From assembly GCA_039583875.1 (NCBI GenBank), contig CM077151.1, positions 22,686,208-22,750,207 of the forward strand: a DNA stretch of 64,000 nucleotides, given 5' to 3'. This DNA is from Platanthera guangdongensis (lineage: Eukaryota > Streptophyta > Magnoliopsida > Asparagales > Orchidaceae). The notes beneath the pieces were generated by a model. It did not search any database, had not been told where the DNA came from, and saw only the letters and a list, made by a program, of their open reading frames with translations. This document shows positions 1-64,000 of the stretch, in pieces; position 1 is the first letter of the stretch, and each line of letters opens with the position of its first letter. The position numbers were made by a program, and so were the translations under genes.

Positions 1-1070
1 AGAGTCACCTTGGGATGGATGTTTATATTGGGATAATCTTAGTGGTGCACATCCGCGAGATAGTTCATTGATATTATCATCGTTGCTTGAGGGTCATAGT
101 AATTTTAGATTCTTCCCGGGATTCGATTTGCCCAACCATCCCTCATGATTTAGACAATGTACCTACTTCGTGGGAAGATTTGGTTAGCGAAGGATGTGAC
201 GTTTTGGAAGAGTTACCCTGTGTGGGAAGGCTATTTGTGGATGACGGTAGCACTGAGGACCCGATAACATTTCTTTGATGTTAGCTCCTTCGCCAGAAGC
301 CCAAAATGGATTAGGAATTTTGTCGAGTACGATCTTTTCTACTTTTGAGACCAATACTGATTCTGATTTGGACGAATTTATCTAGTGGTTTGGAAGACAT
401 GTCAGCTGAGTTGGTAGAGTCACCCCATGATGAATGTTTATCTGATAGTGAGTTAGATGATGACGATCCAGCTGAGTTTTCGGTAAGGACGAATCTACTG
501 TTTGATTTTTTCTTTGATTTTGATGGCTTGCACCCGGAGGATTTTCTTGGACGTTAAATCCATGTTTTGAGGGTGAGTATGATTTAGTTCCTCCTCTGGA
601 ATCGCCCATGTCGACTCCTCATCCGGTTCACTTGATTCGATTAGATGACTTGTTAGGGAACAAGCTTGTCATTTCTAGCCCGAGATATCTAGAGATATTT
701 ATTTATCCAGCTTCCCAATTAGACTTACCCAGACGGGTGTGTGTGAGCGATTTGTTAGTTGTCGCGTTCGGTCTTTCCACTACTGTTCATAGATCTGACT
801 ATGCTGTTCCTAGGATGGACCGTTCATCTGACCGTTTGCCATTGGGTAAGGCTTCTTTTGGACCGCTAGTGATTCCATGGCGATGTTACGTTTTGATGTG
901 GTGTCCCCCAAACACAATTATTTTCCAAGCCCGGTCGCTTGCATTTATCCTCCGCCTTTTGATGATCTGTGCATGCACACGTTAGTGAACGTAGTTGGGC
1001 ATGTGGAGTTTTTGTCTCACGCACTACCTTTCAACTCCAAGAGCATCCAACTATATAGTTGGAGATGACC
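1..1070 (+). other. Unrecognised, probably decayed retroelement interior
   Basis: Short open stretches occur on the plus strand (87-278, 345-557, 608-985), separated by stops and rich in Asp/Glu. I recognise no domain. Because an integrase tail follows in the same orientation, this is most simply degraded internal sequence of the same gypsy element, but nothing in the sequence proves it. A short AT-rich stretch at 1098-1130 (AAATTTAAA-type units) looks like replication slippage. Confidence 0.3.
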
Positions 1071-1137
1071 GTTTTCCGCAGGCATTTCTTTGTGAAATTT
1101 TTAAATCAAAATTTAAATCTAAATTTAAAACTACGAC

Positions 1138-1720
1138 TTGGACTCCACAGAAATCGTTAATGAATGTAGAGCACCCGTGCCACCAGACTTAGTCCCGTTA
1201 TTTTCTACTGTTAACTCAAGTCACGTTGCACATGGGTTCACCCCTCATGGAGGTACGTGGGACCTTGTTCTTCCGCATGCTCAATTAGCGTATAATAATT
1301 CTAAGAATAGGTCCACCGGTTTATCTCCGAATGAGATAGTGCATGGATATAAGGCACCCGTGCCTCTTGACTTGATTCCGTTACCTACATCCTTTAAATC
1401 TAGTCAATTTGCACAGGACTTCGCCTCACACGTTCACGCTCTCCATGAGCACATTGGTAAGACGTTAGCTACACAATATTACTTATCAATCGAATGTTAA
1501 CGTACATAGGCGAGAAGTCCACTTGAATGTTGGTAATTTGGTAATGGTTCGACTTATCCCTGAACGGCTTCCTTCGGGCACCATAAAGAAATTAGCGAAT
1601 AAGAGAGCCGGTCCTTTTCGGGTTTTTAAAGAAGATAGGCGAAAATGCATATTTATTAAAGTTACCCGCTGATTGGGGAATCTCTCCTGTTTTTAACATT
1701 TCAGATTTAACGCTTTATGT
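1138..1720 (+). pseudogene. Ty3/gypsy integrase C-terminal region, broken
   Basis: The frame 1138-1500 encodes WDLVLPHAQLAYNN followed by STGLSPNEIVHGYKAPVPLDL, the tail of a Ty3/gypsy integrase core just past the catalytic Glu. It is followed after a frame break (1500-1660) by VGNLVMVRL, LPSGT and KKLANKRAGPF, typical of the GPY/F module that lies between integrase and chromodomain. The first ~35 residues (EIVNECRAPVPPDL onward) repeat the later EIVHGYKAPVPLDL segment in diverged form, so part of the gene is duplicated in tandem. Stops and frame changes show it is dead. The catalytic core upstream is absent or unrecognisable. Confidence 0.75.
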
Positions 1721-1781
1721 CGCTCCACCACCTGAACTTTCTGTCTCTCCGTTTAATATTTCCACTATATCATCTAATGGG

Positions 1782-2092
1782 GTGGGGGGTGAGATTGTTT
1801 CTGGATCGCTTCCTCCTTCGAATTCTCCGGGAGGTATGTTACCTACTGATGATGTAACTGGTTTTTCTTCTTCGCCTAATGCTTTTTCAAGGTTCCCCCG
1901 GACCGATTTCTTGCCTGACAGGATCTTACAGGACGCGATGTTTCCCACCCCAGACGGTGACATTCACAGGTTTTTGATCAGATGGCGTGGTCGTCCTGCT
2001 TCGGACGATTCTTGGCTCTCAGCTGCACAGGTGGATCTTCTAGATCCGGATCTCTTGCGCCGTTACTTTCCCGCCCACTCATCGGTGATGAG
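1782..2092 (+). pseudogene. Chromodomain-like C-terminus of a chromovirus polyprotein
   Basis: From about 1900 the frame reads TDFLPDRILQDA, then HRFLIRWRGRPASDDSW and DLLDPDLLRRYFP. This is the group-type chromodomain (ILDDR ... FLVRWRGRP...TW ... LL...Y) found at the polyprotein end of plant chromoviruses, where it is thought to guide integration to particular chromatin. The upstream linker (1782-1900) is Ser/Pro-rich. The reading ends near a purine tract (GAGCGGGGAGGAT, 2100-2112), consistent with a polypurine tract preceding a 3' LTR. Assignment as chromovirus is firm; the exact lineage is not. Confidence 0.75.
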
Positions 2093-2100
2093 TCCTTTTG

Positions 2101-2167
2101 AGCGGGGAGGATTGATGGCGACGTCCATCATGATGGCGATTACGACGATGGAGCCCTAATTGGTAAA

Positions 2168-2198
<31 letters not shown>

Positions 2199-2425
2199 GC
2201 GGCCTAATTGGTAAAGATGACGGCGATGACGACGATGACGACGATGGCGCACGTGGTGGATTGATGGCGACAGCCATCATGATGGCGATTACGACGATGG
2301 CGGCCTAATTGGTAAAGATGACGGCGATGACGACGATGGCGGCGATGACGACGATGGCGGCGATGACGACGATGGCGCACGTGGTGTTCATGGCGATCGC
2401 GGGATATTGGCGGAAGATGAGATGA
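2101..2425 (+). repeat. Imperfect GAY/GGC triplet-rich minisatellite
   Basis: Units such as GATGACGGCGATGACGACGA alternate with a longer unit that contains TTGATGGCGACRKCCATC and CCTAATTGGTAAAGATGACGG. The longer unit appears twice in full (about 2112-2225 and 2258-2330). The array lies directly after the purine tract, so it is probably the start of a 3' LTR. An open frame of His/Arg-rich sequence on the minus strand is only a by-product of the repeat. Confidence 0.8.
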
Positions 2426-3480
2426 TGATCCACCGGCCAAGGATTTGCGGCGCCGCAGCGGTCATGGCTACAATCTTCGCCAATGGAAATAGACTTATTA
2501 TTATTAATAATTTTAATTTGCTAGTTTATGAGTTTTTAATAATTGACATTTTTATGCCGGTGTGCGTTTAGCCACTGTTTTGGGCTGCTTATAGTTTTTG
2601 TTTGATGTAAGCCTTATAAAAGGCCATGACTATTGTTTTTATCATTAGTTTTATGAATGAATTGAAAACTTAAATTCCTCCAACCTAATTTCTCTCCTTC
2701 CTCCCTCTTAGCCGCCGCCTCCCTTAGGGGTTCTTCTTCTCCAAAGCTCTTGACCGCCCCTCCTTCTCTCTTCTTTTCCTCTTCTCTCATCTACTCCCTT
2801 TCCCCCACTCTTCAATACCTCCATCATCGTGTTTCTCCTCCACGATTTCTTCACCTCCCATCAATCTTCGGCCTCCTTCGGTTTGGGGAGTCAAGCGCAA
2901 GAAGAAGAGGCCATCGTGGACTTCTACGGCGAAAGGCGGGAAGACGATCGAGTTTTCTCATCATTGGTGCATCTCCTGTCGCGTCCAAGAAAGCGATCGT
3001 TCTTGTTTGTGGATCCAACATCTCGGATCTACTATTCCGAGCGGGGTACGAAACCATCTACTCACGAGATTTCTTTCTTAGATAGTTCTTGTGGTGACGA
3101 CTTTTGCGTGAAATTTGAATCGTTGAATTTTCGCGGTACTACTTTTAATAGTTTGTCATTTTCGTTTGGTTTTCCGAAGATCCTTCGAGAGGAGTGGCGA
3201 TCCTCGCTTCTTTGTTTTAGTTGGGATAGATCCTACCATTTTCCGAATTCGTGATTTATTTCTTGGTGGATCTATTTTGGTACAACTCCAAGCTCGTCGG
3301 AATAAATATTATTCCTTTTAGCCGGAAAGGATTTTGGCCTATAGTCATTCTTCATTCCTTTAACGGATCGGCTATCCGTATGTTAGCGCGAGAGATAAAT
3401 TACATCATTGTGACAGCTGCGTTTCATAGTGTGCTGGTTAGAGAGCGTTGAGAGTTGCGAGCGTCGTTGTCACGCCGTCC
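2113..3480 (+). other. Probable 3' LTR and flank of the chromovirus-like element
   Basis: Sequence starts TGATGG right after a purine tract at 2100-2112. A TATA-like box TTATAAAAGG lies at about 2610-2620, followed by a pyrimidine-rich stretch (2690-2830) like the R/U5 region of plant gypsy LTRs. The matching 5' LTR lies outside the window, so neither LTR end nor a target duplication can be fixed. The end given here is only where the satellite starts. The open frames at 2750-3250 have no recognisable domain. Confidence 0.4.
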
Positions 3481-3504
3481 GTGTAGGATCTTTTAGGACG
3501 GGCC

Positions 3505-4325
3505 TACATCACCCGGGAGCAAATTTTTCGCCTGGGCGCGGATTTTTCTCCCGTGGGCGAATTTTTCGCCCGGGCGCGAATTTTTCGCCGGGCGCGGAAT
3601 GTTCCGCCCGAGCGCAAATTTTTTCACCCGAGCGAATTTTTTCGCCCGACGCGAAATTTCTCCCGAGCGCGAATTTTTCGCCCGGGCGCGAATTTTTCGC
3701 CTAGGCGCGAATTTTTTCCTGGGCTCGAATTTTTTCGCCCGGGGGCCAATTTTTCGCCCGGGCACTGTTTTTTTTGCATGATAGTGCTTTTTTTCGCCTG
3801 GGAGCAATTTTTTCCCCCGCGGTTTTTTCGCCCGAGAGCGGTTTTTTTCCCCCGGGCGCAGTTTTTTTCGCCTGTCACAGTTTTTTCGCCCGAGCACGGT
3901 TTTTTCGCTCGATCGCAATTTTTTACCTGTGCGCGATGTTTTCGCCCCGACGAGAAATTTTTGCCCGGGCGCGATTTTTTCGCCTGATCGCAAAATTTTT
4001 GTCCGGGCGCAAAATTTCGCCTGATCCCAAATATTTCGCCCCGACACGAATATTTTGCCCGAGCACGAATATTTCGCCCGGGCGCGAATATTTCGCACGG
4101 GCTCGAATATTTCACTCGGACGCGCATTTTTTGCCCGGACGCGTTTTTTTTGTCCGGACGCGTTTTTTTTTCGCGCCCGACGGAAAATTCAAGCTCGGGC
4201 GAAAAGTTCGCGCTCGAGCGAATAATTCACGCCCGGGCGTAAAATGCGCGTCCGAGCGAAATATTCGCCCAGGGCGAAAAATTCTCGTCTGTCCGAAAAT
4301 TCACGCTCGGGCAGAAAAATGTGCG
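3505..4325. repeat. GC-rich ~20-bp tandem satellite with an orientation switch
   Basis: About 40 degenerate units of the form TTTTTCGCCCGGGCGCGAA run from about 3520 to 4170. From about 4180 to 4320 the same motif appears as its reverse complement (GGGCGAAAAGTTCGCGCTCG). Each unit contains the palindrome CGCCCGGGCG, so single strands can fold locally, and the two halves can pair with each other as a long inverted repeat. All six frames are open for long stretches (up to about 200 codons on both strands) because the repeat lacks stops; these are not genes. The repeat is CpG-dense. Confidence 0.85.
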
Positions 4326-5134
4326 CAATTTTAATAAAAAGTCTCTGCAACCGAGATTTGTCAAACCGTTTATAAAATGCTCATTTCTGAAAATCTCTGC
4401 AAAAAAAATTCACCCAAACGGATCTCTTTTTGCATATACATTTTCAAAAGCTCATTTTCCCACCTTCCTTTTGCTACCACTCATTTTCCTTTCCGAAAAG
4501 CCCTCCCAAACAGAGCCTATATATTGATATGAAGTCAACCTGACAAGAAACTTCTAATTTCTGTGAACTGATGACTGTTCGTGGTGTATAATTTTTGGAT
4601 AAGTTTCAATTTATATTGATATACAGGCTCCTTTACAGTGCATTTAATTTCTTTCCTTTTAGAGTTGATCAGTTGACATGTTTTCTGTCATTAATTTCAT
4701 CTTGTTACTATTCATTATTCATTATATTATTTATATTTTTCTGAGAAGAGTCCGTCTTTGCGCATTATATTAAAACAATTAAAATTACACAAATTTGTGT
4801 TTATATGACTTAAAAATGACCGTGCTTCCAGTGAATATGGAGTGATACTTGTGAGGATGCTACGTTAGATTATAAATTCATGGACTCTAATACAAATCAT
4901 GATTAATCTAAAAACTATAGTTCAAAATAGAAATAGAAAATGTTAATAACCTAGATGAGAACATCAAGATATTTTATATCAACCAAATATTCTTGTTTAG
5001 ATCCTCTTTGGATGTCTAATCTGTGACCTACAAGATATTATACCTATGATTTTCCCGGCAATAGTTATTACTCTCTTCATAGGCTACCAAGGAATGATTT
5101 TACCCTGTAATGGCCATGACAATCGTTAACATAG
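4326..5134. other. AT-rich spacer, no gene seen
   Basis: No coding, RNA or LTR structure was recognised. CCCAAACAGAGCC near 4505-4518 is the complement of a GGCTCTGTTTGGG motif often seen at ends of plant DNA transposons, but no partner end was found. TATATTGATAT occurs twice, near 4520 and 4612. Confidence 0.4.
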
Positions 5135-5321
5135 TGTAGGAAAACGTGAACCTTATATGTAATTTCTCAAGTATCAAATATAAAGTATGAGTACATATTT
5201 ATGGAGGTAAAAAGAGAGAGGAAAGTCCTATACAAGATGTGAGATTAAAAAGAGGAGAGAAATAATAATAAAATACAAAGAAATTGGTCATTGGGCCTTT
5301 GTTATATGTGCTTTTCCAACA
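5135..5321 (-). repeat. 3' LTR of copia C (187 bp)
   Basis: Read on the minus strand it begins TGTTGGAAAAGC at 5321 and ends TTTTCCTACA at 5135. It contains a TATA-like stretch (CCATAAATATG, near 5205). The purine tract GCGGGGGAG lies at 5322-5330 just outside. The LTR boundaries follow from TG...CA ends and comparison with the LTRs of copias A, D and H. Confidence 0.85.
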
Positions 5322-5336
5322 CTCCCCCGCAAACTG

Positions 5337-6900
5337 GAGCGTACAAGTCATATGCACCAAGCTGGACAGACACTGATAAAATAAGGTACTCGATAAAGCC
5401 TTTGTGAGAATATCAGCAACTTGATCAGTGCCCGAAACATGCTTTAAGTCTACTTTCTTCATTTGAACTTTCTCCCGAATAAAATGACAGTTTACTTCGA
5501 TATGTTTCGTGCGTTCGTGGAAGACCGGATTCTTTGCTATGTGTATGACCGCTTGACTGTCCCAAAACATAACATCAGAAGAGGAAGTTTCAGCCCCAAA
5601 TTCAGGTCAACACCCAAATCATCAGCAAGGAGGCTTTCAAATCATGTGAGTTCTGAGACAACTGATGTCATCGATCTATTCTGCTTCCGCGAAGATCGAG
5701 CAACCACTGTTTGTTTCTTGTTTTTCCATGTAATGAGATGACCTCCAAGATATGTACAAAAACCACTGGTTGACCGCCGATCGTCCAAGGAGCCAGCATA
5801 ATCGACATCTGAATATGCAACCAATGTTGGAGTAGGGGTGGAGGTTTTGTAAACCAGTTCTTGACCCAGAGCTGCTTTAAGGTATCGAAGAATACGTTCA
5901 ACAGCTTGAAGATGAGAGACTTGGGGAGCATGCATGAACGACTGACAACCCCAACAACGAACGATATATCCGGCCTTGTGACCGTTAGGTAGATCAATTT
6001 TCCCACAGACGTCGATAGTATTCCGGGTTTTGGAGAAGCAGATCAACATCAGAGGCATGAGCACATAGCTTGTGATTTGCATCCATCAGAGTAATTGCCG
6101 GCTTGCATCCGGACTAACCAGCATCTTTGAGGAGGTCAAGACAATACTTCTGTTGGGAGAGGACAGTCCATCCGGGCGTCTTGTGACCTCAAGACCAGGA
6201 AGTAGCGAATATGCCCCAGGTATTTTGTCTGAAACACGGTGCTAAAGTGTTGTTTGGCCGCTTGAACCCCTTCGAGTCATCCCCAGTAAGTAAAATGTCA
6301 TCAACATAAACTAACAGAAGAACAGTTCCTGTTGCCCGGTGCCGAGTAAATAGGGAGAAGTCTGCTGAGCTCCGAGTGAAACCCATGTCTCGAATAACGT
6401 TACAGAACTTGTCAAGCCACGCTCGAGGGGATTGTTTGAGACCATGGATGAATTTCTTCAAGACACACACGAGACTCCCCCGTGGTCTCAAACCCGGGAG
6501 GTTGGTGCATGTAGACGGTTTCCTGAAGATCGCCATTCAGGAATGCATTCTTAATATCCAGCTGATGAAGGGGCCAGTGACGATGCACGACCACTGAGAG
6601 AAGAACGCGAATGGTGTTGAGCTTGACCACCGGAGAGAAGGTTTCCTCATAGTCAAGACCCTGTTTTGAGTGAAGCCACAGGCCACCAGGCGGACCTTCA
6701 GACGGTCAATGGTGCCATCAGGAGCGTGTTTGATGACAAAAACCTACTTACACCCAACATGTGTCTGACCGGAAGGTAAAGGGACGAGGACCCATGTTTG
6801 GTTAGCCCAAAAGGCCGTCATTTCTTCTTCCATAGCGGCCCGCCAGCCGGGATGTTGAAGTGCCTCTTGCACAAAATTAGGCATAGAAATAGAGGATAAT
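5337..6900 (-). pseudogene. Reverse transcriptase and RNase H of copia C
   Basis: Minus-strand pieces give [20 protein letters not shown] (RT, near 6560), [23 protein letters not shown] (catalytic YVDD box, near 6290), VTRPDISFVVG, YSDVDYAGSLDDRRSTSGFC (RNase H, near 5790) and [21 protein letters not shown] (near 5480). Several frame changes (near 6190, 6090, 5670 and 5570) break the polyprotein. The RNase H tail runs to about 5400, followed by the purine tract. Confidence 0.85.
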
Positions 6901-8164
6901 GATGTGCCAAGTGACGAAGTGGCGGGGAGAGGCGATGAAGAGAGACATAATGCGCCATGGATGAGCGGTGAGACTGGAGCCGGAGCAGCAGCCGCAGAAC
7001 GTTAGAGGTTGAAGCCGACTGTAGTGGGGCAACGGGACGAGAAGAGCGGCGAGAATAGACCTGGATGACAGGTGGCTTGGAAGAGCTGCAGGCTGGGCAG
7101 GAGGGAGAGATGGTGGAGAAAGATGCACGACGAGCTCAGTAACAGGTATGACAGGGCCCGCGATGGGCTCAAGAAAAGGTGTTGTATCTGAAGCAGAGAA
7201 GAAAGGAAGATCCTCCAGAAGGTGACATCAGCAGAAATAGTCACCTTGTGGGTAACGAGCGAATAACACACGTAGCCTTTTTCATGCGTGAATAGCCACA
7301 AAGACATATTTGGCCGCACGAGGATCCAACTTGTCCGTAGACGGGCCTAGGGTGTGAATGTAGCACCTACACCCAAAGATGCGACGAGTAAGAGAGAAGG
7401 CCGGAGTGGAGGGAATAGGAGGCTGAACGGAGTAGCATTGTGGAGGACGGAGGACGGGAGACGGTTGATGAAAAAACAGACTGTGGAAAGCGCAAAGTGC
7501 CAATAGGGTTTAGGAACCCGCATTTGAAGCATAAGAGAGCGAGCCACATCAAGGAGATGACGATTTTTACGCTCCGCGACACCGTTTTGTTGAGGGGTAT
7601 AAGCACAAGACGTTTGGTGAATGACCCCAAACTCAGAGCAGAGGGTCACAAATCATAGCCAGTGTACTCGCGCGCATTATCAGTACGAAGAGTTTTGATG
7701 GACACGGAGAATTGTGTGCGAGTCGTATGAAAGAAGGCCCGAAATACGCGGGAAGCTCGAACGGTCACGAAGGAGTATAACCATGTCATGCAGGAATAGT
7801 CATCTATAAAAGTAAGAAATAACGGTAGCCATAAATAATAGGAAACTTGTACAGACCCCATATATCAGAGTGTATCAAAACAAAAGGAACAGAGCTCCGA
7901 GTACAATGAGATGGAAAAGATAAACGATGCTGTTTACCAAAAATACATGTTTCACACTGAAAAGCAGAAAGAGAGATATCGGGGAGGGCCTTTTGGAGGA
8001 CCAGGAGAGGAGCATGACCAAGACCCGATGCCAATCCTCGGGGAGACAGATGCGAGGAGAGTAGGAGAGTCATCAAGAAGGTAGAGGTCGTTCTGCAGTC
8101 GCCCCCTACCAATGATAGTCCGCGTCTGCTGATCCTGTATCAGAAAAGAAGAAGTAAATGTCAC
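6901..8164 (-). pseudogene. Integrase of copia C, frameshifted
   Basis: Minus-strand frames contain the GAG-pre-integrase-like part (CETCIFGKQHRLSFPSHCTRS, 7880-8000), the core with FIDDYSCMTWLY, LRTDNAREYTG (second catalytic Asp) and CAYTPQQNGVAERKNRHLLD (catalytic Glu), then YINRLPSSVL-like sequence and KYVFVAIHA near 7285. The D,D(35)E residues are therefore all present, split over different frames at about 7650 and 7830. Downstream to 6901 is the Ser/Pro-rich linker to RT, also frameshifted. Confidence 0.85.
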
Positions 8165-8643
8165 AGAGCAATGTAAGTCAGCAGTGAGGCGAGCAACAAA
8201 GAGTAAATTGAATGGAGAGCCCGGAACATGAAGAACCGAGCGCAGGGAAAGCCAGGAGTGAGAGGAATGTCAGCACAATCAAGACAGGGAGAACTGCCCC
8301 ATGGCCACAGTAATGTACTTTGGATGAAGAGAGGACAAGTATTGAGGCGTCGAACAGAGGTGATGTGATGAGTGACACCAGAATCCACAATCCATCGCGT
8401 GCCAGTGGAGAGGCAGACGATACCTTCATAGGAAATGGAGGTAGCAGAGGCAATCGAGGCAGGCGGGCAGCTGAGCAGGCCCTGAAGATGCTGGAGCCGA
8501 AGGCGAACCTCATCAAGGTCAGTACGAGGGGTAGAGTCGGTGACAGCAACAGAGGCCAGCGGATGAGGAGGACGACCATGCTTGCGATAACATGTAGCTG
8601 CAAGGTGCCCATCCTTGCCGCAGAGGAACATTTAGGTCGCAGT
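8161..8643 (-). pseudogene. gag zinc knuckle and protease start of copia C
   Basis: The minus-strand frame from 8631 reads CGKDGHLAATCYRKHG, a plant copia gag zinc knuckle, and later WIVDSGVTHHIT, the aspartic protease active-site region (DSG). The upstream gag is lost in the gap starting at 8644. The frame closes at 8161 within the protease region. Confidence 0.85.
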
Positions 8644-9143
8644 NNNNNNNNNNNNNNNNNNNNNNNNNNNNNNNNNNNNNNNNNNNNNNNNNNNNNNNNN
8701 NNNNNNNNNNNNNNNNNNNNNNNNNNNNNNNNNNNNNNNNNNNNNNNNNNNNNNNNNNNNNNNNNNNNNNNNNNNNNNNNNNNNNNNNNNNNNNNNNNNN
8801 NNNNNNNNNNNNNNNNNNNNNNNNNNNNNNNNNNNNNNNNNNNNNNNNNNNNNNNNNNNNNNNNNNNNNNNNNNNNNNNNNNNNNNNNNNNNNNNNNNNN
8901 NNNNNNNNNNNNNNNNNNNNNNNNNNNNNNNNNNNNNNNNNNNNNNNNNNNNNNNNNNNNNNNNNNNNNNNNNNNNNNNNNNNNNNNNNNNNNNNNNNNN
9001 NNNNNNNNNNNNNNNNNNNNNNNNNNNNNNNNNNNNNNNNNNNNNNNNNNNNNNNNNNNNNNNNNNNNNNNNNNNNNNNNNNNNNNNNNNNNNNNNNNNN
9101 NNNNNNNNNNNNNNNNNNNNNNNNNNNNNNNNNNNNNNNNNNN
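8644..9143. other. Assembly gap (500 N)
   Basis: Exactly 500 N characters, a length often used for gaps of unknown size. Copia C's gag lies on the left and a 61-bp tandem repeat array on the right, so the gap probably arose because the array could not be assembled. It hides the 5' end of the 9144-15346 element and the 5' LTR of copia C. Confidence 0.95.
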
Positions 9144-9875
9144 CCGGGGTCTCGCCCCTGCTCCTTCTAGCCGGCGGCCTGGTGGGGGCGAGACCGGCCG
9201 GGGGCCGGGGTCTCGCCCCTGCTCCTTCTAGCCTGGCGGCATGGTGGGGCGAGACCGGCCGGGGGCCGGGGTCTCGCCCCTGCTCCTTCTAGCCTGGCGG
9301 CTGGTGGGCGAGACCGGCGGGGGCCGGGGTCTCGCCCCTGCTCCTTCTGCTGGCGGCCTGGTGGGGCGAGACCGGCCGGGGGCCGGGGTCTCGCCCCTGT
9401 CTCCTCTAGCCTGGCTGCCTGGTGGGGCGAGACCGGCCGGGGGTCCGGGGTCTCGCCCCTGCTCCTTCTAGCCGGCGGCCTGGTGGGGCGAGACCGGCCG
9501 GGGGCCGGGGTCTCGCCCTGCTCCTTCTAGCCTGCGGGCCTGGTGGGGGGAGAACGCGGCCGGGGGCCGGGGTCTCGCCCCTGCCCCTCTAGCCTGGCGG
9601 CCTGGTGGGGCGAGGACCGGCCGGGGGCCGGGTTCTCGCCCCTGCCCTTCTAGCCTGGCGGCCTGGTGGGGCGAGACCGGCCGGGGGCCGGGGTCTCGCC
9701 CTGCCCTTCTAGCCTGGCGGCCTGGTGGGGCGAGACCGGCGGGGGCCGGGGTCTCGCCCCTGCTCCTTCTAGCCTGGCGGCCTGGTGGGCGAGACCGGAC
9801 GGGGGCCGGGGTCTCGCCCCTGCTCCTTCTAGCCTGGCGTCTGGCGGGGCGAGACCGGTCAGAGGCCGCGGTCTC
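9144..9875 (+). repeat. 61-bp tandem repeat, 5' LTR copy
   Basis: About 12 units of roughly 61 bp containing CTGGCGGCCTGGTGGGGCGA. Each unit holds an 11-bp inverted repeat, GGGGCGAGACC ... GGTCTCGCCCC, around a GC core, so each can form a very stable hairpin. Units here vary more, with several 1-bp indels, than those in the 3' LTR. 61 is not a multiple of three, so the long frames through it are artefacts. Confidence 0.9.
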
Positions 9876-10014
9876 GCCCTTGCCCCCCTGCAGTTTTACC
9901 TTCTTGTCCTCGGGGGGAATTCCCTCTTTACCCCCCGGCGTGGCTGTTTTCTATTGGCCCGAGGTTTTCTGGGTAAGGGTATTTCGGTCATTTTACCCCA
10001 GGACTTGGAACAAC

Positions 10015-10022
10015 TATAAATA
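10015..10022 (+). promoter_or_regulatory. TATA box of 5' LTR
   Basis: TATAAATA in a unique part of the LTR, conserved at 15049-15056 in the 3' copy. It probably directs transcription start shortly downstream. Confidence 0.65.
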
Positions 10023-10362
10023 GACCCCCTGGGTGCCTTGGAGAGGGGGCCTCTTTTCTTAACTCCTCCTCCCTTAGCTTTCTTGGTAGAGTAGAGAGAG
10101 CTAGCCAAGGCGCCTAGCCTAGCCCTTTGGTAAGGGAGGGGAAAGCTCAGGTAGCCTTCCGGTGTGAGGTGGGACCTCCGTGCTAGAGCCGAGGGTCTGT
10201 TCATAGTCTCCTAAGTCTCGGTCCGTGACGTTTCTCTCGGGTAGTAGGTGTGAGGTCACCCCTTTCCAGGGACCCCGAACTCCACAGAGGTCAATTTTGG
10301 CTTCAACACTTTGGTGCGGTGAGCGTGGAGAGTGACCAGCACAGAAGATCTCAGGAGAGTGT

Positions 10363-11690
10363 CATGACGGCTGAGGTCAGGGAGGTAGTGATGATCTCGG
10401 CGAGCTCCCCAGCTCAGGACCCTTTGTGGGGAGGCAAGAGTTCATGCGCCTCCATTCAAGGCATCATGGAGATGCTGTCGAAGCATTGCTACCCAGGGTG
10501 GTGGCAGCTCCACCCGACCCACAGGAGCTAGCTCCCCCCTCGACGAGCGACTCCAGGGGTCTAGGCGAGATGACCCCAGCGGGGGGAGAAGGAAAGCAAC
10601 AGGAAGAAGGCCCCGGGAAGGAGAGGATGGGAGATGGGGTCGAGCGAGACTCACTGGCCGGGAGTTGTTCTCTAGCCCGGCGAGTGCCAACCTCTCAGGC
10701 GAGCAGGTTATGCGAGTGGAGGTGGGAGACCACCCCTTAGGGGTCACCTTTTAGCGAGCTGATCATCTCAGCACCAGTTCCCGAGGGATTCAGAGAGCCG
10801 ACATGGCTTACTATACCGGGAAAGATGACCCCGTTCAGCACCTGCAGTGGTTCGAGGACGCCGTCTCCATCAGGCCCGATGACGGATGCCTTCAAGTGTC
10901 GCCTCTTTGCGATCACGTTGAAGGGAGAAGGCAAGGGACTGGTTCCATCAACTCCCTCCAAGGTCAATCTATGGGTTCGAGGACTTGAGCCGAGCTTCCA
11001 GCTTCGCTTCTCCACCTCCAAGAAGCGGAAGAGGAGTCCTGAGTCCATCTTCCTGATAAGGCAAGAGGGCCGAGGAGTCGCTGGCCCGTTGCGTTGACAG
11101 GTTCAAGAGGAGATCCTGGAGGTCCAGGAGATGCCAGGGTATGCTCTCCAGATGGCCTTCACCGTTGGGCTGAAGGAGGGCTTCTTCAAGATGAGCTTGA
11201 CTCGGAAGGCCCCCCTTTCCTTCGAGGAGCTGATGGAAAGGGCGGCTGAGGAGATTGCCATGGAGGCAGCCAACCCTACATTTGTCAAGAAGTTGGCAAA
11301 GCTGACAGAGACGGAGGCAAAGGAGCAAGGTGGCTCGAGGCCTCAGGAGGGGAGAAGGAGAGAGGAGCGGAGAGTTCAGGAGGTCCGGAACCAGGTTGGA
11401 GGCAGCAGGGAGGACTCGCTCAGGGCCGGGAAGAGGTTACGCCCATGATGGGGGAAATTTCCATGGGGGCCAAGGGAGGTTCAACTTCCAGAGGCAAGCC
11501 CCTAGGCAGCTCCTACCCCACCACAGCAAGCGATGGAGATTGGTCGAAGGGAGAGGAGGAACCGCCAGGGAAGGAGAAGGGTCAGGGTAGAGTTACCCTA
11601 CTGTGACTTCCATCAGGTAGAGGGGCACGCCACGGCTACCTGCCCCGAGTTCCTGGAAGTGAGGGGGGCGAGAGGTCCTGCCCAGCCTCA
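10363..11690 (+). pseudogene. gag of TR-GAG-like element, frameshifted
   Basis: Starts at ATG 10363 (MTAEVREVVMIS). Frame changes occur near 10430, 10750, 10830 and 11090. Recognisable parts are YYTGKDDPVQHLQWFEDAV (10810-10865, start of the retrotransposon gag domain), FKCRLFAITLKGEGK, and YALQMAFTVGLKEGFFKMSL (11141-11200) leading into ELMERAAEEIA and an Arg/Glu-rich basic region (11330-11450). A zinc-knuckle-like YCDFHQVEGHATATC lies at 11599-11643. This order is normal for Tat-type gypsy gag. It forms the particle coat; here at least four frame breaks make it non-functional. Confidence 0.8.
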
Positions 11691-12490
11691 GCCACCGGTG
11701 CGGGTTGAAGAGGTTCTGCCCCAAGGAGGGGGTGATGATGTTTGTGAGGACCGGGTCGATGTCGGACCCCGAGGCGGTATAGCGGTGATCCATGGTGGGG
11801 TGAGGATTGAGGCCACTCGGAAGGCAAGCCTCCATGTCATGTATCGAAGGAGCGTCGCCTCAACCTCCCAGACCCCGCCCCAGGAAGAGAAGGTCACCTT
11901 CTCGGTGAAGGACCTGCCGGATCATGAGGATCCGTTTTGCGATGCGCTGGTCATTCAGACGGCCATCGAGGGCTACAACGTCTCCCGAATCTTGGTGGAC
12001 AACGGGAGCTCCGTCAACGTCGTTTTCAGGAAGGCGTTTGAGGAGATGAAGGTAGAGCCAAGGAGGGTGTTGGCCTCGGACGGACCCCTGTTCGGATTCT
12101 CAGGAGAGAGGAAGGAGGTCGAAGGTGGAGTAGGACTCCAAGTAAAGTTGGGAGGGGTCTCAAGAAACTGTCGGTTCGTCATTGTTGACGCTCCGAGCAG
12201 CTACAACGCCATCTTCGGAAGGCCCCTCATCAGCGCCTTCCGTTGCGTGCCATCTTCCTTCCACCAATGCATCAAGTTCAGCTCCGGAGGGATCCAGGTC
12301 AGAGTCAGGGAGACTCCAGGATGGCAAGACAGTGTTATGTCACGGCCGTCAACACCATCTCTTGGTTGGCCAAGGCAGAGGAGATGGAGAAGATCATGGA
12401 GAGCCTAAGCAGGATGGAAGTGTCCGTGAGCAGGAAGCGGATGGCGACCACCAGGCCCAGACCCCTGAAGAAGCCTCGTCCCGGTAGAGT
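11691..12490 (+). pseudogene. Aspartic protease-like domain of TR-GAG-like element
   Basis: The longest frame, 11533-12408, continues from gag. It contains VSRILVDNGSSVNVVFRKAF near 11980-12040, where DNGSS replaces the usual D-S/T-G active site, as is common in Tat elements. SSYNAIFGRPLI (12196-12235) is the second conserved block of these proteases. After a frame change near 12300, RQCYVTAV and AEEMEKIMESL are read, then stops from 12490. In autonomous Tat elements reverse transcriptase would follow; here there is none. Confidence 0.8.
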
Positions 12491-12640
12491 CCTGTATTTT
12501 TCTTATGTTGTATTGAGTCCAGCCCCCGACCAGCTGAGTCGGGGGGGTCATGTAACCCATCTTTTTCCCCTATTGAGGATGTAAGATTTGCTAAGGACTG
12601 ATTGAGATGCTTAGTTCTTTTGCTCCGAGACGGTCCCGCT
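12491..12640 (+). other. Post-coding segment before repeat array
   Basis: Sequence after the protease with stops in all plus frames. It includes CCCCCGACCAGCTGAGTCGGGGG (12525-12548), an inverted repeat that can form a hairpin and might act in 3' processing (inference). Confidence 0.4.
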
Positions 12641-13800
12641 GCCCAGGCTCTCACTAGCTGGGCAGGGCCGGTGGTACCTCTCGTTGATGCCTGGTAGTCT
12701 CACCTCGAGATGGATTCCGCTGCCAGGCTCTCACCTAGCTGGCAGGGCAAGTTGATCTCTCGGAGGGTGGGAAGGTCTCACCTCGAGATGGATTCCGCTG
12801 CCAGGCTCTCACCTAGCTGGCAGGGCAGGTTGATCTCTCGGAGGGTGGGAAGGTCTCACCTCGAGATGGATTCCGCTGCCAGGCTCCCACCTAGCTGGCA
12901 GGGCAGGTTGATCTCTCGGAGGGTGGGAAGGTCTCACCTCGGGATGGATTCCGCTGCCAGGCTCCCACCTAGCTGGCAGGGCAGGTTGATCTCTCGGAGG
13001 GTGGGTAGGTCTCACCTCGAGATGGATTCCGCTGCCAGGCTCCCACCTAGCTGGCAGGGCAGGTTGATCTCTCGGAGGGTGGGAAGGTCTCACCTCGGGA
13101 TGGATTCCGCTGCCAGGCTCCCACCTAGCTGGCAGGGCAGGTTGATCTCTCGGAGGGTGGGTAGGTCTCACCTCGAGATGGATTCCGCTGTCAGGCTCCC
13201 ACCTAGCTGGCAGGGCAGGTTGATCTCTCGGAGGGTGGGTAGGTCTCACCTCGGGATGGATTCCGCTGCCAGGCTCCCACCTAGCTGGCAGGGCAGGTTG
13301 ATCTCTCGGAGGGTGGGAAGGTCTCACCTCGGGATGGATTCCGCTGCCAGGCTCCCACCTAGCTGGCAGGGCAGGTTAATCTCTCGGAGGGTGGGTAGGT
13401 CTCACCTCGGGATGGATTCCGCTGCCAGGCTCCCACCTAGCTGGCAGGGCAGGTTGATCTCTCGGAGGGTGGGAAGGTCTCACCTCGGGATGGATTCCGC
13501 TGCCAGGCTCTCACCTAGCTGGCAGGGCAGGTTGATCTCTCGGAGGGTGGGAAGATCTCACCTCGGGATGGATTCCGCTGCCAGGCTCTCACCTAGCTGG
13601 CAGGGCAGGTTGATCTCTCGTGGAAGCCAAGTCCTTAGCTCCGAGATGGATTCTGCTGTCAGGCTCTCATCTAGCTGGCAGGGCAGGTTGATCTCTCGTG
13701 GAAGCCAAGTCCTTAGCTCCGGGATGGATTCCGTTGTCAGGCTCTCACCTAGCTGGCAGGGCTGGTTGATCTCTCGTGGAAACCAAGTTTGTTACCCAGA
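12640..13800 (+). repeat. 78-bp tandem repeat, 14 copies
   Basis: Fourteen 78-bp units from 12710, preceded by one diverged unit (about 12632-12705). Each carries GATGGATTCCGCTG, CTAGCTGGCAGGGCAGGTTG and ATCTCTCGGAGGGTGGG. Two sites (GGGAAGG/GGGTAGG and CTCGAG/CTCGGG) partly alternate, suggesting growth by 156-bp dimers. The last three units differ in the GTGGAAGCCAAG part, forming an older edge. As 78 is divisible by three the array is open for 372 codons on the plus strand and 172 on the minus; I do not call a protein. Confidence 0.92.
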
Positions 13801-14037
13801 GAAGCTCTCGCCACCTAGGCTCCCATAGCTGGCGTGGCAGGTTGACTCCCTGGAGAGGCGTGCAAGGAAATTGCACTCGGCGAATACGTTGGTTGGACAT
13901 TTCTTTCCGAGTTTGTGCCAACCTCGAAAAGAGCGGGGATTGTGTACAACCCCGTATTCGCCCCAGTATAGTTTTAAGCTTTTGGGAGATTTGCACTCTC
14001 GGTGGCCAATTTTGGCTCTAGCTCGGAAACATACTAG

Positions 14038-14053
14038 TAGGGGGAGGAAAAAT
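14038..14053 (+). promoter_or_regulatory. Polypurine tract of TR-GAG-like element
   Basis: TAGGGGGAGGAAAAAT lies between the internal region and the 3' LTR, the expected place for the primer of plus-strand DNA synthesis. The mirror-like CTACCTCCCCCC follows, so the LTR start is uncertain. Confidence 0.55.
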
Positions 14054-15346
14054 CTACCTCCCCCCAGTGGCCCTCTTTTGGGGGGCGGGTGCGGCAAGTT
14101 GGCTAACACCAGCCCCCGTCCCGATAGGTGCCTGGCGGCTTGGTGGGGCGAGACCGGCCGGGGGCCGGGGTCTCGCCCCTGCTCCTTCTAGCCTGGCGGC
14201 CTGGTGGGGCGAGACCGGCCGGGGGCCGGGGTCTCGCCCCTGCTCCTTCTAGCCTGGCGGCCTGGTGGGGCGAGACCGGCCGGGGGCCGGGGTCTCGCCC
14301 CTGCTCCTTCTAGCCTGGCGGCCTGGTGGGGCGAGACCGGCCGGGGGCCGGGGTCTCGCCCCTGCTCCATCTAGCCTGGCGGCCTGGTGGGGCGAGACCG
14401 GCCGGGGGCCGGGGTCTCGCCCCTGCTCCTTCTAGCCTGGCGGCCTGGTGGGGCGAGACCGGCCGGGGTCCGGGGTCTCGCCCCTGCTCCTTCTAGCCTG
14501 GCGGCCTGGTGGGGCGAGACCGGCCGGGGGCCGGGGTCTCGCCCCTGCTCCTTCTAGCCTGGCGGCCTGGTGGGGGGAGACCGGCCGGGGGCCGGGGTCT
14601 CGCCCCTGCCCCTTCTAGCCTGGCGGCCTGGTGGGGCGAGACCGGCCGGGGGCCGGGGTCTCGCCCCTGCCCCTTCTAGCCTGGCGGCCTGGTGGGGCGA
14701 GACCGGCCGGGGGCCGGGGTCTCGCCCCTGCTCCTTCTAGCCTGGCGGCCTGGTGGGGCGAGACCGGCCGGGGGCCGGGGTCTCGCCCCTGCTCCTTCTA
14801 GCCTGGCGGCCTGGTGGGGCGAGACCGGCCGGGGGCCGGGGTCTCGCCCCTGCTCCTTCTAGCTTGGCGGCCTGGCGGGGCGAGACCGGTCAGAGGCCGC
14901 GGTCTCGCCCTTGCCCCCCTGCAGTTTTACCTTCTTGTCCTCGGGGGGAATTCCCTCTTTACCCCCGGCGTGGCTGTTTTCTATTGGCCCGAGGTTTTCT
15001 GGGTGTAAGGGTATTTCGGTCTTTTTACCCCCAGGACTTGGAAAAAACTATAAATAGACCCCTTGGGTGCCTTGGAGAGGGGCCTTTTCTTAACTTCCTC
15101 CTCCCTTAGCTTCTTCTTGGTAGAGTAGAGAGAGCTCTCCAAGGCGCCTAGCCTAGCCCTTTGGTAAGGGAGGGGAAGAGCTCAGGTAGCCTTCCGGGTG
15201 TGAGTTGGGACCTCCGTGCTAGAGCCGAGGGTCTGTTCATAGTCTCCTAAGTCTCCGGTCCGTGACGTTCTCTCGAGTGTAGTAGGTGTGAGGTCACCCC
15301 TTTCCAGGGACCCCGAACTCCACAGAGGTCAATTTTGGCTTCAACA
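14054..15346 (+). repeat. 3' LTR of TR-GAG-like element
   Basis: Begins shortly after the purine tract (exact base uncertain) and ends TTTTGGCTTCAACA at 15346. It contains 61-bp repeats (14126-14900), a TATAAATA box at 15049-15056, and a unique end nearly identical to 9880-10308. Sequence identity with the 5' copy stops at the same base, which fixes the LTR end. Confidence 0.85.
14126..14900 (+). repeat. 61-bp tandem repeat, 3' LTR copy
   Basis: About 12-13 nearly identical 61-bp units, much more uniform than those at 9144-9875. Each has the GGGGCGAGACC ... GGTCTCGCCCC inverted repeat. The last unit (14880-14910) is diverged (GGTCAGAGGCCG), as is the equivalent last unit of the 5' LTR. Confidence 0.92.
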
Positions 15347-15523
15347 CTGAGCATGGTGAAAGCTCTTATCCAGAGAAGCAGTGTGTTTTACTTATTTTCC
15401 CTCTGTGGCGAACAAGTATCCTTCATCCCCGACCTAATTCTTCCACCTAGATTCTATGCTGCTATCTATGAGTTTCAGAAGGTTGTTTCTGGTTTGGGCG
15501 TGAATTATTTTCATGTTGAATGA
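15347..15523 (+). CDS. Possible terminal exon of a host gene (partial)
   Basis: Directly after the LTR end, one frame reads MVKALIQRSSVFYLFSLCGE, then FIPDLILPPRFYAAI and VVSGLGVNYFHVE, ending in TGA at 15521-15523. Its composition is like a normal globular protein and unlike any retroelement product I know. About 200 bp of AT-rich, UTR-like DNA follows. I do not recognise the family. It looks like the last ~55 codons of a gene whose upstream part lies before the TR-GAG element or is gone. A chance frame of this length is possible. Confidence 0.4.
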   Translation: MSMVKALIQRSSVFYLFSLCGEQVSFIPDLILPPRFYAAIYEFQKVVSGLGVNYFHVE

Positions 15524-15789
15524 CGGAACAAGGCCACTATGAATTTGTATGGTGATGACGGTCCTTGACATTACTTCTATTATAAATTTGAGACTGTTGT
15601 ACTGTTTTCCTGAAGTTGTCAAACTCAAACTGTTGTCCCAACATTTATAATTGATGTTTGGATTTTAATCATATTATTTTGTGATTTTAGATGCAGACTT
15701 GCAAAGATGTGATGTTTGATGAATTCTAGGGTTCCTATCAAATTAATATTGTTATTTAAAATAGAAGCCAATTTTTAGACATCTATTTA
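15524..15789. other. AT-rich flank, possible 3' UTR
   Basis: No frame or repeat found. It resembles a plant 3' untranslated region. It ends with ATTTA (15785-15789), the left target duplication of the nested stack, and its natural continuation is at 47107. Confidence 0.4.
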
Positions 15790-16267
15790 TGTTGGGAAAG
15801 ACCCATATGATTTAATATTCCAGATTAATAAAGTGATCTAGAAATTGCCTAGAAATGTATAGAGAGGCAATTTGATGAAAGCATACAAGTTGTAAATCAG
15901 GTACAAGCCGTCAGAGACTCAAAAAGTGCTCAAGAAGAAGAAACAACTAAGTCAAAATCTCCGTGCGTTGAAATATACTCTACAAAGGAATGTAGAGTAT
16001 TCAATGCACATTAAAAAGTGTGCTTCTTCATTATGTTGAAATCCTCTACAAAGGAATGTATGTTCAGAGTATAAAAAACTCAGCTTACGCCGAACTCTCT
16101 TCTCACAACATTTTGACGTAATCTGTGTAACCCAAATTTTTAAAAAAATGAGATTTAAGTTATTTAAATTTAGTAATGACAATTTTAGCAAAATGCCTAA
16201 AATCTCTCCCCTAAAAATTCCTAACTGAGCAGCCCCCCGGTTCAATGTTTAATTTCGACGATTAGGT

Positions 16268-16268
16268 T

Positions 16269-16297
<29 letters not shown>
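16268..16297 (+). repeat. (CCCGCAT)4 microsatellite
   Basis: Four tandem copies of CCCGCAT, inside the left half of the gypsy solo LTR. Confidence 0.9.
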
Positions 16298-16299
<2 letters not shown>

Positions 16300-17174
16300 T
16301 CTGATCCTGTCTCCCTCGCTACTCCCGCTCCTGTGCCGACACCCACAAGCCAGCACCGGCGTCTCCTCTTGCTTCCCCGTCGCCTCCTGCTCCTCCCCAA
16401 GCCGCAACAACCATGCTCTCCTCCTCTAGGTCTGGCAGTCCCTTTTCTCCTCCTTCCTGTGACCGACAACCACCTCTTCTGTCTTGGCCGACCAATTATG
16501 CTCATCCCAAAAAGGCAACAGCTACCTTCTCCTCCCCTTCCACAGGACAGCAACCCCAAGAGACGGCAATCTCATCTCTAGAGATGGTGGTTCTTCCTCC
16601 TTCACGGGCAGCAATGCCTTTTCTCCTCTCCAAAAGGAGCAATGCCTTTTCTCCTCTCCAAAAGGGCTAGCCGCCGCCGCCTCTTAAAGGGCCAACAACT
16701 CTAGAAGCCCTATTTTCGCCTCATCTTTTTCTTCTTGGCCTGGAATTTCGAGAGGGGCGCCTATGGATTCCTCTCCTCTCCTCCTTGGGCTCGAATTTGG
16801 TTTATTGGTAAGATTCTCCTATTTTCCCCTTAACATTTGTATTTCCTTAAATTTTCTTGGAAACAAAACCCTCCAAATTTGGTTCATATATTTTGTGATT
16901 CCAGCTTTTGGTCCCTCTATAATCAATTAATTCCTATTTATTTGTGATTTCTAGCACTGCTCCTCGTCCTAATTAGCGGGATCACGTAAAGTCCTCTCCG
17001 ATTTAGGGTTTCTCCTAGCCAAGTATCATCAAGTCTCCGTTTCCACGTGGTAATCTCTTCTCCCCTCACTTTTGAGGGAGATAATTCGCCAACCTTCTTG
17101 TGCTTTAGGTTTTGATGCATATTGTCTGTGCTAGCGTTGTGCTTCTTGTTTTGTCAAATATTGCTTTTGTTCTT

Positions 17175-17356
17175 TGTTAGAGAATACTAAGAGAAATGAT
17201 GTATTGGCCCATTAATATGGCCCATGTAAGATTTAGTGTTCAGTCTCACATTGTTTGTATAGCTGAGTCTTCCTCTCCTCTCTCCTATATAGTTGTACTC
17301 ATACTTGTATTTTTGCATTCAAGAAGTATATACAAGGTTTGAAGCACCTTTCTACA
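17175..17356 (+). repeat. 5' LTR of copia A (182 bp)
   Basis: TGTTAGAGAATA ... CCTTTCTACA. A TATATAG box lies at 17286-17292. The primer binding site TGGTATCAGAG (complement to the initiator tRNA-Met 3' end) follows immediately at 17357-17367. Confidence 0.95.
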
Positions 17357-17367
17357 TGGTATCAGAG
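17357..17367 (+). promoter_or_regulatory. Primer binding site of copia A
   Basis: TGGTATCAGAG adjacent to the LTR end matches the plant initiator tRNA-Met primer site used for minus-strand DNA synthesis. Confidence 0.9.
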
Positions 17368-17620
17368 TTAAGTTCGGACTATTTTTTTCTAACCGCCCAG
17401 TCTTCCGGTTAATCGGGCGGCCTGTCTCTGATTTACCGCTTTGCCTCTGTGGCTTCCTCCATCTAACCGCCTCGTTCTCTCCCATGGATCCACCTCTTCT
17501 TTCTCTTCTACGCTCCTTTATAGCCTCCTATCTATGGCAAGTGGACCCCACACCTGTGCGGTTAGTTTCTCTTAACCGCTACAGGCTGCTCTCTACCCTC
17601 TGTGACTTCCCTTCTTCCTG

Positions 17621-19900
17621 TGGTTAGATCTCACCTCCTTGATGTCGTTCGCACTCTGATGACGCAGATGCATGTCCCTCACTCTTATTGGGGTTATGCA
17701 GTTCTCATTTCCTGCTATCTCATCAATCGCATTCTCTCCACGATTCTTCACGGTAAAACACCATTCACCGTTCTCTATCCGGACAAGGATCATTTTCCTC
17801 TTCCTCTACGTATCATTGGGTGCACAGCTTTTGTGCATGCTCCCTCCGCCACCCGTGACAAACTCTCCCCTCGCTCCACCAAATGTGTCTTTCTGGGGTA
17901 CTCTACCACTCAGAAAGACTATTGTTGTTTTGACCCCATTCTTCGAAAGCAGTTCGTCTACGCCGACGTTACCTTCTTCGAGAATGCTCCATATTTCTCT
18001 GACGACTCCTCTCTCTTCACCAACGAGAATGATCTTGCGGCTTCTGATTCTCCTACTGTTCCCTCCAACCCATCGACCCCTACCGAGGTTTTTCCACCTC
18101 CACCATCTCCATCGTCACCTCCTCTATCTTCCCTTCCATTATATCCCTCTTCTCCGTCGTCGTCGCCCTCTACACTCGGGCCAACCCTCTCCGCCACGGA
18201 TGCTCCGGATGCTGAGGAACCCGCTGACCTGGATCTTCACATTGCTCTTCGCAAAGACGTTCGGGCGTGTGCCCCACACTCGCTTGCTGCTGTTGTTTCA
18301 TATGATCGTCTTACCCCTTCTCGCAGAACTTTTGCACTGGTTATCTCTGTCACTGCCCTCCCCTCTCCCCCCGCTCTTACCAGGAGGCCCTTACTATTCC
18401 TCATTGGAAGGCTACCATGGATGAGGAGATTGCTACTCTCACTGAACGGGATACATGGACCCTTATTCCTCCTCCCTTCGGCACAGATGTTGTTGGTTGT
18501 CGCTGGGTCTTTGTGGTGAAGTTCAGTCCGGACGGCAGTGCGGATCGTTACAAGGCCCTTCTTATTGCCAAAGGCTTTACCCAGAATTATAGTGTTGACT
18601 ATTTTGACACCTTCTCTTCAGTTGCTCGTCTCAGTACCATCAGGGTCCTCCTCTCTGTGGCTGTAAACAGGGATTGACTCATTTCCCAACTGGATGTCTA
18701 GAATATTTTTCTATATGGGGATCTCCAGGAGGATGTCTACATAGAGCAAACTACAGGGTATGTTGCTCAGGGGGAGACACGGGTATGCCGACTAAAGAAG
18801 GTTATCTATGGCCTAAAGCAAAGCCCTCGGGCTTGGTTTGACAAATTTAGCGGGATTGTGGCGGCAGTGGATTTTACGAGAAGTTCTGCGGATCACTCTT
18901 TATTCGTTCGAAAAAACCTCCCTGGGTCTGGTGGTTCTTGCGGTATATGTGGATGATATTCTTCTCACTGGAGATGACCAGGCTGGGATAACTTTGACAA
19001 AGAAATAGCTTCGGCAACACCTGGTCACAAAGGATATGGGTTCTCCAAAATACTTTCTGGGGATAGAAATCTCTCGGAAGCCCAATTCCTTAGTCCTCAC
19101 CCAACGTAAGTATGCTCTTGATTTGCTAAAAGAGGCCGGGTTGACTGGGGCTAAACCTACTTGATGCCCCATGACGACTAGAGAAGATAAAACTTGGACG
19201 GATGACTCTCCTCCTCTTTCAGATGTTACAAGGTACAGACGTCTGGTTGGTAAGCTCATATATCTCACGGTGACCAGACCCGACATCTTTTATGATGTAG
19301 GCAAGGTTAGCCAATTCATGCAAGCTTCTAGGGAGTGTCATCTACAGTCCGCCCTGAGAATATTGGAGTATGTTAAATCAGCGTCTGATAAAGGACTACT
19401 CTTTCAGAAGAATGGTCACTTGAGCGTTGAAGCGTACCCAGATTCGAGCTATGCTGATGACAAAGGAGACCGCAAGTCAACATTGGGCTTTTGCACCTTT
19501 GTGAGGGGAAACCTTGTGAGCTGGAAGAGCAAGAAACAGTCTGTCGTCTACAGGTCCAGTGCAGAAGCAGAATATAGAAGTATGACGTCGACCACTTTTG
19601 AGTTGAAAAGGTTATGGGCTCTCATGCTTGACTTAGGAGAGGTCTACAACTATCTTCTACCTATGTTTTGTGATAACAAGGCCGCTATATACATCTCCAA
19701 AAATCTGATCTTCCATTAGAAAACAAAGCACATTGAAGTCGACTGCCACTTTATTCGGGAAGAGATTTTGAAGGAACAAATTTGTACTATGTTCGTCGCC
19801 TCTGATAAAGAGTTGGCCGATATTTTCACCAAGCCGGTGTCCCCCTCCATTTTCCACATTTGCAACAAGCTGGGCATGATCAATATATATGCTCCAGCTT
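17621..19900 (+). pseudogene. Integrase-RT-RNase H fragment of copia B
   Basis: Frame 17602-18519 gives RSHLLDVVRTLMTQMHVPHS, KCVFLGYSTTQKDYCCFDP and a Pro/Ser-rich linker (integrase C-terminal half; the catalytic D,D,E are absent). RT follows from about 18415: [36 protein letters not shown] and AVYVDDILLTGDD (18940-18980). Then VTRPDIFYDVG (19266-19300), RNase H with KSTLGFCTFVRGN and SSAEAEYRSM (19480-19590), FCDNKAAIYISKN (19668) and ADIFTKPVSP (19818). Stops at 18675 and 18710 and frame changes near 18420, 18950 and 19165 make it inactive. Confidence 0.9.
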
Positions 19901-19909
19901 GAGGGGGAG

Positions 19910-20335
19910 TGTTGCAGTATTAAGACAGAGCGGTCTGGCGGTCTGACTCTGGCGGACTGGAGACCGCGCGGTCTGTCGGTTTCTCTCCATCGGTTCGCTA
20001 GCCGGACTGTTGCTGGTTGGTGTCAGGGCGATCTGGCGGTTTGTCTCGGACGACTTGGAAACCGGCCGGTCTGGCGGTCTCCTATGGCGGCTTGTTCTCT
20101 CCTTCTGGTGGTTGCCAGGCGGTTAGCCTATTCATCTAACCGCAAGGCCTGTTCGGCTTGTTTTCTTGTTAAACTGCTTATATCTGCAATTATTTAGACC
20201 CGCATTGCTTATTTGTAATCTCTCTCATCTCCTCCATTCTATAAAAGGGAGGTCATACCTTTGTAATACAAACTTTTTTTGGATAATAAAATTTCTGTTA
20301 TTCCAATTTCCGGTTTCTACTTGTCTGTTCTCACA
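19910..20335 (+). repeat. 3' LTR of copia B (~426 bp)
   Basis: Starts TGTTGCAGTATT right after the purine tract. It contains CTATAAAAGGGAGG (about 20240) as TATA box and ends near CTGTTCTCACA at 20335. With no 5' partner, the right boundary is inferred from the CA end and the return of copia A leader-like sequence. It is rich in GGCGGTCT motifs (19930-20090). Confidence 0.65.
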
Positions 20336-20629
20336 TCGCACGGTCTCCTTGTCGCGTAAGACTTCTTCCGCTGGACCTTCTTGTCGACCGGACTGCCTTG
20401 CCGCTCTTCTCTTGTCGTCTGTCTTGCCGCTTCGTGGCTCTCTACTCGACTTGGTTATTCGCGCGGACTGCCTGGGCTTCTCATTTTCTCTGTTGATCGT
20501 GTTGCGTTTTGCTTCTAACCTCGCGGTCTAGTGCCTGTTCGTTGGCCAATGCTTCTGGTCGCTGCCCGCACAAGTTTCTTGCCTCCATACCTCTAATCGA
20601 TGCGGGCTTCTTCTACCCATTGCGAACTC

Positions 20630-20745
20630 ATGACGTCTGAAAAGTCTAATGTCTCCTCTGTTCTACCCAATCATGTTGCGGCTCCGGTCCCCGAGCTTCG
20701 CGATGAACTCCGAATTACGACTATTTCTCATAGTGGGAAGCAAAA
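20630..20745 (+). pseudogene. gag N-terminus of copia A (first segment)
   Basis: ATG at 20630 begins MTSEKSNVSS; VPELRDELRITTIS and GKQ follow, matching the gag starts of copias D (55175) and H (62470). The frame stops being gag at 20746, where the gypsy solo LTR starts, and resumes at 32563 with NFVEWVHSVRRVLQTKG. CAAAA is duplicated at the break. Confidence 0.9.
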
Positions 20746-21221
20746 TGTAGAGATCCAACTCCTGGGTTCTTCAAATGATTCAAGAATCGGACAACAGTTT
20801 TGAATAAAAAGTGTCGCAGCATTTAATACCACAGTACAAATAACATAAACACCAGTTTTTATTCATTTATTTCTCAATATTACATCATTCGATGAAAAGA
20901 AAACTAACATAAATACTACTTATATTCAATACAGAAGTCACAATACGGATCTCTACACGAGTCCTTATGCTTTTGATGAACTTCTCCAATGCCTACGAAG
21001 ATCTTTATCCATAGCTTTGCTAGTTCTTCTGGAGGAATCCTCTTATGAGAAATGGGAGACACTCCTGTTGCCTAAAAAATAGGCTCACAATGGGTTAGTC
21101 ATAAAAATTATGGTTATGCGAGATAAGTATTTCATGAAGCGTTGTACATGCAAACAATGAGAATGAAAACAATATGCATACGGTACAATAAAGCAAAATT
21201 TCGATAGTATATCCTAATGCT

Positions 21222-23431
21222 TGTAACACCCCTTCCCAGTATTTCAGAAATCAGCCGTCCGGCCGGGTCAGCGATATAAAGAAAACTAGAAAACAGTATT
21301 AAAACTAATAGCAGCAGGTAATAAAAGTCTATACTAAGCAATTTAAGACTTACAGCGGAAGTAAAAAAAATTAAACTAAGTGTAACCACATACCTGATAT
21401 CTGGAATCACAGAGCCACTAAACAAGAATGAAATTGTAATAGCTGAAAATCTGGTAACAATAATAGTCTCATACAAGTTAAATAAAATATTAACCAGGTG
21501 CATTGTCCACATCTACAAGTATATGCTGAAATAGAGTAAACTGAATGGAAAAAGTACTACAAACTGACGCCACCATAACGCTCATCCTAGACGTAGTTTC
21601 CCACCTGGGTTACCTGAAAAACATTGCCCACGAAAGGTCAGAGTAAAGAAAAACAATTCCCCTTAGTGACACTAAAACAGATTTACATATGAATGCATGC
21701 ATATCTTTAAAAATAGTCTCGTGCACTGAAAATATTTTATGATATATGTTATGCATGTTTTTTCTATACTTCCTGGTGAACACACTATAGTTCTATATTC
21801 ATGGCTTTCCGTTCATTTACTCAAGTCCTGACGTTCACTAACTGGTGTACTGTCTCACGTCAAGTCTGTACTTGAGTTCTAGGTGGCTTCTAGCCTACAC
21901 ATTTACTAGGAAGGCTCTAGGCAGAGTAGCTCCTAACACGCAACTGAAACTGACGACCCGAGACCATCTGACGAACTCAATTGTTCTAGTGTCACGCGGA
22001 CACGATCTCGAATCTACTAACTGTCTCAAAGGGGAGTCAACTCCCAAGACTATAACTCATAGGATACCATATGCCCTATGAGGAAGGTAGTGTGCCTCTA
22101 CCAAGCACGAAAAGACTGGTGTGCTACTGACCTTTTTGGTCTGACGCTACTCTGCATGGGATATCTTTTCTGGTGTACTACTGAGCGACCCTTGACTTTC
22201 TCGTGGTCGACTTGAAGGGACCTTCGCGCCCTTGGTTGGACAATCTCCAAACTTACGTACACGGGTAAAGTTTCGTACCTAAATAACTGTTCATGACTTT
22301 AATAACGTGGTTATGGAAAAGGGCGTTATCATACGCGTTTCCACGATTATTTTTCTACTGCCACACTTTTCTATGCATGGTTATGATGCTTGTACGAAAC
22401 CTACTCATGCGTATAAAATTATAATTACTTGATATATCTAACTAAAAGAAATTAGAATTTCCTTACCGGGGTGCTGCGACGCTCGTATACACGACGCGAC
22501 GACATTTTCTCTTCCAAAAGCAATCCTACTGCTGGGGACCTTCAAAAAGTTGCCCCGACCTCGCCAAAGTCCTGTAATTTACAGTATCCCTAATTTCAGA
22601 ATTTTCCACTCTACGATATTCCCGTGGAAAATTTCTATACAACTAGGGTTACAAAATACATGCGTTAAACTTCAGATATTATCTTTAAGTGAAATGATTG
22701 AGGCTCTCAAAGCATCCAACCCAAATTCCGCGAAGGGTCACGAATTCCAAAACCTAAATAGGGAACAAGGAACATAAATCTAGCTTAGATTACCTTCCAA
22801 ACCGAAGGATTTCCACAAAGGAATAGGGATAACGGAAAAATAAACTCACCGGAAACGAACGATTTCAACTTCCACCGATTAGGGTTCAATCCGGCACTTC
22901 CACGGCCAAGGAAGGAAAAGGAATGTCCACCGGTGCTCGTAGAGGAAGGAGGAGTGATCGGAGAGGAGTTTCGGAGGAGGATCGGCCGGCGGAAAGCCTC
23001 GCGGGAGGCGTCGGCTTCGTCCGGTGACGTTGCGTGCGGGAGACGGAGCGGAAGGAGGAAATCAGGTTGCGGTTTTTTTTCTTCTCCCGTGAGGAATAGG
23101 TTACGGTAATTAATAGCTTGCGGGATTTTAAAGTCACGCCTTGCGGTTTTGATAACCGCATGAGAGGGGGGGGGGGGAATTGAGAGCTATTATTGGCACC
23201 CCATAATGAGCCAATTCATCTCAACTCCTTTGTGTCATGGCAATTTGTCGCGCCTACGTCATTAAATTAAAATGCGTCACGCACTATTTTTAACGTACTT
23301 AACGAACTAACGGTCGCTATCATAAGAGAAAGTAACATTATACCTCGACGACGCGCTGCCTCGACTTAAAATTCACCACGACTTGCCCCTACAAATCAAA
23401 TAATATTTCGCGTCAGATTTCGGATGTTATA
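21222..23431 (-). repeat. 3' LTR of the Tekay-like element
   Basis: Plus-strand ends are TGTAACACCCC (21222) and CGGATGTTATA (23431); the last CA is mutated to TA. It matches 28509-30707 almost throughout with scattered substitutions and small indels (for example a G-run at 23166-23178). Frames inside it are not genes. Confidence 0.95.
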
Positions 23432-25575
23432 AATCTCCCCTCCTAACAAAAATTTTCGTCCTCGAAAATTGTAACCATACCTGAATCGAAGAGGAAAGAA
23501 TAGTCTGCATTGCTCTTAAGCTCATCCTCTCACTCCCAAGTATACTTTGGACGGCCACAGTTCATCCAAAGTACTTTGACCATGCGAATCTCTCTATTCC
23601 TGAGCTTCTGTATCCTTGAATCCACTATTCTGACTGGTCTAACCCCAATACTAAGATCTGTCTCAATTGGTGCTTCCTCGGTACTGATGATCTGACTGGA
23701 ATCTCTGACTGCTCTCCTCAGGTAGGAGACGTGGAATACATCATGTACACTACTCATTTCCTCAGGTAAGGTCAACCTGTAAGCAACCTCACCAACTCTT
23801 TCCAGCACCTGAAAAGGACCAACGAATCTGGGGCTCAGCTTTTTCATCCGCTTAATTCTAGAGACTCCTCTGACTGGTCTGACCTTCAGATAAACATAGT
23901 CTCCAACTCTGAATTCTACTAACTTGTGCTTTTGATCATGATACTTGGTCTGGCGATCCTGAGCTGTCTTCATACGCTCCTGAATGAGCTTGACTCTGTC
24001 AGTGGTCTTATCAATGCATGATTCTCTGATGGTGGATCTCTCTTCACTTTCAGCCCAACATAACGGTGTCTGACAACGTCTGCCATAGAGGGCCTCGAAC
24101 GGTGGCATCCCAATACTCATCTGAAAACTGTTGTTGTAGGAGAACTCTACAAGGGTGACATATTTCTTCCACTTTCCTCCAAAGTCCAAAATGCACATCC
24201 GTAGCAAATCCTCCAAAGTCCTATTTGTGCGCTCAGTCTGTCCATCGGTCTGGGGATGGAATGCGGTGATGAAGTGTAATCTGGTACCCAAATGCTCCTG
24301 AACGTATCGCCACTCTCTGTAGGTAAATCTGTCATCTCGATCTGAAACTATAGTCTTGGGAACACCGTGAAGTCGAACTATCTTGTCTAAATATAACTGT
24401 GTCAGCTTCGGACCTTTATCCGTCTTCCTAAGAGGAATGAAATGGGCGACCTTAGAAAGTCGATCAATTATCACCCATAAGGAGTCATTCCCACTCTGCG
24501 ATCTCGGCAGACCATGGATGAAATCCATGGATATATCCTCGAATGTCCACTCAGGAATGGGAAGTGACTGCAACTTGCCTCCAGGCCTTTGACATTCGGC
24601 CTTAACCAACTTGCACGTCTCGCACTTCCCTACGTAATCTGCAACATCGCACTTCAAACCTGGCCACCAGACTAACTTCTTGAGATCTGCATACATCTTT
24701 GTGCTACCCGGATGTATAGAATATCTGGAATTGTGTGCCTCAAATAGAATATCCTCGCGAAGGTGACTAACATCGGGGATACACACCCTGCCATCAAACA
24801 ACAATAAATCATCCTGAAAAGTGAATCTCTCCTTCTGACTTGTCTGCACTGAGCTCCAAATCTCTGCCATCTTTGGATCCAACGGTAGAGCTGTCCTGAT
24901 TTTATCCTTGATATCGCAGGTAATCTTCATCCAACTCAACCTTGCAGAACTAAAACTACTGCGTGACACAACGGTAATGTCCAGTCTCTCGAGCTCTCGC
25001 ACTAACTCCTCCTGCTGAGTGAGGAGGAAGAAACACAAACCTCTACGGCTAAGGGCATCAGCTACAACGTTTGCCTTTCTTGGATGGTACTGAATGTCTA
25101 CGTCGTAGTCTGATAGAAACTCTAACCATCTGCGCTGCCTCAAGTTGAGCTCTCGCTGATCAAAGATATACTTGAGGCTCTTATGATCAGTGAAGATCTC
25201 ACAACGCACTCCATAGAGATAGTGCCTCCAAATCTTCAGAGCATGTATGACTGCTGCAAGCTCCAAGTCATGCACGGGATAGTTCCTCTCATGAACTTTT
25301 AACTGTCTCGATGCATAGGCTATGACTTTTCCATGCTGCATGAGAACACAGCCTAAACCCTGACCAGACGCATCGCTATAAATCTGAAACCCGTCAGGCC
25401 CTGAAGGTAAACTCAAAATCGGTGCGGTCATCAACATGTCCTTCAAGTTCTCAAAAGCCAACTCACCCTCCACCGTCCAATCCAAGCCCTTACCCTTTCT
25501 AGTGAGAGAAGTCAGTGGTAAGGCTATCTTTGAGAAATCCCTGATGAATCTCCTGTAGTATCCAGCAAGACCCAA
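23432..25575 (-). pseudogene. RNase H, integrase and chromodomain of Tekay-like element
   Basis: A 681-codon minus-strand frame (25575-23530). Residues 1-30 end RT (GLAGYYRRFIRDFSKIA). RNase H follows with IYSDASGQGLGCVL and YHPRKANVVADALSRR. Integrase has the zinc-binding His/Cys set (SIHPGSTKMYADLKK, CETCK), then the catalytic core DISMDFIHGLPRS, VSDRDDRFT and FHPQTDGQTERTNR, giving D,D,E. A chromodomain-like end follows (SIGVRPVRIVDSR, VKVLW, PKYTWE). A TGA stops the frame just after TWE at 23530, inside the chromodomain. The enzyme domains look otherwise intact. Confidence 0.92.
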
Positions 25576-26160
25576 AAAGCTGCGAACCTCTGAAACTGAC
25601 GTCAGTCTTGGCCAATGCTTAATAGCCTCTATCTTCTTCGGATCAACACTAACCCCTTTCTGACTGATGATGTGGTCTAAGAATGCAATCTCTGAAAGTC
25701 AAAACTCACACTTTGAAAACTTGGCAGACAACCGGTTCTTCCTGAGTGTGCTCAAAACAATCCTGAGGTGTGCTGCATGATCTTTTGCACTCTTAGAGAA
25801 CACCAAGATGTCATCTATAAAGACGATGACAAAACGATCCAAGTACTCCCGAAATACCCTGTTCATCAGGTCCATAAATATTGAAGGGGCATTGGTCAGC
25901 CCGAACAGCATGACCACGAACTCAAAGTGTCGATATCTGGTACTGAAAGCCGTCTTCTGAATATCCAAGTCACGAATCTTTAATTGGTGATAGTCTGACC
26001 TCAGATCTAACTTGGAGAAAGTATTTGATCCCACCAACTGGTCAAACAAATCATCAATCCTGGGAATCAGATACTTGTTCATTACTGTCAGCTTGTTCAA
26101 TTCACGGTAATTTATGCACAGTCTCAGACTACCATCCTTCTTCTTCACAAAAAACACTGG
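25576..26160 (-). pseudogene. Reverse transcriptase of Tekay-like element
   Basis: The minus frame 26157-25699 contains [52 protein letters not shown] and [18 protein letters not shown] replaces the commoner YIDD and retains both Asp. A stop at 25699 and a short gap frame lead to the RNase H frame at 25575. The join to the protease frame near 26150 needs a frameshift, so the RT is not read through. Confidence 0.92.
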
Positions 26161-26851
26161 AGCACTCCATGGTGAAGTACTGGGCGTATAAAACTCAAAT
26201 CAAGCAACTCCTGCAACTGACTTTTCAACTCTGCTAGTTCCCTTGGAGCCATCCGATAGGGAGATTTGGCTACCGGTGTAGCCCCAGGCTGCAAGTCTAT
26301 CGGGAACTCAATCTCTCTATCTGGAGGGGCAGCAGGGAGCTCTTCCAGAAAGATATCAGGGAACTCCTGCACCACTGGTACTTCTGACAAGACAGCCTTA
26401 GCCTCTGCATTCATCAGTACTACGAAGGTTTCACAACCCTTACTGATGCACCTTCTAGCTTGGACTGCAGAGATAATCATCTTCACAACTCCCTTCAAGC
26501 TCTGAAAAGAAAATGAAGTCTGATTGGGGCCATCAAACTGTATCTGCTTCGCCCTACAGTCAATCCTGGCGTTGACTGCCGAAAGCCAGTCCATTCCAAA
26601 AATCAGGTCGAATCCTGCTATAGGTAGCTGCAAAGCTTCCACGACAATCTCGGTATCACCAAACTGCACCGGTACTCTGCACTTATCTCTGGTCTGCAGA
26701 AGGGATCCATTCGACATCATGACTTCCAGCGGTACTGCCTCTGGGACGATTTCTAAATCCAACTTACGCACTAGAGATTCCGCGATAAACGAGTGCGAGA
26801 CATCCGTATCAAACAGAATCTTAAAGTGTAAATTACGAATCATAAGGATAC
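26145..26851 (-). pseudogene. Aspartic protease of Tekay-like element
   Basis: Starts at the acceptor of predicted intron 3 (26852) with GILMIRNLHFKILFDTDVSH. The position expected for the D-S/T-G active site reads DTDVSHSFI, so the glycine is lost. IVVEALQLPIAGFDLIFGMDWL (26640-26575) is the second conserved protease block. The linker ends with PYRMAPRELAELKSQLQELL before RT. Family membership is certain; activity is doubtful because of the altered active site. Confidence 0.88.
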
Positions 26852-28315
26852 CTACATGAATGATTTATGAAGGATGGAAAAATAAATGTGTCACTACGGA
26901 GGATTAAATAAACTTGATAAGCAAATCAACACTTACCAGTCACTACATCCTCCTGATTCTTTGCCTCCTGCTGACCCAACCCATACGCTCTGGGCTACAC
27001 TAAGTCTCGACCCTGCTGTGGTCTCCCATCAGTGATCATCAATGCTTTGCCTTTGTCTGTTCTACTAGGGCCACCAATCTCGTACTTCGACTGCAGAAAC
27101 AAAATACATTTGTCATCCACAGAAATTTCATAAATGTACAAAATACAACAAGTTGATTACCTGATTCGAACCACCTTCCTGACAGAAACGAGCTATGTGT
27201 CCAGGTTGACGACACTTGTAACACACGTCCGCGCTCGCCAAACACTCTTCTGGATGGCGACGCTGACACTTGGGACAAAGGGGGTAGTCTCTGCTCCTGT
27301 CACCAGATTGACCATTCTTCCTCGCATCAGGCTTCTGCTTCTTGTTCCAGTTCTTCCCCTGGTCATTTCTGTTTTGCTGCGACTGATGCGAATCCTGAGA
27401 TCGCTTTGCACGGAAATTACTTTGCTTTTGAACATTTTGCTGGTCAGCCTCCAGCCTGCGAGTCGTATCCACTAAGCTCCTGTAATCAGCATTGACCATA
27501 GTCATCAGCGGCTGCCTCAACGAATCACGTAAACCATCCACAAAACGGCTACACTTCTCAGTCTGGTCTCCTTGCATCACGCCCGCATATCAAGCCAGAT
27601 GGGTAAGCTCTCGCTCGTACTCAGCAACAGTCATGTCCCCCTGGAAAAGCCTAAGATACTTCTCCTGGATACCTCGTCGTGCAGAAGGAGACATGAACCA
27701 ATTTGCAAGGGCTCTAGAAAATTCGCCCCACGTAAACATGTCTGGCGTACGACCTGTCCAAACATATGGTCATACTATATAAAAAGAACGTATCACTTCC
27801 AAAAAAAATAAGAGGAAATTTCATAACCATCTACCTGCGGGGTCATCTGTCTGGTACTTGTCCCACCAGACCTTTGCCTCACCTCGGAGGAGGAAAACTG
27901 TCAGAGGAACCTTCTTGTTCTCTGGGCACTCCAAAACATCCAGCAGGTCTCTGGTGTTTACCACTCAATCATCTGTGTTCATCGGGGTCTCGTCCCCACT
28001 GTAGTTCGAATGTTGAAGCTCTCTAAAGTTCCTCAAATAGCGCTCCAGGGTCATCTCCACGGGTGCTGGGGCAGGAGCTGGTGCAGGGGCAGGTACTTGT
28101 ACTGGAACTGGAAACCCTGCAGCCAGACCTCTCTGAAACTCCATCAAGGCAACAGTAACCGTCTTGGCAATCTGAAACGCTATGTCAGTGCCCTCTGTAA
28201 CTGCTGGAACTGGTGGTACCTGCGGCACGGCAGCATCTCTCATAGTCGCGTTAGGAACAGGGTCCTGACGTGAAGATTCGCCCGGTTCACTTACTCGAGT
28301 TGCCTGATATAACAT
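26852..28315 (-). pseudogene. gag of Tekay-like element, with three predicted introns
   Basis: Minus strand from about 28315: a Pro/Ala-rich start, LERYLRNFRELQHSNYSGDE, then ENKKVPLTVFLLRGEAKVWW, and DKYQTDDPAG where an 81-bp intron (27834-27754) begins. After it RTPDMFTWGEFSRALANWF and the rest of gag continue, ending in a zinc knuckle CYKCRQPGHIARFC (27223-27182). Intron 2 is 27160-27091 (70 bp) and intron 3 is 26936-26852 (85 bp), the last ending exactly at the protease start. All three are GT-AG and AT-rich, and each keeps the frame. Stops at about 27589 and 27002 and one near 27965 are true defects. A further leader intron ending near 28307 is possible. Confidence 0.85.
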
Positions 28316-28490
28316 ATAAAAGAAATCTGATTATTTATCAAGCATCTGCAAAATCCGGCTTAGCAACTTTATTTCGCACTCTTGTGAAAATCAAGCCTTA
28401 AACGCAACTTAAAATACTCTACTAACAAGAGTTTACTCTTACACATTCCTATGGCTCTGTGAAAACCTTCTAGGATCCAGGGATCCTAAC

Positions 28491-28507
28491 CTGACTCTGA
28501 CACCAAT
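28491..28507 (-). promoter_or_regulatory. Primer binding site of Tekay-like element
   Basis: TTGGTGTCAGAGTCAG on the minus strand next to the 5' LTR end, a variant of the tRNA-iMet site TGGTATCAGAGC. Confidence 0.7.
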
Positions 28508-28508
28508 T

Positions 28509-30707
28509 TGTAACACCCCTTCCCAGTATTTCAGAAATCAGCTGTCCGGCCGGGTCAGCGATATAAAGAAAACTAGGAAACAGTATTAAAACTATTAGCA
28601 GCAGTTAATAAAAGTCTATACTAAGCAATTTAAGACTTACAACGGAAGTAAAAAAAATTAAACTAAGGGTAACCACATACCTGATATCTGGATTCACAGA
28701 GCCACTAAACAAGAATGGAATTGTAATAGCTGAAAATCTGGTAACAATAATAGTCTGATACAAGTTATATAAAATATTAACCAGGTACATTATCCACATC
28801 TACAAGTACATGCTGAAATAGAGTAAACTGAATGGAAAAAGTACTACAAACTGACGCCACCATAACGCTCATCCTAGACGTAGTTTCCCACCTGGGTCAC
28901 CTGAAAAATATTGCCCACGAAGGGTCAGAGTAAAGAAAAACAATTCCCCTTAGTGACACTAAAACAGATTTACATATGAATGCATGCATGTCTTTAAAAA
29001 TAGTCTCGGGCACTGAAAACATTTTATGTTATATGTTATGCATGTTTTTCCTATACTTTCTGGTGAACACACTATAGTTCTATATTCATGACTTTCCGTT
29101 CATTTACCCAAGTCCTGACGTTCACTAACTGCTGTACTGTCTCACGTCAAGTCTGTACTTGAGTTCTAGGTGGCTTCTAACCTACACATTTACTAGGAAG
29201 GCTCTAGGCAGAGTAGCTCCTAACGGGCAACTGAAACTGACGACCCGAGACCATCTAACGAACTCAATTGTTCTATTGTCACGCGGACACGGTCTCGAAT
29301 CTACTAACTGTCTCAAAGGGGAGTCAACTCACAAGACTGTAACTCATAGGATACCATATGCCTTATGAGCAAGGTAGTGCGCATCTACCAAGCACGAAAA
29401 GACTGGTGTGCTACTGACCTTTTTGGTCTGACGCTACTCTGCATGGGATATCTTTTCTGGTGTACTACTGAACGACCCTCAACTTTCTCGTGGTTGATTT
29501 GAAGGGACCTTCGTGCCCTTGGTTGGACAATCTCCAAACTTACGTACACGGCTAAAGTTTCGTACCTAAATAATTGTTCATGACTTTACTAATGTGGTTA
29601 CGGAAAAGGGCGTTATCATACGCGTTTTCACGATTATTTTTCTACTGCCACACTTTTCTATGCATGGTTATGATGTTTGTACGAAACCAACTCATGCGTA
29701 CAAAATTATAATTACTTGATATGTCTAACTAAAAGAAATTATAATTTCCTTACCGGGGTGCTGCGACGCTCGTATACTCGGCGCGACGACATTTTCTCTT
29801 CCAAAAGCAATCCTACTGCTCGGGACCTTCAAAAAGTTGCCCCGACCCCGCCAAAGTCCTGCAATTTACAGTATCCCTAATTTCAGAATTTTCCCCTCTA
29901 CGATATTCCCGGGGAAAATTTCTATAAAACTAGGTTACAAAATACATGCGTTAAACTTCAGATATTACCTTTGATTGAGGCTCTCAAAGCGTCCCACCCA
30001 AATTCCGCGGAGGGTCACGAATTCCAAAACCTGAATAGGGAACAAGGAACATAAATCTAGGTTAGATTACCTTCCAAACCGAAGGATTTCCACAAAGGAA
30101 TAGGGATAACAGAAAAATAAACTCACCGGAAACGAACGATTTCAACTTCCACCGGTTAGGGTTGAATCCGGCACTTCCACGGCCAAGGAAGGAAAAGGAA
30201 TGTCCACTGGTGCTCGTAGAGGAAGGAGGAGTGATCGAAGAGGAGTTTCGGAGGAGGATCGGCCGGCGGAAAGCCTCGCGGGAGGCGTCGGCTTCGTCCG
30301 GTGACGTTGCGTGCGGGAGACGGAGCGGAAGGAGGAAATCGGGTTGCGATTTTTTTTCTTCTCCCGTGAGGAATAGGTTACGGTAATTAATAGCTTGCGG
30401 GATTTTAAAGTCAAGTCTTGCGGTTTTGATAACCGCATGAGAGGGTGGGGGGAAATTGAGACCAGTTATTGGCACCCCATAATGAGCCAATTCATCTCAA
30501 CTCCTATGTGTCATGGCAATTTGTCGCGCCTACGTCATTAAATTAAAATGCGTCAAGCACTATTTTTAACGTACTTAACGAACTAACGGTCGTTATCATA
30601 AGGGAAAATAACATTATACCTCGACGACGCGCTGCCTCGACTTAAAATTCGCCACGACTTGCCCCAACAAATCAAATAATTTTTTGCGTCAGATTTCGGA
30701 TGTTACA
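28509..30707 (-). repeat. 5' LTR of the Tekay-like element
   Basis: Plus-strand ends TGTAACACCCC (28509) and GGATGTTACA (30707), which form terminal inverted repeats. The minus-strand R-like region (30440-30100) is GC-rich and open in several frames, as in the 3' LTR. Confidence 0.95.
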
Positions 30708-32562
30708 ATGCTAACCCTTAAGCCCTTTTATATTAATTACATACAATAGGAAATGCTCTGGTTATGCATCTTTTTGGCCACACTCACTTAAGGGATTTAC
30801 GTAGGCTCGCCCATACTGGTGAGTCCATCTGTAGATTCCTGCTACATCATAGGATTCTCAACTTTTACATTTCCTCATGCAGAATTTTATTATTCTGTTC
30901 TTGACATACTTTTATATATATAAGAAAACGTGTTTTTAAATGAAGCATCCTCTTAGATAGTTATATCGTTTCATGTTTTTTTCTCGCCCACATTTTGTTT
31001 CATAGCGATATCTTAATTAGTTAAACTCATATGCACAGACATTATTTATTTCAGAAAGTAAAACAATAATAAAATTACTTGAATAAAACTAATTCATGAA
31101 ATAAGAAACTCACCACAGTTTTGTCTTTATCCACACCTTTATTTACATTGTTATCATGATTATCATGTGACGTCATCCTCAGTTTCTTCCAATTCGGTCT
31201 TGGTTGCAGAAAGCACTGTAATAGCACTCATTTTACTGGGTTGCGTCTCATTCTAATCGTATAAATGATTTATAGCCGCACAAAAACATCGGAAGTCCAA
31301 GATCGAAAAACGTCAAAAATGTTAAAATCACTTATAAACTTTGCCGAACAGCTATAAATAAGCCTCGAAATGGACTAAAACAGCCCCGAAATGGACATCC
31401 GTCCTCTCAAAATTTATCTCTAGCAAAGCCTAAAAAAATTGGGTAAACTACCCCTTGAAAACTCAACAAAATGTAGCTCAAAATTAATGAAACCTGCCAT
31501 ATAAAAAGGTACATATTCATAAAAAGGTACATGATTTGTTACCCTAAAACAACGAAAACACCAAGAAAAGCTAACTAAAAACAATCTTATAATCTGAAAT
31601 TCAGAAAGTAGAGAGGGAGAAGAACATTTTTACAGCTAGAAGGGAGAGGAGAAGGGCACAAAAGTTACACTGAAGCTCGGGAGCAACCGCAAGAAGCACA
31701 ACAGCTCGGTAGGTAGCGGAATCAAAGCAACAGTGAAGTCGAGCAGCATCAGCTACACCGCAAAGGGTACATGAGTAGAAGAATAGAAGCAGCAGTAGCA
31801 GAGCAGCAATCCCTAATTGACATGGCAGAACCGTCGGCACAGAAGCGACATATGCAAAGCAGCGTCGGCACGGCGATGTCGACGGCACGAAAGCATGACA
31901 GCGGCGGTACAGGAAGCCCGACACAGCACCGACAGCTAGAGGCACAGAGGGAGAAAGAGAGGAAGTCGAAGAAGGAGAAGAAGTGTTCACTGCCGACACA
32001 GAGCAGCCCGAGGAAGAAGAAGACGGGAAATCGCAGAAGCAGAACAACGTCAAAGTAGAAGTGCGGGAGAACAGCGGCTTGGGCTCGATTTTATAGCAAG
32101 GAAGTAAGCGGCCAGCGGCAAGGTCACGTCAATCACCGCTCCAGGTGTTTTTAACCGAATCCATCATAATACCCAGCCAACACCTAACCTAGCCAGCACA
32201 ACACATATACAGCCAGCCAACAAATAACTCCTCCAGAACAACACAAATTCAGCCAACATTTATACAAAGCAGCCAGCACTTTCATTTAACCCGATCAGCC
32301 CACTATGTCGGCCAGCCCAAATGAAATTTATCAGCCCAACAAAATAGTTATCCCACTTCCAAAGGCAGCAAGCCCACAACTCATTTGTTCAGCCACAACA
32401 TCAAGCCCACTTGAGATTACCATTGGTACCCAAAACATTAATAAAAGAAAACGAAGTAAAGTCGAAAAAATAATTTGAAACATTTTCAAGTGCCTTTTCA
32501 TCATAGGAGATATAAATCATGAAAATTTTAAACGGATTTTCATTTTTAGTTGTTACACAAAA

Positions 32563-33440
32563 TTTTGTGGAATGGGTACACTCGGTTCGTCGCGTCCTGC
32601 AGACGAAAGGCCTTTTTCATCACCTGACTCGGGTCACGCAGACCGCTCCTACCGATGAGTGGCTTTGAGATGATGGTCGGGTCCAATCTTGGCTACTCAA
32701 CTCCATGGACACGGAGCCCTATCGAATGTCTATGTATCATGACACGACAAAGGCCATGTGGGAGGAGCTCCATTTTTTTTACTCTGGGAAGAATAGTTAG
32801 CAACACTTATTTGACATTATCTCGGATCTTCAGAACCTTAATCCTGAGGCTCCTGGTGATATATCTTTTGTTGCTAAAGGCAAGACCCTGGTCGGGGCCT
32901 GGATCCAACATCAGCGTCCCATTATAGATCTGACCACTCAACGGGCCCCGAAAGAAGCTGTCGGGATTGAGATGATGATGCCCCTGGTTCCCTCTCACAT
33001 GCACAGTGTTTGGGCCCGGATTCTTTCATCTACTACCACCCCATCTTTGTCTGATGTGTGCTCTATGCTTCTGAAGGTCACCCAGCCCCAGGATACTCTT
33101 GTTCCTCTCTCCCCAACTCTTCTACGGCACTCTACACCTGCTCCACCTGCTCCGCCTGCTCGAGGGTCCTCAGCACATGGGGGATGCAACACGTCTCGGG
33201 GACGTGGCCGGTCTGGCAAATCTCAGTTTAAGTGCACCTATTGTGGACGGGATGGTCATCTTGAGGCCACCTGCTATCACAAATATGGCCTGCCTACACA
33301 TCTTGTTGCTCCTGCTATGAGTGATCCTCTTGCTACTCCCGCCCCAGACTCTGCTGCCTCTTCTCGGCAGACATTGATGCTCTACGCACTCAGCTCCAAC
33401 ACCTGCAAGGGATGATCTCTCGCTCGTCTGGCTCCGTCGC
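32563..33440 (+). pseudogene. gag of copia A (second segment)
   Basis: Continues gag from 20745: FVEWVHSVRRVLQTKGLFHH, EWL, a TGA at 32667, then DDGRVQSWLLNSMDTEPYRM, a stop at 32800, and WIQHQRPIIDLTTQRA. VCSMLLKVTQPQDT is at 33058. The zinc knuckle CTYCGRDGHLEATCYHKYG is at 33235-33290. Frame changes occur near 32970 and 33400. Two stops and a frameshift disable it. Sequence is closest to copia D's gag. Confidence 0.9.
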
Positions 33441-33700
33441 ATCTATTTCCAATGAAGGTATATCTTGTCTCTCACAGAGCTCTCACTGGATTGTGGATTC
33501 AGGTGTCACAAATCATATTACTTCGCAAAATCCTCTGGAATATTCAGTGACTGATCACCCTAAGTTCATCACTGTGGCAAATGGTGATACCACTCATGTT
33601 TCTGGTGTTGTTGATATACCTCTCACACTCACTCTCTTTGACTTCTGCTCTTCATGTTCCCGATTCTCAATTTAACTTGCTCTCTGTTAGCCGCCTCACA
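33441..33700 (+). pseudogene. Protease of copia A
   Basis: SHWIVDSGVTNHITSQNP (33481-33535) contains the DSG active site of copia proteases. The frame continues ITVANGDTTHVSGVVDIPLT and ends in a frame change near 33640. It would cut the gag-pol polyprotein; it is now broken. Confidence 0.85.
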
Positions 33701-34560
33701 AGACATTGATTGTTGTATTACTTTCTCACCTTCTACCTTTGTTGTGCAGGATCGGCAAACGCAGAATATCATTGGTAAGAGACGGCTGTCAAATGGGCTC
33801 TACCTCCTTGATGTCCCTCCTGCTCACTCTGTTATCTATACTAACGATTGACATCGTCGTTTTGGGCAGCTCCTATCCAGATTCTCGAGAAGACTCTTCT
33901 AGATGTCTCCCTACATGAGTTTTCTTATGAGTCTTTCATCTTTGGTAAACAACATCGTGTTTCTTTTCCTCCTACTTGTACTCGGAGTGATACTCAATTA
34001 TCATTTGCGCATTCTGATATCTAGGGACCTTATAAAACCCCTAGTATGTTTGGATATTGTTATTTTGTCACTTTTATTGATGAGCATTCATGTTTAACTT
34101 GGTTATACTTACTTCGGGATCGTGTGGCAGAGCGAAAAAATCATCATCTTCTTGATGTTACTTGATCCCTCATGCTTCAAATGCAAGTTCCTAATCGTTT
34201 TTGGAACTTTGATGTCTCTGTGGTATGTTACATCATCAATCGCATGCCCTCTTCTATGCTCGACTATGCCACTCTGTTTAGTCTTCTTTTTTTGTCCCAA
34301 TCCATGTTTACTCTCATGCCTCGTGTATTTGGTTGTACAAGCCATGTCCACAATCATGGTCAGATCACAGATAAGTTTGCTCCTCGGGCCAGCAAATGTA
34401 TGTTTCTCGGGTACTCTCGGGCCCAGAAAGGTTATGTGTGTTATTCCCCAACTATTGATAAAGTAGTTGTCTCTGCCGATGTCACCTTTCAGGAGGCTCA
34501 ACCATTCTATAACTCATCCTCTGCCACCACTCCTCTCTCCCCTTCCATTCCTCGTCCGAC
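33701..34560 (+). pseudogene. Integrase of copia A with core deletion
   Basis: FVVQDRQTQNIIGKRRLSNG (33740-33800) and the GAG-pre-integrase part lead to TFIDEHSCLTWLYLLRDR (34070-34118). This is followed immediately by VAERKNHHLLDV (34119-34155). The segment normally between them, with the second catalytic Asp and catalytic Glu, is missing compared with copias C and D, so an internal deletion removed the active site. The C-terminal part (FWNFDVSVVCYIINRMPSSM, KCMFLGYSRAQKGYVCYSP) is open to about 34915. Confidence 0.88.
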
Positions 34561-35150
34561 TGTTCCAGCCACGTCTTCTCTACCACCTCTTCTTCCCACT
34601 CCTCTTCTGGCACCGGTTCCACCTCCGCCACTGAAACCACCTCTTCTTCGTGTCTACACTCATCGTACCCCGATCTCTGGAGCTCTACAACAGCCTTCTT
34701 TCACCAGTGCTATCTCGCAGACTGACGATCCAGCATCAACATCTACTGCTCACCCCACGGCCAATTATGTTTCTCTGCATCGCTTTTCTCCATCTCTACG
34801 CAAGTTTGCTCTCTCCTCCTCCATTTCTGTTTCTAACTCAGTGCATGAGGCTCTTCTACATCCCGAGTGGCGTGCGGCCATGAATGAGGAAATGACTGCT
34901 CTTTGGTCTAACTAGACTTGGGATATGGTTCCTCTTTCTCCCGGACATTCGTGTGTCAGTTGCAAGTGGGTCTTTGTTATAAAACATGCTTCGGATGGGA
35001 CAGACGACCGGGTAAAGGCACGTCTTGTGGCTCGGGGATTCACTCAACAACAGGGACTTGATTATGATGAAACTTTTTCTCCCGTTGCCAAGTTGAACTC
35101 TGTTCGGGTACTGATCTCCTCGATTGTGCATCGTCAATGACCTCTCCATT
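34561..35150 (+). pseudogene. Linker and RT start of copia A
   Basis: A Pro/Ser-rich linker (34520-34800) is followed by HPEWRAAMNEEMTALWSN and, after a TAG at 34914, WDMVPLSPG, SCKWVFVIKHASDG and ARLVARGFTQQQGLDYDETF. RT breaks off at PLH*LD (35140-35158), where the hAT element starts, and continues at 43206 (LDIKN). Confidence 0.9.
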
Positions 35151-35158
35151 AGCTGGAT

Positions 35159-35280
35159 CATTCTTGTCTCGGCGTCAAGGCGAACCAAGGCGAGCGCTGG
35201 GCGCCTTGACGCTTAGGCGTCATGGCGGACGCCTAGGCGACACTAAGGCGAGCAAGTCGCAAGGCGCCATTTTTTTTTTT
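35159..35280. repeat. Left terminal inverted repeat and GGCG-rich subterminus
   Basis: CATTCTTGTCTCGGCGTCAA starts the element. Many GGCG-containing short palindromes follow (GGACGCCTAGGCGACAC, CTTGACGCTTAGGCGTC) up to 35262, then a T-run and A-run (35263-35290). The right end mirrors this (43125-43200, GCCTAGGCGACGCCTAGGCG). These are plausible transposase binding clusters (inference). Confidence 0.85.
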
Positions 35281-35298
35281 TTAAAAAAAAGCAGCCTA

Positions 35299-35680
35299 TC
35301 GACTGCGGTTATTATAATAACCGCAGTCTATACTATCGACTGCGGTTATTAAAATAACCGCAGTTTATAGTATACATTCTATATACTGCGGTTGTATAAT
35401 ACCCGCAGTGTATAGTATACATGCTATAGACTGCGGTTTTATAATAACCGCAGTCGATAGTACACATATTATCGACAACGGTTGTTTAATAACCGCAGTA
35501 TATGTTATATATACTGCGGTTAATAGAATAACCGCAGTATATATTTATTGACCATCGACTGCGGTTATTATAATAACCGCAGTCGATAGTCATATATAGA
35601 CAGCGGTTACAAAAATAACCGCAGTCTATAGTATGCCTGCCAATCTTTAGACTGCGGTTATTATAATAACCGCAGTCTAC
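35299..35680. repeat. Left subterminal palindrome array (9 units)
   Basis: Nine near-perfect palindromes of 23-24 bp, consensus CTGCGGTTATTATAATAACCGCAG, spaced about 45 bp apart by AT-rich linkers that often read TATAGTATACAT. The fifth and eighth units have a changed left arm (CAACGG, CAGCGG). Each can form a hairpin or bind a dimeric protein. The same motif fills the other end. Confidence 0.95.
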
Positions 35681-36214
35681 AGCTCCTTTTTTTTTTAAAA
35701 TAAATTGTTTACCAATTACAAACACAGCTGGAGATTTTTTTGTTCTTCATAGCAGACTAGCAGTTAGCAGTTAGCAGTAAGCAACTAAGCATAGCAGTTA
35801 GCACTTAGCAACTAAGTATAGCTTCTGAATGATCATATGACAAGAAGTAGGCAAGTAGCAACTAGCAACTAGCAAGCACAAATGTTCCAAGTTCCAAGTT
35901 CCAACTACCAAAATCATGTATTCTGTATTCATGAATCATGAATTCATGATATCTCAAATCCTCAATTCTCAAACATCAATACATTCATACAATCATACCT
36001 ATGACCTATCTCAAATTCTCAATTCTCAAATACCATGAAGCAGTAAGCATGTAACAGTAAGAAAAAACAGTGGCAATCATCTATCAATGGTCAAGACTCA
36101 AGAGTCAAGACTCAAGACAAACTTCAGAGAAAGCAATAACAAAAAAGGGAACACAAAAATAGCATATTAGCATGAATAATATTTTTAACATTAACTTTAA
36201 ATAATCATACAAGG
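35681..36214. other. AT-rich 3' flank of transposase gene
   Basis: Contains AGCAGTTAGCAGTTAGCAG-type short repeats (35750-35820, extending loosely to 35875) and ATCTCAAATYCTCAATTCTC repeats (35950-36030). No coding frame. It probably carries the 3' UTR and terminator of the transposase gene. Confidence 0.5.
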
Positions 36215-38889
36215 TCAACTAGAATCATCATCTAGTAAGTCGTCATTGACATTGCAGGTGTTTGGTTGGATGGAGGTACTCGGCATTTGCCCATAATTAT
36301 CATAAATATCTTCATCATCACTGGCAACTACAAAATGATCTAAATCTTCATCCCCTTGAGCTATTAGTTCATTTATTTGAAGATTAGTTCCAACTCCACT
36401 TCGTAAATTTCGAGCCCCAGTTCCAAGAGCTCTCTCTACAGCATCCCATGTGAGATTATCATCATCAAAAACTAGAGCTTCCTCTGGTTTGTTCACCATC
36501 CACTCACTACTCCAGTCGAGCTCATCAAGCACCAAAGGATTGTAATTTCTTCCCTTTTCACGTCTGTCTTGGAATCGTGCTTGTAGACGCCGATTATATT
36601 GGATGTATACAAGATCACTAAGCCTTTGATGTTCCAATCTATTTCTTTTTTTTGTGTGAATCTGAATCAAGATAATTTCAAACTTATTGGTAAATTATTA
36701 AAATAAAAATATTAAAATTTTTATTGAATATTTGTATACTTAGATTACTTACAAACTCAAAAGTACTCCAATTGCGCTCACAACTAGAAGAAGAACAACA
36801 TAAGCCAATTATGCGCAATGCTACCTTTGTAAGGTCAACATTTGGTCCTCCATGTGCACCCCACCAGTCCACTATTCATTTAAGACAGATATAAATTGTT
36901 TGACATATAAATAAATTAAGAAAAAATAAAATGTAAACAATACTTACTTGGATTTAAGGTGGTTCGTTGCCTAATAGTCATAGGCTTTCCAAAACTATTT
37001 CAAGATGCTTTGTAGTTAGTACCTTGCTCGGCAATCTTGTCTTGCAATTCTTGATCGGGCACTAGTCTTGCAATAACATCATTGAAAGCATCTTGAAATT
37101 TCCAGGCATCATCATTATTTTGTTCCTCATATTCAAAATATTTGCCTGGATTTAGAAACAAAGCCGCCCTATACAACTTTTGCTCCATTTGATTTGTCCA
37201 TCTATTTTCAACAATCTCAATAACCTTTTTAAATAATCTTTCTTTGTTATCAAAATGTTGTTTGATCTTTTGTTTGGCTTCTTCCATTGCAGCATATACT
37301 TCAGGCATAGCCGGCCTTTCATCTCCATCTACTAATCGCAAAACTGCAATCAGTGGTTTTCCCCCTTTTAGGCAATCTCTTACTCCATTCCAAAAATTGG
37401 TTGAAAGTATTATTTCAACAATCTGTTTTCCGGCTTCAGTTTTTGCCAAATTAGCGGCATTCCACGAGGGCGACACAAAGAATAATTTCAGCTTCTCCTC
37501 ATGCTTAAGCACACTTTGTAGAGTAAGGAATGATGTTGCAAATCTAGTTACTGAATGCCTAACTAGATCACCGCCTATAGTAGTCCTTATTGCATCAAGT
37601 AAACGAGTGTGTCTGTAGATGAAATTTGTAATCATTCTTGCCTTTCTTATCACTGTTTTGTTCTGTTGTAGCTTGTCTATATCCTCTAGCATTAGATCAA
37701 TGCAATGAGCTGCACAAGGAGTCCAGAATAATGTAGGTCTTTTTTCCATTAAAATTTTACCAGCTGCCTTGTAATTAGAAGCATTGTCAGTCACCACCTG
37801 CAGAGTGCAGACATTTGTAATTATTGAAAGTTGTAGAGTGTAGACTATTAAACTTGTATTTGAAAATTACTAAATTAATGAAACCAAAAAAATTACCTGA
37901 ACAACACACTCTGCTCCTATCTCTCTAATCTTACTATCAAGCAAATCTGATAACATTGTGGCATCTTGAATATGACTGGATGCATCTACGGAACTCATAA
38001 AATAGGATCCTTCTGGACAGTTGACTAGGAAATTGATCAAATGTCTCCCTCTCCTGTCTGTCCAACCATCTGACATAAGTGTGCAACCATATCTTCTCCA
38101 GTACGCTTGATAGTTTGTCTTCATCTCCATGACTTTATCTTTTGTATTTTTTAACAATGGGACTCTCAAATCATGATAACTAGGGCCTTTATAACCAGGC
38201 CCATACTGTCCAACTGCTTCAAGCATGACTTCAAAACTTCGTGCCTTTGCGGCATTGAATGGAATTCCACATTCATAGAACCAATCAGCAACATAACTAT
38301 CAACTCTCTTTTTCTCTTCAGGTGTTCTAAAACATCTCTCGATAGTAGTTTGTGCAGGACCTTTTGCACGTCTATCATCTACTACATCTTCAGGAGCACG
38401 CCTCACATGAGCATCCATAGGCCCCCTTTTTTGTGGCAAGTGAATTACTTTCCTTTTTTTGGCACTTGTCCCAGAACTTGGGACAAATGACGTTTTAGCT
38501 GTAGATAATGTCGGGGATACATTTTGTGACCCCGTTGGTTCTCTTTCTTGGTCACTCTCATTGTCATCATCAACAGTCAGATGCACATTGTCCTTTTTTT
38601 TAGCATTTAAAGCTGAATACATCTCAGCTGCTATTTCAGAAGTAGTCTTCAAACACTTGGATACATCTCCATACCCGCCACATAAGTGTTGCTTCAACCT
38701 TTTGATACCACCCTTTATCAATCTACCACACAAATTACATTTAACTGTATTTTTATCTTCTAGGTTGGGCCAATGACCATACTTCCAACCAGGATCATTT
38801 GACTTTGCTTTTCGTTTAGGATCCGTTTTTGGATCAAGGTCATTGCTACCAATGGATGGAGCAAGAGTGTTGGTGTTTTGGTCTTCCAT
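36215..38889 (-). pseudogene. hAT transposase (BED, DUF659, hAT dimerisation), 4 exons
   Basis: Exon 1 (38889-37897) starts MEDQNTNTLA. It has a BED zinc finger (WKYGHWPNLEDKNTVKCNLC, then LKQHLCGG) and DUF659 with LMSDGWTDRRGRHLINFLV, where D is the likely first catalytic Asp. Exon 2 (37797-36948) starts VVTDNASNYK with the likely second Asp, then PCAAHCIDLMLEDI and FATSFLTLQSVL. Exon 3 (36871-36753) is DWWGAHGGPNVDLTKVALRI and SSSSCERNWSTFEF, the hAT dimerisation motif. Exon 4 (36661-36215) is HTKKRNRLEHQRLSDLVYIQ to an acidic tail. All introns are GT-AG and keep frame. About 800 residues, normal for the family. A TGA at 37000-37002 in exon 2 interrupts it; otherwise it looks intact. It would cut and paste the element. 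Confidence 0.9.
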
Positions 38890-39184
38890 CTTTCACAAAC
38901 AGGACCTATAGATTGCAGAGTTAGGTCGGGACAATGAAATAAATAACGGCTAAAGAAATCATCAGTCATCACAATGAACAATTTAAAGAACTCATCACTC
39001 ATCAGTCATCACAATGAACAATTTAAAGAACTCTAAAAGACATGCTCATTTAGAAATTAGAAGAGTCAACAAGACCATAAGATCATCAGTTCATCACTAT
39101 AGAGTATAGACAAGACACTACATGATAAATCTAGCAATACAAAAATACATTTGTCATGTACTCATGTGTCAATCAAATCATGAT
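38890..39184. other. Spacer between the two hAT genes
   Basis: Holds a 41-bp tandem duplication (CATCAGTCATCACAATGAAC, at about 38960 and 39001). It should contain the transposase promoter and the end of the Ulp1 gene transcript. No frames of note. Confidence 0.5.
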
Positions 39185-42173
39185 TCATGAAACACAATAA
39201 GTGATTATATAATGACAAATCATATTTCTAATATTATCTATTTTCTCCTGCGAAAATTGTGTCACTCCATGATAGATCTGCAATAAAACAAAATGGTTAA
39301 AATCAATTCAACATAATTATTACCAATCTACATGCACTAGACAGTAACGTCACATACCTTTATCAATGATGACATTGGCCTAGTTTTAAGAGCATCAACT
39401 ATATCAATCATGTAGCACATGATATAATAGCCACATTGAATACTATCTGGTTGTTTTGGGCACTACACAGTAACATAAATAAAAAATTGGTAAGTATTTT
39501 AATTTTTAATTACAAAGGTTTAAATTATAATACATACTCATATATGCTATACATCTAAAACTTACCGGAATCAACTTTGTAAGTTTTATTTTTTTTAAAC
39601 TGGTACGCTGCTCTTTTGCTAAATCTTTTAATGCTCTTCATAAAATAAAAAAAGAATAAGTTTATAGTAAAATGTAAACAACTAGGAAAGTAAGTAAATA
39701 ACACATTAATAAACTTACTTTGTAATGACATTCTTAATATCATCACGAATGTCATTATTTAAGGGATCAAGCCAATAAACTGTATAATTATTATAATCAA
39801 TAATAGCCAACATCCAATGTTCCCTGTGAAACAAATGAAATAATTAATAACTTAATTAGAATAAAAAATAGTAATAATCATTGATATTTGATACAAAGAT
39901 TTTTCATACTTACAATCTATTATAGGACACAAATAATAAAGAATCTGATTGGAGTTGACTAAGCGTCCTAAGCCTGATTTTTAAATCTTCAACTCGTGTT
40001 TTTAAATGTTCTTTGGCATAGTCATCATTAATAGCAAAAATGGAATGTGGATTATGAAAATATACACCAGTATTGTATGTAAATTCCTTTAATTGTGAGT
40101 CTATGTACCTGCAAAAACATGTAAATTCAAAATCAATTTATATATTAATAAAAATTCTTACTTTTATAATATTTGATACTCAGTAGTCAGATGCACAATA
40201 CTCACCCAATACATGCTAATATGATGTTAGCTCCAATCATTTTCATATTTAAAAAATCATACAACTCTGAATTTTCAAAGTACGTACATGTTGATTCAAC
40301 ACTCCCAAATACTGTTGAATCTAACATTAGAGATATTATTTTATCTTCATTCTCCATCTTACTTATAAAACTGGGCAAGATATCAATGAATTCATTTGTA
40401 GCCTGTGGAAATAAAAGAATTAATATTGTGGAATGTGGACATCAATATTGAATTCATTGATTACATAAAAGTCAAAAAAAATATTATAAATTATAATACC
40501 GTGCAAGCTAATTGTTCATGTCTACTCTGACTACTCTCAGGTTCATGTGACCTGGATTCGTACTCCGGCTGAGACTGAGAAACCAAAAAGTAACAAAAAA
40601 TAATTAATTACCTGCGCAACAAAAAGAGAAGACAACATTTCATAAAAGTATAAATATTTAAAGTTTAAACATAATAATACTCGTGCAACTGGAAGTGCAG
40701 CACTTGTTCCAGTTCTAGGACTGAACATGCGCATAAGCTCTTCAATTTGATTCTTCACAGTGCTAATCTCGGCTTGTTGCGCTTCTTCTTTTTGGCTCCA
40801 TAATTTTTGTTGCGCTTGTTCTCTTTGGATCCATAATTCTTGTTGCTCTTGTTCTTTTTGGATCCATAATTCTTGTTGCTGGCTCAATCTTTCTTGTACT
40901 ATAGCTTCAACATCTTCAATACGAGCTATTGGTGTTGGTGTCCTATCACTCCGCCTATCATTTTTGAAAAATCTTGTAATGGTGGAAAACTTGTCACCAG
41001 CTCTAACTCTGCCCGGATGTTCTTGGCCTAAAACAGATGCAAGGATGTCATTTCTTCCCTGTGACACTGTTTCAGCACTCCGGGACTCTTGGCTCGACAA
41101 CTCGTCCTAAACAAAAGTAATAAATATTTGAAGTTGGAACAGAATTGCAGATACGAAAATATACTTCTCAAGAAATATTACTATCGATAATTTACAAATG
41201 ATGAAATGATTCATTTACACTTACCATTTTAGATGCCAATTCAGCTGCATCTTTACTAATGTATTCACCCGTCTTTCTTTTATGACCGGCTTTCCATAAC
41301 TCCGCACGTGAAATTGGTGCAGCTTCACCTTGTTCAATCTTGACAAAAAAATGAAAATAAATTATCATACAAATAATTAAGAAACCAAATTTTAAAATAC
41401 AAAAAACGGAAGAGAAGTAGAGAGATAATACCATTCTTTTTTCTAATCCAGAATAACCCATTCTGGAAGTAGTATGAAAGGCCTTTCGTGTTTTTGCTCT
41501 CTCAGTATTAACCTTACTTTTCTCCTACAAAAATAAATGTGTTAATACTTAATTTGGTTATAAGTTATAAAGTTAAAAAATGATATAAACATTGAATTTA
41601 ATAAGAAGTTAAGAACACAACCATATATTCTGTAGTAGTGCGATGGTCGACAAAAACTCTCCAGTCTTCGGCAGTAATAAAACTATATTTGACAGGAACA
41701 TTGTATCGATGCTCCAAATCAACATTTTTTACATAATTGACAAAAAGTTTGGATTTCCAAGTCCTCCAACTTTCACCCATGCTTTTCATTATTGCCTTGT
41801 AATGACCATCAATATTATCAAAAAATATCTGAAAATAATAGAAAATATCACTTAAAAAGTAACTAAAACACCAAAGATATGTAATCACTAATCACTCATA
41901 AGTCATAACAAGGTTACGTACATTTAATTCTGCCCATATGTGATCTTTAATTTGTTTATCAACATCCCTCCATGCAACATATGTAATTGGCACATAACAC
42001 TTCACAAGAGATCACATCAAACTCATCAATTTATTTGTTTCAGGACCGGGAATAATGCGGCCATCATCACGGAAAGAAATAATAAGCTTCCTCCCCTCTA
42101 GCCTAAGCTTATTAAGTTCATTCATTTTCGTGAAGCCTCTTGTTGACCTCGATGAAGCTCCCTTGTCCGACAT
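39185..42173 (-). pseudogene. Transposase_24-like/Ulp1 protease gene, 12 exons
   Basis: ATG at 42173 (MSDKGASSRSTRGFTKMNEL). By eye, exons are 42173-41922, 41828-41622, 41524-41432, 41338-41225, 41106-40681, 40577-40500, 40402-40206, 40108-39914, 39823-39719, 39635-39566, 39462-39358 and 39277-39185; nearly all junctions are clear GT-AG. The N-terminal half (ITAEDWRVFVDHRTTTEYM, GYSGLEKRM, AELWKAGHKRKTGEYISKDA, and a Gln/Glu-rich coiled coil ELWIQKEQEQQ) matches the plant transposase family Transposase_24. The C-terminal half is a Ulp1/C48 protease: His in EHWMLAII, Asp in VYWLDPLNND, Gln and Cys in QPDSIQCGYY. One TGA (42012-42014) interrupts exon 1. Role in transposition is unknown; such proteases elsewhere remove SUMO-like tags. 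Confidence 0.85.
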
Positions 42174-42648
42174 TTTCCTGTAAAACCCTAAAAAAAACCT
42201 AAACCATACAAAAAACCTAAACAAAATTCATACAAAACCGCAATGATATTGAGCAACTAGTTATTAGTTAGTAGTTAGTAGTTACTAGTTACTACTTACT
42301 ACCACACAATGTTTATACATGTATAAATGTATAAATGTATAAATGTTTAACAAGGTTCCTAAGGAGGTTTAGACATGTATAAATGTATAATAATAATAAA
42401 CACACAATGCTTAGCAAAGAGCAAAGAGATCAAAAGTTCAAAAACCGAGAAAAGGTATTAAGAAATAGTATACCTAAGTGAGAATATTAGTTTTGTCGAA
42501 GAAGAATCGTTCGAAGCAAAGGAGAGCAGCAACTTGAACAAAATCGCCTTTAGGGTTTCTCGCAAAGCGCAGGGACTGTAAAAAGAAGAACCAAAAACAC
42601 GGGGAAACAAAAGATTTTTACGGCTCGGGGTTAAAAAAAGATAGAGAC
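42174..42648. other. 5' region of the Ulp1 gene
   Basis: AT-rich with short repeats GTTAGTAGTTA (42263-42300) and ATGTATAAATGTATAAATG (42318-42345, again near 42373). It is expected to hold the promoter and 5' UTR. TATA-like tracts are too common to choose one. Confidence 0.4.
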
Positions 42649-43099
42649 GACTGCGGTTTCTATATAAACCGCAGTCTATACTACATTCCACTGCGGTTAT
42701 TATACCGACCGCAGTCTATTCTCTGCAAGGAATCGACTGCGGTTTGAACATAACCGCAGTCTATATTACATTCCACTGCGGTTATTGTACCAACCGCAGT
42801 CTATTCTCTGGAATGAATAGACTGCGGTTGGTATAATAACCGCAGTCGATATGAGAATGGACTGCGGTTTCTACAACCGCAGTCTAATCTCTGGAAGGAA
42901 TGGACTGCGGTTTGAAAAGAACCATAGTCGGTGTGAGAATGGACTGCGGTTTATACAATACCCGCAGTTTATAGTAGCATAGACTGCGGTTTATATCACA
43001 ACCGCAGTCTATTCTAAACTACACTGCGGTTATTATACAAACCGCAGTATATGCTCGGTTTCATACAATAGACTGCGGTTTATATATAAACCGCAGTCT
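42649..43099. repeat. Right subterminal palindrome array (11 units)
   Basis: Eleven units of the CTGCGGTT ... AACCGCAG palindrome. Loops vary (TCTATATA, ATTATACCG, TGAACAT and others). Linkers commonly read CTATTCTCTGGAAKGAAT, unlike the left array's linkers. Unit 7 has lost its right arm (GAACCATAG). Together with the left array it defines the element's subtermini. Confidence 0.95.
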
Positions 43100-43205
43100 A
43101 TTCCCATATTTTTTGTAAAAAAAAAAGGCGTCAAACGCCTTGTTTACAATTGGGCGCCGTGACGCCTAGGCGACGCCTAGGCGACGCCATGACAAGAATG
43201 AGCTG

Positions 43206-44382
43206 GATATTAAAAATGTCTTTTTGAATGACGATCTTTAAGAAATAGTCTACATGCATCAACCTCCCGGGTTTGAGACCACGGGCGATTCTTGTGTATG
43301 TCATCTTCGAAAACCTATTTATGGTCTCAAACAATCTCTCAAGGCTTGATTTGAAAATTTTAGTAAGGTTGTTCGTGACGTTGGATTCAAGCGGTGCTCG
43401 GCTGATTTCTCTCTCTTCACTCGTCATCAATCAACTACGACTGTCATTCTCCTGGTTTATGTGGATGATATCTTGATTACTAGTGATGACACCACAGGAA
43501 TACAGAAAATCAAGCAACACTTGAACTCCGTTTTTCAAACAAAAGATCTGGGGGCTCTCAGGTACTTTCTTGAACTTGAGGTTACAAGACGGTCTGATGG
43601 TCTTGTTCTGTCACAACGAAAGTATTGCCTTGATCTTCTCTACGATGCTGGCTACTTTGGGTGTAAACATGTGGAAACTCCGATGGATATCAACCACAAG
43701 TTATGTGCTCATGGGTCTTACTTTGATTCCCTACTTACAAACACTGCGTATTATCGGCGTCTTGTGAGAAAACTGATATACCTAACAATTACAAGACCTG
43801 ATATTTCGTTTGTTGTTGGAATGGTCAGCTAATTTATGCATGCTCTTCGAAGTTCTCATCTCCAGGCAGTAGAATGTATCCTTAGATATTTGAATATAGC
43901 TCCTCGACAAGGATTGGTATATAAGTCATCCTCCTCTCTATCTCTTATTGCATACTCAGATGCGGACTGCGCGGGCTCCCTGGATGATCGACGTACCTAC
44001 TTTGTGGTAATCTTATCACTTGGCGTAGTAAGAAGTTAGAGTTGAAGCTGAGTATCATGCAATGACAGTCATTGTATCTGAACTCACCTGGCTTAAGGGT
44101 CTACTTGGTGATTTGGGGGTCACTTTATCCTCACCAGCAACCTTGTTTTGCGATAGTCAGGCTGCAATTCACATTGTAAAGAATCTTGTGTTTCATGAGC
44201 GGACCAAGCACATTGAAGTTGACTGTCATTTCGTTCGTGAAAAGATTCAATTAAAGAAGTTAGATCTGGAGCGTGCTCCTGCGTCAGGACAAGTTGCTGA
44301 CATTTTCACCAAGGCACTACCACGACAAATGTACCATCAATTATTATCCAAGCTTGATGCATATGACTTGTACGCTACAGCA
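43206..44382 (+). pseudogene. RT and RNase H of copia A (after hAT)
   Basis: Continues LDIKN from 43206. [14 protein letters not shown] (43253), YGLKQSL, then LLVYVDDILITSDDTTGIQ (43450-43506, catalytic YVDD), FLELEVTRRSDGLVLSQRKY, and TRPDISFVVGMVS then TAA at 43829. RNase H has YSDADCAGSLDDRRT (43954-43998) but lacks the usual ~35 residues that follow, resuming at [33 protein letters not shown] and [18 protein letters not shown] end it. [20 protein letters not shown] is at 44300. Dead through stops and a deletion. Confidence 0.9.
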
Positions 44383-44391
44383 TGCGGGGAG
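44383..44391 (+). promoter_or_regulatory. Polypurine tract of copia A
   Basis: GCGGGGAG directly before the 3' LTR, in the same position as in copias C and D. Confidence 0.8.
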
Positions 44392-44573
44392 TGTTAGAGA
44401 ATACTAGGAGAAATGATGCATTGATCCATTAATATGGCTCATGTAAGATTTAGTGTTTAGTCTCACATTATTTTTATAGATGAGTCCTCCTCTCCTCTCT
44501 CATATATAGTTGTACTCATACTTGTATTTTTGCATTCAAGAAGTATATACAAGGTTTGAACCACCTTTCTACA
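44392..44573 (+). repeat. 3' LTR of copia A (182 bp)
   Basis: TGTTAGAGAATA ... CCTTTCTACA, same length as the 5' copy with about 12 differences by eye. TTCTT follows. Confidence 0.95.
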
Positions 44574-47106
44574 TTCTTAAACAGGTTCGAAATAAATTTC
44601 CTGATCTTGCTTGTGCTGCTTAGTCATCGCCGTCAGTTTCAGCCACATCTTAAGACAAGTAGAGATCTCTCTTTCTTGTAATCATTGAACTTCAATTACC
44701 TTGTCTGCTTTTTATGATTATATGAATTCACCATTGATTGTTTGTTTTGTCAAATAAATTTAGATCTTGAATGTCTAAATTGACAGGTTAGTGGTTAAAA
44801 TATGTAATTCGTTTGGAATGACATGAGATTGTGATCATAATTGGTTCATTTGAATTTTTACTTAGTTGAATTGTGTCTTATGTGATGGATAATGGGAATA
44901 TAAGTTAGTAAATGAAAGTGATTTTAATTGGATTCTCACTTACATGAATTGTATCTCATTTGATGGGTAATTGAAAGACTAATAGTTCTTTGAGAGCATG
45001 ATCATTAATTATTATAAGGGTAAATGTTAAGAGTTCTTGCAAGCAAATAGATGAATGGTGTTTGATATAAAATGTTTGGATCGTAACCATATCTTACTTG
45101 GAAGTTGGAATGAATTAATCTAAATGAATACTTGTTATCCTAGAAAATGATGTATAGTAATCTTTTCACTTGTGAATGCTTGAACCCGCAAACATAAAAA
45201 ATCCACTATCTAGGTTTCTTGTCACATCGTATCGTATTTCTTATGCATGTCTGGTTGTAAGTCTTGAGTAAAGTTTATTTCACAATCTGATATTTCTCTT
45301 TGACGTGAGTCTGCTTCCTACTTAAATCACTAAAATAGGAATCATTTAACTTAATAATATCATAAGCAATCATTGAAAGGTAACATATAATTGATGCAAC
45401 TCTTTGTTTGCATGGTCACGACAAACAGTAATTTTTCTAATAAGACTTGCACTTGAACTTGAGTATGAATCATGTGAACCCACTAAAACACATACACAAT
45501 TCATTGATTACAGCTTATGATATTACTTGATCAATTATATGTTATGCTCTGGAGTAAGCTAATAATTCAAGTTATTTCTATTTGGCTATTTTACTTGTTT
45601 GTCTTGCAAATTCTGTTTCATAAAAACTGACATACGTATACATTTTTTATTCTCTTACTCGCACGTTATTTTTCTTGCTCATTGTTTATTTCAATGTTAT
45701 GAGGTTTTCCTTCATGTTTTGGTTTTGCTTTAGCGTTGGTGTGACTGCTTCCTGAGCCCGATCTGCGCCAAACTTCAGGTTCTATGTTTACGTTTCATTT
45801 CTTTTACTGTCAGACATTTCCTTTATGTAATAATTATGATCAGTAAATCATGGACAACTGTTAGGTTATTATACATGTACTAGATTTAACATTATTTGCA
45901 TGATCATTTCTATGAGATTACCATGACACAAAATTTGTATCTGAACTTATATCATGAGATTTATTAAAATAAATGTGCATTAAATTTTCACAGTCATATT
46001 TCAAAAGCTTATGCATTAAAACAAACTTTTTTCCTTCAATTTAATTATTTTTAACCTAATTATCAATATTTCAACATCTGTCTAACAGACATGCATTTTC
46101 TTTCCGCTCATGTTTGTGACATCATGATCTGCCCGAAGCATACTCTGACTTTTGTTTAGATTGGTCATGACAGTCTGCAAGTATTCAACGCATATATAAC
46201 AGATTGTCCAAATCTCTTCAGACATTTGTCAAATATTTCAAAGTAGATAAATGTCGTAAACTAAGATCAAAATCAAGGGTTGATCTAAGGCAAGATCATC
46301 TTCTCTCTCTGATCTAAGGCTTCCTTCTCAAGGGTTGATCATCCTCCTCCTCAGAATTCCTCAAAGGATTGGATTCAACTTCTCTCTTTTGAATCCATCA
46401 TCGATCTGTCTAAAGGAATAATCATCTGTTGTTACCGTTGGATTCAAAAATCCACATAGTGCCTTAAAGAATCAAATCCTTCAAAGCTTTGGTAAAGAAG
46501 CATTACATTGAGCAAAAGACACTTCTTCATCAACCATTCTTGAACAAAGTTCTTAGAATCTCTCTCATAAAGATTCAATCGATTTTTAAGAGTCTCCAAA
46601 TCAAGAGAATCAGTTGGTTCTAAGAGTCCTAATAAAAAAAACTCAGTTGATTCTAAGAGTCTGCTTATCAAAAAAAATTCAGTTGGTCCTAAAAAAATCC
46701 CCCAATCAAAGGATTCTGGTTGGTTTTGTGAATATCCATATTAAAAGATTAAGTTTGCTGGTTTTGAGGATCACCTTATCAAAACATTTATTGTATTTGG
46801 TCTAAGAGCCTTCATATCAAAAGACTCATCACCGATTAGTGATATCCTATCAAGGGGTAAAAGAGGGGGCGTACCCACCATTTGGGGAACTTTTATAAAA
46901 CTCTGTGTCTTGTGGTAGCATAAATCTCTATAGATATATGTGTTTATCTCTTTACTATATTGTTTTCGCTGCTAATATACAAATAAAATGTGACATGTCT
47001 GGGGAATTATTGTAGAATAGATAAATCTTTAAAATTCTACTCACCCCCCCCCCCCACCACCACCTCTAGAGTGATTCTTAGCACCTTTTCCTCACCATTC
47101 AATTTA

Positions 47107-47199
47107 TGTTTCAGTTATTTTGAAGCTCAAAGTGATTGTCCCACATTCGGTTGAAGTTATTTTTGGATGGAATTTCCACATTTGTTGGTTGATTTAGCC
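47107..47199. other. Flank of the nested stack
   Basis: Unique sequence that originally joined 15789. Nothing recognised, apart from TGTCCCACATTCGG near 47139, a motif common in plant LTRs and leaders. Confidence 0.3.
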
Positions 47200-47406
47200 A
47201 TCTTTTACGAAGTATTGAGCTATTGAAAATTAATTCATTACTAAGCAATATCCCCTCTATATATGGAGGTGGATATAACAAAGGAATTTCAATTTATGAG
47301 GGAAGAAACGAACAAGAGGAAGCCTGAGCAACCTTAAGCACAGAAGAATCTCATAAGATAAGAAGAAGAAAGCGTAGAACAAAATCAAAAACATATTATA
47401 GCACTC
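47200..47406 (-). repeat. 3' LTR of copia E (approximate)
   Basis: Minus-strand start TGCTATAATATG at 47406 after the purine tract. A TATA-like CCATATATAGAGG lies near 47260. No second copy exists, so the left end is a guess. Confidence 0.45.
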
Positions 47407-47536
47407 CTACTCAAGTTGGAAGTAAGATGTTAATCATGCCCAACCTGTCAACAATCCATTCAAATATATCCTCACACAACCCTTTTGTGAGAATGTCCAC
47501 AAGCATTCTGTCTGAGGGAATAAAAGGAGTACACAC
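47407..47536 (-). pseudogene. RNase H C-terminus of copia E
   Basis: Minus strand reads TPFIPSDRMLVDILTKGL, then WIVDRLGMINILLPT and a stop at the purine tract. It continues directly from 50783 once the gypsy insert is removed. Confidence 0.85.
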
Positions 47537-47773
47537 TGAAAAACCACAACCTAGTTTAACAACAAATTAGCAGTCCGGTCAGGACACGCGATATAAAGTA
47601 AACTAAACAACGGTATTAAATTGGTACATAGCAGACATAATTAAAATGTACTAAAAGTAAGCTTACAACGAAAGTAAGAAAGACTGAAATGGGTAAACAG
47701 GTGTACCTCAAAATCTGATCCACAGAGCCAACTAGAAATGAAAAGAACCATAAAGTTAAACTTGATTTCTTAC

Positions 47774-48215
47774 CGTCAGGATCGTCCGTTAGGTATTTGG
47801 TCCACCAAATTTTAGCCTCACCTCGAAGGAGAAAAGTTGTTAATGGTACTTTTTTATTCTCAGGGCATTGCATTACATTCAGCAAATCTCTAGTGTTTAT
47901 TATCCAATCACCTATTTTCATCGAGGTTCCTTCTCCACTGAAGTTGGAAGGGTGGAGGTCTCTAAAGTCCCTCAGGTATCGATCCATCCCGACCTCCACA
48001 GTTATCGGTGCAGGGACTGGTGCAGGGATCCTTGCAGGTTGTCCTTTCTAAATTATAATAAGGCTACGGTTACTGCCTTGGCAATTTGGGTTGCTAAATC
48101 AGTAGGTTTTGGTACTGTTGGTGTTGCTGGAGCACTGACGCGGTTTATGATGATTACAGGAGCAGGGTTTAGACGTGAGGGTTCGTCTACTTCACTGATA
48201 CGAGGTGCCTACAAG
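47774..48215 (-). pseudogene. gag fragment of deleted gypsy element
   Basis: Minus frame 47999-47616 includes MDRYLRDFRDLHPSNFSGEG, then ENKKVPLTTFLLRGEAKIWW and TKYLTDDPDG, after which GGTAAGAA (47775-47768) fits a splice donor at the same codon as intron 1 of the 21222-30707 gag. Upstream, APRISEVDEPSRLNPAP and LATQIAKAVTVAL are read in other frames. A possible leader acceptor (CTTGTAG) lies near 48209. Truncated and frameshifted. Confidence 0.78.
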
Positions 48216-48409
48216 ACGCGGAGAAAGGAATTATTACTTGAGAGACATAAATGAAAGATCTAATACAGAACGTATATCCATACGCAAGCATAATTAAGAG
48301 TTAGACAAATTTGACGACTCTAGTGTCGATGGAATGATTATGATGCAATCCAACGGCTCTGTGAACTTTTTAGGGTCATGGGATCCTAAACTTGGCTCTG
48401 ATATCAATT

Positions 48410-50782
48410 TGTAACACCTCAACCTATTTTAACAACAAATCAGCAGTCTGGCCGAGCCTCGCGATAAGAAGTAAACTAAGCAATGTTCATAAAACCGGTA
48501 CATAACTGATATAATTAAAATATACTATAAGTAAGCTTACATCGTAAGAAAGAAAGATTGAAATGGATAAACATGTGTACCTCAAAATTTGATTTACAAA
48601 AACCAACTAGTAATGAAAAGATCTATAAAGTTTGCATTTACTGAAATCTTAAACATACTTTGATACAGAAACAATTAAACCATTCTGATACATGCTCAAA
48701 ATAAAAGTAAAACAATTGAACTGCTAAAATAACTGAGAAGAAAGACAAACCGCGCAGCTTATCCTATATGTAGCTCCCTACCGATGACACTTGTAAAAAC
48801 AAGTTCCAAACTAGGTCAAGTTCACTGAAGAGTAAGAAAGACTGTTACTCTCAGTAACACTAGAAAAATACATAATTACTTTTTATATGAAAATATGAGT
48901 TTTAGCTTATTACTGCATGTTTTTGTATCACATGTTTGTGAAACTATAAGTCGTCTCCTGAAAATATGCATTATGATTTTTATCTTGTTATCTGAGTTCT
49001 TACTTGCGCTGATTCTTGGTGTCCTAAATTCTTTTTTAAAAATTTAGTAATCTAATTCTATAATTTACGATTTGAAGGTTTATACTAATTTTGGAGCCCA
49101 AATGACGACCCGAAGACACCCTGAACTGAAGTACACCCCGAATGGAACACGGTTCGCAACTGAAAAACTTACAAGTATGGAAATATGTCTGATGACTCAA
49201 CGTATGAGGCTCATACGGACTGCAAGCCATATGAGAATGAGGCCGCTGATCTGAAGTCTTAAACTTAATTAACACTTTGCTTTTTCGTTTGAGTATATAT
49301 GTACACACTTATTTTTGCTTGTTCCTGCTGTGCCTGGATATAATCGAACTACACGGTGTATATTACAAAGTACTCAATAACTTGCTTCATCATGCATTAC
49401 TAAGTTATGTGATCCTGGTTTTTCTGCGTTATCTGGAGTAATCTAATTATTGTTGCTAACTTGGATAGTTAAATTACGAAAGCATTATTAAATAACTTTA
49501 AAACATGCATTTATGTACAGAGATATGTCTAGCTAAGAGAAGTCGAATTTCTTACAACGGCATAATGACGTTCGTAAACAAGGCGCGACGGCATGCTCCC
49601 TTCTAGATTATTTTGACAACTCAGAACCTTCTCTGATCTTGAGTCTCCATGTACCCAAAGTCTAAAATATGACATAAAACCCTAATTAGTTTATTATCGA
49701 TTGTTGGGGGTCCGATGGCAATATGAATACATTTCAAGTGTCAAAAAAGCGGAAAACGGTTCACGAAAGAAAGAATAATTGTCGCTAGGAGCGGAGAAAA
49801 GTTCATAACAAAATAAGACAAAGCCCTAATTGGTTGGATGGCTTCAAGAACACAGGAATCGACTTTAGATCACAGTAGAAAAGTGCTTGTTGCAAGGACT
49901 ATCCCTTGATGTGCTTAAGTAAAACTGTGGAGGAGACGGGGGGTTCGAAAACCAAAATCAAAGCCGGCTGAAAAGGCCATGATTAGAATGAAAATGGAAA
50001 AAGGGGACTAGATCAGCAGCAACGTTCCTGAAAAGCCACAACGAGATTTCTTAGAATATGAACTTTTAACCAAGAGGGGAAAATGTCGTGACATCGACAG
50101 GAAACCTTCAACAAGGTGGATCTGAACTTACTAGACTCAGCTGGCGGAATGAGAAGGAGCTTGTCGCCGGTTGGATCATGACAAATAAGAACCGTCGGGG
50201 CTTTCTTTCAGCAGGAGTCGTCATCGACTCTGGAGAGAGGGAAATCTGCGCCGATTGCTGGAGTTGCTACGTCGTCGATCGATGGGGAGGAGAAACATGA
50301 AACCCTAGTCTTTCTCTCGCTCGGGCCGTGGAGGAAGGAAACTATCAACCAACAGTTCTAAATTCTAACGCGTGCGAGGGTTTAAGGAAACTGTTGCGGT
50401 TTTCTTTTTATTCATCGAGCGCCTAAAGGAATTGAAGAGGCGTGTGAGGCTAGGGCGACTTATGAGAGGAAACCGTGGGAGGAGGAAAAAAATAATTAAG
50501 TTGTGGCTTAATAAAATGAGAGGGGGAAATTAAAATCTTTAAATAAATTCCAAGTATAACTTTATCCCCTTAAGAAACTTATTATTTTGAGCATAAACCC
50601 TCCTCAAAATTTCTAAATCGCGCCGAACAAAACATCTATGATTTTATTTAACAATCTTTACAAAATTTATTATTGACCAAAAAGATATCATACCTTGCCA
50701 CGTCGAAGGTTCGATCAATTCCACTCATTATCGGATCCTGAAATTTAAAGGGCGCGATGCATTAATATCCGGGTGTTAAACA
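48410..50782 (-). repeat. 5' LTR of deleted gypsy element (~2.37 kb)
   Basis: Plus-strand start TGTAACACCTC at 48410; end GGGTGTTAAACA near 50782 (slightly degraded). Its first ~1 kb is homologous to 60377-61376. The frame at 50088-50300 within it lacks known domains. Confidence 0.82.
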
Positions 50783-50883
50783 CAATCCCCTTCTCAATGT
50801 TCTCCTTGATAAAGTGTCGATCTCCTTGATAAAGTGCGGTCATGTTGGACAGGGTTGTGTGCGATACTAATAGTTAACTTATT
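50783..50883 (-). pseudogene. RNase H segment of copia E between insertions
   Basis: Minus strand: YDNKLTISIAHNPVQHDRT, then a short tandem duplication (CTTGATAAAGTG, twice at 50810-50840) that breaks the frame, then ENIEKGIV. It joins 56066 on one side and 47536 on the other. Confidence 0.8.
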
Positions 50884-50888
50884 GTCAT

Positions 50889-51070
50889 TATAAAGAGAGG
50901 CCTCAAACAATGTATATACTTCTTGAATCAATAGTTACAAGTACGAATACATTTATATAGGAAAACAGGAAGGAGAGAAATTCCAATCCAAGATGTGAGA
51001 CAAATACAGAGAGAGAGAAAAGAGAGAAAAATGGGTCTCTAGATGGGCCCTTAATTAGGCTTTTCTAACA
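50889..51070 (-). repeat. 3' LTR of copia D
   Basis: Plus-strand TATAAAGAGAGG ... TTTTCTAACA; the terminal TG is mutated to TA. The purine tract CTCCCCCGC (complement GCGGGGGAG) follows at 51071-51079. Confidence 0.93.
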
Positions 51071-51170
51071 CTCCCCCGCAAGCTGGAGCGTACAAGTCGT
51101 AGGCACCAAGCTTGGATAAAAACTGGTAGTATAGCGGCTGGGAGAGAGCTTTAGTCAGGATGTCACCAAC

Positions 51171-51665
51171 TTAGTTTGTAGCAAGAACATGCTCCAAATC
51201 TATCTTCTTTGACTGTACCTTTTCCCGGATAAAGTAACAGTCAACTTCAATAAGCTTTGTGCGTTCGTGAAAGACCGGATTCTTGGCAATATGTATTGTT
51301 GTTTGACTGTCACAAAATAGGCTCGCCGGTGATGAGAGATGAACACCCAAGTCTCCCAGAAGGCTCTCAAGCCAGGTTAACTCGGAAACAACAGCAGCCA
51401 TAGAACGGTACTCGGCTTCAGCAGAAGAGCGAGCAACCACAGTCTGTTTCTTGCTACGCCAGGTTATGAGATGTCCACCGAATTAGGAACAAAAACCAGT
51501 TGTGGAACGCCTATCACCAATGGATCCTGCATAATCGCGTCAGAGTACGCGACAAGAGATAGAGACGTGGATGGCTTGTACACAATCCCTTGTCCTGGAG
51601 CGATCTTGAGATATCGAAGAAGCGCTCGACAGCTTGAAGATGAGATGTATAACGAACATGCATAA
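51171..51665 (-). pseudogene. RNase H of copia D
   Basis: Minus frames give KIAPGQGIVYKPSTSLSLVA with YSDAIMQDPL, shifted at the expected DYAGS, then [40 protein letters not shown] and KLIEVDCYFIREKVQ. The normal tail (ADILTKAL) is broken near 51160. Confidence 0.88.
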
Positions 51666-51678
51666 AAAGACTCACGAC

Positions 51679-52530
51679 TCACACGACAAAAGAAATGTCT
51701 GGTCGAATAACCGTAAGATAGATCAGCTTCCCAATCAAACATCTATAGTATTCTGGATTTGTAAGCCGCTTGTCGGAGTCAGAGCTATGAGCCGAGAGCT
51801 TGTGATTGGCGTCCATAAGAGTATCTGCAGGTTTGCATCCAGAATAGTCAGCATCATGAAGGAGGTCCATACAATACTTCCTTTGGGATAACACAAGACC
51901 ATTAGGGCGTCGTGCAACCTCAAGCTCAAGAAAATACTGAAGGTTGTCGAGATCTTTGGTCTGAAAGGAGGAGTTTAACTGTTGCTTGATATGTTGTATC
52001 CCTGTCGTATCGTCGCCAGTAATGAGGATATCGTCAACATAAACAAGTAGGATCACAGTTTCGGTTAACCGGTGTCGGGTGAAGAGAGAAAAGCCAATCG
52101 AGCTCCGAATGAAGCCAATATCACAGACAATCTTGCTGAATTTTTCAAACCAAGCGCGGGGGGACTGTTTGAGACCATAAATAGATTTCTGAAGATGACA
52201 GGCCAGAGACTCCCCCGTGGTCTCAAATCCGAGAGGTTGGTGCATATAAACAGTCTCCTGCAGATCGCCGTTGAGAAAGGCGTTCTTAATATCCAGCTGA
52301 TAAAGAGGCCAATGACGATGAACAGCCAAGGAGAGAAGAACGCAGACCGTTTTCAATTTGGCCACCGGATAGAAGGTTTCCTCATAACCAAGGCCATGTT
52401 GCTGAGTAAAACCCCGGGTCATAAGGAGGGCCTTTAGACGTTCAATGGTGTCATCCGCCGCATGTTTAATAACAAAGACCCACTTGCGGCTAATACAGTG
52501 TTGCCTGCAGGAAGAGGAACCAGATCTCAA
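51679..52530 (-). pseudogene. Reverse transcriptase of copia D
   Basis: A 283-codon open frame: [86 protein letters not shown] (catalytic YVDD near 52030), LELEVARRPNGLVLSQRKYC and VIRPDISFVV. All RT motifs are present. The upstream join to integrase near 52490-52530 needs a frame change. Longest intact RT of the copias in the window. Confidence 0.92.
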
Positions 52531-53835
52531 GTCTGGTCAGACCAAAGAGCCCGCATTTCATCGTCCATGGCCGCCCTGGGTGTTGAAGCGCCTCCTGCAC
52601 AGTGTTAGGAATAGAAATAGAGGATAGAGAGGTGGCAAAGACGTAGAGAGGTGGAGTCAACCGATGGAGTGAAACATAGTTGGTCAAGGGATGAGCTGTA
52701 TAGGCGGGAGCTGGATCTGCCGTTGTCGAGGTGTCGCTGGGAGCAGGGAGATGGTGCAGGGAACCATCCTTGGAGCGATGACGAGTGTAGACACAGAGAA
52801 GGGGCGGAGGAACCAGAGGGGCAGGGATAGAGGAGGAAGGAGATGGCAGAGAAGAGGGCGTGACAGGTACGGCATGCCGGGGAAGAGGAGAGGAAGACGG
52901 GGTGGGGGAAGGAAAGTGGAAGGGCTGGTCTTCGCAGAAGATGACATCCGCCGAGACGACCAACTTGTCATCATAAGGAGAGTAGCAAACATACCCCTTT
53001 TGAGTACGGTAGTAGCCAACAAACATATATTTGGCCGCCCGAGGAGCAAGTTTGTCGGAAGGGGGGCCCAGAAGATGAACATAACAAACACACCTGAAGA
53101 CCCGCGGGGTGAGAGAGGTGGGGTTGGTGGAAGGATAAAGGAGTTGGATAGGTGAGGCAAAGTCAAGAACAGACAAAGGTAGGCGGTTGATGAGATGACA
53201 GGCTGTGGAGACCGCAAAATTCCAATATTTGATCGGAACATGCATTTGAAACATGAGAGACCGAGCAACATAGAGAAGATGGTGATTCTTCCGTTCGGCA
53301 ACCCCGTTTTGCTGAGGGGTATACGCACACGAAGTTTGATGGATGATGTCAAAATCGGTGCAGAGATTGAAGAAGGTGCGACTAGTATACTCACGAGCAT
53401 TATCAGTGCGGATGAATTTGAGGGGGGTGGCGAACTGCATACGCATCTCAGTTAAAAAAGCACGAAACACAGAGGTAAGTTCAGTACGATAATGCAGTAA
53501 ATATAGTCATGTAATACACGAATAATCATCAATAAATGTGACAAAATAGCAAAATCCAAAGATACTGGGGACTTTATAAGGACCACATACAACAGAATGA
53601 ACTAAAGATCAAGGAGTACTACTCCTGGTACAGGCAAGGGTGAAGGAAGAACGATATTGTTTGTCGTAGATACAAGATTCACAAGAAAACTCCCGTAAAG
53701 AAACATCAAGAAGAGCCCGCTTGAGAATCGGAAGGGGAGAATGTCCAAGGCGGCGATGTCAATCAACAGTGGAGACGGCGAAGAGAAGAGTGGGTGGGAT
53801 ATCCAAGATGTATAGCTCATTCAACAGCTGCCCCT
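52490..53835 (-). pseudogene. Integrase of copia D
   Basis: The 326-codon frame 53470-52490 has FIRTDNAREYTSRTFF (second catalytic Asp), CAYTPQQNGVAERKNHHLLY (catalytic Glu), FAVSTACHLINRLPLSVLDF and KYMFVGYYRTQKGYVCYSP, then the Pro/Ser-rich linker. The first catalytic Asp and zinc-binding part lie in a different, interrupted frame (53835-53470). Thus the core is nearly whole but not read as one protein. Confidence 0.9.
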
Positions 53836-54029
53836 TACCAATGATACTCCGGGTGCGGCGATCATGCATAAGAAAAGAAGAAGGACAAAAGGTTATGCAA
53901 CAATCAAGGTCGTGCGTCAGGAGACTAACAGAAAGTAAATTGAAAGGAGACCCCGGAACGTGAAGACCAGAGGAAAGAAAAAGGGTCGGGGTAAGCTAGA
54001 GAGCAGCGGCGCCAGAGACTGGTAGGGTG

Positions 54030-55175
54030 TCACCATTGGCCAAAGTGATACACGGAGGATAAGCCGTCTGGAGATACTGAGGGTTTTTGGGAGGTAATAT
54101 GGTGAGTAGCGCCGGAATCGACGATCTGGTGGGGACTATGAGAGAGACAGGTTATACCTTCTGCAGAGAAAGACGCAACCGAGCCGGAGGAGCGGTCGAG
54201 GACAAAATGTAGCTGGTGGAGTTGGGTACGAAGCTCATCTATATCTTGGCGGGTAGTGGACGCCGGATCCTGGGCAGAAGCCCCAGTGAGAGCAGTAGCA
54301 ACAGAGGAAGTAGCAGCAAGGTGGGGAGGTAAACCATGCTTGCGGTAACAGATAGCCTCAAGATGACCATCACGGCCACAATATGTGCATTTCATAGAAG
54401 AACGACCACCACGTCCTCGTCCCCGAGACGGAGGTCGGCCCCCTCGGGTAGAAGATCCACGAGTAGGAGGAGGGGTCGGAAGGAGAGGCTGTTGAAGAAG
54501 AGCCGGTGCAAATCCGGGCGGAGCCTCAGTAGGAGGCGTAACTTTAAGCAGCATTGAGCAGACATCAGACAACGAAAGAGTCGTCGTGGAAGAGAGGATC
54601 TGGGCCCGAACACTATGCAGGTGGGGAGGAACACAGGACATCATCATCGCGATGGTGACAGCCTCTTTCTGGGCCCGTTGAGTAACTAGATCAGTAGTTG
54701 GAGGCTGATGTTGAATCCAAGCCTCGGTCAGGGTCTTGGCCTGGGCAACGAAAGAGATCATATCGTCGGGAGCAGCAGGAGCAAGGTTATGAAGGTCGGA
54801 GAGAATATCATATAAGTGTTGAAGACTGTTGTGCCCAGAGTAAAAAGAGTGGAGCTCCTCCTACATGGCCTTGGCCGTGTCATGATACATGGTCATCCTG
54901 TACGGCTCAGTGTTCATAGAGCTGAGAAGCCAGGACTGGACCCGACCATCATCGTGAAGCCAGTCATCTGAGGGCGCCTCGGGGGGAACTCGGGTCAAGT
55001 GGTGAAGAAGACCCTGGGTCTGCAGAACACGACGAACAGAGTGTACCCATTCGACGAAATTTCGTTTCTCAGTCAGAGAAATGGTAATAATCCGTAGCTC
55101 ATCACGGAGTTCAGAAGCTTTAGCAGCCGCACGGGCTGGCGGAGCAGAAGTAGCAGCTGATGCATCGGAAGCCAT
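54030..55175 (-). pseudogene. gag and protease start of copia D
   Basis: ATG at 55173-55175 (MASDASAATSAPPARAAAKA) matches the gag start of H and A. ELRDELRIITISLTEKRNF, WVHSVRRVLQTQGLLHHLT and EPYRMTMYHDTAKAM then TAG (54861). It reopens with WIQHQPPTTDLVTQRAQKEA, and the zinc knuckle CTYCGRDGHLEAICYRKHG at about 54388-54335 follows an Arg/Gly-rich stretch. The protease DSGATHHIT is at about 54115. One stop and one frameshift (near 54030). Confidence 0.92.
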
Positions 55176-55877
55176 GCGGCTAGCCAAATAGGTCGGGCAG
55201 CTAGCAAGAGAAGTCGGGCGGTTAGCAAGAGAAGTCGGGCGGCTTGGCAAAGAATGTCGGGCGGCTAGAAAAGAAAGTCGGGCGGCTAGAAGGAGAAGAC
55301 CGAGTGGCACGGAAGGAAGAGGCCGAAGAGAGAGAAAGGTCGGCAGAGGAAGTAGTCGCACGATCTCGGCGGACACACCAGCGACAAGGGAAGTCGCGAC
55401 CAGGACGCGGCTAAGGGAAGAGGAGGAAAGAAGTCGACAACAGAGAGAAGGAAGGAAACCGCACGGTCACGGTGAAGCACACTAGCGACCAAAGATGCGG
55501 AGCCCGAAGAGAGAGAAACGAGGTCGCGATGACCACCAAGGGCAAACCACGGTGAGGGACAAGTCAGGCGGAGAAGAACACCGCGAGAAGGAAGACCGCA
55601 GTTACGAGAACAGGCCGCTCAAACCTCAACGAGTTGTCTAAAAAACGGGGCCCGGGGGGGGGGGGGGGGGGCTAGGAGAAGGGAGGGAAGAGGGAAACAG
55701 TGGAGCCATGTACGGGAAGGCGGGAAGGAAAAAGAGACCGCAGAGAGGCCGCGAATAGGACTGGAGACAGCCAGAGAAGAGCTTGGGCGGTTAAGAAGAG
55801 GGAGACCGCGAGAAGCCGCAAACAGACCGCGAGAACCAGCGAACAGAAAACCGTAAACCTAAGGAGGAGACTGGTGC
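55176..55877 (-). other. Leader of copia D with short tandem repeats
   Basis: Five units of about 22-24 bp (GAAGTCGGGCGGYTAGCAAGA type) at 55185-55290, just upstream of the gag ATG. An 18-base G-run begins near 55653. Similar GCGGTCT/CCGCCC-rich leaders occur in copias A and H, so this is a family trait. Confidence 0.75.
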
Positions 55878-55888
55878 CTCTGATACCA

Positions 55889-56060
55889 TGTAAAGAGAGA
55901 CCTCAAACCTTGTATATACTTCTTGAATCAATAGTTACAAGTATGAATACATTTATATAGGAAAAGAGAAAGGAGAGAAATCTCAATCCAAGATGTGGGA
56001 CAAATACAAAGAGAGAGAAAATAAACCCCTAGATGGGCCCTTAATTAGGCTTTTCTAACA
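55889..56060 (-). repeat. 5' LTR of copia D
   Basis: Plus-strand TGTAAAGAGAGA ... TTTTCTAACA. Next to the primer site (plus-strand CTCTGATACCA, 55878-55888). Confidence 0.95.
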
Positions 56061-57290
56061 GTCATAATACAGTCGGATAGGTTCAGCTTCTGCAAGGCCT
56101 AGGTCACTTATCAAGGAGTGTAACCATAAGCCTTCACAAACCTCAAGAGTCATTGCTTTAAACTCGGCTTCAGCACTGGATCTCGCCACAATTTGTTGTT
56201 TCTTGCTCCTCCAAGTAACAAGGTTACCTCCAGCAAAGGAACAATATCATGAAGTTCGCTGTCGATCTTCAACAGACCCGACCCAATCAACATCAGTGTA
56301 AACTTCAATATTTACATATGAATTTGGAGGAAACAAGATACTGCTGTTTGGTGAAGATTTGAGATACCTAAGAATCTTGTGAGCTGCATCCACATGACGC
56401 TTCTTCGAAGCATGCATGATTGATAACACTTACCACATAAGAAATATCAGGGCTAGTGTGGGACAGGTAGATCAGCTTCCCTTTTAATCTCTGAAATTCA
56501 GAGATATCTTTCGATCACCTCTCCATCATTACACCTCAATCGGTGGTTTGCTTCAATTGGAGTGTCAGCTGGTCTATACACACTCATCCTCACTTTCTCA
56601 AGGAGGTCTAAAGTATATTTTCTCTGAAAGATGAAGATTCTCTGCTGGGACCATGCGACCTCATACCCAAGAAATACCTGAGCTTTCCCAGACCTTAATC
56701 TAAAACTCACAGGCTAATTTTTGTTTTAGATTTTTGACTTCTTCCACGTCATCAACTATTAAGACTATATCATCAATATATACAATGAGAACAATTAGTT
56801 TTCTGGTCCTATGTTTGATGAGCAGTGTATAATCAGCATTGCTCTAGTAATACTCAAACGACATCATAGCTTTGTGAAATCTCCCAAACCAGACTCTTGG
56901 TGATTGTTTCAGCTGATATAGGGCTTTCTTTAATATGCAGACTTTTCCTTCTGCACCTTTAGGAGTGAGGCTTGGTGGAATAGACATGCACACTTTCTCA
57001 TTCAGATCCTCATGAAGGAATGCATTCCTCACATCAAGTTGTCAAAGGTCTCAACTTTTGCAAGCAGCACAGGATAACAAGACCATAATATTGTTTATCT
57101 TTTCCAACAGAGCAAATGTTTTCAGATAGTCAATTCCAAGGGTTTATATATAACCCCTAGCCACCAGCCTTGTCATACAACTTTTGACAATCCTTTAAGA
57201 GTTCTGTTTGATAGAGAACATTCATTTGCACCCAACAGTCTTCTTTCCATAGAAAAGATGCACCAAATCCTATGCATGATTCTTCGCAGG
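56061..57290 (-). pseudogene. RT and RNase H (5' part) of copia E
   Basis: Minus frames: MRNAFLHEDLNEKVCMSIPP and QLKQSPRVWFGRFHKAM (RT, 57032-56844), a YIDDIVLI box near 56770, FLGYEVAWSQQRIFIFQRKY (56680), ADTPIEANHRL, then HASKKRHVDAAHKILRYLKS (56400), YTDVDWVGSVEDR, KKQQIVARSSAEAEFKAMTL and RLYYD, where copia D interrupts. Several stops and frame changes. Confidence 0.88.
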
Positions 57291-58059
57291 GGCAGTCATT
57301 CACTCAAACATCGCCACTCTCCACATAGGAACCTCCAGGACCTGCTGTCAGGAAGCAGGTATGGAAAGATAAATAAGAGAAGACAAAGGCTTTGTGGAAA
57401 GTAAAGAAAGAGTTGTAAGATACATAATGTAAAGGAGGATGTTGAGTACAAGAGCGAATAACTTTCCTAAGGGCAATTGGTAGATTAGAAGGCCCTTAGT
57501 CAGGATTCGATGATGATTTTGGTTGCATAGCTGAATCATGCATGCTTGTCCTCTTTGTGCGGCGAGTATATACTTGCAAGATCGGAGCAGTAGATGGAAG
57601 AGGTAGAGAGACAGTATAAGGACTCACTTTCACTGGTGTAGACTCCCCCTGAAGTGAGGGATGCAGTGGAGGTATTGGCAGAGGTATATTAGGAGGGGGT
57701 AAAGGGGCAAATTTCCCCGAGGCATGGTAGTATGCGTCATATTCACGGAAAGTGACATGCATAGTGACAAATACATTCTTCGTATGTGGGTGAAAACACC
57801 CGTAGCCCTTCTGTGTGGGTGAGCAGCAAATAAAAACACACTTTAGTGTGCGAGGATCAAGTTTGGTAGGACGAGGGTGGTGAATATGAACAAAGCAGAC
57901 ACATCCAAATACCTTAGGGGAATGATGAGTATGAGGCACATAAAGAGTGCTGAGATGAGTGACATTCTTAAGGACCCGCGAGCGAATACGATTAATAAGA
58001 TATGTCGCAGTAAGGACCGCATCTCCCCAATAGAATTTAAATACGATTAATAAGATATG
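57291..58059 (-). pseudogene. Integrase C-terminus of copia E
   Basis: Minus frame 57939-57496: HSPKVFGCVCFVHIHHPRPT, KCVFICCSPTQKGYGCFHPH, VTFREYDAYYH and a Pro-rich linker with LQVYTRRTKR. Upstream LINRIRSRVLKN reaches 58045. A 19-bp sequence (ATACGATTAATAAGATATG) at 57986-58004 is repeated at 58041-58059, exactly at the border with the gypsy LTR relic. The catalytic core is missing. Confidence 0.85.
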
Positions 58060-58531
58060 CTACCTAAGCCCGATCTGATCCGCGTATAGTTCCTGGTTCC
58101 TAAAAGTTTATCTCATTTGTTGTTGTGTCAGGTGTATGTATTTTATTTTTTTTTACTGTCAGATTTGCTTATTAAGTAATAGCCATGATCAGTCATTTTC
58201 TTTTGTATCATGGACAGCTGCTAGGCTATAAATTATGTACTGAAATTTGATATTATTTGCATGTTTATTTTTTTTGAAATTTTTCATTGCATAAAATTTG
58301 TATCAGAACTATGTGTCATGAGCTTTATTTAAATACTTGTGCATCTTTTTTTTGATAAACTCTAAAATTTTCGCATTAAAACAATATATTTTTTTTCAAA
58401 GTAATTGTTTTAAAACTAATAACATTAAATTAGCTTCCACCTAACAGACATGAAATTTCTTTCCCCCATGTTTGTGGTATCACGACCCGCCTGAAGCGCA
58501 CTCTGATTCTTATTTTAGACGGGTCGTGACA
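58060..58531 (+). repeat. Gypsy LTR relic (3' portion)
   Basis: Homologous to about 45755-46172, the right end of the gypsy solo LTR. It ends GGGTCGTGACA at 58531. Shared blocks include TAAGCCCGATCTG, CATGATCAGT and CTAACAGACATG. Only the last ~470 bp of the LTR remain. Confidence 0.75.
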
Positions 58532-60376
58532 TGCCCTTTGTTGTGTGTTAATTTGTTATTTTCCTACACAAAAGGGGTACAAATGTTATCATACTCCTAG
58601 CCGAAAAATCTGTCTCTATGGATGCCACTTTTCGTGAAACTACCTTCTATTATGAGTCATCACTTCATGGGGAGTCTTCACATTTGGAAGTAAGTGCTCC
58701 TACTCTTCCTGTTCCTCCATTATACGTTACCACTCAGAGGGAGAGTGCAGATATTCCCAAAAAAAAGGAGTTGCAAGTGTACACGCAGAGAAGCAAATGA
58801 TCAAATACGCAATTGCATCCCATAATACCAGAGCCACCACCAGATTTGTCTACAACACCCCTTGAGTTGTCTATTGCCCTTCGAAATGATATTCGTTCAT
58901 CCACTCAACATCATTTATCTAAGTATGTGTTGTATACCTCTTTAACCTCTTCCCATAAAGCATTTGTCACTTCTCTTTCTTCTGTGTTTGTACTCGGTAC
59001 ATGGCAGGAGGCACTTGGTCACCCAAAATGGACAAAGACAATGATAGAGGGAATGCATGTTCTAGAAAAGAACCATACATGGGATTTGGTCGATCTCCCT
59101 CCTAGCAAGAAGGTAGTTGGTTATCGATGGCTTTTTACAGTAATGCAGAACTCTGAAGGTATTCTGGAGAGATTCAAGACACGATTGGTGGCAAAAGGCT
59201 ACACCTAAACTCATGATATTGACAATCAAGAGACTTTTGCTCATGTGGCAAAAATAAATACAATACGAGTCATATTATGTGGGACCTTCAACAGCTGGAT
59301 GCAAAGGATGCTTCCTTTCAAGGTGAGTTGAAAGAGGAAATTTATATGTCAATGCTTATTGGTCTTGTCCCTATCGACTCTGAAGGGAAAGTGTGTAAGT
59401 TGAAGAAAACTTTATATGGGTTAAAACAATCTTCGAGAGCTTGGTTAAGAAAATCTCACAAAGTCATGATATCATTAAGCTATACCTAAAGTCATGATAT
59501 CATTAAGCTATACCTAAAGTCATGTCGAACACACTTTATTTATCAAACAAAAAGTGATGCATGTGACCCTCCTGATTGTATATGTTGATGATATGGTCAT
59601 TATAGGTGATGACATGAATGAGATTTGTGTCATGAAACTCAAACTTGCTAGTGAATTTGAAGTGAAAGACTTGGGTAAGTTGAGATATTTTCTTGGGATT
59701 AAGGTAGGAAGATCAAAATATGGAATTTATATTTCACAACGGAAACATGTCCTTGATTTATTAAAATATATAGAAATGAGTGGTCGCAAGACTGTCGATA
59801 CACCTATTGAAGTTAACCACAAACTTGGATGTAATTATGGGGAGTCAGTGTAAGATATTTTGGTTATCAAAAGTTGGAACGTAAACTGGTCTACATATCT
59901 CATACTCGTCCTGACATTTCATATGCAGTGAGAGTGGTAATTCAATACATGCATTCTCCTACGGTCAGACATCTTGATGTCGTGAACAGAATTCTGATGT
60001 ATTTGAAGACCTCGCCTGGTAGGGGAATTCTATTCTCTCTTAGTGATAACTTAAAAATTGAAGTATATACTGATGCAGACTGGGCTGAATCAGTTGGTGA
60101 TAGAAGATTTACTACATGATATTGCTCTTTTGTTGGGGTCAATCTGCTCACTTGGAGAAGCAAAAAAATAACATGTAATGGCTCACTCTAGTGGTGAGCC
60201 TGAATTTAGAGCTATGACTTATGGTATATATGAGCGAATGTGGCTTCGTTCACTATTGAATGAACTTGGTTTATTGAAAACTAGCTCATTCAACTTGTAT
60301 TGTGACAACAAGGCGGCAATCAATATTGCTCGGAACCCTGTACAGCATGATCGCACCAACCACGTTGAAGTTAACC
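58532..60376 (+). pseudogene. Ty1/copia G fragment: integrase tail, RT, RNase H
   Basis: Begins in the integrase C-terminus (TQKGYKCYHTPS, about 58567), frame-shifts to SMDATFRETTFYYESS, then a linker to LQVYTQRSK. RT: WTKTMIEGMHVLEKNHTWDL, VGYRWLFTV, TRLVAKGYT then a stop, DAKDASFQGELKEEIYMSML, YGLKQSSRAW, a duplication of AAGCTATACCTAAAGTCATG (59476-59520), YVDDMVIIGDDMNEI (59580), KYGIYISQRKHVLDLL. RNase H: YTDADWAESVGDRR, HSSGEPEFRAM, YCDNKAAINIARNPVQHDRT. It stops at 60376 where a gypsy LTR starts. Confidence 0.9.
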
Positions 60377-61376
60377 TATAACACCCCAGTCTAATTTAAC
60401 AATAAATCAGCAGTCCGATCAGGCCCCGTGATAAGAAATAAACTAAGCAATGACACTAAAATTGGTACATAACAGACATAAAAAGTACTAAAAGAAAGTC
60501 AACTAGTAATGGAAAAAGGCATAAAATTTAAATTACTAAAATCTTATACAAAATTTGGCACAATGAAAAGATTGGATAATTCTGATACATAATGTTCAAA
60601 ATAAAAAACAACTGAACAGAAATTACAACCGAAGATAAAGACAAAAAAGAATGAAGAACTACAACGCTTAACCCTAAGCGCAACTCCCCACCAATGACCC
60701 CTGAAAAGAGGTGTCTGAAGACGGGTTAGCCCAACTGGTGAGTAAGAAAGACTTCTCTCAATAACACTAAAAAAATACATAAATAGTTTGTAAATAGAAA
60801 TGTGTTTTACATTATAAATGCATATTTCTAAATAAATTGTCTAGAAATTTTATATGTTATTTTTTGTATTGATGCGTTATAGATTTTGTCTTATTAGCTG
60901 AGCTTTTGACTATGTTGATTTTTGGTACCCTGGATTCTTCTAAAAGATTGAGTGATCAAATTTCATGTTTTATTATTTATTTCACTAAATCTGATTATGA
61001 AGCTCAAATGGTGACCCGAAGAAGTCCTAAACTGAAGTGCTCCCTAAGTGAAACACGGGCTCGCAACTAAAAATTTCTAAATCTGGAAATGTGGTTGACA
61101 ATCCCACGTTTGTGGCTCATAAGGACTACAGGTCATATGAGAATGAGGTCACTGATCTGAAGCATATCACGTGTTCTGAGTTTTTACGTTTAGCCTAGTT
61201 GAAATTAACCTCTTTTAATGAATCATGTTTGTGTCTTGGGTATTTTGTTTTCATGCTGATCTGAATGACAATTTACATTATATTAATTGTCAATTAATAC
61301 TTATCTATAAGCTGCGTGTAGTATTATCTAATTTGAATCATGTGTATACATATATATAACTGTTGATGTGTATTTA
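60377..61376 (-). repeat. Gypsy LTR relic cutting copia G
   Basis: Starts TATAACACCCC (TG mutated to TA) within copia G's RNase H. It aligns with 48410-49500, for example AACAATAAATCAGCAGTCCG and GATAAGAAATAAACTAAG. It ends where copia H's LTR begins, so it is about 1 kb of a 2.4-kb LTR. The orientation given follows the related element at 47537-50782. Confidence 0.75.
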
Positions 61377-61379
61377 AAA

Positions 61380-61554
61380 GAATTGGAAAAGCTCATGTCA
61401 ATAGGCCAATTTATTTGTATTTCTTCTTTTCTCCTCTTTAGTCCCACATCTTGTATAGGACTCTCTTCTCTCTTTTTTCCCTCCTATAAATGTGTATTCA
61501 TACATTGTATTTCATTATTGAGATAGTATATACAAGGTTGATTTTTTCTCTTCA
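61380..61554 (+). repeat. 5' LTR of copia H
   Basis: Left edge near AATTGGAAAAGCTCATG, equivalent to TGTTGGAAAAGC of copia C, so the first bases are degraded. CCTCCTATAAATG is the TATA region (61480). It ends TTTCTCTTCA at 61554 before the primer site. Confidence 0.82.
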
Positions 61555-61566
61555 TGGTATCAGAGG

Positions 61567-62469
61567 AAGAGGGTCCGGCCCGTCTTTTTTGAAACTGCCC
61601 GTTCTTCCGACTTACCGGGTGGCTTCTCCTCTCCTTCTTAGCCGCAATATCGTGCGGTCTGCCTCTTTCTAGACGCAGTCTCCGTTACCGTGGCTTCCCG
61701 CACGGACAAGGTCTTTATAACCGCTTCTTCTGCTCTGTCTCTCTCATGGCTTCCACCTCTTCTCCTCCTTCCCTTTATAAACTTGCTCATAGGTGGGGAC
61801 CTCCCTTCCTTGTTTTCCCTCTTTCCTGCGCGGTCTCCTTATTTATCAGCGCAGACTCCCTCTGACTTCTCACCACAGCTCTACCCGCTTTCCTTCTTCC
61901 CGCTCGTCGCGACTTGTCTAAATTCGCCACGACTTGACTTTGTCGTTGCGGTCTCTCTTCTCGCTGCGAGTTGCGCTTCCTACTCGTTGCAGTCTTCTAG
62001 TCTACCTGCCGAGATCTTCCTTCTCGATGCTCTGCTCTCTGTTCGTTGTGGCTTGCCTTAGTCTTCGCGGCTTCCCTTCTCGCCGCGTTTTGCCTCTCTT
62101 GTTGTTGCGGCTTCTCCTTTTCTCGGCGAGCTCCGCATCTAGGTCGCGGCATCTCTCCTTGTCGCTGGTGTACTCACCTTGGTCGTGCGGACTTCTCGTC
62201 TGACCTCTTCACCGCCTAGTCGCTGCGACCTGTCTTGTCGCTAGCGGTTTCTCCTCTCGGTTGAGGGCTCCGCATACTGGTCGTGGCATCCTCCTTGCCG
62301 CTGGTGTTTTATCACCATGACCGTGCGGCTTCTACCAGCTATCCGCTCCGCATTCTGGTCGCGGCGGCCTCATTGCCTTGCCGCTGGTGGATTGCAACCC
62401 AGTCCGTGTGGTCTCCTGTCTGGTCGTTGTTCTTCCTATCTGCCAGCCTAGCCTCCTGCTAGCCTAGCC
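61567..62469 (+). other. Leader of copia H
   Basis: Pyrimidine-rich sequence with many GCGGTCT, CGCGG and TTGTCGC motifs and no consistent frame. Equivalent to the leaders of A (535 bp) and D (about 700 bp). A diverged repeat pairs GCATACTGGTCGTGGCATCC (62271) with GCATTCTGGTCGCGGC (62348). Confidence 0.6.
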
Positions 62470-63480
62470 ATGGCGACCTCTCCAGAGTCAACCGGACAGA
62501 CTGCTTCTTCCTCTGCAGACCTCCCGGCCTCTGCCCCTGAACTCCGTGATGAGTTGCGGATTACTACCATTTCGCTAGCTGGGGAGAAGAACTTCGTGGA
62601 GTGGGTCCACTCTGTTCGCTGTGTACTACAGTCCAAAGATTTTCTCCATCACTTGACCCAAGCGCCTCCTGCTGCTCCTACTGACAATTGGTTGCGCAAC
62701 GATGGTCGGGTTCAGACATTGATCCTCCACTCCCTTGATACCGAACCCTACCGTATGGCCATATATCACGAAATGGCCAAGGCAATGTGGGATGAGCTCC
62801 AGTCTCTATATTCCGGAAAAGATATTCTCCAGCATCTTTATGACATTATTACTGATCTTCAGTCCCTTGATGTCGGCGGAGCCACCGACCTCACCTCCTT
62901 TGTCGCTCGGGCCAAGACTTTAGTTGAAGCATGGATCCAACATCAACCTCCTGCGTTGGATCTCGCTGCACAACAGGCTCAAAAAGAAGCCGTCGGTGTG
63001 GCCATTATGATGGCTCGTGTTCCACCTCATCTTCACAGCATTCGGGCTTAGATCCTCTCCTCGGTTGCTACTCCCTCACTATAAGATGTGTGTTCTATGC
63101 TGCTCAAGGTCTCACCGCCTCCTGATAGTTATGTTCCTTCGTCCCCGGCTCTCCTGCAGCAGACATCTGCACCCCTGCTGCCTTCCCCCCCCCTCCTTCT
63201 CGCGGGGGGCGTTCTGGCTATCGGGGCCGAGGATGGGGAGGCAGGTCTCGCCCAATGTGTTCCTTTTGCGATAAGGACGGTCACCTTGAGGCCACATGCT
63301 ATCGCAAGCATGGGCTTCCTCCTCGTCGACAAGCCACTGTTGCTGCTACCGACTCCTCCGCTCGTACTGACCTTGAAGAGGTCCGCCTTCAGTTCCAACA
63401 ACTCCATGGTTTGCCCAGTCGCCCACCTGACTTCGTTGTCTCTGCTGCCTCCATCTCCCAAGAAGGTATCGCTTGTCTCT
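62470..63480 (+). pseudogene. gag of copia H
   Basis: ATG 62470 (MATSPESTGQTASSSADLPA). A 193-codon frame with PELRDELRITTISLAGEKNF, WVHSVRCVLQSKDFLHHLT, EPYRMAIYHEMAKAMWDEL, LQHLYDIITDLQSLDV and WIQHQPPALDLAAQQAQKEA, ending at TAG 63049. After frame changes the zinc knuckle CSFCDKDGHLEATCYRKHG is at 63258-63314. The first 580 bp are the best-preserved gag region in the window. Confidence 0.92.
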
Positions 63481-64000
63481 TCACTAGTCCTCATCCTAAG
63501 TGTATCACAGTGTCCAATGGGGACATTGTTCCTGTCTCTGGCTCGGCTGACATCCCTCTCACTTCTCTCTCTCTACGCTCGGCTCTTCATGTTCCGGGCT
63601 CCCCGTTTAATTTGTTTTATGTTGGTCTCCTGACTAATGATTTGAATTGTTCTGTAACATTCACCTCTTCTTCTTTTCTGATACAGGATCACAGGACACA
63701 GACTATCATTAGTAAGGGGCGACTGCATAACGGGCTCTACCTCCTTGATGACTCTTCAGCTATCCTCTCTTCAGTCTCCTCCGTCGATTGGCATCGTCGT
63801 CTTAGCTATGCCCCTTTACCAGTCCTCCAAAAGGCTCTCCCAGATGTATCTTTACCTTCTTTTCAATGTGAATCATGTGTGTTAGGCAAGCAGTCTCATT
63901 CATCCTTTTCATCTCATTGTACTTGGAGCACTACTCCTTTTTATTTTAGTACACTCCGATATTTGGAGTCCGTACAAAGTTACTAGCATTTCTGGTTATC
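63481..64000 (+). pseudogene. Protease remnant and integrase start of copia H
   Basis: The open frame 63255-63986 passes from gag through ACLFTSPHPKCITVSNGDIV; the segment with the protease active site (DSG, present in A, C and D) is missing, although the frame is kept. SADIPLTSL and SSFLIQDHRTQTIISKGRLH (63673-63730) lead into the GAG-pre-integrase domain WHRRLSYAPLPVLQKALPDV and CESCVLGKQSHSSFSSHCTW. It stops at TAG 63984 near the window end. Confidence 0.9.

Follow-up and report, generated by a model that had tools for sequence, protein, structure and literature searches.

A recently amplified hAT transposon family carrying a second gene with Transposase_24 and Ulp1 protease parts in Platanthera guangdongensis

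Introduction

Does a gene that joins Transposase_24-like and Ulp1 protease parts belong to the hAT transposon within which it lies, and if so, what might it do there? The combination of Transposase_24 and Peptidase_C48 is not new, as the first followed by the second has been reported in CACTA elements, including those of Chenopodium (PMC8978399). Ulp1 domains recur in plant transposons, and their precise function in VANDAL-type elements is called unknown by a 2026 review (PMC13317346). Among the matches listed from the open-licence PMC literature, no report of a hAT with Ulp1 or Transposase_24 was found.

Structure of the element

The window, i.e. the whole stretch of 64,000 nucleotides that was analysed, contains a complete hAT element at 35159-43200, with an exact 8-bp duplication, matching ends and two same-strand genes inside. 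Its features are as follows:

35151..35158, no strand: left target site duplication AGCTGGAT, from the sequence
35159..35278, no strand: left tip, end CATTCTTGTC, GGCG/CGCC repeats at 12 per 120 bp by repeat count
35302..35676, no strand: left palindrome array, 8 paired palindromes (arms with at most 1 mismatch), 15 exact half-sites
36215..38889, minus strand: hAT transposase gene, 4 exons (38889-37897, 37797-36948, 36871-36753, 36661-36215), from gene model and Pfam
39185..42173, minus strand: second (Ulp) gene, 12 exons, from gene model, Pfam and Ulp1 alignment
42650..43097, no strand: right palindrome array, 10 paired palindromes (arms with at most 1 mismatch), 19 exact half-sites
43121..43200, no strand: right tip, GGCG/CGCC repeats at 9 per 80 bp by repeat count, end GACAAGAATG
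43201..43208, no strand: right target site duplication AGCTGGAT

The initial annotation had described an 8-bp target site duplication and inverted ends, and both were confirmed by the exact duplication and the tips CATTCTTGTC / GACAAGAATG. The window copy and all five other copies whose ends were fetched have the short terminal inverted repeat CATTCTTGTC at each tip. The element belongs to the hAT superfamily by its 8-bp duplication, its terminal inverted repeats and its BED and hAT-C transposase; tips of the CACTA type with a 3-bp duplication are not what was found. The left target site duplication lies in what looks, by eye, like a copia-like reverse-transcriptase frame.

The transposase gene was recognized as annotated, with DUF659 (E 9e-60), Dimer_Tnp_hAT (E 3e-10) and zf-BED (E 1.5e-4) all scoring above the curated Pfam cut-offs. 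Residues 612-675 of the transposase align to Hermes (E 2e-4), and this stretch includes the C-terminal E; the two D residues of the DDE triad are presumably those in SDGWTD and TDNAS. In the region searched, its two best-scoring relatives among plant DUF659 hAT transposases, from Phragmites and Telopea, are 49% and 60% identical, respectively. Neither PF02902 nor PF03004 appears in the domain lists of the 98 listed DUF659 hAT transposase relatives, a view that covers the transposases themselves.

The second gene

The Ulp gene lies upstream of the hAT gene on the same strand. Its predicted 12-exon model, in which 11/11 introns are GT-AG, bears out the annotated structure of a Transposase_24-like N-half and a C48 C-half: Transposase_24 (PF03004) matches residues 138-257 with E 1.1e-14 and Peptidase_C48 matches residues 464-596 with E 1.4e-6, both above the curated cut-offs. 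Glutamine-rich repeats are encoded in exon 5. The His, Asp, Gln and Cys already seen by eye correspond to H522, D539, Q582 and C588, which align with yeast Ulp1 (1euv) and which we take to be the catalytic His-Asp-Gln-Cys set of Peptidase C48. Transposase_21 (TnpD) was matched by neither of the two element genes in a Pfam scan of those two, and in two protein searches that used the Ulp gene as query, three P. zijinensis gene models were the sole matches, one of these searches scoring only the 7992 candidates that shared most words.

The window copy is not an intact autonomous element, because each gene is interrupted by one in-frame stop, in exon 1 for the Ulp gene and in exon 2 for the hAT gene; on this point the initial annotation, which spoke of an autonomous hAT lineage, is corrected. 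Under the same 12-exon model, the Ulp frame is free of stops, insertions and deletions in 18/29 other copies and broken in 11/29.

Copies and linkage of the two genes

A first look at the genome gave candidates of similar abundance for the two genes, 744 for the Ulp gene and 762 for the hAT gene, from each of which the best 40 were scored, in addition to diverged copies. Among the other copies found by the Ulp gene, 26/29 retain hAT exon 1, which is as much of that gene as these loci cover. Sampling by the Ulp gene is one-sided, and this concern was removed by the search with the hAT gene, in which the Ulp gene adjoins 38 of the 40 best copies, the window's included. The refuting outcome named in the initial annotation, other copies lacking the Ulp gene entirely, was thus not observed. 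The two genes are nevertheless separable, since three of the 29 loci (L014, L017 and L039) have lost hAT coding DNA and retained the Ulp gene in full or almost in full (in L017 the last part of the final Ulp-gene exon is missing too), and Ulp exon 5 was not found at the expected place in two of the 40 hAT-gene copies (C5:27073916 and C17:84867494).

Ends were fetched for five copies, and all five show perfect tips, arrays and private 8-bp duplications, which makes six insertions counting that of the window. The duplication of one older copy matches at 7/8. Both genes are also kept in two diverged copies (86-88%), and of 14 spots examined where the hAT gene would lie next to diverged Ulp-gene copies, 9 contain hAT coding DNA; of the others, one holds the left element part only, one lies inside a second Ulp-gene copy and three match nothing. 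In a gene model from a second species, the two genes are joined in the same order. Enclosed by the same hAT ends, the two genes have moved into several sites as a unit, and the window contains a member of a two-gene hAT family that amplified recently. A one-off capture in a single copy is contradicted by the 744 and 762 candidates, by the linkage in both directions and by the private duplications.

Origin of the second gene

Since Transposase_24 with Peptidase_C48 is a CACTA arrangement (PMC8978399), the Ulp gene might be the remnant of a CACTA or Mutator element nested in the hAT. A scan around the Ulp gene looked for tips of the CACTA type and for inverted ends of 10 bases that differ at one position at most; it could miss strongly decayed ends, and it found neither CACTA nor Mutator-like ends with a duplication. 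Within the element, CACTA occurs ten times and TAGTG once (in exon 2), and these make no CACTA...TAGTG pair; two 10-mers with a 3-base AAA match look like chance and are no credible inverted ends. Moreover, the Ulp gene is common to many copies with hAT ends. On the basis of a scan that decayed ends could escape, we rejected a nested origin, which we regard as extremely improbable.

A recent capture from a resident CACTA was considered as well. Two DNA groups can be distinguished among the ten best Transposase_24 loci of the genome (L078-L087, from 70 matches), and one locus, L079, resembles CACTAs in having a DUF4216 frame. The similarity of these ten loci to the N-half of the Ulp gene is confined to short pieces (21-39% alike, E 4e-5 to 0.3), which also speaks against the nested element, and within about 1.5 kb of them neither exact half-sites nor the simple Ulp1 Gln...Cys-Gly pattern was found. 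Such weak matches, with neither half-sites nor the Ulp1 pattern, make a recent local capture unlikely, and it was rejected; the donor of the Ulp gene was not found among these ten best of the 70 matches.

Selective constraint

Between subfamilies, both genes are under similar purifying constraint. Comparison of the two diverged copies with the young group gave dN/dS of 0.47-0.54 for both genes; for the hAT gene against the window copy the values were 0.54 and 0.47, and 0.78 for the two old copies against each other. Ulp-gene pairs among diverged copies gave 0.47-0.69. Differences of the Ulp gene fixed between groups gave dN/dS 0.44-0.52 (Fisher p 0.0008 to 0.006, three pairs tested), with one codon of two changes counted twice, one of these as a stop. 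A dN/dS of about 0.5 is weak constraint, and the old copies include neutral decay after insertion.

These values bear on the view that the Ulp gene was captured once and has since been passively copied without helping the element. Plant hATs do pick up host sequence, as described for Hatvine-6 (PMC2528002), the Ulp gene is broken in the window copy and 11 others, and the full set of changes among young copies is neutral-like, the replacement/silent ratio being 1.08 in the Ulp gene and 1.27 in hAT exon 1. Changes common to at least two young copies gave 0.67 and 0.63, respectively, from few changes. On the other hand, the dN/dS of the Ulp gene between subfamilies is below 1 and close to the transposase value, the catalytic residues are kept, and the gene occurs in nearly all hAT-gene copies scored and in the gene model of the second species, so that a mere passenger appears improbable. 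The proposal that a hAT lineage adopted the gene is thus strongly supported, by the two-way linkage, the six insertions, the diverged copies, the second species and the constraint; of the initial interpretation as a whole, adoption stands, and a role of the protein as an accessory factor, with binding of the palindromes or action on SUMO, is hypothetical.

Subterminal arrays and the possible role of the second protein

The element has two separate cis zones, GGCG repeats at the tips and palindromes inboard. Exact ACTGCGGTT half-sites number 34 in the window versus 0.31 expected, and 34/34 lie within the two arrays. Palindrome arrays are present at both ends of five young and two diverged copies whose end regions were fetched. 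The arm sequence is kept between the two arrays and between copies, and the linkers vary: at five diverged ends, the arms differ at 22/715 sites versus 255/1409 in the remainder, in repeat alignments, which favour pairing motif with motif.

The palindromes could be DNA or RNA hairpins, for example small-RNA sources or recombination sites, and not protein sites. Three units folded as single-strand DNA gave -12 to -16 kcal/mol (z -7 to -12), but any palindrome folds, and a conserved arm sequence with varying linkers exceeds what pairing alone would need, so we hold this reading to be highly improbable.

The arrays could also be candidate sites of the hAT transposase itself, with the Ulp product acting elsewhere, e.g. 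on SUMO-modified transposase or repair proteins, and not binding them. Subterminal repeats bind the transposase in Ac and Hermes, such sites being common in hAT elements, the transposase here has a BED finger, and the arrays recur at both ends of young and diverged copies. Against this, the tips already hold a different dense repeat, GGCG, that would fit the transposase, and Transposase_24 serves as a marker of tnpA, whose product binds the subterminal repeats of CACTA elements (PMC8195511), so the second protein is of a type known to bind such repeats. We consider this alternative rather unlikely.

By analogy, the second protein most likely binds the arrays and would counter silencing or aid transposition, as TnpA and VANC do elsewhere. 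Activation of Spm by TnpA goes hand in hand with demethylation (PMC10398659), arrays of short motifs are bound by VANC, which removes methylation (PMC5735166), and some VANC genes carry Ulp1 (reviewed in PMC13317346). The best explanation overall, to which we give about an even chance, is that the transposase acts at the tips and the second protein brings an Ulp1-type protease to the palindrome arrays; the two cis zones fit two DNA-binding proteins. The transposase would act on the GGCG repeats and the terminal inverted repeat, and the second protein would bind the palindromes via its Transposase_24 part and dimerise via its glutamine-rich, coiled-coil-like region. The protease so placed might strip SUMO from element-bound proteins of silencing or repair, and deSUMOylation would keep the ends open and transcribed or help transposition. 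The second protein would then play for the hAT the role of TnpA for Spm and of VANC for VANDAL. Homology to VANC is unsupported, because no DUF1985 was found among the Pfam matches of both element genes up to E 1.

Relation to known systems

CACTA (En/Spm) elements with a TnpA-type ORF2 share with this element the same domain pair in the same order (PMC8978399), and are likewise two-gene elements with closely spaced subterminal repeats, their tnpA being described as multi-exon (PMC8978399, PMC8195511). Unlike CACTA, the ends, the 8-bp duplication and the transposase here are those of a hAT. VANDAL and Kaonashi MULEs also combine an element-encoded protein (KIU with Ulp1) with noncoding arrays of short motifs, and tandem peptide repeats are present in VANC proteins as well (PMC5735166, PMC13317346). 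As in VANC/KIU-type systems, a Ulp1 domain and motif arrays were found within one element; it is a hAT and not a MULE, with Transposase_24 in place of DUF1985, and its palindromes lie near the ends, whereas VANDAL and Kaonashi have tandem repeats in several noncoding regions.

A broader proposal, which we put forward tentatively and think more likely wrong than right, is that a portable anti-silencing module, consisting of TnpA-like binding, a SUMO protease and matching arrays, has crossed superfamilies: the hAT would have acquired a CACTA-type protein, evolved or taken its arrays, and come to target deSUMOylation at its own ends to escape silencing, aiding the recent burst. With open second-gene copies, a candidate binding site at each end and a CACTA-type gene, this young hAT family offers a compact system for two questions: does a SUMO protease borne by a transposon act at the DNA of that element, and do such modules pass between superfamilies, as fungal TET/JBP genes do (PMC12730594)? 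The fungal hAT7 that carries TET/JBP is, like the element here, a hAT with an extra gene for a chromatin-related enzyme common to transposon superfamilies, and differs in the enzyme, the kingdom and its 7 bp duplication (PMC12730594).

Structure of the element and its two genes

The initial annotation, made from one copy, had claimed a hAT transposon with an 8-bp target duplication, a transposase gene and an upstream 12-exon gene joining Transposase_24 and Ulp1 protease parts (here the Ulp gene). All of this was confirmed for the window copy, and the layout is now extended to a family.

Features of the window copy
35151-35158 and 43201-43208: target duplication AGCTGGAT, flanking the element on both sides
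35159-43200: hAT element, exact bounds from the sequence, starting with CATTCTTGTC and finishing with GACAAGAATG
38889 to 36215, minus strand: hAT gene, four exons, with zf-BED, DUF659 and Dimer_Tnp_hAT matches
42173 to 39185, minus strand: Ulp gene, 12 exons, upstream of the hAT gene

The insertion site, read by eye, is a copia-like reverse-transcriptase frame, and the C-terminal part of the hAT protein can be aligned to Hermes. All 11 introns of the Ulp gene have GT-AG borders; residues 138-257 of its protein match Transposase_24 and residues 464-596 match Peptidase_C48, both above the curated cut-off, and all four counterparts of the Ulp1 catalytic set are present (H522, D539, Q582 and C588). 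Exon 5 contains a 33-bp tandem repeat (window 40773-40879); the stretch it encodes is rich in glutamine and, in our own reading rather than in a tool prediction, resembles a coiled coil. The open frame around this repeat differs in length among copies, often being 161, 163 or 187 codons, and the variable repeat recalls the variable peptide repeats described for VANC proteins (PMC5735166). One in-frame stop interrupts each gene in the window copy.

Three annotated Platanthera zijinensis gene models hold pieces of the element genes and lend the exon model some outside support. P0002 matches exon 7 of the Ulp gene, P0003 spans the exon 8/9 border at the position predicted by the model, and P0001 fuses Ulp-gene residues 223-377 to hAT-protein residues 655-802 (78% identical each), thus another species has pieces of both genes with order and strand unchanged. 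The exon-5 piece of P0001 has a best match of only 84-86% in the genome of the window, so the window does not belong to the P. zijinensis assembly; its source is probably an orchid related to Platanthera. P0001 itself is a RecA-like model whose end consists of Ulp-gene and hAT exons, and P0003 is a prenyltransferase-alpha/LRR model with Ulp exons 8-9 inside; these two may be either element copies in or beside host genes or annotation fusions.

Joint mobility of the two genes

The hAT gene and the Ulp gene insert together as a single mobile unit. A search of the window's own genome with a hAT-gene stretch gave 762 candidates, and among the best 40, which were scored, 35 had an Ulp-gene match at most 6 kb away, on the same strand and side in 35 of 35. 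When the remaining five were probed, Ulp exon 5 was at the expected place in three and absent there in two, which gives 38 of 40 hAT-gene copies with the Ulp gene, window copy included. In the reverse direction, a stretch of the Ulp gene yielded 744 candidates at first look, the best 40 of which were scored and all matched end to end at 98-100%; 30 of these were obtained as loci, 29 of them other than the window copy. The same layout with hAT exon 1, the portion of the hAT gene reached by these loci, was kept in 26 of the 29, and internal deletions had removed hAT DNA in L014, L017 and L039. The deletion derivatives L014 and L039 retain the entire Ulp frame, and L017 lacks part of the last Ulp exon.

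Five copies fetched with both ends all had tips at both ends, arrays with 14-20 exact palindrome half-sites per 721-base piece, and five distinct, perfect 8-bp duplications. Amplification was recent, since the 26 undeleted copies and the window copy differ by a mean of 0.36%. Under the 12-exon model, 18 of the 29 other copies have an Ulp frame without any stop, insertion or deletion, and the Ulp-gene stop of the window copy was found in none of them.

Diverged copies and constraint

The two-gene layout predates the recent burst. The Ulp gene is matched at about 90-95% by four diverged copies (L051-L054). In the two fetched with flanks, the hAT gene occupies its usual position (86-88% over 4.2 kb) and each side has palindromes; the tips of one are still recognisable and its duplication agrees at 7 of 8 bases, and in the other the left tip is decayed and the right end truncated by other sequence. 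Where diverged Ulp-gene copies were probed with another 14 short pieces at the hAT position, 9 of the 14 contained hAT coding DNA; L051 and L053 account for two of the 14.

When the young group was compared with the four old copies and these with one another, dN/dS of the Ulp gene was 0.47-0.69 by pair, with Fisher p of 0.0008 to 0.006 for the three pairs tested. On differences fixed between the groups it was 0.44-0.52, from 17 silent and 36 replacement differences with three of the four older copies agreeing, or 13 and 23 with all four agreeing, one doubly changed codon being entered twice. For the hAT gene, comparing each of the two full old copies with the window copy gave 0.54 and 0.47, and comparing them with each other gave 0.78. 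These values indicate that the Ulp gene has been retained about as well as the transposase; the observed constraint is moderate and in part masked by decay after insertion.

Palindrome arrays and tip repeats

Judged by alignment, the palindrome motif is conserved. The motif ACTGCGGTT occurs exactly 34 times in the window (0.31 expected), all within two arrays, which contain 8 (left) and 10 (right) paired palindromes. Their spacers measure 7-8 bases, except for one of 5, and the distance between centres is mostly 37-51 bp, two gaps being 83.5 bp. The arms are identical between left and right arrays, whereas the linkers are different. Across five diverged ends, variation affects 22 of 715 arm positions and 255 of 1409 positions elsewhere, a contrast somewhat inflated because repeat alignment favours motif-to-motif matching. 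Outside the palindromes and up to about 110 bp from each tip (35159-35278; 43121-43200), GGCG/CGCC recurs at roughly 10-bp pitch, the outer 120 bp on the left having 12 and the outer 80 bp on the right 9, versus 8 in the 6792-bp core. These tip repeats differ from the palindromes further in and probably form a second set of sites, and the two zones are compatible with two DNA-binding proteins. A further left end of the family (L009:9173-9748) has a palindrome array that breaks off into unrelated sequence, by eye perhaps a retroelement insertion.

Relation to known elements and putative function

By the sequence of its ends, duplication and transposase, the element is classified as a hAT; a CACTA identity was rejected as all three are of hAT type. 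Transposase_24 followed by Peptidase_C48 has been described in CACTA elements (PMC8978399), and grapevine MULEs and CACTAs carry Ulp1, while grapevine hATs are said to capture other sequence, ULP not being mentioned among it in the available part of that source (PMC2528002). Fungal hAT7 elements carry a TET/JBP gene, which demonstrates that extra genes of this sort can reside in hATs (PMC12730594). A hAT with Ulp1 or Transposase_24 was not found among the matches listed in open-licence literature, and PF02902 or PF03004 appeared in the domain lists of none of 98 plant hAT relatives, a weak negative because neighbouring genes are not visible there. The element can be described as a hAT whose second gene is of CACTA type and which has candidate target arrays of its own.

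In CACTA elements, the subterminal repeats are bound by TnpA, for which Transposase_24 serves as a marker (PMC8195511), and Spm is activated by TnpA along with demethylation (PMC10398659). In VANDAL elements, VANC proteins bind short-motif arrays and remove methylation; those VANC genes that include an Ulp1 domain reportedly act likewise (PMC5735166; review PMC13317346); domain content rejects a VANC identity for the Ulp gene. Joint insertion, constraint and conservation of the motif are demonstrated. The Ulp protein may function similarly to TnpA or VANC, an analogy from which we infer its palindrome binding, protease activity and effect. Most likely, it would bind the palindromes as a dimer and thereby bring a SUMO protease to the ends of the element, where the protease would oppose silencing or aid transposition.

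Other repeats in the window

A 78-bp tandem repeat (12636-13776; 14.6 copies, 94% alike) lies mostly inside an open frame of 376 codons that encodes repeats of 26 residues. A GC-rich 61-bp tandem repeat follows at 14130-14914 (12.9 copies, 97% alike), and a unit related to it is also present earlier in the window.
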